DNA of 64,000 nt from Bdellovibrio sp. 22V (GCF_030169785.1 NZ_CP125854.1:2356001-2420000), one strand, 5' to 3'; numbered from the stretch's first letter, positions 1 to 64,000 are shown. The notes: generated by a model from the sequence alone, not told the origin. Numbers and translations: made by a program.

Positions 1-153
1 TCCCGAAATGAATCAAATAGTGAGCCTATAAACGCGTTTATTCAAGAACACCCATACCTGATGTTACATAATATAACTTATCAGAAGAATATATGGGTGA
101 CTTCCCTGATGTTTTTCAGAGTTTCAACTTCATCGGAATATATCGGATCTTAG
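1..153 (+). CDS. possible 3' end of an unidentified gene (partial)
   Basis: A reading frame is open from the first base and runs 50 codons to a TAG at 151-153. The other two plus-strand frames hit stops within the first 30 bases. The translated tail (including a PINAFIQEHPYLML stretch) matches no family I recognise. The frame overlaps the 3' end of the convergent acetyltransferase gene by 38 bases, which is tolerable in this dense genome. Fifty codons is short enough to be open by chance, so this is a weak call that depends on sequence to the left of the window. Confidence 0.25.
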   Translation, partial: SRNESNSEPINAFIQEHPYLMLHNITYQKNIWVTSLMFFRVSTSSEYIGS

Positions 154-604
154 AGCCACCCAGTTCGATCGTTGCTAATTCTCCGGCGTCCGCAAAGCCC
201 ATTTTTTGATAAAAACTGTGCGCCGTTAAAGTTGATTCCAAATTTATTTCGAAAGCATTTTGTTTTCTAGTTTCCGCAATCATTTCTTTAGCTATTGTGA
301 CCCCGAAACCTTGGCCTTTGGCTTCGGGAACCAAATAAAGCCCCATGATATGCCCCCGAACCCGTCCATTTTCAGTGATTATAGCTAAGTGCCCGTAGCC
401 TTCAATTTTGCCGGAATTATCGACGACCCAAACGAACTGATTTTTAATAGCATTCACTCTTTGGTCTTCACGGTAAGGACGATGCCCCCAGCCTTGAATT
501 TCCTGCGGCGAATGATCTTTGCAGCACACTTCACGGATGGAACGCATGTGCGCTTCATGAATTCCCAATGCATCTTCAGGCAAAGCTCGTCGTACTGTCG
601 GCAT
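116..604 (-). CDS. GNAT family N-acetyltransferase
   Basis: This is a 162-residue cytoplasmic protein of the Gcn5-related acetyltransferase fold. It probably transfers acetyl from acetyl-CoA to an unknown amine. It begins with the usual first strand (MPTVRRALPEDALGIHEAH). The acetyl-CoA-binding segment reads MGLYLVPEAKGQGFGVTIAKEM, where the core of motif A is KGQGFG. The late SFYQKMGF motif is also typical of GNATs. I chose ATG at 604 because AAGGAG lies six bases upstream; a TTG five codons earlier lacks a comparable site. The gene stands alone, back to back with the sensor kinase. The substrate cannot be predicted. Confidence 0.85.
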   Translation of the reverse strand: MPTVRRALPEDALGIHEAHMRSIREVCCKDHSPQEIQGWGHRPYREDQRVNAIKNQFVWVVDNSGKIEGYGHLAIITENGRVRGHIMGLYLVPEAKGQGFGVTIAKEMIAETRKQNAFEINLESTLTAHSFYQKMGFADAGELATIELGGSKIRYIPMKLKL

Positions 605-780
605 GGCAGACTCCTTCAAAGAATTCTAACAGAGTCGCGCTTCATAGAGTCAACTAATTCACTGTACGGCACTCTTGCCGTTTATATCTATAAACCGGGA
701 AGCGCCCCCAAGAGAAATTCGTTTCAAGGTTCATTACAACTACGCTCTTTTTGTAACGTAAGTGCAGAGATGTATTGTCT

Positions 781-3402
781 ATGAAAAAGAAGATCGCTAA
801 ATTTGAACGAATGCTGAAGAGTGATAAACAAAAAAACCTTTTGTACATTTTTGCCGTCGCGGTTCTTTATTACGTTACGGGAAAAGTAGGTTTGCTCTTA
901 GCACTTCCGCCGGGTTATGCCACATTAACATGGGCTCCATTAGGTCTGAGTATTGCCGCTCTTTTGCTATTTGGGACGAACTTGTGGCCCGGCGTCTTTC
1001 TGGGGTCGTTTTTAATCAATATTCGTGAGCTCAATCAGCTCGCAGATCTCATCGTTCCATTTGGTGTCGCTATAGGAAGCACTCTGGGTATTGTCGCGAG
1101 TGTCATCCTGATTCGTCGTTTTATTCAGTTTCCCAAAAAGATCTATAGCGAAAAAGACATCTTTCTATTTTTGTTTCTGTCTTGTTTTGTTTCCTCTGTG
1201 ATCACAGCAACCATCGACGTCACGATTCTTTATTGGGTTGGTGTCGTCACGGTGAAAAATTACTCCGCCAACTGGATTTATTGGTTTGTCGGAGACGCTA
1301 TGGGTGGTCTTATCTTTGCTCCCCTGGCGCTGTTTTTTTCGAATCAATCGCGTAAGTATTGGCTGAGATCTGTTTCTAAAGTTCTTATTCCAGTGGGGTT
1401 TTCCTTTGTTTTATTTTTGCTCATATTTCAGTATTTGAATTCCGCTGAACAAAACAGAGGACTTTCGGAGTTTAATAAGAAGGTGGAATTCACCTTTAAA
1501 AACTTGGAAAAAGATCTTCATTCCAATATTGATGTCTTAAGCTCTCTGCGCAGTTTTTATGAAAGCTCCGAAACCGTAACAGAAGAAGAGTTTCAACTTT
1601 TTTCAAGCCAATTGCGTAAACACCGGCCGAACATTCATGCTTTAGTGTGGACCCCGGTGAATGCAAAAACACCGGATCTTTTTCAGATGAAGTACGCCGA
1701 GCCGGGAGAATTTCATGCACGTCTCCTCCCCGACCTTTCTTCTCTCTATAAAGCATCCTTAGCCACTAAAAACGTCGTTGCTTCCGAACCTCTTCAGACA
1801 GCGGCCGGCCCCAGAGTCTTTTTATTTTTGTCTTTAGAAGATCCATTAGGAGTTCTTAGCGAAGTCGTCTATACGGATCAAATTTTAAAAGACCTCGAAA
1901 CTGCTTTGAATGATAAGAGTTATCGAGTCACAATCTCGGATATCACTCAACAGCCTTTCAAAATCGTTGCGCAGACTTCGGGCGAAAATAATTTTAACAA
2001 CAACTATGATTTTGAACGGAGCGCCCGCTTTTCCGTCGGCGATCGTATTTGGGAAGTCACGATCAAGCAGGATTCTGCAGTCCACGGCGGAAGTTTCTTA
2101 GACGCGCAAGTATTCTTGTTGATCTCGTTGACGTTTACGTTCCTTCTTTGTGCTCTTTTACTGACTATCGCGAATCGCGTAATTACAGTCGAAAAAATCG
2201 TCGACGATAAGACCCAGCATCTTCTGGATCTCAATGCGCAACTCAAGAAAGCTTCTGAAACGAAGTCCGAGTTTTTAGCGAACATGAGTCACGAGATTCG
2301 CACGCCTTTGAACGTCATTTTAGGAATGTCAGACCTGCTGGATGAGTCGAGCTTAAATGAAGAACAAACTCAGTATGTCGACATCTCCCGCAAAGCGGGA
2401 CAAAATCTACTTGATATCGTTAATGACATTCTTGATATCTCTAAAATTGAATCAGGATTGATCACTCTTGAAAACACACCGGTCGATCTGCACGAAACCG
2501 TTCGTGGAGTTTGTGCGATGTTCTCGATCAAGGCCAAGAAAAAGAATCTCACGCTCAACGTAAAATTAAGTGACGATACAAAGGGCCTGTACATGGGAGA
2601 TCCGACTCGACTGCGCCAGATTCTGGCGAATCTTATTGGCAATGCGATTAAGTTCACAATGCAGGGATCTGTTGACGTTCAGCTTGCAAGAAACACTCGC
2701 ACTGAGTTGCCTGGCAATCTTCTTTTTGAAATAAAAGATACAGGTATTGGCATCTCCCCAGAAATTATTCCTGATCTGTTTCAACCATTCACACAGGCGG
2801 ATTCTTCCATCACCCGAAAGTTCGGCGGCACTGGTTTAGGCCTTTCCATTTCGAAGCGTTTAGTGCAAATGATGAATGGCGAGATTCACGTTGAAAGTGA
2901 ACTTGAACGCGGAAGCCGTTTTTATTTCACACTCGATCTGCCTGAGTTGCGCGGAACAAACTCACAAGAAACCAATCCGGGTTCTAAAACAGCGGCGTCG
3001 GAAAAAACGACTCTTGCGGGCAAAAGTCTTTCGATTCTTATTGTCGATGATACCGATGACAACCGTGTCTTAATCAAAGCCTATCTGAAAAACACTCCTC
3101 ACAAAATTGACGAAGCTTCGAATGGTAAACAGGCTTTTGAAATGATCCAGATTAAAAGATATGATTTAGTTTTGATGGACATGCAGATGCCGGTCGAGGA
3201 CGGATTTACGGCGACACAAAAGATCCGTCAGTGGGAACAGGAACATCAAAAAACACCGACAGTGATTTGGGCTTTGACGGCTTATGCTTTACAAAATGAA
3301 ATCGAACGCAGCCTCGCCGTTGGCTGCAACCTGCATCTTGTAAAACCTTTGCGCAAAGCAGATCTGTTGCAACACATTGCTCGGCTGGAACCAAAAAAAT
3401 AA
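781..3402 (+). CDS. MASE1/CHASE hybrid sensor histidine kinase
   Basis: This 873-residue inner-membrane signalling protein should sense an extracytoplasmic or membrane cue and autophosphorylate. The N-terminal ~230 residues form about eight hydrophobic segments with MASE1 character (YVTGKVGLLLALPPGYATLTWAPLG). A periplasmic CHASE-like domain (about 240-440; RSFYESSETVTEEEF) and another membrane segment follow. The kinase core has an H-box with His504 (FLANMSHEIRTPLN), a G1 box at about 653 (DTGIGI) and a GGTGLGLSISKRLVQMM G2 region. A C-terminal receiver domain has Asp800 (LVLMDMQMP) as the expected acceptor and a conserved Lys in VKPLRKA. No separate response regulator or output domain is nearby, so phosphorelay through a distant partner is likely. 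A TTG two codons upstream is an alternative start. Confidence 0.93.
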   Translation: MKKKIAKFERMLKSDKQKNLLYIFAVAVLYYVTGKVGLLLALPPGYATLTWAPLGLSIAALLLFGTNLWPGVFLGSFLINIRELNQLADLIVPFGVAIGSTLGIVASVILIRRFIQFPKKIYSEKDIFLFLFLSCFVSSVITATIDVTILYWVGVVTVKNYSANWIYWFVGDAMGGLIFAPLALFFSNQSRKYWLRSVSKVLIPVGFSFVLFLLIFQYLNSAEQNRGLSEFNKKVEFTFKNLEKDLHSNIDVLSSLRSFYESSETVTEEEFQLFSSQLRKHRPNIHALVWTPVNAKTPDLFQMKYAEPGEFHARLLPDLSSLYKASLATKNVVASEPLQTAAGPRVFLFLSLEDPLGVLSEVVYTDQILKDLETALNDKSYRVTISDITQQPFKIVAQTSGENNFNNNYDFERSARFSVGDRIWEVTIKQDSAVHGGSFLDAQVFLLISLTFTFLLCALLLTIANRVITVEKIVDDKTQHLLDLNAQLKKASETKSEFLANMSHEIRTPLNVILGMSDLLDESSLNEEQTQYVDISRKAGQNLLDIVNDILDISKIESGLITLENTPVDLHETVRGVCAMFSIKAKKKNLTLNVKLSDDTKGLYMGDPTRLRQILANLIGNAIKFTMQGSVDVQLARNTRTELPGNLLFEIKDTGIGISPEIIPDLFQPFTQADSSITRKFGGTGLGLSISKRLVQMMNGEIHVESELERGSRFYFTLDLPELRGTNSQETNPGSKTAASEKTTLAGKSLSILIVDDTDDNRVLIKAYLKNTPHKIDEASNGKQAFEMIQIKRYDLVLMDMQMPVEDGFTATQKIRQWEQEHQKTPTVIWALTAYALQNEIERSLAVGCNLHLVKPLRKADLLQHIARLEPKK

Positions 3403-3451
3403 TTCGCTCAAAGCCTCAGTGGTTATCACGCTTTGTCCGCAAGCCAAGGAA

Positions 3452-3748
3452 TTAATTCTTAGCGCATTCGACTTTGTCGGGCTCGCAAACGGAAAGAAGT
3501 GTTCGGTCCTTACATTGAGCGATCACTTCTTTGCGAGCCTCTTCTTCGGTTTTTGCGACAGCAGAGAAACGATTTCCCATCGACTTCAGTTTACAAGTAT
3601 AAGTGGCAACCAGCTTGGGGCTGCCGCCACTCATATCTAAAGCCAAAGTTCCTTTGTTATCGGGCTCATTGGGATCGATGACTTTCATTCCAGCACAACC
3701 AGCCATCGCAACAGACAAACAAAGAACGGCGAACCCTCTTTTAAACAT
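3452..3748 (-). CDS. small lipoprotein of unknown function
   Basis: A 98-residue predicted lipoprotein. MFKRGFAVLCLSVAMAGCAG is a signal peptide ending in a lipobox (VAMAGC). The mature part is short and polar with four further cysteines (positions in YTCKLK, AQCKD, SVCEP and VECAKN), which suggests two disulphides in the periplasm. Start ATG 3748 has GAGG about five bases upstream and places the signal peptide at the N-terminus, unlike the 12-codon upstream extension. I recognise no family. Confidence 0.75.
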   Translation of the reverse strand: MFKRGFAVLCLSVAMAGCAGMKVIDPNEPDNKGTLALDMSGGSPKLVATYTCKLKSMGNRFSAVAKTEEEARKEVIAQCKDRTLLSVCEPDKVECAKN

Positions 3749-3844
3749 TTTTACCTCGACCTTAAGACTCCATACTAAATTCACTGCAGAAACTTCGCAA
3801 TTAAATCCAGTATAAGAGCTTCTTGTTCCCGATGTGGGACATGC

Positions 3845-5350
3845 TTACTTACGAGTGAATGTTCCCTGTACATTTCCATCTAAAAGATCAACCTTAAAGC
3901 TTGTGGCCTTTCCATTCGGACCAACACCGAAATGAACAAGAGAGTTTTTTCCGGCCATGGTGAACTCATTCACATGAGTCATCAGGAATGTGTCTTTTTC
4001 CCACGAGGTTAAAGGAAATTTCAATTTGCGAGGGCCTAATGTCAAAACAAGACCTTTTCCAGAAAACGTAATCCGCGCATCACCATAGTATTTGTTTTTA
4101 TAAATCCCCACGTAAGCTGAAGCCGGTTTGCTGGATTTAATTGGCTTTTTGCGATCATCAGCCACCGGCGGAATCGGTTTTGCGGCGTGAAGTTCGTGAT
4201 AATAAGAAAGCCAGTCTTGAGTTTGTTTTTTCTCGAACACTTCATCTAAGAAAGAGGCCGCCACAGCTTCAGGCAGGCCTACAGGCTCTCCGTTCGTTAA
4301 GACAACGATACCTATCTTAATGTCAGGTACAAGAACAACTGTGGTCGAAGCTCCAGCATCGAAAATTCCGGAATGGCTAAGACGAATTCTTTGCTGTGAA
4401 TCCGTCGTGCTGAAAAATCCTAAGGAGTAATAGTTTTTATGTTTCGCAGACGATTCGGTTTTATCTTCAATACGCGGAAGAAACATGTCATTTAAAACAT
4501 CCGCTTTGATGATCTCTCTATCGTCGTATTTTCCAGACGCCAAGATCATCCGCATCCATTGAGCGAGATCCTGAACGTTGGACGAAATGCCGCCTGCCGG
4601 AGACTGCGCATCAGGATTTCGTTTAAATGGCGACACCTGCCACGTGTCTTCGATTTTTTTATGGAGTGTCGCGCGATTTTTTTTCTCGATAAAATCCGCA
4701 TAGCGCGAGCTTGTCGACTTCATCCCCAATGGTGCGAAGACTTTCATTTGCGTGAGATCTTCCCATTTCTGACCAGACGCTTTTGCCGCCGCCTCCCCGC
4801 CTGCGGTCATACCAAAGTTAGAGTAAGCAAAAATACCTCGGAACTCGTGCAAGTTTTCGTAACGTAATTTTGAAAGCACATCAGCACGCTCGTAACCGAG
4901 AATTTCCAGAATATCGCCGGCGCCACCTGGCAAGCCGCTGCGATGCGAGTACATATCTTCAATCGTCACTTCCTGGCTGATCTTAGAATCCGCAAGTTTA
5001 AATGCCGGAAGATGTTTCTGAATAGGATCCTGCCATTTTAGTTTTCCTGCACTAACAGCAGCCGCGATAGCGGAAGCGCCGAGGGGTTTTGACATGGAGG
5101 CTAGTTGAAATACGGTTTCTGTGTCCACAGTCTCTGGCTTACCCAGTTCGCGCACCCCATAACCTTTGGCAAAGACAACTCGATCATTTTTAACAACAGC
5201 GATCGCCATGCCGGGAACGCCTGTTTTTGCCAGATAGTCTTGCGCAATAAGGTCTAATTTTCCTAAAGGAGAAAGCCGAGGCGTCGTTTCTGAAGGCTTC
5301 GTCGCACAAGCACCGATAAGAATTACGGAAAAAAGAAGGATGTATTTCAT
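3845..5350 (-). CDS. beta-lactamase-family serine hydrolase, lipoprotein
   Basis: A 501-residue lipoprotein (MKYILLFSVILIGACAT, lipobox IGAC) of the serine beta-lactamase/penicillin-binding-protein-like family that includes esterases and D-aminopeptidases. The catalytic SxxK is SMSKPLG near residue 86, and the second motif is YSNFG (YxN) near 179. The C-terminal ~100 residues, after a KPIPPVADDRKKPIKSSKP linker, form a separate beta-rich domain of the type often found behind this fold. The substrate is unknown: cell-wall peptide, ester or beta-lactam are all possible. It is divergent from the FKBP gene, with under 100 bases between the starts. Confidence 0.87.
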   Translation of the reverse strand: MKYILLFSVILIGACATKPSETTPRLSPLGKLDLIAQDYLAKTGVPGMAIAVVKNDRVVFAKGYGVRELGKPETVDTETVFQLASMSKPLGASAIAAAVSAGKLKWQDPIQKHLPAFKLADSKISQEVTIEDMYSHRSGLPGGAGDILEILGYERADVLSKLRYENLHEFRGIFAYSNFGMTAGGEAAAKASGQKWEDLTQMKVFAPLGMKSTSSRYADFIEKKNRATLHKKIEDTWQVSPFKRNPDAQSPAGGISSNVQDLAQWMRMILASGKYDDREIIKADVLNDMFLPRIEDKTESSAKHKNYYSLGFFSTTDSQQRIRLSHSGIFDAGASTTVVLVPDIKIGIVVLTNGEPVGLPEAVAASFLDEVFEKKQTQDWLSYYHELHAAKPIPPVADDRKKPIKSSKPASAYVGIYKNKYYGDARITFSGKGLVLTLGPRKLKFPLTSWEKDTFLMTHVNEFTMAGKNSLVHFGVGPNGKATSFKVDLLDGNVQGTFTRK

Positions 5351-5438
5351 ATTCTGATGGTTGCCCCGAATTTATTCACGGTCAATCTTGAAAGAATTTG
5401 GTTCCCTGGCGTTCCAGGAGACGGTATATCTCTTTTCT

Positions 5439-5780
5439 ATGAGCGCAAATGAACTGAAGATCACCGATACACACGAAGGAACAGGCACAACCGCGGAAAA
5501 AGGCGCGCTTTGTTTTTGTCATTACGAAGGTTTTCTTGAGGACGGAACGAAGTTTGATTCCTCTTACGACCATGGTCGTCCTTTTGAGTTCGTTGTCGGA
5601 TCCAAGAAAGTGATTCAAGGCTGGAGCCTCGGTATCATGGGAATGAAAGAAGGCGGGAAACGCACGATCTTTATTCCTTCTCATCTTGCTTACGGTGAAA
5701 GACAGATCGGAAAATTTATTAAACCTCATTCCAATCTGATCTTTCACGTCGAGCTTTTTGAAGTTCGACCGCGCGAGTAG
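5439..5780 (+). CDS. FKBP-type peptidyl-prolyl cis-trans isomerase
   Basis: A 113-residue single-domain FKBP that should catalyse cis-trans isomerisation of Xaa-Pro bonds. It shows the family core GALCFCHYEGFLEDGTKFDSSYDHGRPF..., the VIQGWSLGIMGMKEGGKRTIFIPSHLAYGERQIG segment and a final LIFHVELFEV strand. No signal peptide is present from ATG 5439, so it is probably cytoplasmic. An upstream in-frame start at 5361 would add 26 unconserved residues; an AGGAG lies 18 bases before 5439, which is far, so the start is only fairly sure. Confidence 0.92.
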   Translation: MSANELKITDTHEGTGTTAEKGALCFCHYEGFLEDGTKFDSSYDHGRPFEFVVGSKKVIQGWSLGIMGMKEGGKRTIFIPSHLAYGERQIGKFIKPHSNLIFHVELFEVRPRE

Positions 5781-5786
5781 TTCAGC

Positions 5787-6236
5787 TTATCTTAGCGTGC
5801 TTAGATTTTTCGCTTTGCACGTGATCGCAAGACAGTCGTTTTGTTGGAAAACGATTCCACCAACCACAATCTTATTGTGAGGACCGCAGATCTCGCCTTC
5901 GTACTTGCCTCGACCTGCTTTGATTAAATTCATAAACACGACGTCGGCTTCAACAAACAGGTCGCCGGTAAACTTGCGGGATTCCCAGTCTTCTGACTTT
6001 CCATCAAGATCGGCAAGCGCCGCATTTTTACTTAAAGTCTTTACACCTTGCGAAGTTTTAGCACGCAACAAACCGCTCACGCCCAATGTGGAACTTTCCG
6101 GCAACATTTGCACTGCAAACTCCGCCCCGGAGTCATCGATGCCCGTGCAAAGAATTTGCGCCTTTCCCGCTTGAGCGATATTTGCGAAACCTAAGACAAG
6201 AGCAAACACCCAAGAAATCTTTTTAAATGTTTTCAT
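5787..6236 (-). CDS. exported protein of unknown function
   Basis: A 149-residue protein with a cleavable signal peptide (MKTFKKISWVFALVLGFANIAQA, then GKAQ). The mature region has cysteines in ILCTG, GEICGPH, DCLAITC, so periplasmic disulphides are likely. AAAGGA sits six bases before the ATG. The stop lies seven bases from the end of the convergent FKBP gene. No recognisable domain. Confidence 0.75.
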   Translation of the reverse strand: MKTFKKISWVFALVLGFANIAQAGKAQILCTGIDDSGAEFAVQMLPESSTLGVSGLLRAKTSQGVKTLSKNAALADLDGKSEDWESRKFTGDLFVEADVVFMNLIKAGRGKYEGEICGPHNKIVVGGIVFQQNDCLAITCKAKNLSTLR

Positions 6237-6422
6237 TTTTCATCCTTTGCCGACTCAAAGAGGCCAGCTCGGATTAGGTTATAAGCAATGCCTGTGCCTT
6301 ATAAAAGAACGACAGGAAGAAATTAAGAACCATTAGAGAGCTGTTCTTAGAGCCTCTCTATGACAAAAATCACCGAATGACTAACGGCTCGCACATTGTT
6401 CACGCTTTGTGAACGCAGTTTT
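6237..6422. other. intergenic region with a short hairpin
   Basis: This 186-base gap separates two minus-strand genes. It holds a GTTCAC-GCTTT-GTGAAC hairpin at 6398-6414, followed on the plus strand by GCAGTTTTTT, and a TTATAA direct repeat at about 6280 and 6300. I see no coding potential. The hairpin may stop transcription in one direction, but it does not follow any plus-strand gene. Confidence 0.35.
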
Positions 6423-7106
6423 TTAGAACACATTTTTGATTTCAGAGAGGTGTTTTACTTCGAATTTCGCCGGGGGCAACATTCCTGCAGACTCCCCTTT
6501 AGGATTGAACCAACAAGAGTCGATCCCAAAATTCTGTGCGCCTAAAATATCGGTCTCCATGCGGTCGCCAATCATAAGCGAAGAGGCTTTTGCAAACTTC
6601 TGGGCCTTCTTTGCGCTGTACTCAAAAAAGCGCACGTCGGGTTTGGCATATCCGCACTCTTCAGAGACCGCCATAAAGCTAATATAGGGAGCAATGGGCG
6701 CTCGCTTGAGCCTTTGCGTTTGGGTTGCGTGAATTCCATTTGTAATAATGCCGATCTCGCCGCGATGACTGAGGTGCTCGCAAATCTCCACGGCGTGATC
6801 AATCAAAACGACCGTTTCAGGAAGAGCGTCGAGGTAGCGATTGCTTGCGACTTCAGGATCAATATCGATTTTGTGCGCTTGAAAAACACGGCGAAAACGC
6901 TCAACCTTGAGATGATCTTTCGTTGTTTGACCTTTTTCAAAGGCCTCCCACAATGCGCGGTTTTCCGTCTGATAAAGCTTAAAGAGACCCGCCATGTCGG
7001 CCTGGATTCCCAGACTTTCCATCGCCAATGAAAAAGAAAGACGCTCGGATTCTTTGAAATCCAAAAGCGTGTCGTCGAGGTCGAAGAGGAAAAGATCGTA
7101 AGACAT
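6423..7106 (-). CDS. HAD-superfamily hydrolase, YjjG-like nucleotidase/phosphatase
   Basis: A 227-residue cytoplasmic HAD phosphatase. Motif I is LFDLDDTLLDF with the DxD nucleophile pair near the N-terminus, motif II is IITNG, motif III is the Lys in GYAKPD, and motif IV is MIGDRMETDILGAQNFG. The helical cap and the TNG/GDRMETDI signatures are those of the YjjG/YfnB subgroup, known to dephosphorylate pyrimidine nucleotides, but the exact substrate is inferred. ATG 7106 begins directly before the first strand; a GTG five codons upstream is an alternative. It follows the 7126-7731 gene with a 19-base gap, so co-transcription is likely. Confidence 0.9.
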   Translation of the reverse strand: MSYDLFLFDLDDTLLDFKESERLSFSLAMESLGIQADMAGLFKLYQTENRALWEAFEKGQTTKDHLKVERFRRVFQAHKIDIDPEVASNRYLDALPETVVLIDHAVEICEHLSHRGEIGIITNGIHATQTQRLKRAPIAPYISFMAVSEECGYAKPDVRFFEYSAKKAQKFAKASSLMIGDRMETDILGAQNFGIDSCWFNPKGESAGMLPPAKFEVKHLSEIKNVF

Positions 7107-7125
7107 GGTTTTATGTAACACAGTT

Positions 7126-7731
7126 TTAAAGACTTCGCAAAATCTGCAACGCAGCCTTGGCCTTTTTCACCCTTAAGGTCTTCCAATCCGCGCCAGCGAC
7201 ACCTTTAGCGCGGTCTGTGAGAAAGGCCCATTCTGGATGCTCTTGATCTTCGTCGGCTTGAGCACGCAGCCAGGCCTTTGCAAATCGTGATAATGTCGGC
7301 GCTTGCCCCTTGGTCCAAAAATCGCGCAGGACTTCGCGAGCGATAGAACCGTCTTTGAACTGCCCTGCAGTAAGATCTTTAAGCAACTTCATAAGCTGAC
7401 GATCTGTTTTGTCATAGTGACCGTAGAAAATGCGATCGGAATTTTTAGTGAAGTGCGCCGCCTCATTAAGACGCACCACTTTTTCACTCAATACGGTGGC
7501 TTGAGGCAGCTTGCCCGTCAGCAGATATTCTTTAATCCGTCCTATGACGATGCCCTTACGATCGCGAACCGAAGTCTTCTTAAGACGGCCCCCGGGAAGC
7601 TCGATATGAAGATGATAGGGAATTTTGAACTTATCGCAGACGGATTTATATTCCGCCATGTTCAAATAATAAAGTTGCTCAAGAAGCTCTTTACGCTGCG
7701 ACGATGAGAGATACGAAATCAAAGAGGCCAT
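7126..7731 (-). CDS. conserved-looking hypothetical protein
   Basis: A 201-residue soluble, basic protein without signal peptide or membrane segment. The middle region has a regular helical look (KGIVIGRIKEYLLTGKLP), followed by FTKNSDRIFYGHYDKTDRQ, and the C-terminus is Lys/Ala rich. I cannot assign a domain. ATG 7731 follows AAGGTGG closely. The gene starts seven bases after the stop of the upstream membrane protein gene and runs into the HAD gene, forming a probable three-gene operon. Confidence 0.7.
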   Translation of the reverse strand: MASLISYLSSSQRKELLEQLYYLNMAEYKSVCDKFKIPYHLHIELPGGRLKKTSVRDRKGIVIGRIKEYLLTGKLPQATVLSEKVVRLNEAAHFTKNSDRIFYGHYDKTDRQLMKLLKDLTAGQFKDGSIAREVLRDFWTKGQAPTLSRFAKAWLRAQADEDQEHPEWAFLTDRAKGVAGADWKTLRVKKAKAALQILRSL

Positions 7732-7738
7732 ACCCACC

Positions 7739-8056
7739 TTAAGAAATAAAATGCGCGCCCACAACAGCAATCACCATTCCTAAAAAAGAAGCCATGATCG
7801 CTGTGGGAATAAGAGCCTTACGATTTCTAAAAAAGACCGTGATCATTGTCGGTAGCATTCCCAAAAAGCCCAAGAGCAAACCTTTAAGCCAAGGCGCTAT
7901 ATCCCAGTCGACAAAGGGAATAACAAGTCCGATGAAAATCCACTGAGCGAAAGTGGAATAGACAGAAAAACGCGGCACATTTGGATTCTTCAGCATTGGA
8001 AGAGCGTCAACAACGCCCGCTAAAACGCCCAACAATAAAGCTATGAAAATACTCAT
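7739..8056 (-). CDS. small membrane protein of unknown function
   Basis: A 105-residue inner-membrane protein with about four hydrophobic segments: an N-terminal ALLLGVLAGVVDALPML, then FAQWIFIGLVIPFV, LKGLLLGFLGMLPTMITVFF and a C-terminal AIMASFLGMVIAVVGAHF. No transporter signature is visible. It is first in a likely operon with the 7126 and 6423 genes. Confidence 0.72.
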   Translation of the reverse strand: MSIFIALLLGVLAGVVDALPMLKNPNVPRFSVYSTFAQWIFIGLVIPFVDWDIAPWLKGLLLGFLGMLPTMITVFFRNRKALIPTAIMASFLGMVIAVVGAHFIS

Positions 8057-8091
8057 TGATTACACCCTCGTGCAATCAAGCCTACCTGAAT

Positions 8092-8664
8092 TTATGGAAC
8101 AGGACAAAGGCGATCTTTTTGGCAGTGAATGATTTGATCGCGCAATTGAGACATTTCATCCAGAGAGTGCTCAAGCTCGTAATCAAACCCGACAGCGCGG
8201 CCGCCTTTTTGCGAAATCGAAACGAATTGAGTCACGTATTGGAATTGCTCGTAAGCGTATTTCTCGCCCGTACTGGTGTTGACAAACTCAATCGGTACGC
8301 CGGAACCTAAAGTCTGTAAGAAACGCTTTCTTTGTTGTTTGGCTTTCTTAAGACCATTCTTCAGATCGGTATAACATTTCACTTCCCCGACCATTGCGAC
8401 CTTTTGCGTATTCTTGTCCATAAGAACCATATCCAGCTCACCGACTGTGCGACCCTTAACATTGTAAGCAACCCCGACAATCACTTCATATTGGGGAGCA
8501 GGATATTGTTCCGAGAACTCGACTTGTGCGACTTCCTCACAGACGGCACCGGGGTCACGATAGTGGCGCGCATGCGTTTTAATCTTCTCAAAGCTTTCGG
8601 CTAGATCCGCAAAAGCGCTGGATGTGACAAGAAGAAGACTGAGTGAAACGAAAGCTTTAAGCAT
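8092..8664 (-). CDS. exported protein with a PD-(D/E)XK-like nuclease signature
   Basis: A 190-residue protein with a signal peptide (MLKAFVSLSLLLVTSSAFA). The mature part has an acidic helix (CEEVAQVEF, from residue 42), a strand-turn with Glu76-Leu-Asp78 (GELDMVLMD), a second strand with Glu94-Val-Lys96 (VGEVKCYTDL), then a basic helix (KKAKQQRKRF). The order D...E-x-K with flanking hydrophobic strands is the core of PD-(D/E)XK nucleases. The assignment is by motif only. If correct, this would be a periplasmic or secreted nuclease, which would suit an organism that degrades foreign DNA. ATG 8664 has GGGGG five bases upstream; an 11-codon upstream extension is unlikely. Confidence 0.6.
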   Translation of the reverse strand: MLKAFVSLSLLLVTSSAFADLAESFEKIKTHARHYRDPGAVCEEVAQVEFSEQYPAPQYEVIVGVAYNVKGRTVGELDMVLMDKNTQKVAMVGEVKCYTDLKNGLKKAKQQRKRFLQTLGSGVPIEFVNTSTGEKYAYEQFQYVTQFVSISQKGGRAVGFDYELEHSLDEMSQLRDQIIHCQKDRLCPVP

Positions 8665-8804
8665 GGGACCCCCATTTGGATAGCGGCACTTTGCCACAAA
8701 TCAGGAATCCCAACCAGTGCCACCCAAATCCAGAATAAAAAGGAAAGGTCCGTTTAACAATTAGACAGCTTGTCGCGACCCAAAAGCCTTTCTAGAATGA
8801 ATAT

Positions 8805-9281
8805 ATGACGACTGAGAAAAAACCTTTCATTAAAGCCAGTGCCGCTCCATTAAGAACAACCCCTTCAAGCTATCCTCCCGAATTCGCCAAGAGAGTCGAA
8901 AAACGTGAAAAGCGCCCCCTCGGAGATCTTTTTGGAATTAAAAAGTTCGGCGTAAATCTCACCACACTTCTGCCGGGCGCCGAATCCGCCCTTCTTCATC
9001 GCCATACGAAACAAGAAGAGTTCGTCTATGTGATATCGGGGACACCGACGCTTGTTCTTGATAAAACAGAGTACCTGCTTTCCCCGGGAGATTGCGCGGG
9101 ATTTGCGCCATCGGGAGAAGCGCACAAGCTTATTAATAAATCCTCAGAGCCTGTTGTTTATCTGGAAATGGGCGATCGGATCAGCGATGACGAGGCATTT
9201 TACCCCGAAGATGATTTACAAGCCGTGATGGGTGAAGATGGTAAATGGAAATTCCAACATAAAAACGGGACGCCTTATTAA
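8805..9281 (+). CDS. cupin-domain protein
   Basis: A 158-residue cytoplasmic protein with one cupin barrel. Motif 1 is the metal-binding LLHRHTKQEEFVYVISG (His, His, Glu), and motif 2 begins LSPGDCAGFAPSGEAHKLIN (final His). It continues into VVYLEMGDRISDDEAFYPEDD, a tail seen in small cupins of unclear role. It may bind a divalent metal and a small molecule, but no reaction can be given. It is a single-gene unit. Confidence 0.82.
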   Translation: MTTEKKPFIKASAAPLRTTPSSYPPEFAKRVEKREKRPLGDLFGIKKFGVNLTTLLPGAESALLHRHTKQEEFVYVISGTPTLVLDKTEYLLSPGDCAGFAPSGEAHKLINKSSEPVVYLEMGDRISDDEAFYPEDDLQAVMGEDGKWKFQHKNGTPY

Positions 9282-9374
9282 CGGCCGACATGGATTTCCG
9301 CGATTTTGAATGATAGTTATCAAAATCAGAAAAGTTTTTTTCAGTTCCTTGAGACATTTGGTTAGCCTGGGTCC

Positions 9375-10028
9375 ATGAAAAAACTATTACTCACATCAAT
9401 CATTTTATTGGCTGTTCTTGGTTGCTCTAGCGGAAGTGACGACTCAGGAAATCCCGGACAACCTGGAAATAATAAACCTGACACAAGTCTCGACGAGGCG
9501 TCCGTAGAAGAACGTAATTTGATTACGGAGAATCTGGACCTCATCAAGAGATATGCGGCGGAGTTCTCTGCCGACATTGATCTTAGTCGAATTCCGATTG
9601 TGGTGACTTCAAAACCAAATCTGATCGAGCCTTTGAAGTCGTCTTCTTGTGTGCAAGACGGAGGAAATGCACGCATCACGCTGCAGAAGTCTTTCTTCAC
9701 GCAAAGAGTTTACGAAAGAGACACCGGCTTTGCCTCGCCTCTTTTCAATCTCTTGATTCATGAAATCGGCCACTGTTATTTCAACCGCGATCACGAAGCG
9801 ATCGTCTTAAGAAAAGAAGGCTATAAAGCGCAATTCTCTGTGGAAACCGCACAGGGCGTTCGCACGGTGTCTTATCCATCTATTCAAGCGACGATGATGC
9901 ATAACGTGTATATGCCGATCCCGCACTTGCTTGAAAAATACTATGTGGGTGAAATCCTGGGCCGCTGGCGCGCTAAAACGCTTGATGAGCTTCGCGAAAA
10001 ATACGGTTTTGACCTAGTTCGCGATTAA
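9375..10028 (+). CDS. lipoprotein with HExxH metalloprotease-like motif
   Basis: A 217-residue lipoprotein (MKKLLLTSIILLAVLGCSSGSDD; lipobox VLGC) with a Gly/Pro/Asn-rich linker after the lipid anchor. Residues around 135-148 read IHEIGHCYFNRDHE. The HExxH motif plus a downstream His resembles the HELGHCxxxRDH signature seen in small periplasmic metallopeptidase-like proteins. Zinc binding and peptidase activity are inferred. It is monocistronic and its end faces the convergent acetyltransferase gene 12 bases away. Confidence 0.78.
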   Translation: MKKLLLTSIILLAVLGCSSGSDDSGNPGQPGNNKPDTSLDEASVEERNLITENLDLIKRYAAEFSADIDLSRIPIVVTSKPNLIEPLKSSSCVQDGGNARITLQKSFFTQRVYERDTGFASPLFNLLIHEIGHCYFNRDHEAIVLRKEGYKAQFSVETAQGVRTVSYPSIQATMMHNVYMPIPHLLEKYYVGEILGRWRAKTLDELREKYGFDLVRD

Positions 10029-10040
10029 TTAACCACTAAC

Positions 10041-10688
10041 TTAATAAAACAACTCGCCGGAAGAGAGGGAAGCCTCTCTTCTTGCATTTGTGGTTTTTGC
10101 TGGCTGATAAAGATAGGAATCTTCTTTTGCAAACTTCGCGAAAAATCTTTCCCGCTCACAAACCATGATCGCGGATCTTCTTTCGGGGAGATCTACGATT
10201 TCTCTTTGGACAAAGCAGTTGGCTTCGGCGTAGCGCAGAACCTTGATATTGCGAACGTCCGGTTCACCGATGACATTCATTGTTCTGGCGTCGCTAAAAA
10301 TCATTTTTGTGAAAGCGGCAATGGAAGCCGACGTATGCGTGCGCCCCAAGTATTCTTTTTCACCAATCAAAAAATGCAGGCCCTGATCGTAAGGAGACGT
10401 TTTGATATACTGACTTAAAACGTCTTCGTTCAGCCAATACTTCTCCCAATACCCTACGGGTTTTCCGTCGATACAACCGATGAAAAGCTCTTGATGTGTG
10501 TCTTCAAGTTCAGAAATAAGCTTGCGGGCTTTTTCGTCGCGGGTTTTATTCAAACCCCACCATTCCGCGATGTAAGGCGTATCCATCCATTTGCAATAGA
10601 TATCGAAATCTCTTTCAAATGAGAGAGGATGGAATGAGTAGTAGCTGCCGTTTTTCGAGTTATAGACCTCGAACCCTTCACTTCGCAT
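10041..10688 (-). CDS. siderophore-type GNAT acetyltransferase (IucB/RhbD-like)
   Basis: A 215-residue protein resembling the acetyltransferases that acylate N6-hydroxylysine or related hydroxamates in siderophore synthesis. Family features are MDTPYIAEWWGLN (the WW near residue 43), GYWEKYWLNEDVL, GLHFLIGEKEYLGRT, and the C-terminal VIGEPDVRNIKVLRYAEANCFV. No IucA/IucC-type synthetase, lysine monooxygenase or TonB receptor lies in the window, so it may act on another substrate or in a dispersed pathway. A hairpin at 10720-10746 separates it from the upstream khpA-like gene. Confidence 0.8.
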   Translation of the reverse strand: MRSEGFEVYNSKNGSYYSFHPLSFERDFDIYCKWMDTPYIAEWWGLNKTRDEKARKLISELEDTHQELFIGCIDGKPVGYWEKYWLNEDVLSQYIKTSPYDQGLHFLIGEKEYLGRTHTSASIAAFTKMIFSDARTMNVIGEPDVRNIKVLRYAEANCFVQREIVDLPERRSAIMVCERERFFAKFAKEDSYLYQPAKTTNARREASLSSGELFY

Positions 10689-10719
10689 GGGTTCTATTTT
10701 TAAAAGCCGACTCCCCCCA

Positions 10720-10753
10720 AGACAAGGAAGGGGAGTATTTTAGGCTCTAGTTG
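10720..10753 (-). terminator. terminator-like hairpin between the khpA-like and acetyltransferase genes
   Basis: ACTCCCC at 10720-10726 pairs with GGGGAGT at 10740-10746. On the minus strand the stem is followed a few bases later by CTTTTAAAAA. It lies after the KhpA-like gene and before the next gene on the same strand. Confidence 0.45.
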
Positions 10754-10821
10754 AAAGGGTAATGAGGTCTAAATGAAAACATATTGGGAATACCCAAAAG
10801 AAGAGGAATTGACTCCCCGCC

Positions 10822-11133
10822 TTATACAGGAATTTCCACGATCGAACGAATGCCGGTTCGTGCTGTCATCGCATGCACCACCGCACGCAGACCCATGATC
10901 GTTTTACCTTGGCTTCCGATCACTTGACCAAGATTTTCTTTCGCGCAGTTCACACGATACACCGTTGTCTTAGGACCGACGTATGTGCTCACAGTGACCG
11001 TCTCAGGCTTATCCACAAGAAGACGGACGATGTGCTCCACCAACAAACGAATCTCTTCACGATAAAGCTCTGGATCGATGTCAGCGCCTTTGCTACGGGT
11101 TTCATCATATTTGTAGGATTCCATGTCATTCAT
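10822..11133 (-). CDS. khpA: KH-domain RNA-binding protein (KhpA-like)
   Basis: A 103-residue protein whose C-terminal ~75 residues are a KH domain of the KhpA/YlqC type. The GxxG loop is IGSQGKTIMGLR, and the tail TARTGIRSIVEIPV is typical. KhpA usually works with KhpB/Jag in RNA binding linked to cell division or envelope control; no khpB is in the window. The family is normally about 76 residues, so the ~25-residue charged N-terminal part (YKYDETRSKGADIDPELY) is an extension. The gene starts three bases after the esterase stop, with GGGGGAC inside the esterase end serving as ribosome site, so translation is probably coupled. Confidence 0.85.
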   Translation of the reverse strand: MNDMESYKYDETRSKGADIDPELYREEIRLLVEHIVRLLVDKPETVTVSTYVGPKTTVYRVNCAKENLGQVIGSQGKTIMGLRAVVHAMTARTGIRSIVEIPV

Positions 11134-11136
11134 CGA

Positions 11137-12009
11137 TCAGTCCCCCATGATAAAATTTGCGGATGTTCCACGATCAAAGGCACAGTGACCTCCAAAAACC
11201 GGAACCCACCAGAACCAAAACGAATCGTGCTGAGCTAATTTATAAAGCTCTCGAGAGCCTTCTTGGAAACCATATCCATCAGCCATGCCGACAGACAGAT
11301 ACATTTTCGGTTTGATGCGACCTTTAAAATTGCGCATTAACAAAAGAGGATCATGCTGCTCCCAATCTTTTTGATTTATAAAAGCTCTTTGCGAGATCTT
11401 TTGCATTTTCCTGACAAAGAAAGGAATCGCTTTTGTTCTGAAAATATACCGCCACACTTCGCGATTGTCGGCAAAAGGACTGATCGTCGAAATAGCCGGA
11501 CAAAGCAGAACGACTTTATTAAAGAGCGTTGGGTTTTTAAGGGCCAACTGCAAAGCATTGAAACCGCCCATCGATTGTCCGATCAGGTGACGCTTTCCTT
11601 TTTTAAGACCACCGACTTTCTTTTCAAGATAAGGCATCGCGACTTTCGTGAAAAACGGCAGAAGCTTGTGGCGCCTGTTATTTACAAGAAGCCATTCCTT
11701 TCCAAAAGAGACCGTGATGACCATGGGATAGTATCCGTTGCGTTTCCAACGGTGCTGTATAATTCGCGTGCTGAAAAGTTGTCTGAACCAGCTTTTCTCC
11801 GATCCGCCGAGACCGTGCAGGTAATAAACAATGTCTTGAGTTTGCCGACGGTCGATATCGCGCAGACAATATTTGAAACTCACCCCTTTGAGAGTCTCAT
11901 GACCGCAAACGTAATCCACACTTTCGGTCTCGATGATTTCTGTTTCAGTTTCTTGAGAAAAGGCTAAGGACGTCCACACAAGGACGAACATAAAAGAAAT
12001 TATCTTCAT
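11137..12009 (-). CDS. exported alpha/beta-hydrolase esterase (esterase D-like)
   Basis: A 290-residue protein with a signal peptide (MKIISFMFVLVWTSLAFS, then QETET). It has the alpha/beta-hydrolase fold of the putative esterase/S-formylglutathione-hydrolase group: YYLHGLGGSEKSWF oxyanion region, nucleophile elbow GQSMGGFNALQLA, and a probable acid/His pair towards the end (SVGMADGYGF, FGGHCAF). The substrate is unknown; export points to periplasmic or external esters. The ATG directly abuts a 9-bp inverted repeat (see the regulatory entry at 12010), and the khpA-like gene follows three bases after the stop. Confidence 0.85.
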   Translation of the reverse strand: MKIISFMFVLVWTSLAFSQETETEIIETESVDYVCGHETLKGVSFKYCLRDIDRRQTQDIVYYLHGLGGSEKSWFRQLFSTRIIQHRWKRNGYYPMVITVSFGKEWLLVNNRRHKLLPFFTKVAMPYLEKKVGGLKKGKRHLIGQSMGGFNALQLALKNPTLFNKVVLLCPAISTISPFADNREVWRYIFRTKAIPFFVRKMQKISQRAFINQKDWEQHDPLLLMRNFKGRIKPKMYLSVGMADGYGFQEGSRELYKLAQHDSFWFWWVPVFGGHCAFDRGTSANFIMGD

Positions 12010-12039
12010 GAAGGACCCCGCTTATAAAAAGGGTCCTTC
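12010..12039 (-). promoter_or_regulatory. leader hairpin abutting the esterase start codon
   Basis: On the minus strand, GAAGGACCC and GGGTCCTTC form a perfect 9-bp stem with a 12-base loop, and the 3' arm ends exactly at the ATG. The only purine-rich candidate ribosome site (GCGGGG) lies at the loop/3'-arm junction, so a folded leader could hide it. The same leader string TAAGCGGGGTYYTTYATG precedes the exported-protein gene starting at 53125. Confidence 0.45.
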
Positions 12040-12054
12040 CGGCTTTAGATAAAA

Positions 12055-12453
12055 TCAATTTGCAATATCGAAATCTTCTTGCACTCTGTGCTTGGACACG
12101 AGCACTTGTTCACCTGTGCTCAGGCATTTGAGATAGAAGTGATTGTAACCTCTATTCGTCACCATGAACTTGCGCGGATCTGTCGGCGCAAGTTTTTTGG
12201 CCAACACAGAACCAACATCGAGATCTTCGTATTTCTTCATCAACTTAGAAGCCACGCGAGCGCGAATGGCGTGAAGATACAAAGCGGTTGCACACATAAA
12301 AACAACCACGGCTGTGGAAACAGTCCAATGCGCTCTTTTCTCCATCAGCCACGTAAAAGATATCGGAGCCAGAACCGACACAAGCACCATAGAGCCTGTT
12401 AGAAGTCGTTCTTGTTTCTGATACTTTTTGAATTCTTTTACGAAAGTTGACAT
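12055..12453 (-). CDS. membrane protein of unknown function
   Basis: A 132-residue protein with two membrane segments (LLTGSMVLVSVLAPISFTWL and WTVSTAVVVFMCATALYLHAI) after a short basic N-terminus (STFVKEFKKYQKQER). A soluble C-terminal half (KYEDLDVGSVLAKKLAPTDPRKFMV...) follows and ends in a compact beta-like KCLSTGEQVLVSKHRV. ATG 12453 has GAGG nine bases upstream. It precedes the esterase on the same strand with a 45-base gap. No known family. Confidence 0.65.
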   Translation of the reverse strand: MSTFVKEFKKYQKQERLLTGSMVLVSVLAPISFTWLMEKRAHWTVSTAVVVFMCATALYLHAIRARVASKLMKKYEDLDVGSVLAKKLAPTDPRKFMVTNRGYNHFYLKCLSTGEQVLVSKHRVQEDFDIAN

Positions 12454-12598
12454 AGATAAAAACCTCACTGACCGCTCCTTCATGGAATCACAAAAGCAGG
12501 ACGCATCCGAGTCCAGAATTGGTTAAATTTTTTTGTGGATTTAGTTTTGTTGATGACACTGTTTGGCGCCTGAGATGTGCTTACCTTAAGAGGTGCGT

Positions 12599-13276
12599 AT
12601 GATGATACTTAGCGTTTTATTTACTGTGGCTTTTGCCCAACAAGAACCGATGTGCAAAGACGTCGTGGAACGCGGAGGCAGTATTCAAGTACAGATGCGC
12701 CCTTCCAGTAATGGCGATTGTTATCTTTCTCTGCATAACTTCAAACAAGGCGGGCTTGTTTACCGCGATTATCTTTTTACCAAAGACTCCCTCATGGTTT
12801 TTAATTCCTTCGGCGATGGTCCGATTTCGCAAAGCACCGGCGCTCGCGAGTACTACTTTTTCCCGCGCAAGAATGTCATTCCACAGTTTTCCTGGAATTC
12901 TTCAGACCGACGTCTAGAAGTGACAGCCACGGATGGAAATGTTGTCTTTTTTGACTATGAAACAACTGCGATGACCGCAGCCTCCAAGGGCGTAGTGAAG
13001 GTGGCTGACAAAGTCCACCCCAGCAATAAAGGCGGCGTCGAGATTTCCAAATACCAAGGCCTCATGCTTGATGCGGGATTTAAGGTCGGCTCTGCGCCTA
13101 CGCAAAACCCCAATGCTTCTTCGACCTTCACCGATTCCTTGGGATCTACTTGCAAAGTAAAAAACAGCGAGGTCTTTGGTTATACCGCCGACCGCGATGT
13201 TTTCTTTAAATACACAGATGAAGAGTTAGCAAATTTTTTAAAGAAACGTTGCCCGAAAATTCAGTTTCAACCTTAA
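12599..13276 (+). CDS. exported protein of unknown function
   Basis: A roughly 225-residue secreted protein. The N-terminus (MMILSVLFTVAFA, then QQEPMC) is a short signal peptide. The ribosome site AAGAGG lies five bases before the paired ATGs at 12599 and 12602; the preceding GTG is less likely. The middle is beta-rich (DCYLSLHNFKQGGLVYRDYLF, YYFFPRKNVIPQFSW), with cysteines in MCKD, GDCY, STCKV and KKRCPK. No domain recognised. Confidence 0.7.
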   Translation: MMILSVLFTVAFAQQEPMCKDVVERGGSIQVQMRPSSNGDCYLSLHNFKQGGLVYRDYLFTKDSLMVFNSFGDGPISQSTGAREYYFFPRKNVIPQFSWNSSDRRLEVTATDGNVVFFDYETTAMTAASKGVVKVADKVHPSNKGGVEISKYQGLMLDAGFKVGSAPTQNPNASSTFTDSLGSTCKVKNSEVFGYTADRDVFFKYTDEELANFLKKRCPKIQFQP

Positions 13277-13305
13277 TAAGTCTTTCAAATCCACAGAAAG
13301 GATGA

Positions 13306-13713
13306 ATGATGAAAGAAATCACCACTTATTTAACTTTTGACGGCAACTGTCGCGAAGCTATGCAGTTTTATGCGCGTTGCCTGAATGGCGATCTTTTCAT
13401 GCAAACATTCGGTGAAGCCAAGATGGGCCCGGAAAGCTCGAAAGATCGCATTATGCACGCTCGCTTAGCCAAAGGTGGTGCGACTCTTATGGCGTCAGAC
13501 ACGATGCCAGACACCCCTTTTCAGCAAGGCAATAATTTTTCTGTTTCAGTCGGCTGCACGACGGTCGATGAGGCGGAAAAAGTTTTCGCCGCTCTCAGTG
13601 AGAAAGGCAAAGTCACCATGGCGTTGACGGAAACCTTTTGGGCGCATCGTTTTGGAATGCTCGTTGATAAATTCGGCATTCAATGGATGGTGAATCTCGA
13701 TAAGCCACACTAA
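13306..13713 (+). CDS. PhnB-like VOC-superfamily protein
   Basis: A 135-residue protein of the glyoxalase/bleomycin-resistance (VOC) fold, PhnB type. It has the usual ITTYLTFDGNCREAMQFYARCLNGDL start, SSKDRIMHARLAKGGATLMASD centre, and WAHRFGMLVDKFGIQWMVN end. Enzymatic activity is uncertain in this subgroup. Two adjacent ATGs (13306, 13309) follow AAAGGA; the second has the better spacing. It shares a bidirectional terminator with the convergent peptidase gene. Confidence 0.9.
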   Translation: MMKEITTYLTFDGNCREAMQFYARCLNGDLFMQTFGEAKMGPESSKDRIMHARLAKGGATLMASDTMPDTPFQQGNNFSVSVGCTTVDEAEKVFAALSEKGKVTMALTETFWAHRFGMLVDKFGIQWMVNLDKPH

Positions 13714-13718
13714 TTAAA

Positions 13719-13745
13719 AAGCCCCGTTTCCGGGGCTTCGTCTTT
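13719..13745. terminator. bidirectional intrinsic terminator
   Basis: AAGCCCCG-TTTC-CGGGGCTT (13719-13738) is flanked by A and T tracts on both sides and lies exactly between the convergent PhnB-like and M28 peptidase genes. Confidence 0.92.
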
Positions 13746-16661
13746 TTATTCTTTGAGTTTCGGCGTGATTTTGACTTCGATCACTTTGCCGTCCCGAAGA
13801 ATCTTCATCATCGTTTCCTTATTCGGCTTTACAGATTGAAGCGTGTAAACGTAATCGTAAAGATTTTCGATTTTAATGCCATCAAATTCCGTAATGATGT
13901 CTTTCTCTTTAAGACCGGCTTGTTCCGCAGGACTGTCTTTCGAAGCCCCGGTAATGCGAACGCCTTTAACACCTTCTTGAGAATAATCGGGGATTGTTCC
14001 CAAATAAACGCGGAAAGTACGGCCTTCCAGTTTGTTTTGCGCGCTTGCGACCTTCACGTATTTCACCATCGGAATTTTTGAATCCGACAAAAGATCGGCG
14101 TAAGTTTTTACCCCCGCCAAGACACGAACAACACCTTCGTAGTTAATCAAATCCGCGGTGTCTTTCGGACTGTGGTATTCCGCGTGAGAGCCCGTAAAAA
14201 AATTGATTGTGGGAACTCCGGCCATATAGAAAGCCAAAGAGTCGGTTGGCAAATAAGGATCCTCTTGCGCAATCATCGGAAGAGCCGCGCGAACACCGAC
14301 TTCTTCGGTCAATGGCGCCCAGTGATCACCGGAACCCAAACCTTGTACAAAAACGCGGTCTTTGAAACGACCGATCATATCCATATTGATATAAGCGGTG
14401 ATATTATGTTTCAACACCTCTTTGGTGAAATGAGAAGACCCCAGATTTCCCAGTTCTTCCCCGGACCACACGCCAAAGTACAAGTTCTTTTGCACTTGGC
14501 CCGGTGCTGTCTTAACAAGCTGTGAATAGTAATGCGCCATCTCCATCACGCCCGCAACACCAGAAGCATTGTCATCAGCACCAACATGCGGCCGAGCGAT
14601 GTCAGAGCCTTTCGCTAAAGAGCTTCCGAATTGTCCATGACCCAAATGATCTCCGTGCGCGCCAATCATAATACTTGCTGTGGCACCTTTCACTGGAAGT
14701 TTCGCGATAACATTTGTGCCTTGAGATTTTTTAAACTGCAAATCGACTTGCGCTTTAATGTACGCCGAAGGAATCACGATGCCTTCAAGCATATCGCCTT
14801 TATCCAGCTTCTTTTGCAAATCGCTTAAATCTTGCTTTGCGTATTTCAGAAGTTCCGCGGCGGCAGCCGTCGACATACGCAGAACCGCAAGATTGCTTTC
14901 AGACAAGGAACCTTCAAATTTGATGTTGCCGAATTTTTCGGGCAAACCACTTTCAGGTCCATTGACGAAAATGATTCCGACAGCTCCCTCGTTTTTCGCC
15001 ACAGTGACTTTGTGCTGTAGGCGCGAGTACAAGTTCAAGTACTGACGACGTTGCGGCTTGATATCACTGGGCAGATCTTTAAGAGCGATCACCCACTTCC
15101 CTTTTACATCAAGACCTTTGTAAGAGTTGTATTCAGACTCTTTATCACTCGCCGGAGCTTTGATTCCATAACCAACGAAGACAACAGGAGCTTCTCTGAA
15201 AGTTCCCGCCTTCGAGAAAGAAACCGGCTCAAAATCTTTAGAAACATCGTATTTCTTTTTATAAGAACCAACGACTTCAAGTAAATTGTTAGGTCCTAGA
15301 CCGACACCTGAAGTGAATTCGAAAGTTTGAAAGAAAGAACCTTGAGGTCCCGCACCGACAAGCCCCCAAGACTTAAAGAGTTGCGCGAGTTTTTCTGTGT
15401 AAACCTTTTCTTCCGGTGTGCCCGTGCCGCGACCTTGTAGATTTTCCGAAGACAAATAGTAAACCCATTTCTTTACATCCTCGACTTTCACTTCCGGAGA
15501 AAGCGCACCTGCCGCAGGATCTTGTGCAGGTAAACCTAGAAGTTTTCTTGCTAAAGTGTCGTCCCATTTCGCAATCAGGATTTGTGACTCGCCTTTTTCA
15601 TTTCTATGTGTCCAAGAAAGACTGCCCCCATCCGGAGTGAAAACCGGAAGACCGTCAAACCCGTCATCAAACGTCACACGCACCGGAGCATGCTTGCCTT
15701 GCGCATCGACAATAAAAAGTTCGAAGTTCGAGTAACCCAAAACACTGGATCCAAAAATAATATAATCTCCTGATGGATGGAAATACGGAGCCCAGGACAT
15801 GGATTTTAAACGCGTGATCTCTTTTTGATCTGTGCCATCCACATTCATCGTGTAGATTTCCGCTGTCGATCCATTCGGAGCAAAACGACGCCACGTGATC
15901 TTTTTACCATCAGCACTAAAGAACGGGCCGCCATCGTAACCCTTAGAGGTCGTCAGTCTTTTTACCTGCGTGCCATCGGCCTTCATGATGTAGATGTCCA
16001 TCATGTAGGAAGAATCTTGCTCGAAAAGTTTTTTATCTTCACCTTCGAGCTTGTCTGTATAACCCGCCCGGTTTGAGGCAAAGGCAATCCATTGGCCGTC
16101 CGGGGAGTAAGAACCTTCAGCGTCGTAACCTTTTTCTTTCGTCAAACGAACGACGTTTTTCCCTTGCAGATCCGAACTGAAAATATCGTAGTTTTCGTCA
16201 AAGCTCCAAGAGTAGCGCGCTTTTACGGCCTTCTTGCGGTTGTCATACTCGTCTTGCGTTTTCTTTTTTGTTTCCGGATCCAAGTGAGTTGAAGAATAAA
16301 GAACCTTCTTCATCGAAGGATGAATCCAACCGCAAGTCGTCTTCCCCAGGCCCGGCGAAACTCGCGTCGTTGTCCCTTTGACCAAGTCGAGGATGTACAT
16401 TTGGTAAAACGGATTTCCCGGCTCGCGTTCACTTTGAAAAATCATCTTCTTTCCGTCCGGGCTGAAGTAACCCTCCCCCGACTTCGGTCCCACGAACGTC
16501 ATCTGGCGCGCTTCTCCCAGAAGAGTGTTGGGCTCATTCACGAAAGAGCCTGAAGAAGCCATAGTCTCAGAGGGGGATTTTGTCGGTTTTGCTTCCTTAA
16601 ACTGGCAGGAAATAGCCGAGAAAATGCAGACACTTGTAAGAAGAACTTTCACTTTTTTCAT
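13746..16661 (-). CDS. TolB-propeller / M28 aminopeptidase / PDZ lipoprotein
   Basis: A 971-residue lipoprotein (MKKVKVLLTSVCIFSAISCQF, lipobox AISC). The order is: PD40/TolB-like beta-propeller repeats over about 50-370 (GYFSPDGKKMIFQSE, GSYSPDGQWIAFASN, FHPSGDYIIFGS); a PA-like insert (PVVFVGYGIKAP... VGIIFVNGPESG) at about 480-600; and the M28 zinc peptidase domain at about 650-870. Ligands are visible in GAHGDHLG, GADDNASGV, WSGEELGNLGS, INMDMIGR and EYHSPKDT, which gives the full co-catalytic set. A PDZ domain closes the protein (SPAEQAGLKEKDIITEFDG). It probably digests peptides in the periplasm or at the cell surface. The propeller-peptidase fusion is larger than ordinary M28 enzymes (about 500 residues). 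Confidence 0.93.
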   Translation of the reverse strand: MKKVKVLLTSVCIFSAISCQFKEAKPTKSPSETMASSGSFVNEPNTLLGEARQMTFVGPKSGEGYFSPDGKKMIFQSEREPGNPFYQMYILDLVKGTTTRVSPGLGKTTCGWIHPSMKKVLYSSTHLDPETKKKTQDEYDNRKKAVKARYSWSFDENYDIFSSDLQGKNVVRLTKEKGYDAEGSYSPDGQWIAFASNRAGYTDKLEGEDKKLFEQDSSYMMDIYIMKADGTQVKRLTTSKGYDGGPFFSADGKKITWRRFAPNGSTAEIYTMNVDGTDQKEITRLKSMSWAPYFHPSGDYIIFGSSVLGYSNFELFIVDAQGKHAPVRVTFDDGFDGLPVFTPDGGSLSWTHRNEKGESQILIAKWDDTLARKLLGLPAQDPAAGALSPEVKVEDVKKWVYYLSSENLQGRGTGTPEEKVYTEKLAQLFKSWGLVGAGPQGSFFQTFEFTSGVGLGPNNLLEVVGSYKKKYDVSKDFEPVSFSKAGTFREAPVVFVGYGIKAPASDKESEYNSYKGLDVKGKWVIALKDLPSDIKPQRRQYLNLYSRLQHKVTVAKNEGAVGIIFVNGPESGLPEKFGNIKFEGSLSESNLAVLRMSTAAAAELLKYAKQDLSDLQKKLDKGDMLEGIVIPSAYIKAQVDLQFKKSQGTNVIAKLPVKGATASIMIGAHGDHLGHGQFGSSLAKGSDIARPHVGADDNASGVAGVMEMAHYYSQLVKTAPGQVQKNLYFGVWSGEELGNLGSSHFTKEVLKHNITAYINMDMIGRFKDRVFVQGLGSGDHWAPLTEEVGVRAALPMIAQEDPYLPTDSLAFYMAGVPTINFFTGSHAEYHSPKDTADLINYEGVVRVLAGVKTYADLLSDSKIPMVKYVKVASAQNKLEGRTFRVYLGTIPDYSQEGVKGVRITGASKDSPAEQAGLKEKDIITEFDGIKIENLYDYVYTLQSVKPNKETMMKILRDGKVIEVKITPKLKE

Positions 16662-16723
16662 AGTGTGTGTACGCTAAAAGAAGGGCCTAGTTAAGTCAAC
16701 CCAACGGAAGGAAAAGCGACCTT

Positions 16724-17365
16724 ATGATGCGCACGTTTCACTGGTTTATCATTTCACTTTCACTGACTGCCTGTGCAAGCACTTCACCGTATGCACTTTC
16801 TTCTCTTGAATACTCTCCCCAGGATTTGAAAAAAGCCTCTCGCACGATGGCTTCCGTCGAAACTCCTAAAAACAAATCCTACCTTTCCTTGGACTTGCCT
16901 TTCACGGCATTTGAGAAACTGCGCGCTGACGTTGAAAAAACTCAACACGTTTCCTTGCAGCACCGTGGGGAGGCGCATATCACCGTGATCACGCCGCCTG
17001 AATATAAAAAGATCCAAAAGAAGATCTCGATGAAAGAGATTCACGCATTGGCCGAGCAAATGGGTCTGAATAACAGCCCTTACAAACTTCTTTGCGTGGG
17101 TAAAGGCGCGATCAAAGACCGCGGCGAAGACATCTCGACATATTTTGTTGTTGTTGAGTCAGACCGTCTTTTCCAAATTCGCAAAGCTGTGCACATGCTT
17201 TACACTTCCAAAGGCGGTAACGCCGCGGATTTCAACGCTGAACAGTTTTATCCGCATGTGACTTTAGGATTTACGAAAAGAGATCTTCATTTCGAAGACG
17301 GCGTAACGAAGGACGCAAGTTCGTGCATTTACTCTTTGCGCCCGGATGCGACGGCGAAAAACTAG
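16724..17365 (+). CDS. lipoprotein with 2H phosphoesterase motifs
   Basis: A 213-residue protein with a lipoprotein signal (MMRTFHWFIISLSLTACAS; lipobox LTAC). Two His-x-Thr motifs lie about 93 residues apart: His85-Ile-Thr87 (GEAHITVITPPEY) and His178-Val-Thr180 (YPHVTLGFT). Each sits on a hydrophobic strand, as in the 2H phosphoesterase fold (RNA ligase-like/cyclic phosphodiesterases). Known 2H enzymes act on 2'-5' or 2',3'-cyclic phosphates and are normally cytoplasmic, so an envelope location is unusual. The activity is inferred from motifs. It is divergent from the M28 peptidase, and its stop overlaps the end of the convergent exported-protein gene by four bases. Confidence 0.72.
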   Translation: MMRTFHWFIISLSLTACASTSPYALSSLEYSPQDLKKASRTMASVETPKNKSYLSLDLPFTAFEKLRADVEKTQHVSLQHRGEAHITVITPPEYKKIQKKISMKEIHALAEQMGLNNSPYKLLCVGKGAIKDRGEDISTYFVVVESDRLFQIRKAVHMLYTSKGGNAADFNAEQFYPHVTLGFTKRDLHFEDGVTKDASSCIYSLRPDATAKN

Positions 17366-17799
17366 TAAGTGCTAGAAAGAGCGCGGTCGAGGGATTCACT
17401 GCCACCCGCGCCAGGCCCCAACCACAAAGTGGTTTCTTCAATCAAAGACTGATCTTCAAAACGGCAGATATTGAAAGTTTGACCTTCCGTATCTTTACCT
17501 TGAATCAACTCAGCACCGAAAGAACCGCACACGCCTCCGCGCGGAGACGACATATTTCTATCTTTGTAAGCTTTTAGTGAGTCCTGCATGCCGGCTTTCG
17601 TTTTAAAAAGAAAGAAAGTCTCAGCTCCAACGCCGGCGTCCTCAAAAAAGCACATCGCAAGCTCTTCGCTGGCGGCTTTCAGAACCCAGAACTGACCTTG
17701 GTCAATGCGACAGGCTCTCATCCATGGATTTTTGTTAGCCAAAGCCAAAGGTGAACCCGAGATAATCATTGAGATGGAAAGCAAGAAAACCTTCATCAT
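17362..17799 (-). CDS. exported protein of unknown function
   Basis: A 145-residue protein (144 from the second Met) with a signal peptide (MKVFLLSISMIISGSPLALA, then NKNPW). It has cysteines in RACRI, AMCFF, GVCGSF, NICRF, consistent with two disulphides, and a terminal ALSSTY. AGGAG lies about nine bases upstream of the start. No family identified. Confidence 0.72.
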   Translation of the reverse strand: MMKVFLLSISMIISGSPLALANKNPWMRACRIDQGQFWVLKAASEELAMCFFEDAGVGAETFFLFKTKAGMQDSLKAYKDRNMSSPRGGVCGSFGAELIQGKDTEGQTFNICRFEDQSLIEETTLWLGPGAGGSESLDRALSSTY

Positions 17800-17865
17800 C
17801 GCCGCAAACTCCTGCTAAAATGAACCCCAGAAATATAACAGCTAATAGGTCGGGGCAAGCATTCA

Positions 17866-19008
17866 ATGGCAATCTTGTTTGAAAAAGTGGCATGTGCGTT
17901 CAAAGATTTTTGCTCAGGATGTCAATTCCTCGATTCGCCCTATGGGGAACAGACAGAACGCAAGAAACAGCAGCTTTCTGAGTTATTTAGGTCCTCAAAT
18001 TTAACATATTCCAAGCCCCTTGAAGTCCTCTCCGCGGGCCCGGCCCACTTGCGGGATCGCCTTGATTTCAGCTTGGAAGACGGGCGCCTGGGACTTTATC
18101 GCAAAGACCGCCGGGAAATCACCGACCTCCCCGAATGTGCGCAACTTTCCCCGGCCTTACAAAACTGGCTCACAGAGTTTCGGCAGATTCGCTGGCCCTT
18201 TAAAAAAGGTTCCTTTCGTTTGCGCGTGGGTCCCCAAGGTCAAAAAGGTCTTTGGATTGATTTAGCCAACGTCGATATCAAAGCTCTTTTAGACGAACAG
18301 GCGATCTTGCATCGTCTGCAGGAAAGCGCGTTCGTCGAAATCGGCCAGCGCCGCAAAGTCCCCGTGTGGACCGGCACAGAATTTAAATTGCGCGATCCCG
18401 AACTGCACGTGTGGTTTCAAACTTGGATGAAAGAAAGAGCGATTTCTCTTTACTGCCAGGTGGCGAGCTTTACTCAACCCAGTCTGCACGCAAATAAAAT
18501 CATCTGCGATGTCATCACACGCTGGGTGGAATCTTTTCCGCAGGCTCGGATGATTGAGTTCGGATCGGGTATTGGCAATCTGACTCTTCCCGCTTTGGTG
18601 GCGGCAGACAGCGTTGTGGCTTGTGAAATTGACGAGCTGTCATTGCAAGGTTTGCAGAAAACTTTAGAGATGCTTCCCGGGGATCTTCAGAGTCTGCGCG
18701 ACAAGCTCACTATTCATCGCGGTGATTTTCAGAAAAAACTGACGAAAGATTTTTCCGAATTCGATGGTGTCTTGGCAAATCCGCCGCGCTCGGGACTTAT
18801 GAACTTTTTAAATCCTCTGGAAAGTTTATCCGCTGATCAGCGTCCGCCGTTTTTTATTTATATGTCGTGTTTTCCAGAATCCATGGTGAAGGATATGGAG
18901 AGACTGCAAGCCTGCGGATACTCTATCGAAGAAGTTTTTATCGTCGATCAATTTCCGCAGACGGCGCACTATGAAGTGCTGACTTTACTTCAAAGAAAAA
19001 AGGCGTAA
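17866..19008 (+). CDS. TrmA/RlmC/RlmD-family RNA (uracil-5-)-methyltransferase
   Basis: A 380-residue SAM-dependent methyltransferase that should form 5-methyluridine in tRNA or 23S rRNA. The N-terminus carries a CX5CX2C cluster motif (CAFKDFCSGC) for a 4Fe-4S centre, as in RlmC/RlmD. The SAM fold shows MIEFGSGIGNLTLPAL and ACEID; the target-uracil catalytic Cys is in YMSCFPESM, and the general base region is VDQFPQTAHYEVL. The usual TRAM domain is missing and the protein is shorter than RlmD (~430), so the precise target base cannot be fixed. Its last 24 bases overlap the convergent RDD gene. Confidence 0.9.
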   Translation: MAILFEKVACAFKDFCSGCQFLDSPYGEQTERKKQQLSELFRSSNLTYSKPLEVLSAGPAHLRDRLDFSLEDGRLGLYRKDRREITDLPECAQLSPALQNWLTEFRQIRWPFKKGSFRLRVGPQGQKGLWIDLANVDIKALLDEQAILHRLQESAFVEIGQRRKVPVWTGTEFKLRDPELHVWFQTWMKERAISLYCQVASFTQPSLHANKIICDVITRWVESFPQARMIEFGSGIGNLTLPALVAADSVVACEIDELSLQGLQKTLEMLPGDLQSLRDKLTIHRGDFQKKLTKDFSEFDGVLANPPRSGLMNFLNPLESLSADQRPPFFIYMSCFPESMVKDMERLQACGYSIEEVFIVDQFPQTAHYEVLTLLQRKKA

Positions 19009-19623
19009 GCCCGAAAGAATGCCGGCGATATCTCGCCCCAGAATCAACGATAGAATTGGCAGTGTCACAATTCCTGTAAGCAAGATCAACGTGCTTCGCA
19101 AAGCGACTCTGAAAAGATAACCTGACTTCAGTCTTTCATGCGGTTGACCTAAGCGCAAATCACACGCCCACTCACCGATCGTCGACCCCATAAAGCTGCG
19201 TATCGCAACCATATAGACCCAGCCGCAAACGAAAAAAACTTCTGCAAAGGTCCACGCTTGATGCTGACTCTTGGCAAGACCGCCAAACAATGCGCCCACA
19301 GAAGTTTTTACGATCAAAGAAAAAGCCAAAATAAAAACACAACTCGCGGAAATCAAAATCAACGCATCAATAAAAGACGCCAACCACGACCACAACGCCA
19401 AACGGTATCCTTTACGGCGTGCCGACGGGCCGCCATGAAACCCTGTGTTCTGATCGAATTGCAGACTCTTCGAGTCTTTAAAAATCTCATTCAGCTTTGA
19501 AGGCGCAGGCGTTCCCGGAGTTCGACGACGAATCGTCGGCCCCCTTAACGGCACAGGGGCTTCCCTTTTCTGGGGAGCCCGCTGCGGAATGATTTTCTCT
19601 TTGTCTTTATCGATATGAATCAT
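18985..19623 (-). CDS. RDD-family membrane protein
   Basis: A 212-residue protein. A ~75-residue polar, Pro/Arg-rich N-terminal tail (EKIIPQRAPQKREAPVPLRG) precedes an RDD domain with membrane segments (LWSWLASFIDALILISASCVF, AEVFFVCGWVYMVAI, LILLTGIVTLPILSLIL). The family signature is GSTIGEWACDLRLG. RDD proteins are implicated in ion (Na+/H+) transport in some bacteria; the role here is unknown. It starts 13 bases after the stop of the 611-codon exported-protein frame, so the two are probably co-transcribed and may work together. Confidence 0.85.
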   Translation of the reverse strand: MIHIDKDKEKIIPQRAPQKREAPVPLRGPTIRRRTPGTPAPSKLNEIFKDSKSLQFDQNTGFHGGPSARRKGYRLALWSWLASFIDALILISASCVFILAFSLIVKTSVGALFGGLAKSQHQAWTFAEVFFVCGWVYMVAIRSFMGSTIGEWACDLRLGQPHERLKSGYLFRVALRSTLILLTGIVTLPILSLILGRDIAGILSGLRLFSLK

Positions 19624-19636
19624 TTTCTTTTCTTAC

Positions 19637-21436
19637 CTAACGAACCCCGCCCGCACGGCCTGGTTCATCGACTTTTGATCCCCCCTCCGTTGGTGTTGTC
19701 ACCGGAGGAGGTACCACCACTGGAGGCACTGTCGGAGATGGACTTGGTGCCGGAGGTGGCGGCTCTACAGTCGGAGCCGGAGTCGCTGTTGGTTGCGTTT
19801 CTGGCTCTGGGACTGGTGGCGGAGGCGTGTAACCTGGGTCTTTGCTCTTCGCCTTGCTCTTATCTTTGAACAACCACCAGAAGAGGCCGAGTGCAAGAAC
19901 ACCGACGCCCACTGGGATGATCCAGTTTTTATTACGGCACCAGAAACCACAGCTGTCTTCTTTAGTTTTTACAGTCTCTTTGCCGCCAGGAAGATCGCCG
20001 CTGCCGCCTGTTTCGATGACAACGCAAGTTCCATTTTCATCTTTCTTAGAACCTTCACCGCAAACGCAGTCTTTACCTTGTTGAGTCGAGCCTGGCGTTT
20101 TGTCGTTACAAGTTTGTGTTGGCGGCTCTGGGAGCGGTCCTGGAGGAGGAGGTGGCTCTTGTTTCACCGCAAATGTTTGCAATGAGAACATGCGTGTTTG
20201 CAATTCTTTACAAGCACTGTCTTGTTCTTCGCGGGATTTCGCGATATTCGCCAACGGCGCTTTTTTACATTCTGCATCTGCAGATTTAATCAAGCCTTCC
20301 AAGTCCGACAAGAAGGGCGCGATCTCTTTTTTCTGTTCTTCAGAAATCTTGCCTTCTTCATTCAATTTCAAATCAACATTCTTACCTTCGTGATACTTCA
20401 AGTAAGACTCGATGATACGCTTTTTATCTTCACCGGAAGCTTTTGCATCCATGATGCGCAGTTTAGACTGACCGTTGCAATAACGAGTCGCATATTTTAC
20501 TTCGCCGCCCGGAACACAGTAAGAAGAACCACCGTCTTTAAAGCCGTAAACAAGCGGGTTACACGCAACGCCACCACCGCAATTCGCGCTAGTCGCTGAC
20601 ATTTTAGAACGCAAATCTGCATTCAAAGCGCCACCTTTGCGTTCGCTACCGCAGGAATCATCAGAACCGTATTTAGAAATGTATCCGGCAATAATACAAG
20701 GTTTGCCTGTCAAAGCACCCGCATGAGCCATATCCCCGAAAAGAACATTCAATACGTACTCGTATTTGTTTTCAACTTCATAGGAAGATTGTGTTCTGTA
20801 TCTGACTTCGAAAACTTTTTCCGCCGCTTGCATCGCCAGACGCATGCGAATCATATATTCCGCTCTTTGACGAGGAGAAAGCGCTGAATACTCTTTCAAC
20901 GTCAAAACCGGATGCTTGCCAATGACGGATTGCTGGCCGGTTTTAAGCGCTTTACCGATAGCAGGATCTTGTTTCGATAATTTTCTCGCGAGGTCGTTGA
21001 AGCTGTTGTAATTCAAAAGCTCTTTTTGCGAGAAGGAAACGCCGTTTACTTTCAACGGATTGTCTTCGTTGTTTGTAAAAGTAAGAGTCGAAGACTGTCC
21101 GTCCTTCGTCAAAGTCAAACGCACTTGTTCTTTGCCGTCGGCATCTTTGAAACTTGTCGCTTCAATTGAAGGCATCATTTCATGACGATTGATCGCCACC
21201 CATTGATCCATTTGCTTCTGCAAAACCGGTGGATACACGTGGCGAACCATTTTCCAGAATTCACCGACCGTCATCTTCTTTGTCGTAAGACCCGTTTCTT
21301 TCAAATATTGATTGATCAACTTCCTTTGATTCGAAGCTGCCGCACCTTCAGCAACTGGAGACATTGTCATTGTAAACACTGACAATCCCGCCGCGAGCGT
21401 TTTCATCACAGAAACAGGTTTAAACTTCCATCTCAT
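19637..21436 (-). CDS. large exported protein with proline-rich C-terminal tail
   Basis: A 599-residue protein starting MRWKFKPVSVMKTLAAGLSV with a signal peptide (cleavage likely near VAEGAAA). The mature N-terminal ~380 residues form a mixed alpha/beta region with many cysteines (KPCIIAGYI, DDSCGSERK, NCGGGVACNPLVYG, SSYCVPGG). A short Cys-rich segment (TCNDKTPGSTQQGKDCVCGEG) follows. One membrane helix (IIPVGVGVLALGLFWWLF) comes next, then a long Pro/Thr/Val-rich tail to the end. I recognise no family. The tail suggests a spacer across an envelope layer or a low-complexity interaction arm. It is upstream of the RDD gene in a probable operon. Confidence 0.75.
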   Translation of the reverse strand: MRWKFKPVSVMKTLAAGLSVFTMTMSPVAEGAAASNQRKLINQYLKETGLTTKKMTVGEFWKMVRHVYPPVLQKQMDQWVAINRHEMMPSIEATSFKDADGKEQVRLTLTKDGQSSTLTFTNNEDNPLKVNGVSFSQKELLNYNSFNDLARKLSKQDPAIGKALKTGQQSVIGKHPVLTLKEYSALSPRQRAEYMIRMRLAMQAAEKVFEVRYRTQSSYEVENKYEYVLNVLFGDMAHAGALTGKPCIIAGYISKYGSDDSCGSERKGGALNADLRSKMSATSANCGGGVACNPLVYGFKDGGSSYCVPGGEVKYATRYCNGQSKLRIMDAKASGEDKKRIIESYLKYHEGKNVDLKLNEEGKISEEQKKEIAPFLSDLEGLIKSADAECKKAPLANIAKSREEQDSACKELQTRMFSLQTFAVKQEPPPPPGPLPEPPTQTCNDKTPGSTQQGKDCVCGEGSKKDENGTCVVIETGGSGDLPGGKETVKTKEDSCGFWCRNKNWIIPVGVGVLALGLFWWLFKDKSKAKSKDPGYTPPPPVPEPETQPTATPAPTVEPPPPAPSPSPTVPPVVVPPPVTTPTEGGSKVDEPGRAGGVR

Positions 21437-21499
21437 AACGACCTCATACTTTTGAGTCTTTTCGGTACACATTCTAAAAAACTTAACGAGAACCTAGAC

Positions 21500-22246
21500 T
21501 TAACTGGACGTTTCTTGTTCCATCTCAAGTTGAGACCGAAACCAGTCCTGCAAATAACCCTTTTCCAGACGTCTAAGCTCTTTAAATTTCAAACGAAGCA
21601 CGTTGTCTTCATACTCGACCACGCGGGCTTTGATCTTGACGTTGCGAACCTCAGGGAAAATCACATCCACAAAACGCAGGTTCCTGGACCCGCCCTCAAG
21701 ATCTCGTTGCAAACGCACCCTTGCCCCACTGACCGAAATACTTTCGGTCACACCTTGGAAAATATCTTGGGCGACCACGTCCACCGGTGTTCTAAAAGAA
21801 TATCGATGCGCCGTCGGAAACAGCCATTGCGCACGACGATCCAGATAAGGAAAGCGGAAATAAAGAGCCAGAATAAGAATGGTGAAAGTCAGAATGCTGG
21901 AAAGAACAAGCTGCCACTGCACGAGCGTGCTGTCAGGTGCAAAGTCTTTCGTAAAAAAACGATAGCAGTTGATTGTCAGAACAAAACACAGAGAAACAAT
22001 CGCCAGCGTCCACGTCGTTTTGTGCGGCTTTAAAAGCAAAATCCCTGTAATGAATAAAAGACTGAGCCAAAACCAATCTAACGGAGAAACCGTCTGCAAG
22101 AACGCTTTCAGTACGGGGATCTCATACCAACCGGGAACGCCACTGGCTGCGAATGACAAGAGGAGATTTCCCAAAGGCGCTAGCATGAAAAGAAACGCTA
22201 AGAAGAATACACCTGTAGGCTTTTTCAATGTCGCCGGCTGCATCAA
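21500..22246 (-). CDS. membrane protein with PilZ-like domain
   Basis: A 248-residue protein. About four membrane helices fill the first ~135 residues (FFLAFLFMLAPLGNLLLSF, WFWLSLLFITGILLL, TWTLAIVSLCFVLTI, LSSILTFTILILALYF). The C-terminal ~110 residues resemble PilZ: RYSFR matches the RxxxR c-di-GMP motif, and SISVSG aligns with the (D/N)xSxxG motif but with Ser in place of the Asx. It probably responds to c-di-GMP at the inner membrane, with binding strength uncertain because of that change. It lies upstream of the 19637 gene on the same strand. Confidence 0.7.
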   Translation of the reverse strand: MMQPATLKKPTGVFFLAFLFMLAPLGNLLLSFAASGVPGWYEIPVLKAFLQTVSPLDWFWLSLLFITGILLLKPHKTTWTLAIVSLCFVLTINCYRFFTKDFAPDSTLVQWQLVLSSILTFTILILALYFRFPYLDRRAQWLFPTAHRYSFRTPVDVVAQDIFQGVTESISVSGARVRLQRDLEGGSRNLRFVDVIFPEVRNVKIKARVVEYEDNVLRLKFKELRRLEKGYLQDWFRSQLEMEQETSS

Positions 22247-22303
22247 ACCTCCCAGTTAATGCTAAACGAAAGAGGTTTGACTGAGGACGATTTATTGCAA
22301 GAC

Positions 22304-22324
22304 AGGACCTAAGTTTTAAGTCCT
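22304..22324 (-). terminator. short hairpin at the end of the NlpC/P60-type gene
   Basis: AGGACCTAA-GTT-TTAAGTCCT (22304-22324; one mismatch) overlaps the stop codon region. It may end transcription on the minus strand, but no strong T run follows. Confidence 0.3.
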
Positions 22325-23876
22325 ATCGAACAAAAGACGAACAAGATTGGATGCAAGATTCACGCGCCATTTTTACTCGCGGCGCCGTACACTCTGCCGT
22401 GCCTTTATGACGAACCACTGAAAGAGTTCCCACGTTCGGCGTGTAAGACTTGCCGTTTACTTTCGCAAGACACGCATAGTAGGCGTACTTCTCAAGACCC
22501 GTTTTCATTTTACTGCTCGTTGGAAGATAATTGCGGGCTTCATAGTAATTGATACCAATACCGCCCTTGCTTGGCGCACTTTGCGCTACGACGAAGTCAA
22601 ATTGATTGGAAGTGATCTTCTTGCAATCCGCTTCGCTTTTCGCCGCCGCGATACCGAAAGGATCCGCACCGACTTTATCAATCAAAAGAACGTGTCCATA
22701 GACGGCCACAATATCCCCGGCCTTCATGGAAACCGCCGGCGTGACAGAAATTTTATCGAGACATGTCAGACCATTTTTTTGCGGCTCTACGTAGGAGCTG
22801 GAGCCCCACGCCCAAGAGTCGGAAGCTTTCAAAGCACGTCCCGCTTTCAAACGCAGACCCGCCGTCGCCATACTCGTGAAAACGTAACCGGAACAGTCAA
22901 TACCCAAAACGCTTGTACCGTCACCGTTGTTTTTAAAGAGATCAATCGGCGATGTCGTCGCCGTTGTTGCATAAGGCTTTCCGCCGTAATCGTAAATCAA
23001 AGGATTCTGACGGACGTTGAAGCAGCCTTCACCATAACTGCTCATGTCACGAATATAGTAGTGCGAGCTTTGCACCTTCGCAAGACTTGCGATCATACGC
23101 TTACTGCCGACACCGTCAGAGTGTTTACCCACGATGCTGATTCCATTTACATCCGGAGTTTGATCGTTCATCGATGGCAACTGCACGCTTTGGCAGCTTT
23201 GGTAAGCTGTCGCAAAAGCCCAGCGTCCACCAAACACCGAGAGCGGAGTTCCCGAAGCCAGCGCCTGCGCTTTATGATATTCGTAATCGCGATTTACCGG
23301 AGCTGGAGTCGGCTCCGTCACATTCGAACCCGGCTCTTCTCCTTGCGCAGGTGTTTCGGTACCAGCCGTTGTTTCGCCACCTGAAGAAGGACAGTTAAGA
23401 TTAAACGATTGAACGGTTTTTGAAAGCTGCTTAAAGTTGCCGCGAACTTTGTCTTGCATGTAAGAGCGGAAGTCTGTGGAGCGGTCCCCGACGTCAATCG
23501 CTGACAAAAGGATCAAAAGCTGTTCTGGGCTTTCCACGCGCTCGCCCTGAGGCGCCTCCGCCAATAAAGACTCTACCAGTTTATCGAGATCCGCAGAGAG
23601 ACGCTCTTTTTGTTCCGAAGTCATGTCAGGATTCTGTTCAGCCAGTTTATCCACATTGTCGTGCATGGCTTGCTTAAAGGTTTCAGCCGACGGAATTTCT
23701 TTTTGCTCAAGCAAATAAGTTTTCAGCCCGTCCCAAAGCTTCGTTTCCATGTTTTGGTCTTTACAAGCGATGTCCTGAACCGTTTGTGAAGCAATATTAT
23801 TCACAGCCTCGTAACCTTGCGGTGCGCAGGCCGTCATCATCATCCCTAATGCAAAATATAAAGTGTGTTTTCTCAT
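22323..23876 (-). CDS. lipoprotein with C-terminal NlpC/P60-type cysteine peptidase motifs
   Basis: A 517-residue lipoprotein (MRKHTLYFALGMMMTACAP, lipobox MTAC). The first ~170 residues are helical and acidic (MTSEQKERLSADLDKLVES), then a Thr/Pro/Glu linker. A catalytic-looking domain follows, with Cys in GIDCSGYVF near residue 330 and His in YGHVLLIDKVG near 410, the Cys/His pair of the NlpC/P60 cell-wall peptidase fold. Cys residues in CPSSGG, CQSVQ, CLDK, CTAPR and CIQSC add possible disulphides. The likely role is cleavage of peptidoglycan stem peptides or similar, by inference. An exact GCCGATAA box sits seven bases before the ATG (see the promoter entry). Confidence 0.78.
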   Translation of the reverse strand: MRKHTLYFALGMMMTACAPQGYEAVNNIASQTVQDIACKDQNMETKLWDGLKTYLLEQKEIPSAETFKQAMHDNVDKLAEQNPDMTSEQKERLSADLDKLVESLLAEAPQGERVESPEQLLILLSAIDVGDRSTDFRSYMQDKVRGNFKQLSKTVQSFNLNCPSSGGETTAGTETPAQGEEPGSNVTEPTPAPVNRDYEYHKAQALASGTPLSVFGGRWAFATAYQSCQSVQLPSMNDQTPDVNGISIVGKHSDGVGSKRMIASLAKVQSSHYYIRDMSSYGEGCFNVRQNPLIYDYGGKPYATTATTSPIDLFKNNGDGTSVLGIDCSGYVFTSMATAGLRLKAGRALKASDSWAWGSSSYVEPQKNGLTCLDKISVTPAVSMKAGDIVAVYGHVLLIDKVGADPFGIAAAKSEADCKKITSNQFDFVVAQSAPSKGGIGINYYEARNYLPTSSKMKTGLEKYAYYACLAKVNGKSYTPNVGTLSVVRHKGTAECTAPRVKMARESCIQSCSSFVR

Positions 23877-23883
23877 GCTGTCT

Positions 23884-23911
23884 TTATCGGCAGCTCTGAG
23901 AGCAGGATTGA
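23884..23911 (-). promoter_or_regulatory. sigma-28-like promoter motif immediately upstream of the NlpC/P60-type gene
   Basis: On the minus strand GCCGATAA (23884-23891) matches the sigma-28 -10 consensus in all eight positions. TCAATCCT lies 12 bases upstream (23904-23911) as a weak -35. The ATG is only seven bases after the -10 box, so transcription from here would give a nearly leaderless message. Confidence 0.35.
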
Positions 23912-23939
23912 CCCTCCTCACAAATTTTAGACTCGACTA

Positions 23940-23962
23940 GACTAAAAAATAGTCACTATAAT
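23940..23962 (+). promoter_or_regulatory. -10 box with adjoining inverted repeat upstream of mscS
   Basis: TATAAT at 23957-23962 is an exact sigma-70 -10 hexamer, 25 bases before the MscS start. GACTA-AAAAA-TAGTC (23940-23954) lies directly upstream, where a -35 element would be expected. No good -35 hexamer is present, so the repeat may be an activator or repressor site. Confidence 0.4.
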
Positions 23963-23987
23963 CGAAGTTGAAGAGGACCCACACATC

Positions 23988-25031
23988 ATGGCAGAAAAGT
24001 TTATCAAAATTCAGGCACTCTACGGACTTCTGGAGCTCGAACCTTTTATTTTATTAGGCTGTTTAATTGCGATCACTTGGGTCTTCTACAAGTTCTTTTT
24101 GCGTGAAGCGACCGAGGAAAGACACCGCAGTATCCGCAATCACTTCCGCGCTTTGATTCGCAATTACGTGATTTTGGCTTTCTTGTTTGTGTTTTTTATT
24201 TTCTTACAAACGTCTGAACCACAATTGGGAACGCTGGCGAAGATCACGCCTTACATCGCCTTTTTAACTTTCATCTGGGGTAACGTCGTTTTAGTCAAAA
24301 CCTGCCGCCTAATTGTTTTGCAGTATCTGTTCTTAGGCTCGATGAAACATGGCGTGCCGCTTTTGCTGGTAAATATCTTCTCGCTGATTTTATCGATCGT
24401 GCTTCTTTTCTGGGGCGCAACGCATGTCTTCGGTTTGCAGATCGGGCCTTTGCTGGCGACCTCGGCCGCAGCTTCGGTGATTCTCGGTTTGGCGTTGCAG
24501 GATACTTTAGGCAATTTATTCGCGGGGATTTCCTTGCAGGTCGATCGCAGTTTTGAAATCGGCGACTGGCTGGAAGTTGTCAGCGGTATTCAAAAAACCG
24601 CAGGGCAAGTGAAAGAGATTACTTGGCGATCGACAACATTGGTGGGGTTTTCTGACGAGCTGATCACTCTCCCCAACCGCTTTATGGCGAATGCAACCAT
24701 TTCCAATTTCTCGCCACCTGAAAATCCGATTGTGCGCAGCCAGTTTTTCCGTCTGGCTTACGGGGAGAATGTAGAACTTGCAAAGCAGATTCTTGAACGA
24801 ACGGTCGCAGGTATCGGCGAGGTTCGCGGCATTCCGGCGCCATGGGCCTATGTCAGCAGCACCAACGAGCACTGGATCGAGCTCAAAATCATATATTTCC
24901 TCGATAATTATGGCTCGCAATTCAACGTGGGCGATAAAGTGCAGGTGCGCGGGATCGAAGCTTTGCGCTCAGCGGGAGTGAAATTAGCTCGACAAGTGAT
25001 TGAGCTATCAGATAAAACTCCGTCCGTATGA
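23988..25031 (+). CDS. MscS-family mechanosensitive channel
   Basis: A 347-residue inner-membrane channel that should release solutes under osmotic stress. There are about four to five membrane segments. The pore-lining TM3 is ATSAAASVILGLALQDTLGNLFAG, followed by the MscS beta domain (LQVDRSFEIGDWLEV, ITWRSTTLVGFSDELITLPN) and a cytoplasmic C-terminal vestibule domain. The length is close to YnaI/YbdG-type short relatives. The stop overlaps the ttcA start by four bases (ATGA), so the two are translated together. AAGAGGA precedes the start. Confidence 0.93.
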   Translation: MAEKFIKIQALYGLLELEPFILLGCLIAITWVFYKFFLREATEERHRSIRNHFRALIRNYVILAFLFVFFIFLQTSEPQLGTLAKITPYIAFLTFIWGNVVLVKTCRLIVLQYLFLGSMKHGVPLLLVNIFSLILSIVLLFWGATHVFGLQIGPLLATSAAASVILGLALQDTLGNLFAGISLQVDRSFEIGDWLEVVSGIQKTAGQVKEITWRSTTLVGFSDELITLPNRFMANATISNFSPPENPIVRSQFFRLAYGENVELAKQILERTVAGIGEVRGIPAPWAYVSSTNEHWIELKIIYFLDNYGSQFNVGDKVQVRGIEALRSAGVKLARQVIELSDKTPSV

Positions 25032-25867
25032 AGACGGTAGTAGATTTTGAACATCCCTTAGCGGTTAAAATTAGAAAGCAGATCGTACAGGCTTTGAACG
25101 ACTTCAATATGATTGAAGACGGCGACAAAATCATGGTCTGCGTTTCCGGCGGAAAAGACTCCAGCGTTCTTTTGGCTCTTTTGACAGAGATTCAAAGACG
25201 CTCCGAAAGACGTTTTACATTAGAAGCCGCGATCCTCGATCAAAAACAGCCGGGATTTAACGCCGAAGCTTTTAAACTTTGGGTGGAAAGTCTTGGAGTT
25301 CAACTTCATGTCGTTGAAAAAGACACTTATTCGATCGTAAAAGAAAAAGTTCAAGGAGCGACTTACTGCTCTTTATGTTCTCGTCTGCGCCGTGCGATTC
25401 TTTATGATTTTGCTTATGACAATGGTTTTACAAAACTCGCTTTAGGACATCACCGCGATGACGTGGTTCACACGGCTTTGCTTAACATGTTCTACGTGGG
25501 AACTTCCGCGGCGATGCCGCCGAAACTTCGTTCCGACGATGAACGCAATATCTTGGTACGTCCTTTGTGTTATGTTTCAGAGAGAGATATCGAAGAACTT
25601 GCGCAAGCTTGGGCTTTCCCCGTGATTCCTTGCAATCTTTGCGGCTCACAAGACGGTCTTAAAAGACAAAGAATTAAGAAGCTCGTTCGAGATCTCGAAA
25701 AAGAGATCCCGAACATCTATGCTTCAATCCAAACTTCATTGAGCAATGTGAAGCCCAGTCAGTTGATGGATCAAGAGCTTTGGGATTTTAAAGGCCTTAA
25801 AGCATTACCTTCTTCACAGCAGGACGCGAACCCACCATTTGCGCCCAACGACGAATTGAAGGTTTAG
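25028..25867 (+). CDS. ttcA: tRNA 2-thiocytidine biosynthesis protein TtcA
   Basis: A 279-residue ATP-dependent PP-loop enzyme that thiolates cytidine-32 in certain tRNAs using an iron-sulfur cluster. The ATP pyrophosphatase loop is VCVSGGKDSSVLLALL (around residue 37). Cluster ligands are in YCSLCSRLRR and later CNLCGSQ, the two CxxC motifs of TtcA, and GHHRDDVVHTALLNMFY is conserved. It is translationally coupled to mscS. Its last 71 bases overlap the 3' end of the convergent GST gene. Confidence 0.95.
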   Translation: MKTVVDFEHPLAVKIRKQIVQALNDFNMIEDGDKIMVCVSGGKDSSVLLALLTEIQRRSERRFTLEAAILDQKQPGFNAEAFKLWVESLGVQLHVVEKDTYSIVKEKVQGATYCSLCSRLRRAILYDFAYDNGFTKLALGHHRDDVVHTALLNMFYVGTSAAMPPKLRSDDERNILVRPLCYVSERDIEELAQAWAFPVIPCNLCGSQDGLKRQRIKKLVRDLEKEIPNIYASIQTSLSNVKPSQLMDQELWDFKGLKALPSSQQDANPPFAPNDELKV

Positions 25868-26414
25868 ATTCAAACCATGCGGGTTGCAGCTTAATAAAGT
25901 TTGCAATCCACGGATACGTTGCAATATCAGCAATGCTATAGTTTTTGCCCGCCAAGTATTCATTCTTGTGAAGCTGAGTTTCCATCACTCCCAAAAGACG
26001 AGTGGCTTCTTTTTCAAAACGCTGAATGAAGCCGGGATTCTTCGGCGTCAGAGTGTTCATGCCATAGTAGTAATTGCCTAGAATAGGACCGATGGCTGAC
26101 ATTTGAAACATCGTCCATTGCATCACGTGCGCTTTTTCATCCAAGGAGTGACCAAAAAAACGACCGCCGTGTTTTTCCGCCAGATAATAAAGAATTGCGG
26201 CACTTTCAAACACCGTGGTCTTCTTATTGAACGGTCCTTCGTGATCTATGATAACTGGAATCTTTCCATTGGGATTCATCGACAAGAAATCAGGACTTTT
26301 TTGTTCAAGCTTTCCAAGATCCACTTTGTGTTCCGTATAAGAAACACCAAGCTCTTCAAGCATGATCGCCACTTTGCGACCGTTCGGAGTGGCTGCAGTA
26401 TAAAAATCGATCAT
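25797..26414 (-). CDS. glutathione S-transferase family protein
   Basis: A 205-residue cytosolic GST. The thioredoxin-like N-terminal half reads MIDFYTAATPNGRKVAIMLEELGVSY, followed by NPNGKIPVI and the glutathione-binding ESAAILYYLAEK. The helical C-terminal half is GNYYYGMNTLTPKN...YSIADIATYPWI. The TPNGRKV start and short loop resemble YghU/Ure2p- and YfcG-like GSTs, which often act as disulphide-bond reductases. CTCC-type ribosome sequence (GGAG) precedes the start. Confidence 0.92.
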   Translation of the reverse strand: MIDFYTAATPNGRKVAIMLEELGVSYTEHKVDLGKLEQKSPDFLSMNPNGKIPVIIDHEGPFNKKTTVFESAAILYYLAEKHGGRFFGHSLDEKAHVMQWTMFQMSAIGPILGNYYYGMNTLTPKNPGFIQRFEKEATRLLGVMETQLHKNEYLAGKNYSIADIATYPWIANFIKLQPAWFESKPSIRRWAQMVGSRPAVKKVML

Positions 26415-26501
26415 AACAATCTCCTTATGGAGAAAGCATACGCCTCAAAACTTCGAGCCTTAAGAACAAAAATTATGGATGCATCGCAAATAAGAAAAAA
26501 T

Positions 26502-26577
26502 TGGTGGTCTGTACTAGACTCGAACTAGTGACCTCTCCCATGTCAAGGGAACGCGCTACCAACTACGCCAACAGACC
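26502..26577 (-). tRNA. tRNA-Val(GAC)
   Basis: On the minus strand a 76-base cloverleaf begins GGTCTGT and ends ACAGACC-A-CCA, giving a perfect 7-bp acceptor stem with an encoded CCA. The anticodon loop TTGACAT between TTCCC and GGGAG has GAC at positions 34-36, which reads valine GUC/GUU. The T-arm contains GTTCGAGTC. A run of T (ATTTTTTC) follows immediately and may end transcription. Confidence 0.95.
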
Positions 26578-26718
26578 AAAAAGGAATCAATAAACTAGCA
26601 TTGGCCCCGGACCTCGGCAATCTTGGATGCGGGGGGCCATAAGCAAGGACAAATAACGGTCAAGAAACTAAAGTTTTGTTTATCGAGCCCCGACAAGCAG
26701 TTACTCAGCGGAGGAATC

Positions 26719-27618
26719 GTGACAGCTTTGAAAACATCTTTGCTTTTTACAGGACTCTTAACTTTCAGCGGACTCTCTTTTGCGCAAAACGAAAGTCCTA
26801 CTCCCGAAACGACGGCGTCCCCAACTGAAGAAGTCACACAAGTCCAACCGACCCCACCCGTTCCCATGGCTGCTGCCGAAGCAGAAACGTCTCAACCTGT
26901 GGCTCCCGCAAATAATGCTGCTGTCGATGAAAAACTGCAAGCTCTGCAAACGCAGATCGAAGAGTTGCAAAAACAAGTTCGCGAGAACAAAAAACAAGAG
27001 ACAAATCCTGTTCCCTCCGTTGCTGCTCCCACGACTTCCGCAGCGCCTGCTGCAAAGAAAAAGGAAAACGACCCCGAAGTTTCATTGAATAACGATGCAG
27101 AACTTTTGCGTCCCCGCGAAAACGTCATGACGTGGGGTTATGACTTTTACAACACGAAAACTACGGAAAAAACCGGCGGCACTTCAACCTCTGATACGGT
27201 GGATAGCAGTCGGCTTAATATCGGATTCGCAAAAAATCTGGAAATATTCGAAGTCGGGTTCAAACTGACGTCGAGCCGAGTGAAAGATGATGACTTTGAA
27301 GGAACGCAAACCGGGGTTTGGGTTACGGGGGACTTCAATTTCGTTCCCAATAAACCAGGCAATGATGTCATTCCCTATCTTACGGCCATGCTGGGAGCTA
27401 TCGGTTACACCAGCGAGTCGCTTTCTGGAAAAACGGAACTTGCAGGCTCTGCCGGCGCCTTCGGTGTGGGCTTAAAATGGTTTCCGTTTTCGGAAATCTT
27501 CGCACTTGATATGAGTATACGCGGAGAATCCGGTACCATGGAGACTGACGAAGCTCCAAAGATTGAAATCGAAGCCCGCCAGACTGTCTTTAACATCGGC
27601 TGGAGAATTTACTTCTAA
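26719..27618 (+). CDS. outer-membrane beta-barrel-like protein with coiled-coil N-terminus
   Basis: A 299-residue exported protein. The start is GTG 26719, with GGAGG four bases upstream; the upstream extension has no site. It begins MTALKTSLLFTGLLTFSGLSFA (signal peptide), then a Pro/Thr/Glu segment and a short coiled coil (KLQALQTQIEELQKQVREN). Another low-complexity stretch leads into a C-terminal ~180-residue region of alternating strands that ends in WRIYF with terminal Phe, the usual mark of a barrel inserted by BamA. It may be a small porin or structural outer-membrane protein tethered to peptidoglycan through its coiled coil. Function not determined. Confidence 0.75.
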   Translation: MTALKTSLLFTGLLTFSGLSFAQNESPTPETTASPTEEVTQVQPTPPVPMAAAEAETSQPVAPANNAAVDEKLQALQTQIEELQKQVRENKKQETNPVPSVAAPTTSAAPAAKKKENDPEVSLNNDAELLRPRENVMTWGYDFYNTKTTEKTGGTSTSDTVDSSRLNIGFAKNLEIFEVGFKLTSSRVKDDDFEGTQTGVWVTGDFNFVPNKPGNDVIPYLTAMLGAIGYTSESLSGKTELAGSAGAFGVGLKWFPFSEIFALDMSIRGESGTMETDEAPKIEIEARQTVFNIGWRIYF

Positions 27619-27628
27619 AAAGTAAAAC

Positions 27629-28459
27629 TCAATTTTCCAAAATAAACTGGGTTACGCGCTCGATGACTTCGGGCGCTTTTAGTATGCGACGATGTCCTAA
27701 GCCGGTCGTCGTCATAAGCTGTGATCCAGGCCACGTTTCGTGAATTTCAATCGCAGCTTTGTAAGACACTTCTTTGTCTTCACTGTCGTGAACAATAAGA
27801 ACAGGCCCAGATACCTTCGCCCCAATAGTTCCAACATTGAGATCTCGCGGGCTCAGTCCCACTTTCTTCGTAAGAAGATCCAGAAATACTTTTTCTGCGC
27901 GAGGACTGATTTTGATAAAACTAAGATAATTGCCCACCACTTTTTCATAGCGAGAAGGGCCACCAATCAGGATCAGCTTATCAGCTTGAAGCCCCCAGTG
28001 CTTTGCTAAAACGGAAGTTCCCGCTCCGAAAGAATGTGCAATGACGGCGACGAAAGGCCCGAGCTCTTTTTGCGCATCAATCAAAGCGCGCGCATACTCA
28101 CCAACATTGGTTCGTGCGCCTAGGGAAGCCCCATGCGCAGGGCCGTCAAGTGCGATGACGCGATAACCTTTTTCTGCCAGCGGTCCCGCAAACGCCGCAA
28201 TCTGAGTCCCGCGACCATTCCAGCCATGCACGAGCGCAATGATGGGACCTGTGGCGGGTCCCCACTCATAGGCAGCCATCCCGTTCACCAACGTGTATTT
28301 GCGTGCCGATTCATAATACGCTTTTTCAGACTCAGGCCGTGGCACACGCGTGGGAGTAAGAAAGATATTCTGCGCCCAGCGTGCTCCCGTTTCAGGAAGC
28401 ACCCAGGATGCATATCGAACTGTTAAAAACCACGCTTTTTGTGCCAACGAATTTTGCAT
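27629..28459 (-). CDS. alpha/beta hydrolase
   Basis: A 276-residue alpha/beta-hydrolase without a clear signal peptide. It has an oxyanion-hole region ALVHGWNGRGTQ, a nucleophile elbow AHSFGAGTSV (the family GxSxG with Ala in the first position), an acid residue in IVHDSEDKEV, and a late GLGHRRIL His. The gene begins five bases after the thiolase stop, and both are probably controlled by the divergent TetR regulator. A role in acyl ester or acyl-CoA metabolism is inferred from that context. Confidence 0.87.
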   Translation of the reverse strand: MQNSLAQKAWFLTVRYASWVLPETGARWAQNIFLTPTRVPRPESEKAYYESARKYTLVNGMAAYEWGPATGPIIALVHGWNGRGTQIAAFAGPLAEKGYRVIALDGPAHGASLGARTNVGEYARALIDAQKELGPFVAVIAHSFGAGTSVLAKHWGLQADKLILIGGPSRYEKVVGNYLSFIKISPRAEKVFLDLLTKKVGLSPRDLNVGTIGAKVSGPVLIVHDSEDKEVSYKAAIEIHETWPGSQLMTTTGLGHRRILKAPEVIERVTQFILEN

Positions 28460-28464
28460 AAAAT

Positions 28465-29748
28465 TTACGGACGTTCGACGATAGCGACGACGCCCATTCC
28501 TCCTGCAGTACAGATAGAAATCAAGCCGCGACCGGAACCCTTTTGCGCAAGCATTTTAGCAAGGCTCGCCAAAATTCTTCCACCAGTGGCTGCGAAAGGA
28601 TGCCCCAAGGCCAAGCTTCCGCCATTCACATTCAACTTGCTGCGATCAATAGAGCCTAAAGCTTTGCTTTCACCCAAATGTTTTTGGCAGTACTCGTCGG
28701 ACTCCCAAGCTTTCAGAGTGCACAGCACTTGTCCTGCAAACGCTTCGTGAATTTCATAGAAATCGAAATCCTGCAGTTTCAAATTATTGCGACGAAGAAG
28801 CTGTGCGACAGCTCTTGTCGGCGCCATCAATAGACCTTCGCCATTGACGTAATCCACCGCTGCATAATCCGCATCCGTCAAATACGCCAATACCGGAAGA
28901 CCTTTTGCTTTCGCGAAATCTTCACTTCCCAAAAGAACCGCAGACGCACCGTCAGTCAAAGGTGTACTGTTTCCTGCCGTTAACGTTCCCGTTCCAGTAA
29001 AATCAAATGCAGGTTTTAATTTAGCGAGTTTCTCTAAACTTGTGTCGCCGCGAACAAAGACGTCTTTTCTTAGGCCTTTGAACTCAAAAACCAAATCATC
29101 AAAAAAGCCGGCGTCATAAGCTTTCGCGGCATTCAGATGACTCTGCAAAGCCAGCTTGTCTTGTTCTTCACGCGAGATCATCCATTCTTTCACCATCAAT
29201 TCACAGTGTTGTCCCATGGAAAGACCTGTGCGCGGCTCTTGCACGTTCGGGAAGCGCGGTTTGATGTATTGCGGTTTCAGCTCCGCAAACTTTTTAATTT
29301 TTTCCATTAAAGAAGGAGCCTTTTGCGCCTCCATCATAATCCACGAAAACTCATGCGGAAGAACACCGGCAATATCGCTGTTTGTATCGGTCCCGCCTGC
29401 AATACCACTTTCAATTTGCCCCGAGGCGATTTTAAGTGCGATTTGCGCCGCCGTTTCAAGACCGGTTCCGCAAGCTCTTTGAACATCGTAACCCGGCGTG
29501 TGCGGATCGAGACCCGAACTCAAAACAGATTCACGGGCCAAATTCCAATCGGAGGCATTTTTCATAACCGCACCAAGGGATACGTCACCCAACAATTCAC
29601 CGCGCAGATTGGTTTTATCGACAAGATTTCTTAATGTCGCCGTCATGAGCTCTCTGTTTGACGTGCGCGAATACTGCGTGAAGGACTTGGTGAAAGGTGT
29701 TCTGGATCCGCCGAGAATTGCTACAGGTCTTAAAGTCTTGTTGTTCAT
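28465..29748 (-). CDS. acetyl-CoA C-acyltransferase (thiolase, FadI-like)
   Basis: A 427-residue thiolase that cleaves 3-ketoacyl-CoA to acetyl-CoA. The nucleophile Cys is in VQRACGTGLETA, the active-site His in LALGHPFAATGGR, and the second Cys in ISICTAGGMGV. The length and FTKSFTQYSR N-terminus are closer to long-chain beta-oxidation (FadI/YfcY) than to AtoB. No FadJ-type partner is adjacent. It is co-directional with the alpha/beta hydrolase and divergent from a TetR gene across a palindrome. Confidence 0.93.
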   Translation of the reverse strand: MNNKTLRPVAILGGSRTPFTKSFTQYSRTSNRELMTATLRNLVDKTNLRGELLGDVSLGAVMKNASDWNLARESVLSSGLDPHTPGYDVQRACGTGLETAAQIALKIASGQIESGIAGGTDTNSDIAGVLPHEFSWIMMEAQKAPSLMEKIKKFAELKPQYIKPRFPNVQEPRTGLSMGQHCELMVKEWMISREEQDKLALQSHLNAAKAYDAGFFDDLVFEFKGLRKDVFVRGDTSLEKLAKLKPAFDFTGTGTLTAGNSTPLTDGASAVLLGSEDFAKAKGLPVLAYLTDADYAAVDYVNGEGLLMAPTRAVAQLLRRNNLKLQDFDFYEIHEAFAGQVLCTLKAWESDEYCQKHLGESKALGSIDRSKLNVNGGSLALGHPFAATGGRILASLAKMLAQKGSGRGLISICTAGGMGVVAIVERP

Positions 29749-29791
29749 AATGTATCCCTTTGTTGTATTAACCGATAAAAATGCTTGCTAC

Positions 29792-29809
29792 CTACCTACC
29801 GATAGGTAG
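29792..29809. promoter_or_regulatory. palindromic operator, probable TetR site
   Basis: CTACCTA-CCGA-TAGGTAG (29792-29809) is a perfect 7-bp inverted repeat in the 104-base gap between the divergent thiolase and TetR genes. It is followed on the plus strand by GATAATAA, a possible -10 for tetR. Placement and symmetry fit a TetR-family operator controlling both directions. Confidence 0.7.
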
Positions 29810-29852
29810 ATAATAAAGCAGATCCGAGTTTATTACAAGAGTAAGGATTTTT

Positions 29853-30410
29853 ATGGACACACGGTCCCGAGCACTGAGTTTGGCGCGCAACTATCTTCAA
29901 ACACTGGGTTTTAACGGGTTCAGCTTCCAGACTATTGCCGACTCTTTGGGTATTCGCAAAGCGAGCCTGCATTATTATTTCGCCTCAAAAGAAGATATGG
30001 GCCTGGCTGTGTTGGAAGACTATGCCAAAGCCTATACCGACTGGTCTCTTAAGGTGGCGGATCTTCCGGCGGCAAAAAGAATCGAAAAAATGTTTGAGAT
30101 GTTCAATAAGATGGCGGCGGATAACAGTAAAATCTGTCCTCTGGGGGCCCTGTGCTCGGACTACAACACTCTGCCCAAAGGAATTCGCAAAAAAGTTTTG
30201 GAATTCCATATTCTGCAACGGAAGTGGCTTATCAAAACTCTTAAACAAGGCATTGAGGAAAAATCTATCCGCAAAGACGTCAATCTCGAAGCCACGGCAG
30301 ACCTTTTACTTACGAGTATTCAAGGCGGATTGCTTGTCGCGCGTCTGCGCGGCGAAGCGGAGACTTTTAAAAACGCGAACAAAGCCCTTATGAAGACATT
30401 TATGCTGTGA
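29853..30410 (+). CDS. TetR-family transcriptional regulator
   Basis: A 185-residue repressor. The N-terminal helix-turn-helix is typical: NGFSFQTIADSLGIRKASLHYYFASKEDMGLAVLE (about 25-60). The C-terminal ligand domain contains CPLGALCSDYNTLP, similar to regulators of fatty-acid or quinone-related genes. AAGGA lies upstream of the ATG. Its position suggests it represses the thiolase/hydrolase pair and itself; the inducer could be an acyl-CoA (inference). Confidence 0.92.
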   Translation: MDTRSRALSLARNYLQTLGFNGFSFQTIADSLGIRKASLHYYFASKEDMGLAVLEDYAKAYTDWSLKVADLPAAKRIEKMFEMFNKMAADNSKICPLGALCSDYNTLPKGIRKKVLEFHILQRKWLIKTLKQGIEEKSIRKDVNLEATADLLLTSIQGGLLVARLRGEAETFKNANKALMKTFML

Positions 30411-30553
30411 TGCTTTTCTTACAATTTTTCCATAAACAGAAGCTAAGTTATTGATCTAACACTTGTTGTATACAGATCTGTCTCACCCTAAGACACGTTA
30501 AACAAAATTCACTATCATTCCTGGTATTTAAATCCGAAAAAGCCCAAAGCAAT

Positions 30554-31081
30554 ATGCTTATGGCACGTAACTTATTTATTTTTGTGTGGGCATCACTGAG
30601 TGTTTTTTCAGTTTCTATGCTCCATGGCTCTCATGTTTTCGATCCGCAGCCGCGAGGTCGGTGGAGCCTTTTGCATATTCTCGATCCTGAGTCCTTGCAA
30701 AGCCAAGACATTCAAAAGTACTTAATCGGGCGCGGCGCGCACGCCTCGTATGATGAAATAGTGATTCTTTTAAAGCCCGCTCCTCTTATAGAAAAAGACC
30801 TTAAAGACAAAGGATTTATCGTAACCTTGCGCTCCTCTGAGGAGGCCGAACAAAACTTTCCTGCTCTGACACCTCCTTATTTCCTGGTTTCATCTCCCCG
30901 GGGCGAGGGTGTTTTCGTGGGACCTTATGGAAACAAGATACAAGATTTAAAAATCGTCGAAAGTTTCTATTCGAATAAAACTCTTTCCACATTTCCTATT
31001 TCTGGATGCGGCAACAGCGTTCGGGCACAGAAGTTTTTCGATCCCCAAGGTATTCTTTTAGCAAACAAAGAGGGCTTATGA
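30554..31081 (+). CDS. exported or membrane-anchored protein coupled to a chemoreceptor
   Basis: A 175-residue protein (173 from the second Met) with an N-terminal hydrophobic segment ([18 protein letters not shown]). The soluble part looks alpha/beta ([41 protein letters not shown]) and ends in [20 protein letters not shown]. The SGCGNS loop has a single Cys, so a thioredoxin-like fold is possible but the CxxC pair is absent. The stop overlaps the chemoreceptor start by four bases (ATGA), implying a joint function. Family not identified. Confidence 0.68.
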
Positions 31082-32373
31082 ATTTCAGACAAAAATTCAA
31101 CCGATCACGCAGTCTTGCCTTTCTGATCGCGATGTATCTGCATCTTCCGATTTTTGCGTTTCTGGCCCACTATAACGGTCACAGCCAATGGATTGCCTTG
31201 GGATTGGGTCTATTCATTCTTTCAGGCCCGACAGTGATGTATCTTTCTAAAGTCACAAGTCTGCTGCTGCCATGCATGCTCGCGGCGACGTGTATGAGCT
31301 TCTCGGGACTTCTGATTCATCTGGGCAACGGGATGATCGAAATGCATTTTCACGTCTTTGTAAGTTTAGCGGTCCTTATGCTCTTTGGCGCTGTCAGCCC
31401 TATCCTGGTGGCTACAGTCGTAATCGCCCTTCACCATCTCCTCTTTTTCTTTTTTCTTCCCCGCAGCGTTTTCAACTACGACGCCAGCTTGGGAATTGTG
31501 ATTCTGCACGCGGCCTTCGTGCTGATCGAAGCAGGACCTGTCATGCTGATCGCTCGCCGTTATGGCGGTTTTATTGAACTTCAGGATACGACCGTGAAAA
31601 AACTCGACGAGATTTCGTCGCAGAATTTTGAAAGTTGCACGATTATTGATGAAACCGGAAAGAATATTTTTGATTCCGCTCATCGCGCTAATTCGCAAGT
31701 GGTCGAATCCCTGCAGGCTCTTAACGCTCTTTTAGAACAAGTGCAAAAGAACACGGAAAACTCGATGACGGCGCAGTCTTTGTCATCCGCCTCGAAAGTT
31801 TCCGTTACAGAGGGCGCTTCGCATATTGAAAATCTTTTTAATACGACGAAACTTCTGGCTCAAAGTTCTAAGAAAATCACAGAGATCGTGGACCTCATTG
31901 AGGACATCGCATTCCAAACGAATCTACTGGCCCTCAACGCCGCCGTCGAAGCAGCGCGAGCCGGAGAACACGGGCGAGGCTTCGGCGTCGTTGCCGAAGC
32001 GGTCAGAACGCTCGCGCAAAGATGCTCGACCTCGGCAAAGGATATTTCCGCCCTTGTAAATCAAAACGTCAGCATGATTAAAGACAGCGAAAATTATGCA
32101 GCAAAGAGCAAAGAGATTCTGTCACAAACGCTGGAATCGATCGACAAGCTTAATAACTTAAATTCTGAAATCGCCCAGGCTAGCGAAATTCAGTCGCATG
32201 AAATGAAAACGATTCAGAACACGATGAATCTTTTGGACGAAGTTTCAAAAACAAATCAGAACTATGCGGAAAATCTTAACGGAACGTCTGTTTCCCTTTT
32301 GGAAGACGCAAAGAAACTTTCAACATTGGTGAATTCGATGCAACAGGCGACTTCTATCAAGTCGGCATCTTAA
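31078..32373 (+). CDS. methyl-accepting chemotaxis protein with multi-pass membrane domain
   Basis: A 431-residue chemoreceptor. Six or so membrane segments fill residues 14-175 ([55 protein letters not shown] and others) in place of a large periplasmic sensor. The cytoplasmic coiled coil contains the conserved hairpin tip [20 protein letters not shown], then [17 protein letters not shown]. It should signal through CheA/CheW. The start is ATG 31078, overlapping the preceding gene's stop (ATGA). Its stop overlaps the convergent binding-protein gene by four bases. Confidence 0.93.
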
Positions 32374-34133
32374 TCGCGATTAAAGATCTTCCAATCCTTA
32401 AGGTTGTATCTGCGCAGAATGGTTTCCAAAGTACCGTTCTCGCGTGATTGTAAGAACCAGTTTTCTAAATGCCGCGGAAAATACCCGAACTCGGGCTCTT
32501 TCGGAACGCTCACCAAAACCAAAGAATTAAATCCGGTCAAGGATGTCGGCAGAAGCTGCAAGCTCACCATCGGTTTGCGAGCAAGAAAATAGCGAAGCAC
32601 GTTGTAGTCACCTAAGGCGATTTCAGCACGGCGATCACCGATCATTTTAATCATGCGATCAGCAGCATCGGCACCAGTCAGCTTCGTGGATCGAGAAGGC
32701 AAAACCCCTTCCCCTTCGATATTCGTCGAATCCAATCCCAGATCGGCATAAACGACTTTTTTGTCCTGAATAAAAAGAGCGTCAATCAACGGATCTTTCT
32801 TTCCGGGAGAAACCAACGCGCCAGTATAGTTCACTCCCAGCTTCGGGCCCACGATACGAATATCATCGAGATATCTCACCATATCAGCAGGAATGATCAC
32901 ATAATTGATTTTGCGCGTTTTTAAACTTGAAATCAGACGCGAGTTTGGAATGCTCTCAAACTCCACCTCAAAGTCTTCTTTCTGCGCGACGTCTTTGATG
33001 ATGTCATAGATATATCCGCTCCACAGGCCGGGACCTTTCTCACACAGATAAGGGCACAAAGGAGCCACACCGATTTTAATAATCAAGCGACTGGCATCTT
33101 TATAAACCTGCGTCGGCTGACGTGCCGGTACGGGCAATAATTTTTTCTTGTCAGTTGAAACGATAGGGCCTTTGTCAGGATGTCCCATCCATCCCGGATA
33201 AGAGGACAAAGTCTTTTCCGTCACCGCAAACGTCGGAATCAGTTTTTTATCAGCAACTGATTCTTTATTTAGTTTTGCAATTAAAGTGCGTGCGCTTTCT
33301 CGCCCCAATTCGGCGCAAAATTGTGCGGAATCAATCACTGTCAGACGTTTGTTTTTGATGTTTTCAATAGATAACGGATCGCCATCGAATGTCGCGTGAC
33401 GAATTTCAGTGCGTTTCTTTTCCCACAGCGACTTCACGATGGAAAGCCCCCCGCCGTCATTCACTGTCAATATCAAATCCACACTGCCCTTTACCGGGAA
33501 ATCTTTTAAGAATTGTTTTACTGCGGCGGCACCGGAATCAGGATCGACCGCTTCATATCTTCTGAGAACGTGAAATTTACGACCGCGCGTGCGAAGCGCA
33601 TCAAAAAAACCGTCGACTCTATCAATGGTCGAAGACACTTTAGGATACTCAAACACGACAAGACGAATTTCCTGATTACGATCAAAAAGACCATCAATAT
33701 AATCGCCGTTATCGCGCCCCGCCTGATAGTTATCGCTGGTGATAAAAGATTCAAGAACTCCGTTAACGATGTATTGATCGTAAGCAATCACCGGAATCTT
33801 TTTTTCATTGGCGGTTTGCAGACCTCGTCCCAACGCCGAGTTGTCCGTTGGTTGAATAACAATCGCGTGGGGACTCTTTTTCAAAGCTTCATCAAACTGC
33901 ACCACCTGATTGAGAATGCCTTTTCGACCTTCTCCACCGACGTAGGAGATGAGGTTGATCTTGTCTTTACCTTTTCCATTAAAGCGATTGATCTCCTCTT
34001 CAAAACCCTTGCGCATGGCTACTTGGCCTTCGATTTTCATACTCCAGTAGAGAACCGCGACGTCCCAAGTTTTTGCAAAAGCGTTGGAGGAAAAAAAAGA
34101 AAGAATAATGACCAGGGATAAGCTTGATTTCAC
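32370..34133 (-). CDS. exported fusion of type I and type II periplasmic binding domains
   Basis: A 587-residue exported protein ([20 protein letters not shown] signal peptide, start GTG 34133). Residues ~25-320 look like a type I (ribose-binding/LacI-like) domain: [63 protein letters not shown]. Residues ~330-587 look like a type II (SBP_bac_3) domain: [53 protein letters not shown]. No transporter permease or ATPase adjoins it, and there is no transmembrane kinase. It is convergent with the chemoreceptor, so a sensory ligand-binding role is possible. A TTG seven codons upstream is an alternative start. Confidence 0.82.
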
Positions 34134-34224
34134 CCGTTCAGTATACCCGAGCAAAATGAAATAACAATGAAGCTTAGGTGCATTACTATTTTGTTAAGAG
34201 TGAAACAGCAAAGATTTGTCAGGT

Positions 34225-34270
34225 ATCTCGCGGAACATTCATTACAGAATATTTCGCGAGATCTCTTTTT
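34225..34270 (+). terminator. strong hairpin with T run on the plus strand
   Basis: ATCTCGCGGAACATTC (34225-34240), a six-base loop and GAATATTTCGCGAGAT (34247-34262) form a 16-bp stem with one wobble and one mismatch, followed by CTCTTTTTTC. It has terminator form on the plus strand, but no plus-strand gene ends here. It also lies downstream of the minus-strand FlgT-like gene. Confidence 0.5.
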
Positions 34271-34272
34271 TC

Positions 34273-35199
34273 TTAGTAGAGTTCTACGCGATCATTTTCG
34301 CGAAAGCCAGACCCAGAGTGGATCACAGCGATAGCGCCGTCGTTACCAAAGTAACTGATGACTTCCAAAGTTCCTTTGAGTCTGCCTGGAACACGACCGA
34401 TATGACTGCCACTTTCAGGATCATAAACATCGTCACCGTCTTCGGTGACTTTCAAAAGATCTCCGACTTGCAAACCGGAAACGCGGCCAACATTTAAATA
34501 AATTCTATCGCCGTTGATGGCCGCAATACGACCTTCCCATGTGACTTTATCCAAAGAAGCCAAAACCTGCGGAGTGAAATCTAAGAACGCATCTTTCACG
34601 ATCACTTCGATCATCTCAGGGTTGTTTGCGAGAAACTTATCTGTTTCGACTCTCTCAGCGACGCGAACGCCTTGCTCCTCAACAGTGACTGTCTTGACCG
34701 TGTTAAATACTTCGCGGCCGGCTCTGCCGGTGACGACACGCACTTGCGCTACGACTTCAAAAGCCGTTGTCAGATGACGAACAACGCCGACATTGTCCGC
34801 TTTTCTTTTAATACGAATGTCGATGATTTTCCCTTCAAGGACGGCGTTCACCCCCAAAGCTTGTGCTGCTTTGGCCACTTCTTGAAGCTTGTACTCTCCA
34901 CCTTGAGTCATCTTCGAAAGATCTAAATTCAATTCACGGCTGTCCAGAGCGATCACTTCACCCGTGCGATTCAAATCCGTAATAAAAGCGGCACGCGCGC
35001 GATCACGCAAATCCTGAGGACGCTTTTCTGATGCATCCAGGAACGGCAAGACCATCAAACGTTTGCGCGGTGAAGAGTCTTCGCGACGGGCCTCATAACT
35101 AACGTCTTTGATTTCCCGGCGCATAGTCGGTGTCGTGCGATCAAACGTCGTACAAGCTGCCAAATTCAAAAGAGAGAAAAGCAAAATCCATTTTTTCAC
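34273..35199 (-). CDS. FlgT-like lipoprotein (CsgG-like core plus SH3-like C-terminal domain)
   Basis: A 308-residue lipoprotein. GTG 35199 has AGGAGG seven bases upstream and gives MKKWILLFSLLNLAACTTF (lipobox LAAC). The middle has a CsgG/TolB-N-like look (RLMVLPFLDASEKRPQDLRDR, LGVNAVLEGKIIDIRI). The C-terminal ~100 residues (WEGRIAAINGDRIYLNVGRV, GLQVGDLLKV, GRLKGTLEVISYFGNDGAIAV) resemble the FlgT C-terminal domain. FlgT builds a periplasmic ring at sheathed, sodium-driven flagella; a similar envelope-ring role is inferred. It follows the 35211 gene by 11 bases. Confidence 0.72.
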   Translation of the reverse strand: MKKWILLFSLLNLAACTTFDRTTPTMRREIKDVSYEARREDSSPRKRLMVLPFLDASEKRPQDLRDRARAAFITDLNRTGEVIALDSRELNLDLSKMTQGGEYKLQEVAKAAQALGVNAVLEGKIIDIRIKRKADNVGVVRHLTTAFEVVAQVRVVTGRAGREVFNTVKTVTVEEQGVRVAERVETDKFLANNPEMIEVIVKDAFLDFTPQVLASLDKVTWEGRIAAINGDRIYLNVGRVSGLQVGDLLKVTEDGDDVYDPESGSHIGRVPGRLKGTLEVISYFGNDGAIAVIHSGSGFRENDRVELY

Positions 35200-35210
35200 G
35201 ACAGCACCTC

Positions 35211-36389
35211 CTATTGTGCCCACTTAAGAACGATTTCATCACGGCCTTCAGAGACTTTCGCAAGCTTCTTGCCATCGACGTCCAAAGACTCAAGCTTCGC
35301 GAGCAATTCAGGAGCTGGAACGGATGTATCCACCTCAAAACTGACAGACTCAGAACTCACCAGACGCTCGCGGATGTTTTTTACCTGAGTGATTTGTGAG
35401 CGGATTTTATCTTTCAAACCTTCCATCATCGGCAAAGTATTGCGTCCTTTGATCGTCAAACGAATCACCGAAGTTCCCAAGGAACCTCTTTGCCATGCTT
35501 CTAAAACTTGCGAAGCCAAGTCATTTGCGGTCGCTTCAGCCACTTCACGCAGTTTTTTATCGACGGCATTTTCCAAAGTGCCGCCTTCTGTTTCATAACG
35601 GCGGGAAACATCGGCGATCGCACGACCGTTGCTGACTTGAAGCGCAGTCATACGGATTTCAATTCGATAGGCGTTGCCTTTATCCGTTTTTGTCAAAAGA
35701 ACTTGGCCGTCGATCAAGACAGGCGCATTAAAGAACTGCGCGAAGAATTGCGCATCTTCGCCGCTGGCCACACGTTCATTTTGAAAATCTGCAGGGACGC
35801 TTAAACCTAAATTCGATTCAATCGGACGAAGAGCATAGAAATTATTTTTCTGGAAAGAATCGCGAAGTGCTTCTTCCAACAAACGCCCTTCTTTCACCAA
35901 AAAGCCTTGCGGATTTTTCTCCAAAGGCAGCCACCAGCGGTAACTGCGACCTTGCACGCGATCAACCCAACTGATCACCGGAAGCACAACTGGAATGGCG
36001 TCGTTTTCGTTTAATAAAGTATTGTCTTGAAGCATTTGTTTAAGGTCACGCAAAGAGACCTTCATCGCCACGGACATCTTGTATTCTTCACCTTCTTGGG
36101 TCATCGCTGAAGGTTTGGAAAAAGGAATATAGCGCGCGGAATTTTTAATCACTTTGTTTTGGATCAAAGACTTATTTTTCATAAATCTTTCTTCACCAAT
36201 CAATTCTTTGATGATTTCTTCAGAGACTTTTTGCGACGCTTGGTCTTGAATTTCTTTCTTCGCTCCTTGCGGTGTCGCTTCTTTCGAAGACCCTGAATAC
36301 GTGCGATCAATCAGGTCCGCCTGTTGCGCATAAAGTGGAGATCCCAAGAAGAATGTCACAGCTGCAGCTACCACCATATGAAAACGCAT
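35211..36389 (-). CDS. exported protein, FlgT N-terminal-like
   Basis: A 392-residue exported protein (MRFHMVVAAAVTFFLGSPLYA signal peptide). The early region KKEIQDQASQKVSEEIIKELI followed by KVSLRDLKQML resembles the N-terminal domain of FlgT-type and LPP20-like proteins. The centre (LLEEALRDSFQKNNFYALRP, VLIDGQVLLTKTD, YRIEIRMTALQV) resembles a CsgG/TolB-N-like strand-helix fold. The gene begins two bases after the dnaE stop and 11 bases before the next lipoprotein, so all three are probably one transcript. The pair may together supply what FlgT does in one chain (inference). Confidence 0.65.
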   Translation of the reverse strand: MRFHMVVAAAVTFFLGSPLYAQQADLIDRTYSGSSKEATPQGAKKEIQDQASQKVSEEIIKELIGEERFMKNKSLIQNKVIKNSARYIPFSKPSAMTQEGEEYKMSVAMKVSLRDLKQMLQDNTLLNENDAIPVVLPVISWVDRVQGRSYRWWLPLEKNPQGFLVKEGRLLEEALRDSFQKNNFYALRPIESNLGLSVPADFQNERVASGEDAQFFAQFFNAPVLIDGQVLLTKTDKGNAYRIEIRMTALQVSNGRAIADVSRRYETEGGTLENAVDKKLREVAEATANDLASQVLEAWQRGSLGTSVIRLTIKGRNTLPMMEGLKDKIRSQITQVKNIRERLVSSESVSFEVDTSVPAPELLAKLESLDVDGKKLAKVSEGRDEIVLKWAQ

Positions 36390-36391
36390 TT

Positions 36392-39300
36392 TTAACTCCT
36401 CAATTCAATAAAATCAGTTCGTCCAAAAAGAGAATGAACACCTTCAAAGAACTCGTTGTTCACGTTGATTCCTTGCGCTTCCGCCATCTCCATCAAAACA
36501 CGGCGGTTGACTTCAGGCATTTCTATTTCAAAGCTCACGGCTGTAGGTCCGGGATAATCCTTCATCAAAGAATGCAAACGCGGGTAATCGGCTGGATTGA
36601 TTTTATCCAGACGAAGCACCATGCGCTTGGTTTTCTTAAGGACATCCTCAAGAGGCGAGACCGCATCGACCATGATCTTAGCGACCCCCTCTTCCACCTC
36701 AAGACCACCCCCGATAAGGACCGGCCTTTCATCGCGAAGCTGCATCTCAAAACGCGCGAACGAATCCGGGAAGATCACAAGCTCACAAGCTCCGGAAAGA
36801 TCCTCGATCTTACCAAATGCCATCCGCGTCCCCTTTTTCGTGATCAATTCGCGAAGTTCAGAAATCAAACCTGCGACAATCACGCGCTTCTTGCCGGCGT
36901 CGCGGTTTTTCCAGTCTTTTTTCGCAGCTTTCAATGCCTCTGCCTCCGGAGAACCCGGTGGCGGCATTTGCTGCGGCAGATCCGCGACTTTGCATGTCGT
37001 CCACAACTCTGAAAGCGTATCAAAACCTTTGAGAGGGTGATCCGACAGATAGAAACCCAAAACTTCTTTTTCGTAAGACAGCGAAGCCGTTCGTGTCCAC
37101 GGTTTGCATTCCTGCAAAGTCACCGTGGTTTCCGTCGATGGTCCTAAATCAAACAATGAACTTTGTCCCAGCTCACGATCTTTCTGCAGACCTTGCGCAC
37201 GATCCAGATACTTCTGATAGCTCGCCATCAATTGCGCACGATGACCGCCGAAGCCGTCAAACGCGCCCGCTTTAATCAAACACTCAATCACTTTTTTATT
37301 CACGCGGCGAAGATCGATGCTGTTGAAGAACTCATCCAATGACGAAAACTTCTTTTCCGGCAACGCATTCCGAGCCTCAATAATCGCTTCAACCGCATTC
37401 TGTCCGACACCTTTGATGGCGCCCAGACCGAAATAAATTTCATCTCCGTGGACGTCGAAAAGATAATCGGAAAAATTCACGTGTGGGGATTTTACCGTCA
37501 GCCCGCGTTTTGCTGCATCCTTCGAGTACTTGACGATCTTTTCAGTATCCGACAATTCCGTACTGAGCAAAGCAGCGAAGAACTCCGCAGGATAATGACA
37601 CTTCAACCATGCTGTTTGCAAAGTCACGACAGAGTAGGCCGCCGCATGCGATTTATTGAAACCGTAGTCGGCAAACTTGTACATCAAATCAAAGAGCTCG
37701 GAAGATTTCTCTTTGTTGTGACCTCGTTCCACCGCCCCTTTCATGAAGCGTTCGCGGTGTTTATCCATCTCCTCTTTGATCTTCTTACCCATCGCACGAC
37801 GAAGCATGTCGGCTTCACCCAGCGAGTATCCGGCGATCTTAGAGGCGATACCCATAACTTGCTCTTGGTAGACCATGATTCCGTAGGTCTCTGACAAGAC
37901 CTCGCGTGTGTCTTCCAAAAGATATTCCACCGGCGCTTTCCCATGTTTACGGTCTGTAAAATCGGGAATATTCGCCATCGGACCTGGACGGTATAATGAA
38001 GTAATCGCTGTGATATCGGCGAAGGAGGATGGACGGATTTTACGAGTGGCATCGGTGATGCCCTCACCTTCGAACTGGAACACCCCCGCAGTATCTCCTC
38101 GGGACATCATTTCAAACGTCGCCGCATCATTCATCGGAATCATCTTCGTGGTGATATCTTTGCCACGATTTTTCTTGATGAGCTTCAGCGCCATGTTGAT
38201 GTGAGTGAGCGTTTTAAGTCCCAAGAAGTCGAACTTAATCAAACCGATTTTTTCGGCGTGCTTCATGTCGTACTGGACAACCTGCTCGCCATCAGCGCCT
38301 TTGTACAAAGGAGCATGTCTTACAAGCTGTCCGTCACCGATGATGACACCCGCCGCATGGATACCGGCGTTTCGCACCATCCCCTCGACTCGTTGTGCGA
38401 GGTCGATGAGCGTTGCCACCGTTGGATTCATCTCCATCAGTTCCGTCAAACGCGGCTCCATCTCGAGCGACTCTTTCAAAGTCACGCCGAGTTTATCTGG
38501 AATCAGTTTTGTCACTTGATCGGTTTCAGAAAACAACATGCCTAGAACACGACCCACGTCTTTCAACGCCGCACGTGTTTGCAATTTACCGTAAGTAATA
38601 ATTTGCGAGACGGATTCCTGCCCGTATTTTTCGGTTACGTAACGGATCACTTCCTGACGACGATCCTGACAGAAATCGATATCGAAGTCCGGCATCGAGA
38701 TACGCTCTGGATTCAAGAAACGCTCGAAGAGAAGGAAATTTGGAAGCGGATCCAGATCCGTAATTCTTAAACAATAAGCGACAAGAGAACCCGCACCGGA
38801 ACCACGACCCGGTCCGACTGGAATGTCGTTGTCCTTCGCCCAGCCGATGAAATCCTGGACGATCAGGAAGTAACCGTTGAAACCCATGCGGTCGATGATG
38901 CCAAGTTCGTAATCAAGACGAGCGTAATACTCTGGCTTTTTTTCTTCAGGAACAGCTTCACCGCGTGCTTCGGCTTCTTCAAAGCGCACTAACAATCCTT
39001 CTTTGGATTTGCGCGCGATAAAGTCCTTCAGCGACTCCCCGGAACCTGTCGGGAATGTCGGCAAGTGATAGATCGGCTTGCCGGAATCGTCTTTGATTTT
39101 AAATTTCACATCGCAACGTTCAGCGATTTGCAAAGTGTTGCTGATCGCTTCCGGAATATCGGAAAAGATCTCCACCATTTGTTCCGGCTTTTTGAAATAG
39201 AACTCGTCCGTCCCCAAACGGAAACGCGATTCATCACTCAATGTTTTATTCGTTCCGATACAAATCAAAACCTCTTGCGCGATTTGATCGTCCTGAGTCA

Positions 39301-39931
39301 TGTAGTGGACGTCGTTACTCGCCACCACAGGCACTCCTGTGATTTTAGAAGCCTCCAGCAAGAACGGATTGATTTGATCCCACTCGGCGACACCTGTGCG
39401 GCACATCTCAAGATACAAACGATCATCAAAGATTTCTTTGAGCTGACGGATCTTCGCCAAAGCGGCGTCAGGACCTTCGCGCAAAAACGCGTCGGCGACT
39501 TCACCGCGCAGTCCCCCCGTAAGGCAGATTAGATTTTCGTGATATTTCTGAATCACTTCGTAGTCGATACGCGGCTTCCAGTAAAAACCTTCCTGATAGC
39601 CGATTGTCGAAAGTTTACAAAGGTTGCGATAGCCTTCCGTATTTTGCGCCAAGAAAACCAAACGTCTTGGTCCCGAATTCACTTGATCGCGATCTTGTTT
39701 TTTTTCTAAGCGCGAACCCGGCGCGATATAAGCATCCAAACCAAGCAGAGGTTTGACGTTATTGTCTTTGCAGGCGAAGTAAAACTCGACGGCACCAAAC
39801 ATATTGCCGTTATCGGTAAGAGCCACCGCAGGCATCTGCATCGCCGCGGCTTTTTTAGCAATGGCTTTAACCCGGCAAGCGGCTTCTAAGAGAGAGTATT
39901 CAGAGTGAACGTGTAAATGAACAAAAGACAT
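36392..39931 (-). CDS. dnaE: DNA polymerase III alpha subunit
   Basis: An 1,179-residue replicative polymerase, the expected DnaE length. The order is: N-terminal PHP domain (FVHLHVHSEYSLLEAACRVK), palm with GPGRGSGAGSLVAYCL and the catalytic PDFDIDFCQDRR, fingers and little finger, tandem HhH (GLGAIKGVGQNAVEAI), then an OB domain (VIVAGLISELRELITKKGTRM) and a C-terminal tau-binding region. The PHP metal site looks incomplete: TDN replaces the usual TDH and CRTG the usual xDHG, so PHP proofreading is probably lost. It leads a three-gene run with the two FlgT-like genes. Confidence 0.97.
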   Translation of the reverse strand: MSFVHLHVHSEYSLLEAACRVKAIAKKAAAMQMPAVALTDNGNMFGAVEFYFACKDNNVKPLLGLDAYIAPGSRLEKKQDRDQVNSGPRRLVFLAQNTEGYRNLCKLSTIGYQEGFYWKPRIDYEVIQKYHENLICLTGGLRGEVADAFLREGPDAALAKIRQLKEIFDDRLYLEMCRTGVAEWDQINPFLLEASKITGVPVVASNDVHYMTQDDQIAQEVLICIGTNKTLSDESRFRLGTDEFYFKKPEQMVEIFSDIPEAISNTLQIAERCDVKFKIKDDSGKPIYHLPTFPTGSGESLKDFIARKSKEGLLVRFEEAEARGEAVPEEKKPEYYARLDYELGIIDRMGFNGYFLIVQDFIGWAKDNDIPVGPGRGSGAGSLVAYCLRITDLDPLPNFLLFERFLNPERISMPDFDIDFCQDRRQEVIRYVTEKYGQESVSQIITYGKLQTRAALKDVGRVLGMLFSETDQVTKLIPDKLGVTLKESLEMEPRLTELMEMNPTVATLIDLAQRVEGMVRNAGIHAAGVIIGDGQLVRHAPLYKGADGEQVVQYDMKHAEKIGLIKFDFLGLKTLTHINMALKLIKKNRGKDITTKMIPMNDAATFEMMSRGDTAGVFQFEGEGITDATRKIRPSSFADITAITSLYRPGPMANIPDFTDRKHGKAPVEYLLEDTREVLSETYGIMVYQEQVMGIASKIAGYSLGEADMLRRAMGKKIKEEMDKHRERFMKGAVERGHNKEKSSELFDLMYKFADYGFNKSHAAAYSVVTLQTAWLKCHYPAEFFAALLSTELSDTEKIVKYSKDAAKRGLTVKSPHVNFSDYLFDVHGDEIYFGLGAIKGVGQNAVEAIIEARNALPEKKFSSLDEFFNSIDLRRVNKKVIECLIKAGAFDGFGGHRAQLMASYQKYLDRAQGLQKDRELGQSSLFDLGPSTETTVTLQECKPWTRTASLSYEKEVLGFYLSDHPLKGFDTLSELWTTCKVADLPQQMPPPGSPEAEALKAAKKDWKNRDAGKKRVIVAGLISELRELITKKGTRMAFGKIEDLSGACELVIFPDSFARFEMQLRDERPVLIGGGLEVEEGVAKIMVDAVSPLEDVLKKTKRMVLRLDKINPADYPRLHSLMKDYPGPTAVSFEIEMPEVNRRVLMEMAEAQGINVNNEFFEGVHSLFGRTDFIELRS

Positions 39932-39969
39932 GATAATTTCATATCTTAGGGCCTTTTTTAATTCAATAA

Positions 39970-39989
39970 AAGGGGTCTCTAGACCCCTT
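39970..39989 (-). terminator. intrinsic terminator of the 40003 gene
   Basis: AAGGGGTC-TCTA-GACCCCTT (39970-39989) is followed on the minus strand by TTATT. It lies just after the stop of the exported-protein gene and before dnaE. Confidence 0.75.
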
Positions 39990-40002
39990 ATTCCTCACTG
40001 CG

Positions 40003-40971
40003 TTAATAGCCTCTTAAGAGCATAATCGGATAAAGATCCACACCCGCTGGAACGACGGCGTGATCCACGTCCAATTGGTCGCCTTTGACAGGGATTTTCA
40101 CGATTTTATCGCCTTTCCCGCCATTAAGTGTGATTTTGAGAATAACTCCGGAAATTTCGGCGGGATTCGTGCTGCCATCGATATTCCAAAGAGTCACTTG
40201 CTCGTCATGAATTTCGATTTTATCGCTGTTCGCAATCGATGGATCCTTTTCCATCTTCACTTCCAAAACACTGGGCGCCCAGCCTTTTTCGACTTCCATA
40301 TCAATTTGCAGTTTTTGTTTAAGCACGTTCGACGCATACTTCACAAGCAGCGTCGCCGTTTTTCCCGTTTGCGGAGTTTCAAAATCCCGATCGCGCGTGC
40401 TGTCACCGGAAAGCACCCCCACCCAGCGGGTTTTAAGAGACGAGTTTGGAACTTCTAAAGAAAAAGGCTGCGTGACTTTTTCACGAAATGAAAAATCATT
40501 GAAAGACATCAAGAGACGTCCATTTTCGATGTCGTAAAGTCGATAGCCTGTCATCGCAGCACAACAACCGCCCAAGCCTGTGACTAAAACCGGTTTGTTC
40601 CCATGAACATTAAGCTCGGTCGCTGTTTCAGTTTTCCCCCACAGCACGTTTTGCAACTGTGCGCCTTTGCGAACTGTCCAAGAAATCGTGCCGGTGAGGC
40701 CCTCGGCATCCAGGTAGGTTTGAACCGATTTATGACTGCTTACCAGATAAAGCTGCTCACCATCGACTTCGGTGTAGTCGCGATAAAGATCATAATTTTG
40801 TGAAGTCGTAAGCGTAGAGCGAATGCCGTTGGCATCTTTGAAAAGTTTAAAACTCGCCGTGCCTGAAGCTTCATAAAGAAGTTCCGCACCGCCGGCCATC
40901 GCGGCGATCACAGAAAGAATAATAAAGAGCGAAAGAACTTTGGATGTTTTGATAATTCTGATTGTTTTCAT
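40003..40971 (-). CDS. exported or membrane-anchored protein of unknown function
   Basis: A 322-residue protein. ATG 40971 gives MKTIRIIKTSKVLSLFIILSVIAAMAGG, an N-terminal hydrophobic anchor or signal. The rest is beta-rich (GTASFKLFKD, LYLVSSHKSVQTYL, VLVTGLGGCCAAMTGYRLYD, WVGVLSGDSTRDRDF) and includes a TGLGGCCAAMTGY loop with adjacent cysteines. I cannot place it in a family. It ends at a good terminator ahead of dnaE. Confidence 0.65.
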   Translation of the reverse strand: MKTIRIIKTSKVLSLFIILSVIAAMAGGAELLYEASGTASFKLFKDANGIRSTLTTSQNYDLYRDYTEVDGEQLYLVSSHKSVQTYLDAEGLTGTISWTVRKGAQLQNVLWGKTETATELNVHGNKPVLVTGLGGCCAAMTGYRLYDIENGRLLMSFNDFSFREKVTQPFSLEVPNSSLKTRWVGVLSGDSTRDRDFETPQTGKTATLLVKYASNVLKQKLQIDMEVEKGWAPSVLEVKMEKDPSIANSDKIEIHDEQVTLWNIDGSTNPAEISGVILKITLNGGKGDKIVKIPVKGDQLDVDHAVVPAGVDLYPIMLLRGY

Positions 40972-41038
40972 TCGCAGAAAGGTAACAAAAACATCCAAAG
41001 CAATGGAGTTACAAGCTCATCATGACCGAGGAGTAATT

Positions 41039-41500
41039 CTATTTTTTATTGCGCGGATCATCCGCAGGATTCACATAAGTAATTCCCCACGGCCCCATGC
41101 CGTTCAATTGAATGATCGCTTCTTTTTCCGCGCGCGCGAAGTGATGCGTCCCCGCTTTCATACTCGCAAAACCGCCCGTTTTAATTTCCGTCATTTTTCC
41201 TTTGGCATCGTCGCCAAGCCCCATGAAAAACGATCCGGAAAGCACCGTGATGTTTTCGTCTTGAGGATGAAAATGCGGAGGAATTTTATATTTCGCCGGC
41301 AACTTCAGACGAAGACTGAAGGGACCTGCGACAGAGGGATCTCCGTAAAGCGCATAAGATTTTACACCCGGAGGCAAAACAGCCGGCCCTTCTTTCCACT
41401 GAATTTCACTTGCTTGCAGCATCACGTGATCGGATTCATTGGCGGCCATTGATGAAAAACAAAAACAAGTTAAAGCAAGAACAGTCCAAAATGCGCGCAT
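41039..41500 (-). CDS. exported cupin-domain protein
   Basis: A 153-residue protein with signal peptide (MRAFWTVLALTCFCFSSMAA). The cupin shows ligand-type His residues in IPPHFHPQDENITVLSG and a second set in MKAGTHHFARAEKEAII, like ChrR-type or DUF4437-type cupins. The C-terminus is charged (NPADDPRNKK). The role is unknown; it may bind a metal in the periplasm. Confidence 0.8.
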   Translation of the reverse strand: MRAFWTVLALTCFCFSSMAANESDHVMLQASEIQWKEGPAVLPPGVKSYALYGDPSVAGPFSLRLKLPAKYKIPPHFHPQDENITVLSGSFFMGLGDDAKGKMTEIKTGGFASMKAGTHHFARAEKEAIIQLNGMGPWGITYVNPADDPRNKK

Positions 41501-41645
41501 ATTTTTCTCCTCGGAATATCTTGGACTCCTAAGATACTCTTCCGAAGTATTGACGCAAAATTTCTAAGCGTAAAAAGAGAAGATACATAAATGCCAGGTC
41601 TGTTTTCTGTTGCATTACAACTGGCAACAAACCCGGCTCTTTATT

Positions 41646-43166
41646 TTATTCCCATTCGATGGTGCCAGGAGGCTTTGATGTAACATCATACACGACGCGA
41701 TTCACGCCTTTGACTTTGTTCGTGATAAGATTTGAAACCTCACGTAAGAATTGAAAATCAAAAGGATACCAATCCGCTGTCATACCATCACTGGAAGTCA
41801 CTGCACGCAAGGCAAGAACGTGATCGTAAGTTCGTGAGTCGCCTTGCACGCCCACGGTTTTCACTGGAAGCAGAACACAGAAGGCTTGCCAGATTTTTTC
41901 GTAAAGTCCGCGGCGGCGAAGCTCAGAAATGTACACATCATCGCATTCTTTAAGAATTTTAAGTTTCTCTTTAGTCACTTCACCTAAGACCCGGATCGCA
42001 AGGCCCGGGCCAGGGAACGGATGACGCCACAACATCTCATGCGGCAATCCTAATTGCGCTCCCAAGGCACGCACTTCGTCTTTAAACAGCTCACGCACAG
42101 GCTCCACAAGACCGAGCCTCATTTTCTCAGGCAGACCACCTACGTTGTGATGTGATTTGATCGTGACACTGCCGCCAACGGAAGAAACGCTTTCAATCAC
42201 ATCGGGATAAAGTGTGCCTTGTGCAAGCCACTTGATCGGAAGACTGTGGTCATAACTTTTATCAAACACTTCGATGAACACACGCCCGATAGTTTTACGT
42301 TTGTCTTCAGGATCTTCCTTGCCTTTAAGAGCTGAAAGAAATTCTTCTGAAGCATCCACACCTTTCACGTTCAAGCCGATGCGGCGATAGCTTTCAAGAA
42401 CATTTTCGAATTCGTTTTTGCGAAGAAGTCCGTTATCGACAAAAACACAATGCACACGTTCTGCACCCAAAGCTTTGGTCAAGAGGGTCGCCACAACCGT
42501 GGAATCCACACCACCGCTCAAACCGACAAGCACGTGATCTTTCGCGCCAACCTTTTCCTGAGTTTCTTTAATCAAAAGGTCTTTGATATGCGGAGCATCC
42601 CAGTTTGCAGGTGCCTTACACATGTCGTGAGCGAAGTGACGAAGCAAATCATTCCCGTGATCCGTATGCGCCACCTCGGGATGAAATTGCACTGCCAAGA
42701 CTCCGGGACCTTTCATCGCTGCGGGATGATTTCCATCCGACATTGCGACGACTTGAAAACCTTCCGGTGCTTTTTCAACCACATCACCGTGGCTCATCCA
42801 AACTTTTTGTCGCTCGGGAACACCCGCTACGACAGAAGTCCATGTTACATAATTAAGTCCGTACTCACGATGTTCAGCGCGAGAAACCTTGCCGCCCATC
42901 TGATGAGTCAAAAGCTGCATTCCATAACAGACACCCATGAGAGGACTTATGTTACGAAGTTCCGGAATATCTCTTTGCGGAGAACCCGGTTCATAAACCG
43001 AATTGGGCCCGCCGCTAAGAATAATTCCGTAAGGATTTTTCTTACGAATTTCTTCGGTCGGATATTGGTAAGAATGAATTTCTGAATAAAAACCAAGCTC
43101 ACGCAGACGACGTGCAATCAATTGCGTGAACTGCGAGCCGAAATCTAAAATAATAAAACCGCGCAT
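41646..43166 (-). CDS. guaA: GMP synthase (glutamine-hydrolysing)
   Basis: A 506-residue enzyme converting XMP, glutamine and ATP to GMP. The class I amidotransferase domain has Cys in GVCYGMQL and His in VQFHPEVAHT. The synthetase domain has the PP-loop GLSGGVDST and the dimerisation C-terminus ending NRVVYDVTSKPPGTIEWE, as in canonical GuaA. It begins two bases after the guaB stop, forming a standard guaB-guaA operon. Confidence 0.98.
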   Translation of the reverse strand: MRGFIILDFGSQFTQLIARRLRELGFYSEIHSYQYPTEEIRKKNPYGIILSGGPNSVYEPGSPQRDIPELRNISPLMGVCYGMQLLTHQMGGKVSRAEHREYGLNYVTWTSVVAGVPERQKVWMSHGDVVEKAPEGFQVVAMSDGNHPAAMKGPGVLAVQFHPEVAHTDHGNDLLRHFAHDMCKAPANWDAPHIKDLLIKETQEKVGAKDHVLVGLSGGVDSTVVATLLTKALGAERVHCVFVDNGLLRKNEFENVLESYRRIGLNVKGVDASEEFLSALKGKEDPEDKRKTIGRVFIEVFDKSYDHSLPIKWLAQGTLYPDVIESVSSVGGSVTIKSHHNVGGLPEKMRLGLVEPVRELFKDEVRALGAQLGLPHEMLWRHPFPGPGLAIRVLGEVTKEKLKILKECDDVYISELRRRGLYEKIWQAFCVLLPVKTVGVQGDSRTYDHVLALRAVTSSDGMTADWYPFDFQFLREVSNLITNKVKGVNRVVYDVTSKPPGTIEWE

Positions 43167-43168
43167 TT

Positions 43169-44632
43169 TTAAGACTCCATACGATAGTTCGGAGCTTCTT
43201 TCGTGATGCTCACGTCATGCACGTGAGACTCACGCAAACCTTGCGCGGAAATCTGCACAAATTTCGCCTTCGCTTGAAGATCATCGATATTCTTCGCGCC
43301 GACATAACCCATACCAGATTTCAAACCGCCCACAAGTTGGTGAATGATACCGGAAGCCGCGCCTTTGTAAGCGACTTTTCCTTCGATACCTTCAGGAACA
43401 AGTTTTTCATTTTCTTCGATGTCCATTTGACCGTAACGGTCTTTCGAACCCTTCGCCATCGCACCGATGCTGCCCATGCCGCGGTAAACTTTGTATGTGC
43501 GGCCTTGGAAAAGAATTGTTTCACCCGGAGATTCCTCAGCACCTGCCAAAAGATTTCCGATCATCACGGAGTTCGCGCCCAAAGCCAAAGCCTTCGTAAT
43601 ATCGCCAGAAAATTTTATCCCGCCATCGGCGATAATCGTTTTTCCGCGCGCCTTTGCCGCTTTCGCACATTCGACGACCGCAGAAATTTGCGGCATACCG
43701 ACGCCCGCCACAACACGTGTCGTACAAATACTTCCCGGCCCCACACCCACCTTCACGACTTCCGCGCCGGCTTCAAGCAAAGCCAGAGTGCCTTCCGCCG
43801 TGACGACGTTTCCGGCAATAACAATCACGTCTTTGTATTTCTGCGCGATATAACGAACCATCTCGATCACGTTTTTAGAATGCCCGTGCGCCGTATCCAC
43901 ACAGAGCACATCAACGTTCGCCGCCACCAACGCATCCACGCGGTCGCGCGAGTCAGAACCGACCCCCACACCGGCGCCTACAAAAAGACGGCCGTGCTCG
44001 TCTTTCGTCGCTTGCGGATAATTTTTTGCCTTCTCGATATCTTTGATCGTGATAAGACCTTTCAGTTTTCCTTTGGCATCCACGACAGGAAGTTTTTCGA
44101 TGCGATGTTTTTGCAAAATCTTTTTCGCTTCTTCCAGGGTCGTTCCCATTTTCGCTGTGACAAGATTTTCTTTGGTCATCACATTACGAATGGGCTGATG
44201 GAAATTTTCTTCAAAACGAAGATCACGATTCGTAAGAATTCCAACAAGAGTTCCGTCGACTGTGATCGGCACACCGCTGATGGAGTATTTCTCCATCAGC
44301 TCCACAGCCTCTTGCACTTGATGATCCGGTCCCAATGTGATCGGGTCCATGATCATTCCAGATTCGTATTTTTTTACTTTTTCCACTTCGAGAGCCTGTT
44401 TCTCGATATCCATATTTTTATGAATGATACCGAGGCCCCCGTTTTGAGCCATCACTCGCGCAATACGATTTTCAGTGACTGTATCCATCGCCGCCGAGAT
44501 GATCGGCGTGTTGAGATATTTTTCTCTCGCAAAGAGAGATCGAGGGACAACTTCTGTCGGCGTGATTTCTGAATATTGCGGAAGAAGAAGAATGTCGTCG
44601 AAAGTTAAAGCATAAGGGACGTCGCGTTCCAT
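43169..44632 (-). CDS. guaB: inosine-5'-monophosphate dehydrogenase
   Basis: A 487-residue NAD-dependent enzyme for the IMP to XMP step of guanine nucleotide synthesis. It has the catalytic Cys loop [18 protein letters not shown] and a complete pair of CBS domains (about 95-215; [40 protein letters not shown]). The flap region includes [10 protein letters not shown]. It is directly upstream of guaA and 35 bases downstream of the carbonic-anhydrase-like gene. A very long open frame on the opposite strand over this gene is a codon-usage artefact. Confidence 0.98.
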
Positions 44633-44667
44633 AAACTAACTCCTGGCGTGGTGGGGGTTTCCCCATC

Positions 44668-45180
44668 TTATTCGTACCAGGACTTATAGAGCAAATAGTT
44701 ATCCGCAGATTTTTCTAGCAACTCGACCTCTTCATCTGTGAGGGATCTTTTTACTTTCGCAGGGCGTCCTACGACCAGACTGCGCGGAGGAATCTCAGTG
44801 CCTTCAGTTAAAAGTGAGCCCGCGCCAATAAGGCAATGCTCTCCCACCTTCACACCGTCCATAAGAATGGAACCCATCCCCACCAAAGTGCCGCGACCGA
44901 CTTCGCAGCCGTGCAACATCACCAAGTGCCCGATTGTTACGCGGTCATGCAGTGTCGTGCCCCATTTTCCGTAAGTTCCATGAATCACGGTTCCGTCTTG
45001 GACATTCACTTCTTTGCCAATACGGATCGGCATAACATCGCCGCGAACAACGACATTGTACCAAATCGAGGATTTATCGCCGATCTCCACGTCACTGATA
45101 ATGCGCGCGTTATCCGCAATAAAAACATGCTCACCCACCACAGGAGAAACGCCACGTGCTCGCACAAATACATCGCTCAT
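44668..45180 (-). CDS. gamma-carbonic-anhydrase-family protein
   Basis: A 170-residue left-handed beta-helix protein of the gamma-CA/YrdA/PaaY type. The hexapeptide repeats run through IADNARIISDVEIGDKSSIW and RTLVGMGS-like rungs. Probable zinc ligands are His in VIHGT, then IGHLVMLHGCEV. Activity is uncertain because many family members are inactive as carbonic anhydrases. ATG 45180 is preferred to the GTG two codons upstream. It precedes guaB and may share its transcript. Confidence 0.88.
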   Translation of the reverse strand: MSDVFVRARGVSPVVGEHVFIADNARIISDVEIGDKSSIWYNVVVRGDVMPIRIGKEVNVQDGTVIHGTYGKWGTTLHDRVTIGHLVMLHGCEVGRGTLVGMGSILMDGVKVGEHCLIGAGSLLTEGTEIPPRSLVVGRPAKVKRSLTDEEVELLEKSADNYLLYKSWYE

Positions 45181-45255
45181 AAACACCTCAATTCCTTCAG
45201 GCTACGCTTTCAAAATTTATCTGGCAAGATTATCGCAAAGCCCCGAAAATGAGGA

Positions 45256-46437
45256 CTATGCATGACGGGCATTGTGTCGGTGGGGACGCGCTCCCTTTTC
45301 TTCTGCGGTGCTTAAGAATTCTTCGATACGGGTTTTCTCTTTCATCCCATCGGAAAAACCTATCTCAATCAATTGCTTACAGTAGGTCGGCGTAAAAAGA
45401 AGATAGCTCAACATCTCGGTGGATTCTTCAATCGAGCCCGGTCCGCGCAAAAGATAACGAATAATTCGCGGCAACTCGCCACTTTTCTTCGCTGCAATCT
45501 CCGAGAAATCTATCGAAGGTGCAATCCACAAACTGGGAATCTCACGCACGGAAAGTTTTTTTCGTTCTTGCGGACTTAACGTGGAATAACCTTTGTTGAT
45601 TGTTTCAATTCTCTGGATATCCGACTCAAGACCGTCCATCATCACAGCGTTCATTAAAACGTTGGCGACCCGCGAAACCGTCGGCACTTCACCGCCCGTC
45701 GCGTGATGATAAGTGTACCAAGTATCCTGTCGGCGGCGAACTCCGACAGCGATCAAACTATCCGCGCCCATGTAAATAGCAGGACCGCAGGGAGATTGAT
45801 TGCGAATGCAGCCGTCTCCGAAATAACGATCGCCGATTTTTATTGGCGGAAAAAGAAGCGGTATCGCGCTTGAAGCCATAATATGTTCGGAAGTCAAAAT
45901 CGCTTTTTCACTGCGATGCAGACCTTTTTCCCACACGCTGATGTCCTTGGCGCCCTGGAAGAAAGTCACTGTCGAAACACTTTCATAATCCAAAGCTGAA
46001 ACACCAACACCGCGAATGATCCCCGCTTTTATTTTCTTTTGAATTTCTTCAAACTGGCAGGTTTCCGAAATCAAATTATGCAGAGGATGCGTACTTAAAA
46101 GAGATCGTAAAGAAGTTTCTTTCTTCGCTCCCCCTAAAGAAAGCTCGGTCATCCACTGCAATCCGCCGCGCGACAAGGCCATCAAATCCGCATAGAAAAC
46201 TTTGTCTGAATTCAGATGACTCCAAAGACCGACCAGACGCTTGGCACTTTCAACAAAATCACCGGGGTAACCCACTAACATCGCGACGTTAATAGCTCCA
46301 GCACTCACGCCTGTATAAATTTGAAAAGGATTGTGCAGATTCAATCGCTCACAGATGTGCGCCATCGCGGCCAGCACACCCGCTTGATAAGCGCCACGCG
46401 CGCCTCCGCCTGACAGAACAAGACCAATGTTCGGCAT
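45256..46437 (-). CDS. patatin-like phospholipase
   Basis: A 393-residue serine acyl hydrolase. The oxyanion loop is SGGGARGAYQAGVL, the nucleophile elbow is YTGVSAGAINVAM (GxSxG), and the catalytic Asp is in YFGDGCIRNQSP (DG). No signal peptide is present, so action on host or own membrane lipids would need another export route, or else the enzyme is cytoplasmic. The C-terminal ~120 residues are variable and basic. A single-gene unit. Confidence 0.92.
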   Translation of the reverse strand: MPNIGLVLSGGGARGAYQAGVLAAMAHICERLNLHNPFQIYTGVSAGAINVAMLVGYPGDFVESAKRLVGLWSHLNSDKVFYADLMALSRGGLQWMTELSLGGAKKETSLRSLLSTHPLHNLISETCQFEEIQKKIKAGIIRGVGVSALDYESVSTVTFFQGAKDISVWEKGLHRSEKAILTSEHIMASSAIPLLFPPIKIGDRYFGDGCIRNQSPCGPAIYMGADSLIAVGVRRRQDTWYTYHHATGGEVPTVSRVANVLMNAVMMDGLESDIQRIETINKGYSTLSPQERKKLSVREIPSLWIAPSIDFSEIAAKKSGELPRIIRYLLRGPGSIEESTEMLSYLLFTPTYCKQLIEIGFSDGMKEKTRIEEFLSTAEEKGARPHRHNARHA

Positions 46438-46518
46438 GCCCTGCTCCTTCCCTCCTTAAACTAAATCTTCTTTAAGCGGAAGGAAAGGTGACAGCGGCGC
46501 AAGCGAGGAAATACAAAG

Positions 46519-48753
46519 CTAAGTTTGTCTGCGGTCAGATACAAACCACACGAGATCATTTTCTAAAAGCTGGAAACTTGCTCTTGGTCCTAAGATGCGC
46601 TCAGAGCCGCGCTCAATGCCGACCACCATGCCTCGCATGCTTTCGCGAATTCCGCTGTCACGAATCGTTTTATTGCGACACGCGGATTCCGCCGTGACAA
46701 TGAAAGAACTCAAACGGAAATCCTCTTCGCGCAAAACTTTTTCTTCCGCCGTTTGGCGTTCCAGATGCGCTTTTTCTTCTTCGAGAATCTCGTGAAACTT
46801 CTGCAGTTCCTCTTCACTTCCGAAGCAAAGAATTTTGTCATAAGGCCACAAAACGCATTCCCCGTCCGGCGCAAAAATTCGTTTTGAACCGCGGAAAATC
46901 GCCGCGACATTTACGCCGAAATTTTCTTTAAATTCCAAAGACCGCAATGTCTTCCCGACGATTTTAGATTCCGGAGAGATATCGTAACTTCCAAGACTGG
47001 CTTCCCAAGGAAGAATATTCGTCGCCACCACAGGACTCACCAGTTCCTGCCGTTCTTTCTCTGTCAGATTTTTTTGGAAGTTCTTTTCGATAAACTGATA
47101 CAGCTTACGCACCCAGAATTGACCCAAGACGATCGCCACCAGCAAGACACCAATCATCACGCCCGTCGTCATCTTGAGTGAAACAAATTGCGATAAGATC
47201 GCCGATAACAGAAGCAAAGCCAAAAGCGAGCGGCCAAGAAACAAACCAAACTGCAGGCCTTTTAACTTTTGCAGCTCATCAAGCTCTCGCGAAGCGCCCA
47301 ACGAAGGCCCGCTCATAACGATACCAAACATAAACGGAGCTGAGGCCAACAGACAAAGCATCAGCGATACGCTGCTCGCCCACGGGCTTTCTTGCAGATA
47401 CTGTTGCACTTCTCCCGTGAGAAATCCTTTGAACGCTCCTAAAATTGCGATAACAACGACGGTATTGAGAATAATTTTTACGCCGTACGCTTTAAAAAGA
47501 AGCGCGCCAATTCCACTTTTGCCGTCTTGATTGAACGACATCTGGTAGCGATCCAAGCTGACCTTGATTCCTTCAGGAAGTTTGGATTCAAACCATCTAT
47601 TCAGAGGCTCCGCCACTTTAATAAGATACGGTGTCGTAAACGTCGTCACTGCGGAAACGGCAATCGCCAGCGGATACAGGAAGTCACTTGTCACTTTCAG
47701 CGAGACACCCAAGGACGCAATAATAAAAGAGAACTCTCCGATTTGCGCCAAACTCATTCCGGCTTGGAACGCCTGACGACGACCTTGCCCCGAAAGCAAA
47801 GCTCCCAGGAATGTGCTGATAAATTTTCCGACGACCGTCACAACAGTCACCAAAAGAACCAGATCCCAACGCTCCATCAAGACCTTGGGATCAATCATCA
47901 TACCGACAGAAACAAAGAAGATCGCCGCGAAAAGATTTTTCACCGGCTGGAGAAGATTTTCCATGTCGTGGCCTTCAGGTGTTTCCGCCAAAAGCGAGCC
48001 CATGATGAACGCGCCCAATGCGGGCGAAAAGCCGACGTTGGCGGCAATCATCACCATCATAAAACAGAGTCCGATGGCGACAAGCAACGTCGTCTCATCT
48101 TCAAGAAGTGAACGGATTTTGCGCAAGAAAATCGGAATAAGAAAAATACCGACGACAAACCACAAAGCGATAAAAAATAAAAGACGAAGCCCCGAGAAAG
48201 CCAGCTCCGTCCCTGACACCGCTCCCGATCCGGCGATAGCAGCCAAAAGAACCAGCAACAAAATGGCGACAATGTCTTCAACGACGAGAATGCCAAAAAC
48301 CAGATCGACGAATTTCTGCCCCTTCATGCCCAGTTCTTGAAAGGCGCGCACGATAATGGTTGTCGAAGAAATCGAAAGAATTCCCCCGAAGAAAAGACTG
48401 TCGATATAATTCCAGCCCAGGGCCCGGCCGACGAAATAACCGAAGCCCACCATAAAGATGACTTCAAACACGGCGGTAAAACCGGCGGATCCGCCGACCT
48501 TAAATAATTTTTTGAAACTGAACTCCAGCCCCAGACTGAACAAAAGAAAGATCACGCCGATTTCGGACCAAACTTGAATGCTTTCTTTATCTGTGACCGT
48601 TGGAAAAAATGGAACATGCGGGCTGACCAAAAAACCCGCGATCAAATACCCTAACACCAAGGGCTGACCAAGCTTTTTAAAGAGCAAGGTCGCAAGTGCC
48701 GCAATGATAAGAATAAATCCAAGATCCGTGATAAGATGAGGCAAGTGTGTCAT
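46519..48753 (-). CDS. CPA2-family cation:proton antiporter with tandem RCK_C domains
   Basis: A 744-residue inner-membrane protein. The first ~390 residues form a Na+/H+-exchanger-like module (GYLIAGFLVSPHVPF, FLLFSLGLEFSF, ALGAFIMGSLLAETPEG, SVGMMIDPKVL). A second cluster of about four membrane helices follows (~420-560). The C-terminus has a TrkA-C-like (RCK_C) domain from about 590 (ISPESKIVGKTLRSLEF) and a second from about 690 (IRDSGIRESMRGMVVGIERG). The NAD-binding RCK_N domain of KefB/KefC is absent. It is expected to exchange K+ or Na+ for protons under cytoplasmic ligand control. It starts 18 bases after the bifunctional-nuclease-like gene. Confidence 0.92.
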   Translation of the reverse strand: MTHLPHLITDLGFILIIAALATLLFKKLGQPLVLGYLIAGFLVSPHVPFFPTVTDKESIQVWSEIGVIFLLFSLGLEFSFKKLFKVGGSAGFTAVFEVIFMVGFGYFVGRALGWNYIDSLFFGGILSISSTTIIVRAFQELGMKGQKFVDLVFGILVVEDIVAILLLVLLAAIAGSGAVSGTELAFSGLRLLFFIALWFVVGIFLIPIFLRKIRSLLEDETTLLVAIGLCFMMVMIAANVGFSPALGAFIMGSLLAETPEGHDMENLLQPVKNLFAAIFFVSVGMMIDPKVLMERWDLVLLVTVVTVVGKFISTFLGALLSGQGRRQAFQAGMSLAQIGEFSFIIASLGVSLKVTSDFLYPLAIAVSAVTTFTTPYLIKVAEPLNRWFESKLPEGIKVSLDRYQMSFNQDGKSGIGALLFKAYGVKIILNTVVVIAILGAFKGFLTGEVQQYLQESPWASSVSLMLCLLASAPFMFGIVMSGPSLGASRELDELQKLKGLQFGLFLGRSLLALLLLSAILSQFVSLKMTTGVMIGVLLVAIVLGQFWVRKLYQFIEKNFQKNLTEKERQELVSPVVATNILPWEASLGSYDISPESKIVGKTLRSLEFKENFGVNVAAIFRGSKRIFAPDGECVLWPYDKILCFGSEEELQKFHEILEEEKAHLERQTAEEKVLREEDFRLSSFIVTAESACRNKTIRDSGIRESMRGMVVGIERGSERILGPRASFQLLENDLVWFVSDRRQT

Positions 48754-48771
48754 GCCCCATTTTTGCAAAAA

Positions 48772-49329
48772 CTAATTCAGATAGCCAGACCCTTTGTCCA
48801 TCAAACCGATATTTTGCAGTTTTTGTGCGCTGCTCTCGACTTCAGCATTCATCACACGCGAACGTCCGATGAAATTTTTTGTCGCAAAAAGAGGAACGCC
48901 TAAATACAAACACAAAGACATCACTTCATCTGAACGAAGTTTGAAAGAATTTTTTTGCGCGTTACCACTCATGTAAAGACGCAAATACTGATGCGATCCG
49001 CGAATCTCAACAAACACAGCTTGTTTAATTTCCAGTCCTAAGGACTCCATCAACATCGCCGTAAATTTATGCGGAGATGATTCCAGAATCATCTTGTTCG
49101 ACTGCGAAAGAGCAACGCCGGCATCAATCGGACTCACCGCCACAGGCAATGTGTACTGATGGGCTTCGTCTTTCAAAAGCAAAAACGGACGCATGGCATC
49201 TGTCGTTACCGACAAACCATAAGGAAAGAGCTGCACGAGATCATTCTGATGAAAGGTCTCTTCTTCTTGCGATGGATGCGCAAAAATAATTTGAGCTTTG
49301 AGATTATTAAAATCTGAAAGGTCTTTCAT
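48772..49329 (-). CDS. bifunctional nuclease (BFN/DUF151) family protein
   Basis: A 185-residue cytoplasmic protein with the BFN/DUF151 core: YTLPVAVSPIDAGVALSQ, HKFTAMLMESLGLEIKQAVF, RSDEVMSLCLYLGVPLFAT. Members have been reported to have DNase/RNase activity in plants and are common beside miaB in bacteria, as here. Its start codon overlaps the miaB stop by one base (TAATG), so translation is coupled. Nuclease activity in this protein is inferred. Confidence 0.9.
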   Translation of the reverse strand: MKDLSDFNNLKAQIIFAHPSQEEETFHQNDLVQLFPYGLSVTTDAMRPFLLLKDEAHQYTLPVAVSPIDAGVALSQSNKMILESSPHKFTAMLMESLGLEIKQAVFVEIRGSHQYLRLYMSGNAQKNSFKLRSDEVMSLCLYLGVPLFATKNFIGRSRVMNAEVESSAQKLQNIGLMDKGSGYLN

Positions 49330-50714
49330 TATTGAACAATTTCTCCTCTAAAAACCGCAGGGAATGCTTTCGTGATTTTCACATCCACTGTTTTACCGAT
49401 CATGTCTGGCGTTCCTAAGAAGTGAACCAGCTTGTTGCCTGTGCTGCGACCTTGAATTTTTCCATGATCACGGTCCACAGACTCAACCAGAACTTTCATC
49501 ACTTGTCCTTCATAACGTTTTACCAATTCGAAGGCCATTTTATCGTGCGCATCGAAAAGACGATTTAAACGCTCTGTCTTTACTTCTTCATCCACTTGAT
49601 CTTCGAACTTCGCCGCTTTCGTGAATGGACGAGGAGAGTATTTAAATGCGAAGATCGTTTCAAAACCGACTTCTTGAACCATCGTTACTGTATCCATGAA
49701 CTCTTCCTCTGTTTCACCAGGGAAGCCAACGATGATATCCGTGGAGAACACAACATTCGGGATCGTCTTTTTCAGCATCGCGATTTTTTCAAGATAATGC
49801 TCGCGCGTGTAATTGCGGTTCATACGATCCAAGATGCGGGAGTTACCGCTTTGGAACGGAAGATGGATGTACTCCATCACTTTGTTTTGATGAGCCGCCA
49901 TCGTATCTGCAAGTTTTTGATTGAAGTCTTTCGGGTGCGACGTCGTGTAACGAATTCTTTCGATATCCGTTTCCGTCGCGACCTTCGCAAGAAGATCGGC
50001 GAAATCCAAGCCTTCTTCGGCCTTGTATGAATTCACGTTCTGACCAAGCAAAGTGACTTCTTTCACGCCGCGTTTTACGAGGTGGCGAATGTCCGTCAGA
50101 ATGTGCTGCAATGGACGAGATTTCTCACGACCGCGAGTGTAAGGCACTACACAGAACGTACAGAAATTATCACAGCCTTTTGTGATATTCACGAATGTCG
50201 CCACACCCGGATTTCTGACCATCGTTTCGATGTGATAAGGCGCACGGTGTTCGAACTTCGCATTGATCAGGCGTTTTTCACCCGCGAAAGATTGCGCTAC
50301 CAAGTTCGGCAGGTTGTCGATCTGATCGGTACCGAATACGAAATCAATCATCGGTTGGTTTTTGATGAGGTTGTCTTTTTCCTGCTGACCGACGCAACCC
50401 CCGACACCGATTTTAAGATCGGGATTTTTCTCTTTCATTTTGCGGAATGTGCCGACTTCGGAATAAACCTTGTGCACCGGCTTTTCACGTACGCTGCAAG
50501 AGTTGATGATGATCAAGGACGCATCTTCCGGTTTTTCTACTGGCGTGAAATTTTGCATCTCCAAAAGAGAGTACATTCTTTCCGTGTCGTTCACGTTCAT
50601 CTGGCAACCGTAGGTAGAAATATAAACACCACGGCCTTGTCCAACATCGTGATTTTGCTTAAGGCTTTCAGGGTTTTGCGAAGTGTTTTCCACGGTTCTT
50701 ACCTCTTGTGTCAT
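49329..50714 (-). CDS. miaB: tRNA-2-methylthio-N6-dimethylallyladenosine synthase
   Basis: A 461-residue radical-SAM methylthiotransferase that modifies A37 of tRNAs reading UNN codons. The N-terminal MTTase domain begins ISTYGCQMNVNDTERM with Cys ligands (also SCSVREKP and GGCVGQQEK). The radical SAM cluster is GCDNFCTFCVVPYTRG (CxxxCxxC). The C-terminal TRAM domain covers RYEGQVMKVLVESVDRD onward. It is translationally coupled to the BFN-like gene. Confidence 0.97.
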   Translation of the reverse strand: MTQEVRTVENTSQNPESLKQNHDVGQGRGVYISTYGCQMNVNDTERMYSLLEMQNFTPVEKPEDASLIIINSCSVREKPVHKVYSEVGTFRKMKEKNPDLKIGVGGCVGQQEKDNLIKNQPMIDFVFGTDQIDNLPNLVAQSFAGEKRLINAKFEHRAPYHIETMVRNPGVATFVNITKGCDNFCTFCVVPYTRGREKSRPLQHILTDIRHLVKRGVKEVTLLGQNVNSYKAEEGLDFADLLAKVATETDIERIRYTTSHPKDFNQKLADTMAAHQNKVMEYIHLPFQSGNSRILDRMNRNYTREHYLEKIAMLKKTIPNVVFSTDIIVGFPGETEEEFMDTVTMVQEVGFETIFAFKYSPRPFTKAAKFEDQVDEEVKTERLNRLFDAHDKMAFELVKRYEGQVMKVLVESVDRDHGKIQGRSTGNKLVHFLGTPDMIGKTVDVKITKAFPAVFRGEIVQ

Positions 50715-50775
50715 TAAAGAAAGTGAGTTATAGAGGACACTTTCAAAAATGGCAAGATAGATGGAGACCTACGTC

Positions 50776-51399
50776 ATGAATCCTCGCCTCAAAAGCTCTA
50801 AAAAGTGGACCGCATTTCCCAAGGAATACTCAGAACAGATCCAGGCTGTTTTTAGAGAAAATTTCTCTCAATATCTCGAAAATGCCGAGCTTCTGATTGA
50901 AGGCCGCATCTATACCGAAGAAATAGTGCTGCGCGTCGGACATCACGAAGAAGGCCGTTTAGCTCAAGCCAACTTTGAAGTTTCTATGAATTACTCTCAA
51001 TCTGAACAAGACGCGGTTTCACGCATCCACAACTGTGTCGATGCAGCGGCTAGCATGATGATGGAGTATTTCGAAAAAGAGGGCGAAGTCGACTTCCCTT
51101 ATGTGTGGAAAGAATATCCTTTCCAAGGCAAAAAACTTTATTTGCAATTCACGACAGAGAACAGCTCTCTTGAAGCCGAAGCCAACAAACTTTTGGGTCT
51201 TGAAGACGACACGCTTTTACATGAAGAAGACGAGTCGGACGAGGACGCTCTTTCTCGCGCCGAACAAAGCGAAGAACTCTCTCCCCCGCGCGACGACGAA
51301 GACTACGAAGAAGGCGCCGAGGACGAAGACGAAGACCGCGATGACGAAGACAACGGCCCTAAAATGTTCAGCGGCAAATCAAAAAAGAAACTTCATTAA
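50776..51399 (+). CDS. hypothetical protein with acidic C-terminal tail
   Basis: A 207-residue cytoplasmic protein. The N-terminal two thirds form an alpha/beta region (YSEQIQAVFRENFSQYLENA, LIEGRIYTEEIVLRVGHHEEG, NYSQSEQDAVSRIHNCVDAA). The last ~60 residues are mostly Asp/Glu, ending in a basic KSKKKLH. ATG 50776 is favoured because GGAG lies nine bases upstream; an ATG five codons earlier has none. It is followed by two tandem terminators. No family recognised. Confidence 0.72.
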   Translation: MNPRLKSSKKWTAFPKEYSEQIQAVFRENFSQYLENAELLIEGRIYTEEIVLRVGHHEEGRLAQANFEVSMNYSQSEQDAVSRIHNCVDAAASMMMEYFEKEGEVDFPYVWKEYPFQGKKLYLQFTTENSSLEAEANKLLGLEDDTLLHEEDESDEDALSRAEQSEELSPPRDDEDYEEGAEDEDEDRDDEDNGPKMFSGKSKKKLH

Positions 51400-51400
51400 G

Positions 51401-51423
51401 AAAAAGGTACCTGGTACCTTTTT
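51401..51423 (+). terminator. intrinsic terminator 1 after the acidic-tail gene
   Basis: AAAAAGGTAC-CTG-GTACCTTTTT is a perfect hairpin (51401-51423) starting two bases after the stop codon and symmetrical enough to work in both directions. Confidence 0.85.
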
Positions 51424-51428
51424 CCCAT

Positions 51429-51456
51429 AAAAAGGCGACCCTTCGGTCGCCTTTTT
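51429..51456. terminator. intrinsic terminator 2 (bidirectional)
   Basis: AAAAAGGCGACC-CTTC-GGTCGCCTTTTT (51429-51456) is a second perfect hairpin with a stable CTTCGG-type loop. It sits between the acidic-tail gene and the convergent small gene, whose stop is 20 bases further on. Confidence 0.92.
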
Positions 51457-51476
51457 ATTAAGCTTACCTTCCAGGA

Positions 51477-51848
51477 TTATTCTGCGTAGTAGAAGTCTCC
51501 TTCATGGGCTATCGACACGATATATGGGGCTCCCGAAATTCGGTAGAACACCAAATCCTCAGGCAATCTTGGTGCAATCCAATCACTTAATTTCGGGCCG
51601 TATTTTTCCAAAATCTTCAGAGAATCTGTAGTTACACGGTAAAATGAAACCTCTGCAGTACCATCGAGCAAAACTGTGCCCGGCCAAGAATCTGTCGCCT
51701 TAGTTTCGATAAAATAAGGAGCAAGTTCATTTTCAAGAAGAGACCGACGAGCGGACGTAGTGAGATCTCGGGAAACATAACTGAACTTGCTGCACTTCTG
51801 CAAAATTTCCTCTGAAAGAATATCTATTCTTAAATTTACTAAATTCAT
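51477..51848 (-). CDS. hypothetical protein
   Basis: A 123-residue cytoplasmic protein with no signal peptide (MNLVNLRIDILSEEILQKC; RTTSARRSLLENELAPYF-type helix; VFYRISGAPYIVSIAHEGDF near the end). AAGGA lies five bases before the ATG. Its codon choice is more AT-rich than most neighbours, and it lies beside a hairpin array, so recent acquisition is possible. No family recognised. Confidence 0.6.
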   Translation of the reverse strand: MNLVNLRIDILSEEILQKCSKFSYVSRDLTTSARRSLLENELAPYFIETKATDSWPGTVLLDGTAEVSFYRVTTDSLKILEKYGPKLSDWIAPRLPEDLVFYRISGAPYIVSIAHEGDFYYAE

Positions 51849-51880
51849 TTTTTCCTTACTTCGAGCAACAATTTATACAT

Positions 51881-51908
51881 TTGATATGATTAATTGGACC
51901 AATATGAA
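51881..51908 (+). promoter_or_regulatory. possible sigma-70 promoter reading into the hairpin array
   Basis: TTGATA (51881-51886), a 16-base spacer and TATGAA (51903-51908) make a fair plus-strand promoter that would start just at the first hairpin. The same stretch may also contain the minus-strand promoter of the 51848 gene (TATAAA on that strand). Confidence 0.3.
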
Positions 51909-51911
51909 CAC

Positions 51912-52002
51912 AAAAATGCCAGGACGGCATTTTTGCGCGCCAGCCCCGCAGGGGTTTTGGACAGGATGTCCAAAACAAAACCCACGCTTTTTACGGCGTG
52001 GG
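51912..52002. repeat. array of four adjacent hairpins
   Basis: Within 91 bases lie AAAAATGCC-AGGAC-GGCATTTTT (51912-51934), CCCC-GCA-GGGG (about 51944-51954), GTTTTGGACA-GGA-TGTCCAAAAC (51954-51976) and CCCACGC-n8-GCGTGGG (51981-52002). The first and third present CAGGACG and CAGGATG in or at the apical loop. On the minus strand the fourth is followed by TTTTGTTTT and looks like the terminator of the HNH-like gene. The array may be a terminator cluster, a small RNA, or a dispersed repeat. Confidence 0.6.
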
Positions 52003-52037
52003 CCACCCCTCAAAGAGAGATAAATTTTAAATTTGAA

Positions 52038-52517
52038 TTAAAGAGATTCTACGTAAGATTGGATTTCGCGAACTTCATCCAAGTGATTCTTCGCTTGCAT
52101 GATCAACTCAACCGCTTCTTTTTGCTTCAAGCGCCCCGCAGCCATTTTTTCACACACAAGTTGTTCCAACTTATCCGTGATTTCGTAAACGCTTTCGTGC
52201 TGAGGCCACAAGTTGCGAGAATCGTTAGATCCACCTGCGCACAATGGAATGTAATGATCGATTTTGAATGCTTGGCGCTTCATAGAACGAGTTCTATAGC
52301 CAATTTGATCGTATTTTTGGAAAATCGCGGCTTTTTGAGATGTAGAAACATCACGCTCGCAGTATTTGATTTTCTCTGGATAACGGTAAGAATCCGGATG
52401 ATTACAAAGAGCGCCCGGAGTTAGACTTGCATCCGGTCCCTTTGGAAACGCCTCACCTGCGTGAGACAAAGTTGCACATAACAACACACCAACGAAAAGA
52501 GCTACGCCCTTAAACAT
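52038..52517 (-). CDS. exported HNH-nuclease-like protein
   Basis: A 159-residue protein with a signal peptide (MFKGVALFVGVLLCATLSHA). The mature part has cysteines in ALCNHPD and KYCERDV and a core IDHYIPLCAGGSNDSRNLWP (Asp87-His88, Asn102), then PQH and ITDKLEQLVCEKMAAGRLKQKEAV. The DHxIPLxxGGSND...NLWP pattern is that of HNH/beta-beta-alpha-metal endonuclease-like proteins. Nuclease activity outside the cytoplasm is inferred. GGAGGGG precedes the ATG. Confidence 0.75.
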   Translation of the reverse strand: MFKGVALFVGVLLCATLSHAGEAFPKGPDASLTPGALCNHPDSYRYPEKIKYCERDVSTSQKAAIFQKYDQIGYRTRSMKRQAFKIDHYIPLCAGGSNDSRNLWPQHESVYEITDKLEQLVCEKMAAGRLKQKEAVELIMQAKNHLDEVREIQSYVESL

Positions 52518-52684
52518 TTCCCCTCCAAATAGACTGCCCTTTACGGTGGCAGGTAGAAACGTCAGACCCTATCTCTGACTTATATTTGAGTAACCGCGGT
52601 TAGTAGTAGCGATCCGATTTCCAATTTGCAATGAAAAAAGTACGCAGAAACTCCCTTAACGCAGGGAGTTTAAACCAGGAAATG

Positions 52685-53125
52685 TTAGCGCACAGGAATT
52701 TTAACGAAGATTTCAGCCGAAAACGGCGGGTAATCCGCATCCTCCGGCTCTCCGACAAACTTTACCGACAGAAGAGAAATCTTCAGAACAGAACCTTTGC
52801 GGGCGACCACAAACTCCGCATCATATTCATCATTGTAGATCGCATCTAGCTGACCAGCCCAAAGATTCCCTTCAGCATAATAAAAACCAGAATTGCGCCC
52901 ACACAAATACAAAGAATGGATCTTCCCCGAGGCAGAGTCGTACTCTAAAGCCCCGACAATTTCTCCTTGTGAATTAAAAACATCCAAAGCCACTTCTTGC
53001 GAAACCTCTTCAACACGTTCCTTATCATAAGAACTCATCGCACAAGCTCGAACAGCCTTCGCAGCCGCCAAAGACGCAACAGATACAAAAGAAACAAAGA
53101 CCCCTAAAAAAATCGCTTTAAACAT
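52685..53125 (-). CDS. exported protein of unknown function
   Basis: A 146-residue protein with a signal peptide (MFKAIFLGVFVSFVSVASLAAA). The mature region is mostly beta (VALDVFNSQGEIVGALEYDS, GFYYAEGNLWAGQLDAIY, AEFVVARKGSVLKISLL), suggesting a small sandwich or barrel. Cysteines occur in RACAM and YLCGR. The ATG lies directly in the T-run tail of a hairpin that includes the only purine-rich leader sequence. No family recognised. Confidence 0.68.
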   Translation of the reverse strand: MFKAIFLGVFVSFVSVASLAAAKAVRACAMSSYDKERVEEVSQEVALDVFNSQGEIVGALEYDSASGKIHSLYLCGRNSGFYYAEGNLWAGQLDAIYNDEYDAEFVVARKGSVLKISLLSVKFVGEPEDADYPPFSAEIFVKIPVR

Positions 53126-53127
53126 AA

Positions 53128-53152
53128 AAAACCCCGCTTAAAGCGAGGTTTT
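53128..53152 (-). promoter_or_regulatory. terminator-like leader hairpin abutting a start codon
   Basis: On the minus strand AAAACCTCGC and GCGGGGTTTT form a 10-bp stem (one wobble) with a five-base loop; the TTTTTT tail runs into the ATG at 53125. It could attenuate transcription or mask the GCGGGG ribosome site. It could also be the end of an upstream transcript. The leader string matches that of the esterase gene at 12009. Confidence 0.5.
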
Positions 53153-53227
53153 AAAATAAAAAATATCAAAACAAAAATACCTAATAGACCATTTATTATT
53201 CAACTCACACATCGAACAGAGATGTCA

Positions 53228-53335
53228 GCGAAGCGGTCAAAAATGCCCTGATGCAAGGCGGGAGAGAGGAAGCGACTGAGGCGTACATTCGTACGCCGCA
53301 GGGAGCGCCCGACCGGGCGTTTTTCACCGCTTCGC
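53228..53335. repeat. long imperfect palindrome, copy 1
   Basis: A 108-base element with outer arms GCGAAGCGGTCAAAAATGCCC (positions 53228-53248) and the near-complement at 53315-53335, ending GGGCGTTTTTCACCGC. A central GGCGTAC-n4-GTACGCC dyad is at about 53279-53296. It lies just beyond the stop codon of the histone-like gene. It shares order and wording with copy 2: TCAAAAA, GCAAGGCGG, GAGGCGTAC...GTACG, TTTTTCACC. Confidence 0.85.
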
Positions 53336-53346
53336 GGTCCGCGCGA

Positions 53347-54252
53347 TTAGTATTCGTCGTCTTCGACGCCAGACCCACCATTATCGCCCATTCCACGGAC
53401 TTCTTCGATGTAAGCGCTTGTATCCTCTTCAAACTCGTTATCCTGGGCTGATTCGTCGATCTCAAGTTCTTGGATAGCAGCCAAGAAGTCTTTTTCCGTG
53501 CGAAGATCACGACGGATCATCTCAAGGAATTTATCTGGGTAACGAGACGTCAACTCTTCCACGTAACGCTCGAGTTTTCCGTCAGCCAAAATCTTTTTAC
53601 GGATTTGGATTTTCTTCCAGAAAAGAAGATAGTGGTAACGGCAGTACGCATCGACAGCGGCGATTTGATCGCAATCGCGAGCGCGGCAATAACGGCGGCC
53701 TTCAGCGTCTGTCAGAATGATTTCTTCATCTGTCTTTGGCTTTTCTTCGCCTGTCCACTCTTCATCGACTTCGATTTCTTCGTCAGCCTCTTCAACGGCT
53801 TTTAATTCCTCTTCGTACTCACCAATCTCGTCGCCCATGATGTCGTCATCGGCGATAAAATCATCTTCCAATTCGGATTCGTCTTTTTCTTTTTTAGCTT
53901 TGCCTTTTTTAGGAGCTTTCGCTTCTTTTTTCGGCGCAGGTTTTTCGGCAACAGGCTGTGGAGCTGCGGCTTTCTTTTCCTGTTTCTTAGCGGCTTCCGC
54001 TTTGGATTCTTTCGTCTCCTTCGCTTCTTTCGCTGCAGGTTTTGCGGCCTTAACCAGAGCTTTCACTTCCGGTTTTTTCTTCATTTCCACTTTTTTCGGA
54101 GCCGGCTTCGCAGGCGCTTTTTCAGCCTTCTTTTTCACAACAGCTTTGGGAGCTGCTTTTTTAGGAGCAGGCTTCGCCGCTTTTGCTGGAGCTTTTTTTG
54201 CCGGTTTTGCTGCGGCTTTAGCCGCGGGCTTCTTTTTTACTATTTTTGCCAT
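53347..54252 (-). CDS. histone H1-like, Lys/Ala/Pro-rich protein with acidic segment and Cys/His motif
   Basis: A 301-residue protein in three parts. Residues 1-120 are almost only Lys, Ala, Pro (AAKPAKKAPAKAAKPAPKKA), like bacterial histone H1-type DNA-binding tails. Residues ~122-180 are strongly acidic (DESELEDDFIADDDIMGDE). From ~183 there is a folded domain with Cys189-x4-Cys194-x9-Cys204-x2-His207 (YCRARDC...YCRYHY), a likely zinc site, followed by basic helices. It probably binds nucleic acid or ribosome-like polyanions with self-shielding by the acidic part (inference). The gene is bracketed closely by two long palindromes. Confidence 0.82.
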   Translation of the reverse strand: MAKIVKKKPAAKAAAKPAKKAPAKAAKPAPKKAAPKAVVKKKAEKAPAKPAPKKVEMKKKPEVKALVKAAKPAAKEAKETKESKAEAAKKQEKKAAAPQPVAEKPAPKKEAKAPKKGKAKKEKDESELEDDFIADDDIMGDEIGEYEEELKAVEEADEEIEVDEEWTGEEKPKTDEEIILTDAEGRRYCRARDCDQIAAVDAYCRYHYLLFWKKIQIRKKILADGKLERYVEELTSRYPDKFLEMIRRDLRTEKDFLAAIQELEIDESAQDNEFEEDTSAYIEEVRGMGDNGGSGVEDDEY

Positions 54253-54276
54253 AATTCTACCTAGCTATCTCTTTTG

Positions 54277-54401
54277 GAGCTGGTCAAAAAGGTTCAGCCG
54301 CAAGGCGGAGGGGCTTAGCTGCAACGGAGGCGTACTTTTAGTACGTCGGAGTGTAAGATAAGTCCCGACAACGCAGTCGGATGAGCCTTTTTCACCAGCT
54401 C
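54277..54401. repeat. long imperfect palindrome, copy 2
   Basis: A 125-base element with outer arms GAGCTGGTCAAAAAGG (54277-54292) and CCTTTTTCACCAGCTC (54386-54401; one mismatch), and a central GGCGTACT-ttt-AGTACGTC dyad at 54329-54347. It ends 24 bases upstream of the histone-like start codon, so it lies in that gene's leader or promoter. It has the same architecture as copy 1 on the other side of the gene, with diverged outer arms. Confidence 0.85.
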
Positions 54402-54436
54402 ATTCATGAATGAAGCATTAAACGAAAGTGGTCAAC

Positions 54437-55417
54437 TCATTTCACTGAAATTGTGCCTTCTTGACTGCGCACAAACACGCTCGCTCTTTGTGCGTCGCCC
54501 CGCAAACGACCGCGAACACTTTTCTCTGCACTTAATTTAGTCACTCGCAACTCGGAAGGCACCGTGATCTCCCCTTCCACTGTCATCAGATTTAAGCTTG
54601 CGCCCGAGCCCGCGGGAGTCTGCACGCTCACTCTCCCCGATTTCGATTTCACGTCGACTTCCGAGTCCATCGCCATACTGATGGTCACAGTCCCGTCTTG
54701 ATTGCGACCTTCCATGCGGCCCTGGAAAGTTTGAATGTTCATTGTGCCTTTGCCGTTTTCAAACTGAATCGTGCCGCTGCCTTGATTGATTTTGCTATTC
54801 GATTGCTGCGTCGCTAAAGACAAAAAGCCACGGACTTTTTCAATCTGCAATTGGCCCGCAAAGAGAGTCGCATCCACATCGCCCACAATGTTTCGCAAAG
54901 CCATCGTACCACTGTACGCGTCTGCTGCAACGCGACCTACGTGATCTTGGACGTTCACATCCCCTTTTTGCACATAAATTTGCAGGGAACCTGAGCCATT
55001 TAAAGAACTCACGCGCCCTTGAGTCAGACTCACTTTTAAGTCTTTGTTCCATTTTTGCGCCACAACGGAGCCACCGCGAAGATGAGCTTCCAACGGTACA
55101 GGAACTCCTGAAATCTCAATTTTTTTCATTTGTGATCCGGCCTTTGGCAAGATGTTCAGCCAGGATCTTTTGCCGCTGTATTCATTCATGCGGACTTCGA
55201 TGATATTATCTTTTTTCGTAACGACGAATACGCCCTCGGTGCTGGAATCTTCCACGCCAGACACACGCAGCGAACTGCCAGCCTGTCCCACAACGAGCAC
55301 CTGGGCTTCTAATCCTTTGAGGACCAGACGATCTCCCTCTTTCACGGGAACTTCGAAAGTGGCTGCCATCAAAGGCTGAAAAAGAAGTTGGGACAATATG
55401 AACAAGATCGCTGACAT
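54437..55417 (-). CDS. exported DUF4097-like beta-repeat protein
   Basis: A 326-residue exported protein. ATG 55417 gives MSAILFILSQLLFQPLMAA, a signal peptide; upstream codons lack one. The mature chain is a long run of short strands with a repeating pattern (VSLTQGRVSSLNGSGSLQIY, KGDVNVQDHVGRVAADAYSG, TISMAMDSEVDVKSKSGRVS), as in DUF4097/adhesin-like beta-helices. No catalytic residues stand out. It may be a periplasmic or surface structural protein. Confidence 0.75.
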   Translation of the reverse strand: MSAILFILSQLLFQPLMAATFEVPVKEGDRLVLKGLEAQVLVVGQAGSSLRVSGVEDSSTEGVFVVTKKDNIIEVRMNEYSGKRSWLNILPKAGSQMKKIEISGVPVPLEAHLRGGSVVAQKWNKDLKVSLTQGRVSSLNGSGSLQIYVQKGDVNVQDHVGRVAADAYSGTMALRNIVGDVDATLFAGQLQIEKVRGFLSLATQQSNSKINQGSGTIQFENGKGTMNIQTFQGRMEGRNQDGTVTISMAMDSEVDVKSKSGRVSVQTPAGSGASLNLMTVEGEITVPSELRVTKLSAEKSVRGRLRGDAQRASVFVRSQEGTISVK

Positions 55418-55512
55418 GCGTTGACTCCCTGCAAATGGCTTCCTGCATTTGACTCTGACTTCAAAATATAAAAAAGTATCCGGGCATTTACTACAATTAA
55501 TTGAGGTGAAAT

Positions 55513-56688
55513 ATGGAAAATGTCGTGATTGTGAGCAGCGTAAGAACGCCAGTAACTTCTTTCCAGGGTGGTTTTTCTTCCCTACCTGCACCAAAGCTAG
55601 GTGCGGTTGCTATCAAGGAAGCGATCACTCGCGCGGGTGTTTCTGCTGACGAAATCGATGAGTGCATTATGGGTGAGGTTTTAACTGCAGGCGTGGGGCA
55701 AGCTCCGGCTCGTCAAGCGGCGATTTATGCAGGACTTAAAAACACAACACCTTGTATGACCATCAATAAAGTTTGCGGATCTGGTCTTAAAGCGGTGATG
55801 TTGGCAGCGGACTCGATTGCTCTTGGCAACACAAAAATTGCTGTCGCCGGCGGCCAGGAAAACATGACTTTAGCTCCGCACTTGCTTGAAAATTCTCGCG
55901 CTGGTTACCGCATGGGTCCAACGCAAATGACAGACTCTATGATCAAAGACGGTCTTTGGGATCCGTATAACAACTTCCACATGGGAAGTGCGGCTGAGAT
56001 CTGCGTGAAAGAGCACAACTTCACACGCGAGCAACAAGATGCTTTCGCGATCGACTCTTACAAAAAAGCGCAAGACGCTTGGAGCAAAGGTGTTTTCAAA
56101 AACGAAATCGCTCCGGTTGTTGTTGAAGGTAAAAAAGGCGCGGTCACTATTGATAAAGACGAAGAGCCGTTCAATACAAACTTTGATAAAATCCCTGGTT
56201 TGAAACCCGCTTTCGATAAAGCAGGAACAATCACAGCGGCGAACGCTTCAAAAATCAACGACGGTGCTGCGGCTCACGTTTTGATGTCTGAAAGCGAAGC
56301 AAAAAAACGCGGCTTAAAACCGTTGGCGAAAATCGTAGCCCACGGCACTTTCGCGCACGAGCCAAAATACTTCACGACAGCTCCTGTAGGCGCGATCAAA
56401 AAAGCCTTGGCAAAAGCCGGCTTGAATGTTGGTGACATTGATCTTTGGGAGATCAACGAGGCTTTCGCGGTTGTGACTCAGGTGGCGATGAAAGAGCTTG
56501 AGATCCCTGCGGAAAAAGTGAACGTGCACGGTGGAGCAGTTGCTATCGGTCACCCGATCGGCGCTTCAGGCGCTCGTATTTTGGCAACTCTTGTTCACGC
56601 TCTTCATACGCACGGAAAACGTTACGGTCTAGCGACTTTGTGTATCGGTGGCGGTGAAGCGGTGGCATTGATCGTCGAGAAGGCTTAA
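55513..56688 (+). CDS. atoB: acetyl-CoA acetyltransferase (acetoacetyl-CoA thiolase)
   Basis: A 391-residue biosynthetic-type thiolase interconverting two acetyl-CoA and acetoacetyl-CoA. The nucleophile is Cys in [12 protein letters not shown], the His is in [13 protein letters not shown], and the second Cys is in [17 protein letters not shown] precedes the ATG. It is first in an operon with the two CoA-transferase subunit genes (five- and four-base gaps), so the set should convert acetoacetate to two acetyl-CoA. Confidence 0.96.
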
Positions 56689-56693
56689 TTGCT

Positions 56694-57392
56694 ATGAGCA
56701 AAAAAGTCTTTACAGACGCGAAGAGCGCCCTCTTTGACGTAAAAGATAATATGACTTTAGTTCTTGGCGGATTCGGCTTGTGCGGAATTCCCGAGAATTG
56801 CATCGCAGCTTTGCGTGACATGGGTGTGAAAGGTCTTACTTGCGTTTCCAACAACGCCGGTGTTGACGACTTTGGTTTGGGGCAGCTTTTGCAAAATCGC
56901 CAAATCAAAAAAATGATTTCTTCTTATGTCGGCGAAAACGCCTTGTTTGAAAAACTCTACATGAGCGGAGAATTGGAATTAGAATTCTGCCCACAAGGAA
57001 CTTTGGCAGAGCGTATTCGTGCCGGCGGTGCGGGTATCGCAGGATTCTACACGCCAACAGGCGTGGGAACTCTGGTCGCTGAAGGCAAAGAGATCAAGAA
57101 TTTCGAGGGCCGTGATTATGTTCTTGAGCGCGGAATCAAAGGCGACTTTGCTTTCGTGAAAGCCTGGAAAGGCGACAAATTCGGAAATCTTGTTTTCAGA
57201 AAAACAGCGCGCAACTTCAACCCGATGGCGGCGACGGCTGGCAAAATCACAGTGGCTGAGGTGGAAGAACTTGTTGAAATTGGCGAGTTGGATCCAGATC
57301 AAGTCCATACTCCAGGTGTTTATGTGCAAAGGATCTTCCAAGGTAAGGAATATCAAAAGCGCATTGAACAAAAAACTGTGAGAAAGGACTAG
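56694..57392 (+). CDS. scoA: 3-oxoacid CoA-transferase subunit A
   Basis: A 232-residue alpha subunit of the succinyl-CoA:3-ketoacid (or acetate/acetoacetate) CoA-transferase. It has the glycine-rich [16 protein letters not shown], the [12 protein letters not shown] segment, and [16 protein letters not shown]. It pairs with the following gene. Subtype (SCOT versus AtoD) is not settled by sequence alone; the length and sequence are closer to bacterial SCOT. Confidence 0.94.
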
Positions 57393-57396
57393 AGTC

Positions 57397-58053
57397 ATGC
57401 CATTAACAAGAGAACAAATTGCGAAACGTATCGCGCAAGAAGTTGAAGACGGCTATTGTGTGAATCTTGGAATCGGCATTCCAACTTTGGTTGCGAACTA
57501 TATTCCCCACGATAAATTCGTTATGTTACAAAGTGAAAACGGCCTTCTTGGAATGGGCCCCTTCCCCTACGAAAAAGACGTCGATGCAGATCTGATCAAC
57601 GCCGGCAAACAAACTGTGACAGCTCTTCCGGGAGCCAGTTTCTTTTCCAGCGCTGACAGCTTTGCGATGATTCGTGGCGGTCACGTTGATCTCACAGTTT
57701 TAGGTGCTATGGAAGTGGACGAAACTGGAAGCATAGCGAACTGGATGGTGCCTGGTAAGATGGTTAAAGGTATGGGCGGCGCGATGGACCTGGTTGCAGG
57801 TGCTCGTAACGTTATCGTAGCCATGCAGCACACGGACAAGGAAGGGAACTCGAAACTTCGTACGAAGTGCACGTTGCCTTTGACCGGCGTGAAGTGCATC
57901 AAGAAAATCGTTAGTGACTACGGCGTGATCGAAGTGACTCCTCAAGGTTTTGTTTTGAAGGAGTACGCCCCCGACCTCACTCCAGAAAAAGTTCTTGCCG
58001 CCACAGAAGGAAAAATGACCATCGCTCCTGACTGTAAAGCGATGACTGTCTAA
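57397..58053 (+). CDS. scoB: 3-oxoacid CoA-transferase subunit B
   Basis: A 218-residue beta subunit carrying the active-site glutamate in SENGLLGMGPFP. Other family segments are NLGIGIPTLVANY, RGGHVDLTVLGAMEVDETG and MGGAMDLVAGA. It is the last gene of the acetoacetate operon, followed by a good terminator. Confidence 0.95.
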   Translation: MPLTREQIAKRIAQEVEDGYCVNLGIGIPTLVANYIPHDKFVMLQSENGLLGMGPFPYEKDVDADLINAGKQTVTALPGASFFSSADSFAMIRGGHVDLTVLGAMEVDETGSIANWMVPGKMVKGMGGAMDLVAGARNVIVAMQHTDKEGNSKLRTKCTLPLTGVKCIKKIVSDYGVIEVTPQGFVLKEYAPDLTPEKVLAATEGKMTIAPDCKAMTV

Positions 58054-58083
58054 CTCTATTGCTGACATTTTAGGTTATTTTTG

Positions 58084-58110
58084 ACCCCGAGGATCCCCTC
58101 GGGGTTTTTC
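58084..58110 (+). terminator. intrinsic terminator of the acetoacetate operon
   Basis: ACCCCGAGG-ATCC-CCTCGGGGT (58084-58105) is followed by TTTTC, 30 bases after the scoB stop. Confidence 0.93.
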
Positions 58111-58205
58111 GTCTCAGACCTAGACTCGATCCCAGCTCTCATTGCTCCCCTCTGATTTTCCATAGATAATGATTTTGACTTATTGTTAACAGAGAGGACC
58201 TGCAC

Positions 58206-59189
58206 GTGGCTGAGGCGAAGAAAGTTGCAAAAGACACTTATCTATTCCGTGACGGAGATGCTCCCGACGCCATGTACATCATCAAATCCGGCGCCTTTGC
58301 GGTCACCAAAACCAAAGGAACTTCCGAGGTTGTTTTAGCTGAAATCAATGCGGGTGCGATGGTGGGAGAGATGGCTCTCTTCGACAACAAACCGCGCAGT
58401 GCGAACGTCAAAGCGACTAAAGATTCCGAGGTGATCGCTCTCCCCTACGAATCCCTGACAAAGCAGATGGAACAACTGCCAGTGTGGGTGCGCGCGATTA
58501 TGAAAACGCTGAATGAAAATCTGCGCGAGGCGAACAAGAAAATTAAAATCCTTGAAAACTCCAACCCCGATGAAGAGCGTTTCCCGCCCCACATCGTGAA
58601 TAAGTATATTTCCATTTTGAATCTTGTCGGTCACAAATATGGCAAACAGGAAGAAGGCGGCGGCGTGAGTTTTTCTTCCGTTCTGCTGCGCAACTATACG
58701 ATTCAAATTTTCCAAGAAGCCACAAACAAAATGCAAAGCGTGGTCAATGCACTGACCGATCTTGAATACGTCGTGCAAGAAGATCGCGGGGACGGCACAC
58801 AAAAAATCATCAATCAAAAACCACAAGAACTTTTCCAGTTTGTGGATTGGTACAATGACTGGCTCTTTAAACAAGAAAAAGACCGCTTGCCTGCTTTGAC
58901 GGATGCGGAGGTCAAAGTTCTTAACGGCATTCTGCTTTTCGCCCGCCGAGTAGAACCAAATAATAAAGGTTTTAGAAAAGTAAATTTGAATGACGTACAA
59001 AACGAATCAATGAAAGAGACCGGCAACTTGATTCGCGCTGAAGACGTGAACCCTTTGATCGAGAAAAAATATCTCACGGAAAAGATCATGGATGAGCAAG
59101 GCGTATATATTATGATGGCCTTGGAAGACGTCGAGCCTTTGGCGCGTAACTGGACTATCGTGAATAATCTTAAACGTAAATTAAGATAG
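58206..59189 (+). CDS. cyclic-nucleotide-binding-domain protein
   Basis: A 327-residue cytoplasmic protein. The N-terminal ~110 residues are a cNMP-binding barrel, with YLFRDGDAPDAMYIIKSGAF and a phosphate-binding cassette-like GEMALFDNKPRSANVKA. A linker (IKILENSNPDEERFPPHIV) leads to ~200 residues with no known output domain (LTDLEYVVQEDRGDGTQKI, VEPNNKGFRKVNLNDVQNES); two winged-helix-like regions are possible. The start is GTG 58206, with AGAGAGGA seven bases upstream. It may couple cAMP or c-di-nucleotide level to an unknown partner. Confidence 0.87.
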   Translation: MAEAKKVAKDTYLFRDGDAPDAMYIIKSGAFAVTKTKGTSEVVLAEINAGAMVGEMALFDNKPRSANVKATKDSEVIALPYESLTKQMEQLPVWVRAIMKTLNENLREANKKIKILENSNPDEERFPPHIVNKYISILNLVGHKYGKQEEGGGVSFSSVLLRNYTIQIFQEATNKMQSVVNALTDLEYVVQEDRGDGTQKIINQKPQELFQFVDWYNDWLFKQEKDRLPALTDAEVKVLNGILLFARRVEPNNKGFRKVNLNDVQNESMKETGNLIRAEDVNPLIEKKYLTEKIMDEQGVYIMMALEDVEPLARNWTIVNNLKRKLR

Positions 59190-59198
59190 AGCTTATAT

Positions 59199-59228
59199 AA
59201 GCGTCTCACCCTGAGGCGCTTTCTTTCT
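59199..59228 (+). terminator. intrinsic terminator after the cyclic-nucleotide-binding gene
   Basis: AAGCGTCTC-ACCCT-GAGGCGCTT (59199-59221, one wobble) is followed by TCTTTCTTTT. Confidence 0.8.
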
Positions 59229-59277
59229 TTTCGATCAAAAGACTGTTAAAAATTACCTCCATTTCATCTCCAAACGT

Positions 59278-59305
59278 TCAAAATTTATTCAGATTCGTCC
59301 GATAA
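59278..59305 (+). promoter_or_regulatory. sigma-28 (FliA)-like promoter of the fibre gene
   Basis: TCAAAATT (59278-59285), a 12-base spacer and TCCGATAA (59298-59305) resemble the sigma-28 consensus TAAAGTTT-N11/12-GCCGATAA; the -10 matches seven of eight positions. The predicted start lies about 20 bases before the ATG at 59332, with GGAG at 59321 as ribosome site. Confidence 0.6.
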
Positions 59306-59331
59306 GTTCTACGGAACAGTGGAGAACAATA

Positions 59332-62300
59332 ATGAACGTAAAGGCACATCTCCTATTTAAATCCGGCATTGCGCTTTTTCTCTTTGCTTTGCACTCCATA
59401 TCTTACGCCGGAATAGGATTAACATATCAAGGTCGCATTCTAAAACCTGATGGAATGCCTTTGGATTCCAGCAATGTGCGCTTCACAATTGAAATTAAAA
59501 GTTACAATGATTGTCTGCTTTATCAAGAAACTCAAACCGCGAATCTTTCCACTTCGGGTGGTGTTTTTTCCTTAAATATCGGTTCAGCGCCGGCGCCAAA
59601 TATTCACAACTATGTCGGCTCTTCTTTGAGTTCGGTCTTTACCAATCGTGGCAGTTTCACGGGCTTGAGCGGCTGTACGGGCGGCACCTATGCACCGAAT
59701 GCGGATGACGATCGCAAAATCGTTGTCAGCTTTGAAGATTTGACTTTACCAACGCCGACTTTAGAAACAATTCCTTCGCAAACAATTTCTTACGTGCCGT
59801 TTGCGATCGAGAGTTATCAGATCTCAGGTTTCACTTCACAAAACCTTTTGCGTGTCAGCGATGGCACCATCTCGCCAATGACTGTGGCGAACTACAACGA
59901 GCTGATGAATTTGATTGCGGGTTCATCGACTCAGTATGTGACGAGCGCCACGAACGGTGTTACTTCCGTCGCTTTCAGCCCTGCTGATTTCACGGGCGGC
60001 ACAATCACTTCCACAGGTGCCGTCGCGTTGAAAGATGTCACAACGGCTGCAACGAAAGGAACGGCGACAAAAGTTCCGCAAATTACTTTCGACAGTAAAG
60101 GCCGTATCACTTCCGTCACGGAGGTCGATATTTCTGGAATCGGCGCCAGTGGGAATGCTGGCGGAGATCTTACAGGAACTTATCCGAATCCGACGCTCAA
60201 CGCCTTAGCTGTGGATGAAGGAAAGCTTGCTGCTGACGCCGTGACCTCGGCAAAAATCAAAGATGGTGAAATCGTGAACGCCGACATCTCGGCAACAGCG
60301 GCTATCGCAGATACAAAACTTGCGACAATTTCCACAGCGGGAAAAGTGGCCAACTCCGCCACCAGCGGAACGGCCGCCAACACTCCCGACACGTTGGTTT
60401 TAAGAGATTCCAGCGGTGATTTCGCCGCACGAAATATTTCGGCGAATCAAATCAATTCCAACTCGACTTACGCTACAGATCTGTACATTCGTAACGCCGG
60501 AAACAACACAGTGAAGTTCAATCTGGACCCTGCGGCGAATGCGAATTTCTCTGTCGTGTGGCCGACGAACACAAGCAGCGCCGGCAAGGTTTTGCAAAAC
60601 GACGGAAACGGCGTTCTTTCTTGGGTGGCCGCAAGTGCGGGCTCGGTCACGTCTGTTACAGCAGGAACCGGATTGAATGTGGGCGCAGGCCCGGGTGGCA
60701 CGATCACATCGATTGGCACATTGAATGTGAACGTGGGTACGAGCGCGAATCAAATTCTTCAATTGAATGGCTCATCACAAATCCCTGCGGTTGATGGAAG
60801 TCTTTTAACAAATTTAACGCCGACAAATCTCGGGGCCGCCGTACCTATCAATAAAGGTGGTACAGGGCAAACGACAGCGACTGCAGCTTTCGATGCTTTG
60901 AGTCCTCTGACGAGCAAAGGCGATTTGGTTACAAGAGATGGCACAAACAACGTTCGTTTGCCCGTGGGCGCGGATTTTAAATACCTGCGCGCGAACTCTG
61001 CAGCGGCGACGGGCTTAGAATACGGCGATGTTTCCGCAACGGAACTCGCGTCGCTGAGTTCGACAGGCATCGTGAAAAGAACTGGCGCTGCCGCTTATAC
61101 GACTTTGGGTGTGACGGCTCCTTTGATTGATACAGGTACGAATATTGGCTTGAGTATCGGCACAGGCCTGACAACAAGCGGAGGCAACCTTGTTGTGAAT
61201 GTCGGCACTGGCGCCAATCAAATTCCTCAACTGGATGGCAGCGGTAAGTTGAACTCTTCCGTTCTGCCGAGCGGGACATCGACGCAATGGACGACAACGG
61301 GTTCGCATATTTACTACAATACGGGCAATGTCGGCATTGGTACGACAAATCCTGGAGCAAAGTTGCATGTTAACGGCTCTGCCGCATTTGAAAATAACAC
61401 GGCAACATCCGCGGGACCGTCTTTCTCGTTCTGGAAAAATCGAAACTACACAGCGACACAGAACAACGACGAGCTTGGTTACATTTCTTTCTATGGACAT
61501 GACGGTACGACCTCACAGCGTTCCGCATTCATTCTGTCTCGTGGTGAAGGCGCGCCGGCGGCGGGTTCGGTTCCTGCGAATATCGGGTTCTTTACGACAT
61601 CTCCTGCAGGCACAGACAGCACAGAAAAAATGTTGATTACAGCGGCTGGTAACGTTGGTATCGGAACTTCTACTCCGACTGAAAAACTGGAAGTCGCAGG
61701 AAAAGTGAAAGCGACACAGCTTTGTATCGGTGCGGACTGCCGTGCCACATGGCCTGCGGGCGCGGGCGGTGACTTCCTCGCGAACGGCACTGTGGCCATG
61801 ACTGGGAACTTCAGAACAGGCGGCTTTTGGCTTTCCAACGATGGCGACAGCGAGGGGGCTTGGATCGCTACCGACGGAAGAGTCGGCATCGGCACCAATA
61901 CACCTGCCACGAAATTACATGTCAATGGCGATGCGATTATCGGCAATGGCAATACCACGTTCCAAGGCGCTAACTACATCCTTGGAAGCAGCAACACCGT
62001 AACGAACTCTAGCGGCGGAAATGCTTCTGGCAACTATATCGTTGGTGGAAGCAATAACATCACAACATCTCTTGCGAACTTCTCGTATAACTTATCCGTC
62101 TTCGGAAGTTCCAATACCGTCAACAATAACGCTGGAAACGCGATTGTCCTTGGTTATGGCAATACCGTCTCAGCTTCAAACTCCATCTCCATCGGCAGAA
62201 GCATTACGAACAGTATTGCCTCAAGTATGATGATCGGTGTTTCGAACACAAATAAAATCACCATGCTTTCGGACGGCAAAGTCGGCTTTAAGACAGAAAC

Positions 62301-63651
62301 TCCGGCATACGAAGTGGATGTCAACGGCACGCTCAACACCACGACTTTGCGAATTGGCGGCACGGTATTTAATCCCGGCGCGTACGTGGATACTTCGACA
62401 AATCAAACTACAATCGCGGGAAATAAAACTTTCACGGGAACTCTGACTGCAGGCGGAGCCGGCACAGGCCTGTCTGTGACAAACAATATGACCGTCGGTG
62501 GAATTGCGACGGCGGCTGGTTTTGCGGCAAGCAGCTTGGGTACGGCAAGCTCCCCTGTATTCACTTTCTCTGGCGATCCGAATACGGGTTTGTACAGTTC
62601 TGCTGCAGACACCCTCGACGTCTCCGTTGCAGGATCCAACAGAATGCAAATATCTTCGACAGGGAACGTAGGGTTCTCTACAACCACGACCACCGGCGCC
62701 CGGGTCACAGTGAACTCCAGCGGGCAAAGCGGACCAGGAACTGCCAGCGGTACCAGCTTGCGTTTAGGACTTTCAACAGCCCTTGATTTCGGTGAATACG
62801 CCGGCGGCAATACTTGGATCCAAGCTTCCGATCGAACCACCTTCACAACGAAAAAAAATATTTCCCTAAATCCCGATGGCGGAAACGTTGCTATCGGCAA
62901 CACGAATCCGACATACAAGCTAGATATCGGTGCGAATACTGATACAAACAACACCGTCGCCGTGCGCGCGTCATCCGTGACCGCCATGGAACTTATGAAT
63001 TCCACATTCGGCGGCCTGTGGATGGGAGTGAATTTTTCCGGTGCCGCCGTGAACGGGATTCCAGCCAATGGAATAGGGTTTTCTGTCGGCAACAATAATA
63101 TTATTTTCGCAACGGGCACGACTCCTGCCGAGCGTATGCGTATCTCTAACGTCGGAAATGTCGGGATCGGAACGATAAATCCATCGGAAAAATTGGAAGT
63201 TGCAGGAAATGTCAAAGCGACGGAATTTCTGTATACTTCGGATGCGCGTTTGAAAAAAGACGTTGTGACTTTGCCTGATGCTCTGGAAAAAGCGTTGCAA
63301 CTTCGCGGCGTCAACTTCACTTGGAAAGCCGACAATAAGAAAACTGTCGGTTTTATCGCCCAGGAAGTCGAACAAGTGTATCCAGAGCTTGTGCGCACAG
63401 ATGCAAAATCAGGATACAAAGCCGTGCAATATGGAAATATCGTGGCGGTGCTTGTTGAAGCGCTTAAACAGGAACACCGTGAGCGCGTCGAAAACCAAAA
63501 TCTTTGCCAAGCGGAAGTGAAAAACATTTCCCGCCAAATCGCGAGCGCGCAATCCGCAACGGAAGAACGTGTTCGGGTTTTAGAAAAAGAAAATCAAGAA
63601 CTCAAAGCGCGTCTTGAAAGACTCGAAAAAATCATTCTTCAGGGAAAATAA
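59332..63651 (+). CDS. trimeric fibre/adhesin with C-terminal intramolecular chaperone (MAT-type)
   Basis: A 1,439-residue exported protein (MNVKAHLLFKSGIALFLFALHSISYA signal, region 1-26). An N-terminal domain begins IGLTYQGRILKPDG. Long tail-fibre-like repeats follow (KGGTGQTTATAAFDALS, GNVGIGTTNPGAKLHVNG, GNVGIGTSTPTEKLEVAG and two similar copies), plus a head-like asparagine/serine-rich segment (GNTVSASNSISIGRSI). The C-terminus is an endosialidase-type (S74) chaperone: Ser1303-Asp1304 begins SDARLKKDVVTLPDAL, with GFIAQEVEQVYPELV, then a coiled coil (LEKENQELKARLERLEK). In S74 proteins the chain is cut at that Ser after trimer folding. The layout fits the mosaic adhesive trimers of Bdellovibrio, which recognise prey surfaces. 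Confidence 0.9.
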   Translation: MNVKAHLLFKSGIALFLFALHSISYAGIGLTYQGRILKPDGMPLDSSNVRFTIEIKSYNDCLLYQETQTANLSTSGGVFSLNIGSAPAPNIHNYVGSSLSSVFTNRGSFTGLSGCTGGTYAPNADDDRKIVVSFEDLTLPTPTLETIPSQTISYVPFAIESYQISGFTSQNLLRVSDGTISPMTVANYNELMNLIAGSSTQYVTSATNGVTSVAFSPADFTGGTITSTGAVALKDVTTAATKGTATKVPQITFDSKGRITSVTEVDISGIGASGNAGGDLTGTYPNPTLNALAVDEGKLAADAVTSAKIKDGEIVNADISATAAIADTKLATISTAGKVANSATSGTAANTPDTLVLRDSSGDFAARNISANQINSNSTYATDLYIRNAGNNTVKFNLDPAANANFSVVWPTNTSSAGKVLQNDGNGVLSWVAASAGSVTSVTAGTGLNVGAGPGGTITSIGTLNVNVGTSANQILQLNGSSQIPAVDGSLLTNLTPTNLGAAVPINKGGTGQTTATAAFDALSPLTSKGDLVTRDGTNNVRLPVGADFKYLRANSAAATGLEYGDVSATELASLSSTGIVKRTGAAAYTTLGVTAPLIDTGTNIGLSIGTGLTTSGGNLVVNVGTGANQIPQLDGSGKLNSSVLPSGTSTQWTTTGSHIYYNTGNVGIGTTNPGAKLHVNGSAAFENNTATSAGPSFSFWKNRNYTATQNNDELGYISFYGHDGTTSQRSAFILSRGEGAPAAGSVPANIGFFTTSPAGTDSTEKMLITAAGNVGIGTSTPTEKLEVAGKVKATQLCIGADCRATWPAGAGGDFLANGTVAMTGNFRTGGFWLSNDGDSEGAWIATDGRVGIGTNTPATKLHVNGDAIIGNGNTTFQGANYILGSSNTVTNSSGGNASGNYIVGGSNNITTSLANFSYNLSVFGSSNTVNNNAGNAIVLGYGNTVSASNSISIGRSITNSIASSMMIGVSNTNKITMLSDGKVGFKTETPAYEVDVNGTLNTTTLRIGGTVFNPGAYVDTSTNQTTIAGNKTFTGTLTAGGAGTGLSVTNNMTVGGIATAAGFAASSLGTASSPVFTFSGDPNTGLYSSAADTLDVSVAGSNRMQISSTGNVGFSTTTTTGARVTVNSSGQSGPGTASGTSLRLGLSTALDFGEYAGGNTWIQASDRTTFTTKKNISLNPDGGNVAIGNTNPTYKLDIGANTDTNNTVAVRASSVTAMELMNSTFGGLWMGVNFSGAAVNGIPANGIGFSVGNNNIIFATGTTPAERMRISNVGNVGIGTINPSEKLEVAGNVKATEFLYTSDARLKKDVVTLPDALEKALQLRGVNFTWKADNKKTVGFIAQEVEQVYPELVRTDAKSGYKAVQYGNIVAVLVEALKQEHRERVENQNLCQAEVKNISRQIASAQSATEERVRVLEKENQELKARLERLEKIILQGK

Positions 63652-63678
63652 AAAAGGGAGCTGACGCTCCCCGCTTTT
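63652..63678. terminator. bidirectional intrinsic terminator
   Basis: GGGAGC-TGAC-GCTCCC (63656-63671) is flanked by A and T tracts. It separates the convergent fibre and pyruvate kinase genes and fits both directions. Confidence 0.92.
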
Positions 63679-64000
63679 TTACTCTACAACAGGATCCACC
63701 TGACATCTTAATGGCAATTGATCGTCCGGCAACTTTTGATATTCCTCTCCGTTCACAGTGTGTACGTAGATGGAATTTGTCTTCGCGCCCTGAGCAATGG
63801 GTTGCCCCAACGTCAATATCACGCGATCGCCTGTTTTCGCCAAACCATGCGTCACCAGCAACTGATCCACCTGAGATAAAATATCTTCCATTGTCTTATA
63901 AGGCTTGATCGTGTGCGTTTGCACACCCCACATCAACTCCATGGAATTTAAAACATCCATGTGCTGAGTGATGGAGATAATCCGCGCTCGAGGACGGAAG
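63679..64000 (-). CDS. pyk: pyruvate kinase, C-terminal part (partial)
   Basis: The frame stays open across the ATG at 63960 to the window edge, so the gene is cut, not short. About 106 residues are visible, reading RPRARIISITQHMDVLN, LMWGVQTHTIK, a helix (MEDILSQVDQLLVTHGL), then TGDRVILTLGQP and TNSIYVHTV. This is the C-terminal (allosteric-type) domain of pyruvate kinase, which makes pyruvate and ATP from phosphoenolpyruvate and ADP. The active-site domains lie outside the window. Confidence 0.93.
   Translation of the reverse strand, partial: FRPRARIISITQHMDVLNSMELMWGVQTHTIKPYKTMEDILSQVDQLLVTHGLAKTGDRVILTLGQPIAQGAKTNSIYVHTVNGEEYQKLPDDQLPLRCQVDPVVE

Follow-up and report, generated by a model that had tools for sequence, protein, structure and literature searches.

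A predicted MAT fibre gene of Bdellovibrio sp. 22V with a FliA-type promoter kept in a sister species and outer blocks that differ

It has long been asked how one predator can recognize prey of many different kinds, and the mosaic adhesive trimer (MAT) fibres of Bdellovibrio are the leading answer. A prey glycan has been demonstrated for only one MAT, Bd2439, and single MAT deletions lead to a small or no predation defect (PMC10769870). Within the window, that is, the whole 64,000-nucleotide stretch of Bdellovibrio sp. 22V DNA analyzed here, one large gene raises the question of whether it encodes such a fibre, when it would be expressed, and how its outer parts came to differ from those of its nearest counterpart. 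That counterpart is a MAT gene of 1420 aa in the sister genome G033 (L217:3304-7566). The coordinates and residue numbers in the first-pass annotation were correct, and the layout of the protein is as follows.

59332-63651, + strand: predicted MAT fibre gene, an open reading frame with an ATG start, 1439 aa
59332-59409, + strand: putative signal peptide, residues 1-26, recognized by eye from a basic start, a hydrophobic stretch, and SYA before G at the cleavage point
59374-59841, + strand: MAT N-terminal domain, residues 15-170 (NF053851 Bdello_MAT_N, 101.6 bits)
59842-61338, + strand: shaft, residues 171-669 (residues 21-669 are 87% identical to the sister gene L217)
61339-61647, + strand: variable block 1, residues 670-772, 22% identity with the syntenic sister gene
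61852-62331, + strand: variable block 2, residues 841-1000, Asn/Ser/Thr/Gly-rich repeats, about 22% identity with the syntenic sister gene
62353-62610, + strand: conserved block, residues 1008-1093, 88% identity with the sister gene
62611-63153, + strand: variable block 3, residues 1094-1274, adjoining S74 on its N-terminal side, 27% identity with the sister gene
63238-63396, + strand: Peptidase_S74 chaperone/protease, residues 1303-1355 (PF13884), with an SDxxxK motif and predicted self-cleavage before S1303
63430-63645, + strand: C-terminal coiled coil, approximately residues 1367-1438, modelled by AF2 as a single long helix whose local pLDDT reaches 98

We consider it highly probable (roughly 85%) that the product of the window gene is a secreted MAT fibre belonging to the S74 subgroup, for which trimer formation, cleavage, and prey binding are predicted properties. 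The N-terminal domain scored above the 60-bit cut-off of NF053851, a curated NCBIfam model, and it follows a signal-peptide-like N-terminus, also noted in the first-pass annotation, that we judged by eye to read MNVKAHLLFKSGIALFLFALHSISYA up to the cleavage point and GIGLTYQG after it. The earlier proposal that Ser1303-Asp1304 opens a complete S74 domain was borne out by a PF13884 match that spans the full model (1-58) at 62 bits against a Pfam cut-off of 22. The motif reads SDARLK (S1303-K1308), and S1303, D1304, R1306, and K1308 are invariant columns in an alignment of the S74 domains of this genome with the sister gene. AF2 runs on residues 1262-1439 and 841-1000, each as a single chain from a single sequence, gave poor models (pLDDT 58.6 and 59.5); the first of them, poor elsewhere, predicted the C-terminal helix that had been described as a coiled coil. 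A fold search with the low-confidence model of residues 841-1000 returned no match at E < 0.8, and no Pfam family was found in variable blocks 1, 2, or 3.

At the sequence level, residues 706-799 match the solved MAT tips 8oml, 8ond, 8on4, and 8ol4, while the C-terminal part matches the same four structures as well as 8ojn, MyRF, and a phage long tail fibre. A regular expression found six capping-loop-type motifs (VGIGTxxPxxKLxV) in the segments that match solved MAT tips; the published capping-loop motif of the MAT beta-helix is V-G-G/N-pi-X-X-P-X-X-X-L (PMC10769870). Together with the N-domain score, these tip matches place the protein in the family to which the first-pass annotation had assigned it. 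It shares with S74-subgroup MATs such as Bd3182 a putative signal peptide, an N-domain of about 130 aa, a long shaft, and a terminal S74 domain with SDxxxK (PMC10769870), and its capping-loop-type motifs suggest a beta-helix tip like theirs, but at 1439 aa it is longer than Bd3182-type MATs and its N-domain is divergent. Among the 26 MAT N-domains of this genome (3.6 Mb, one contig, with 15 S74 domains), that of the window gene ranks 25th by score (107.7 bits vs up to 249), and outside its own locus the closest relative found (L190, genome G012) shares 44% N-domain identity with it. For comparison, strain HD100 has 21 MATs, of which 13 carry S74 (PMC10769870). All 24 Bdellovibrio genomes searched carry MATs, from 3 to 30 per genome, and none was found in 14 well-known control genomes. 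The gene is thus a newly seen MAT of a family that was already known.

The S74 intramolecular chaperone/protease is common to MATs, phage fibres and endosialidases (K1F, the T5 L-shaped fibre), and eukaryotic MyRF. Since phage fibres often carry S74 domains, the protein could be read as the tail fibre of a prophage or phage-derived particle rather than as a cellular adhesin, and we found that PHROGs tail-fibre profiles match it and that 742 phage records match residues 1262-1439. However, unlike phage S74 fibres, the window gene lies outside any phage cluster and encodes a putative signal peptide together with an N-domain of the MAT type found in 24/24 Bdellovibrio genomes, and variable block 2 has no phage match. 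A Pfam scan of 25 neighbouring proteins revealed no phage structural genes, so the absence of phage genes noted in the first-pass annotation holds across these neighbours. The gene sits among housekeeping genes: upstream lies a cyclic-nucleotide-binding-domain (cNMP-binding) gene, preceded by a thiolase and by CoA-transferase subunits; downstream, in convergent orientation, is a gene whose sequence reads as the C-terminal end of pyruvate kinase; and farther neighbours include IMPDH, GMP synthase, and a Na/H exchanger. A hairpin flanks the gene on each side.

59199-59221, + strand: terminator-like hairpin closing the upstream cNMP-binding gene, with a 10-pair stem and a T-rich tail, 10 nt past the stop at 59189
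63656-63671, + strand: terminator-like hairpin shared with the convergent pyruvate kinase gene, detected on both strands

Because terminator-like hairpins stand on both sides, the gene is probably transcribed alone; our scan found such structures at a rate just somewhat above that in shuffles, so the hairpins count as no more than supporting evidence. A single gene between such hairpins with a FliA-type promoter also speaks against a phage fibre. We therefore rejected a prophage origin on the basis of the 25 neighbours scanned, the MAT N-domain, and the putative signal peptide, and regard a phage tail fibre as very improbable.

We compared the locus across the genus. The cNMP-binding gene was found in 24/24 Bdellovibrio genomes, and in 18 of these pyruvate kinase comes immediately next, leaving no space for a MAT; two other genomes (G005 and G034) have a histidine kinase gene between the two. 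Apart from the window genome (G000), a MAT sits between these genes only in G033 (24 genomes, with G012 and G009 left out), whose cNMP-binding protein is also the closest, at 95%. The simplest reading is that the MAT was gained here in the common ancestor of these two genomes.

The two syntenic MATs have the same locus and the same promoter boxes, and identity along the protein alternates between high and low values: 87% for residues 21-669, 22% for 670-772, 73% for 773-824, 22% for 825-1007, 88% for 1008-1093, 27% for 1094-1274, and 79% for 1275-1439, which includes the S74 region. The three outer blocks thus differ (22-27% identity), while shaft and chaperone are kept. Block 841-1000 is 52-61% identical to non-syntenic MATs in six other Bdellovibrio genomes, in which it directly precedes S74, whereas about 290 residues lie between the two in the window protein. 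Among the loci retrieved, nothing closely matched block 1 or block 3. A mosaic build, with a conserved base and an exchanged tip, is therefore seen both in the block identities to the syntenic gene and in the block matches to other MATs, and it fits an exchange of outer blocks in which base and chaperone would have been retained. In the case of blocks 1 and 3, rapid divergence at the surface, with no exchange, may instead account for the difference. Four of the six block borders fall within 18 residues of a capping-loop motif, a tendency that is not significant (p ~0.07-0.09), and we make no claim that borders fall on these motifs. Caulton et al. inferred outer-block exchange from paralogues within HD100 (PMC10769870); the putative pattern of exchange between species at one locus is new here, and the sister-species differences look like a natural re-aiming of the fibre.

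The region upstream of the gene contains the following elements.

59278-59304, + strand: candidate FliA (sigma-28) type promoter, TCAAA-N16-CCGATA, with the spacing of the attack-phase motif and boxes conserved at the sister locus
59321-59326, + strand: Shine-Dalgarno-like GGAGAA, from the sequence, conserved in L217

The first-pass annotation had pointed to TCAAAATT-N12-TCCGATAA at 59278-59305, which is present as described and which we re-read as TCAAA-N16-CCGATA. Sigma-28 promoters in general start transcription about 7-9 nt past the -10 box, and the transcript is accordingly predicted to begin at about 59311-59314. The motif TTAAG-N16-CCGATA is carried by 92 of 140 mapped attack-phase promoters and was ascribed to FliA, whose targets include cell-surface anchor genes (PMC3627812); an E. 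coli system has been used to test whether FliA controls the TAD operon, and FliA proved refractory to deletion (PMC5430801). Relative to the published motif, the -10 box and the spacing of the window promoter are exact, while the -35 box is weak, with only 3/5 positions (TCAAA vs TTAAG). TCAAA-N16-CCGATA has no other exact match within the 64 kb, but when one mismatch was allowed there were 5 matches in the window vs 4.9 expected from shuffles, so the box by itself does not go beyond chance. Across the whole genome, the looser TWAA-N16-CCGATA occurred 22 times vs 14 in a reversed control, weakly above it, and box matching alone is therefore no evidence.

These counts and the weak -35 leave room for the box to be a chance match, with another sigma factor or constitutive expression behind the gene. 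On the other hand, an alignment with L217 revealed that TTCAAAA, CCGATAAGTTCT, and GGAGAAC are kept at the sister locus in G033, so that both boxes and their spacing are conserved despite a changed spacer, and this conservation makes the FliA-type box credible. Moreover, a scan of the intergenic region found no sigma-70-like site, and the MAT upstream regions taken together yield TTAA at the FliA spacing from CCGATAAG. We consequently judge a chance match to be quite unlikely. The FliA-type promoter called in the first-pass annotation is thus supported by motif spacing and sister-locus conservation, and the genome contains a FliA sigma factor gene (281.8 bits). Since FliA is the published attack-phase regulator, expression of the window gene in the attack phase is a good inference.

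A wider pattern emerged when we collected 65 MAT upstream regions, 26 from this genome and 39 from four other Bdellovibrio genomes. In 32 of the 65, CCGATAAG is present with no more than one mismatch and its end lies exactly 8 nt ahead of the ATG taken as the start; these MATs are paralogues whose promoters are not independent and those sampled from relatives are the top-scoring ones. In shuffles, CCGATAAG stood at exactly this distance in 0.03%. At least 4 more regions (L230, L231, L246, and L255) would join them should translation really begin at an in-frame ATG slightly further upstream. When the MAT upstream regions were aligned, TTAA was recovered at the FliA -35 spacing, and a similar signal was found in other genes with the pattern. 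The exact arrangement CCGATAAG-N6-ATG occurs 340 times in the 24 Bdellovibrio genomes vs 19 times for the reversed control; in three genomes the N6 gap was seen 16-22 times vs about 2-3 for each other gap length. Outside the genus, counts were mostly lower, at 0-11 per genome.

A start 7-9 nt past the box would coincide with the ATG or lie beside it, giving a leaderless or nearly leaderless mRNA. The window gene is an exception, since it has 27 nt in this interval and a predicted 5' leader with a Shine-Dalgarno sequence, which sets it apart from many MAT genes, and the seven flagellin-domain genes of this genome have no CCGATAAG at that place and mostly carry Shine-Dalgarno-like leaders. We slightly favour the view that, across the genus, a FliA -10 box 8 nt before the start directs leaderless attack-phase mRNAs for MAT fibres and many other genes. 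Genes with a leader and a Shine-Dalgarno sequence, the window gene and the flagellins among them, would then make up a second translational class of the attack-phase programme. A search for Bdellovibrio together with "leaderless" found nothing on the subject by titles and abstracts, and the answer on leaderless starts may already lie in the published start map (PMC3627812).

We propose that FliA would transcribe the window gene in the attack phase and that three chains would fold on the S74 chaperone, which would then cut itself off before S1303 to leave an exposed tip ending at residue 1302. The N-domain would hold the fibre on the predator surface, the variable blocks would bind prey surface glycans, and recombination of the outer blocks would have re-aimed the locus. 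Surface display, the trimer, the loss of S74, and the presentation of residues up to 1302 to prey are drawn by analogy with studied MATs, among which Bd3182 self-cleaves at the S74 serine and tips form trimers (PMC10769870).

The main rival to prey recognition is that this MAT serves a later step, for example, keeping hold of the entry vesicle, closing the porthole again, or working within the bdelloplast. Bd2133, Bd2439, and Bd3182 move to the vesicle or the bdelloplast, and S74 cleavage is required for the Bd3182 focus (PMC10769870). However, the C-terminally tagged MATs that were tested were all on the attack-phase surface (PMC10769870), and diverged outer blocks on a kept shaft suit a change of ligand, so we hold a later-step role to be the less likely of the two, at about one chance in a few. 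The first-pass reading is partly supported: the family and the promoter are backed by the analysis, and a receptor specificity of its own would be compatible with the block differences relative to the sister species.

The window gene is otherwise of an ordinary kind, and the interest of the locus lies in the block differences between sister species and in promoter placement. In the two sister species, promoter, shaft, S74 domain, and genomic place are the same and the outer blocks differ, which makes them a clean test pair in which differences in prey binding would be traceable to defined segments. If the leaderless pattern is true, part of the attack-phase programme runs on leaderless mRNA, which would have consequences for the control of protein synthesis on meeting prey and for Bdellovibrio expression tools.

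In the closest-relative genome, the fibre gene (window 59332-63651, +) has a syntenic MAT counterpart (L217:3304-7566), which shares its shaft and S74 domain and differs in three outer blocks. Within the fibre gene lie two segments that almost repeat each other, which are possible sites of between-block recombination:

window 61654-61716, VGIGTSTPTEKLEVAGKVKAT
window 63160-63222, VGIGTINPSEKLEVAGNVKAT

Two other Bdellovibrio genomes carry a histidine kinase gene instead of a MAT between the cNMP-binding and pyruvate kinase genes, and therefore this gap has received different genes in different Bdellovibrio genomes:

L218:2399-3808, histidine kinase gene
L219:8857-10206, histidine kinase gene

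Elsewhere in the window, 3845-5350 encodes a serine hydrolase of the beta-lactamase family (PF00144) with a DUF3471 domain.

Across 24 Bdellovibrio genomes, the FliA-type -10 element CCGATAAG ends exactly 8 nt 5' of an ATG well above chance (340 matches versus 19 in the control), before MAT genes and others (for example, at loci L070, L071, L226, and L261). This suggests that the attack-phase mRNAs of such genes may be leaderless.
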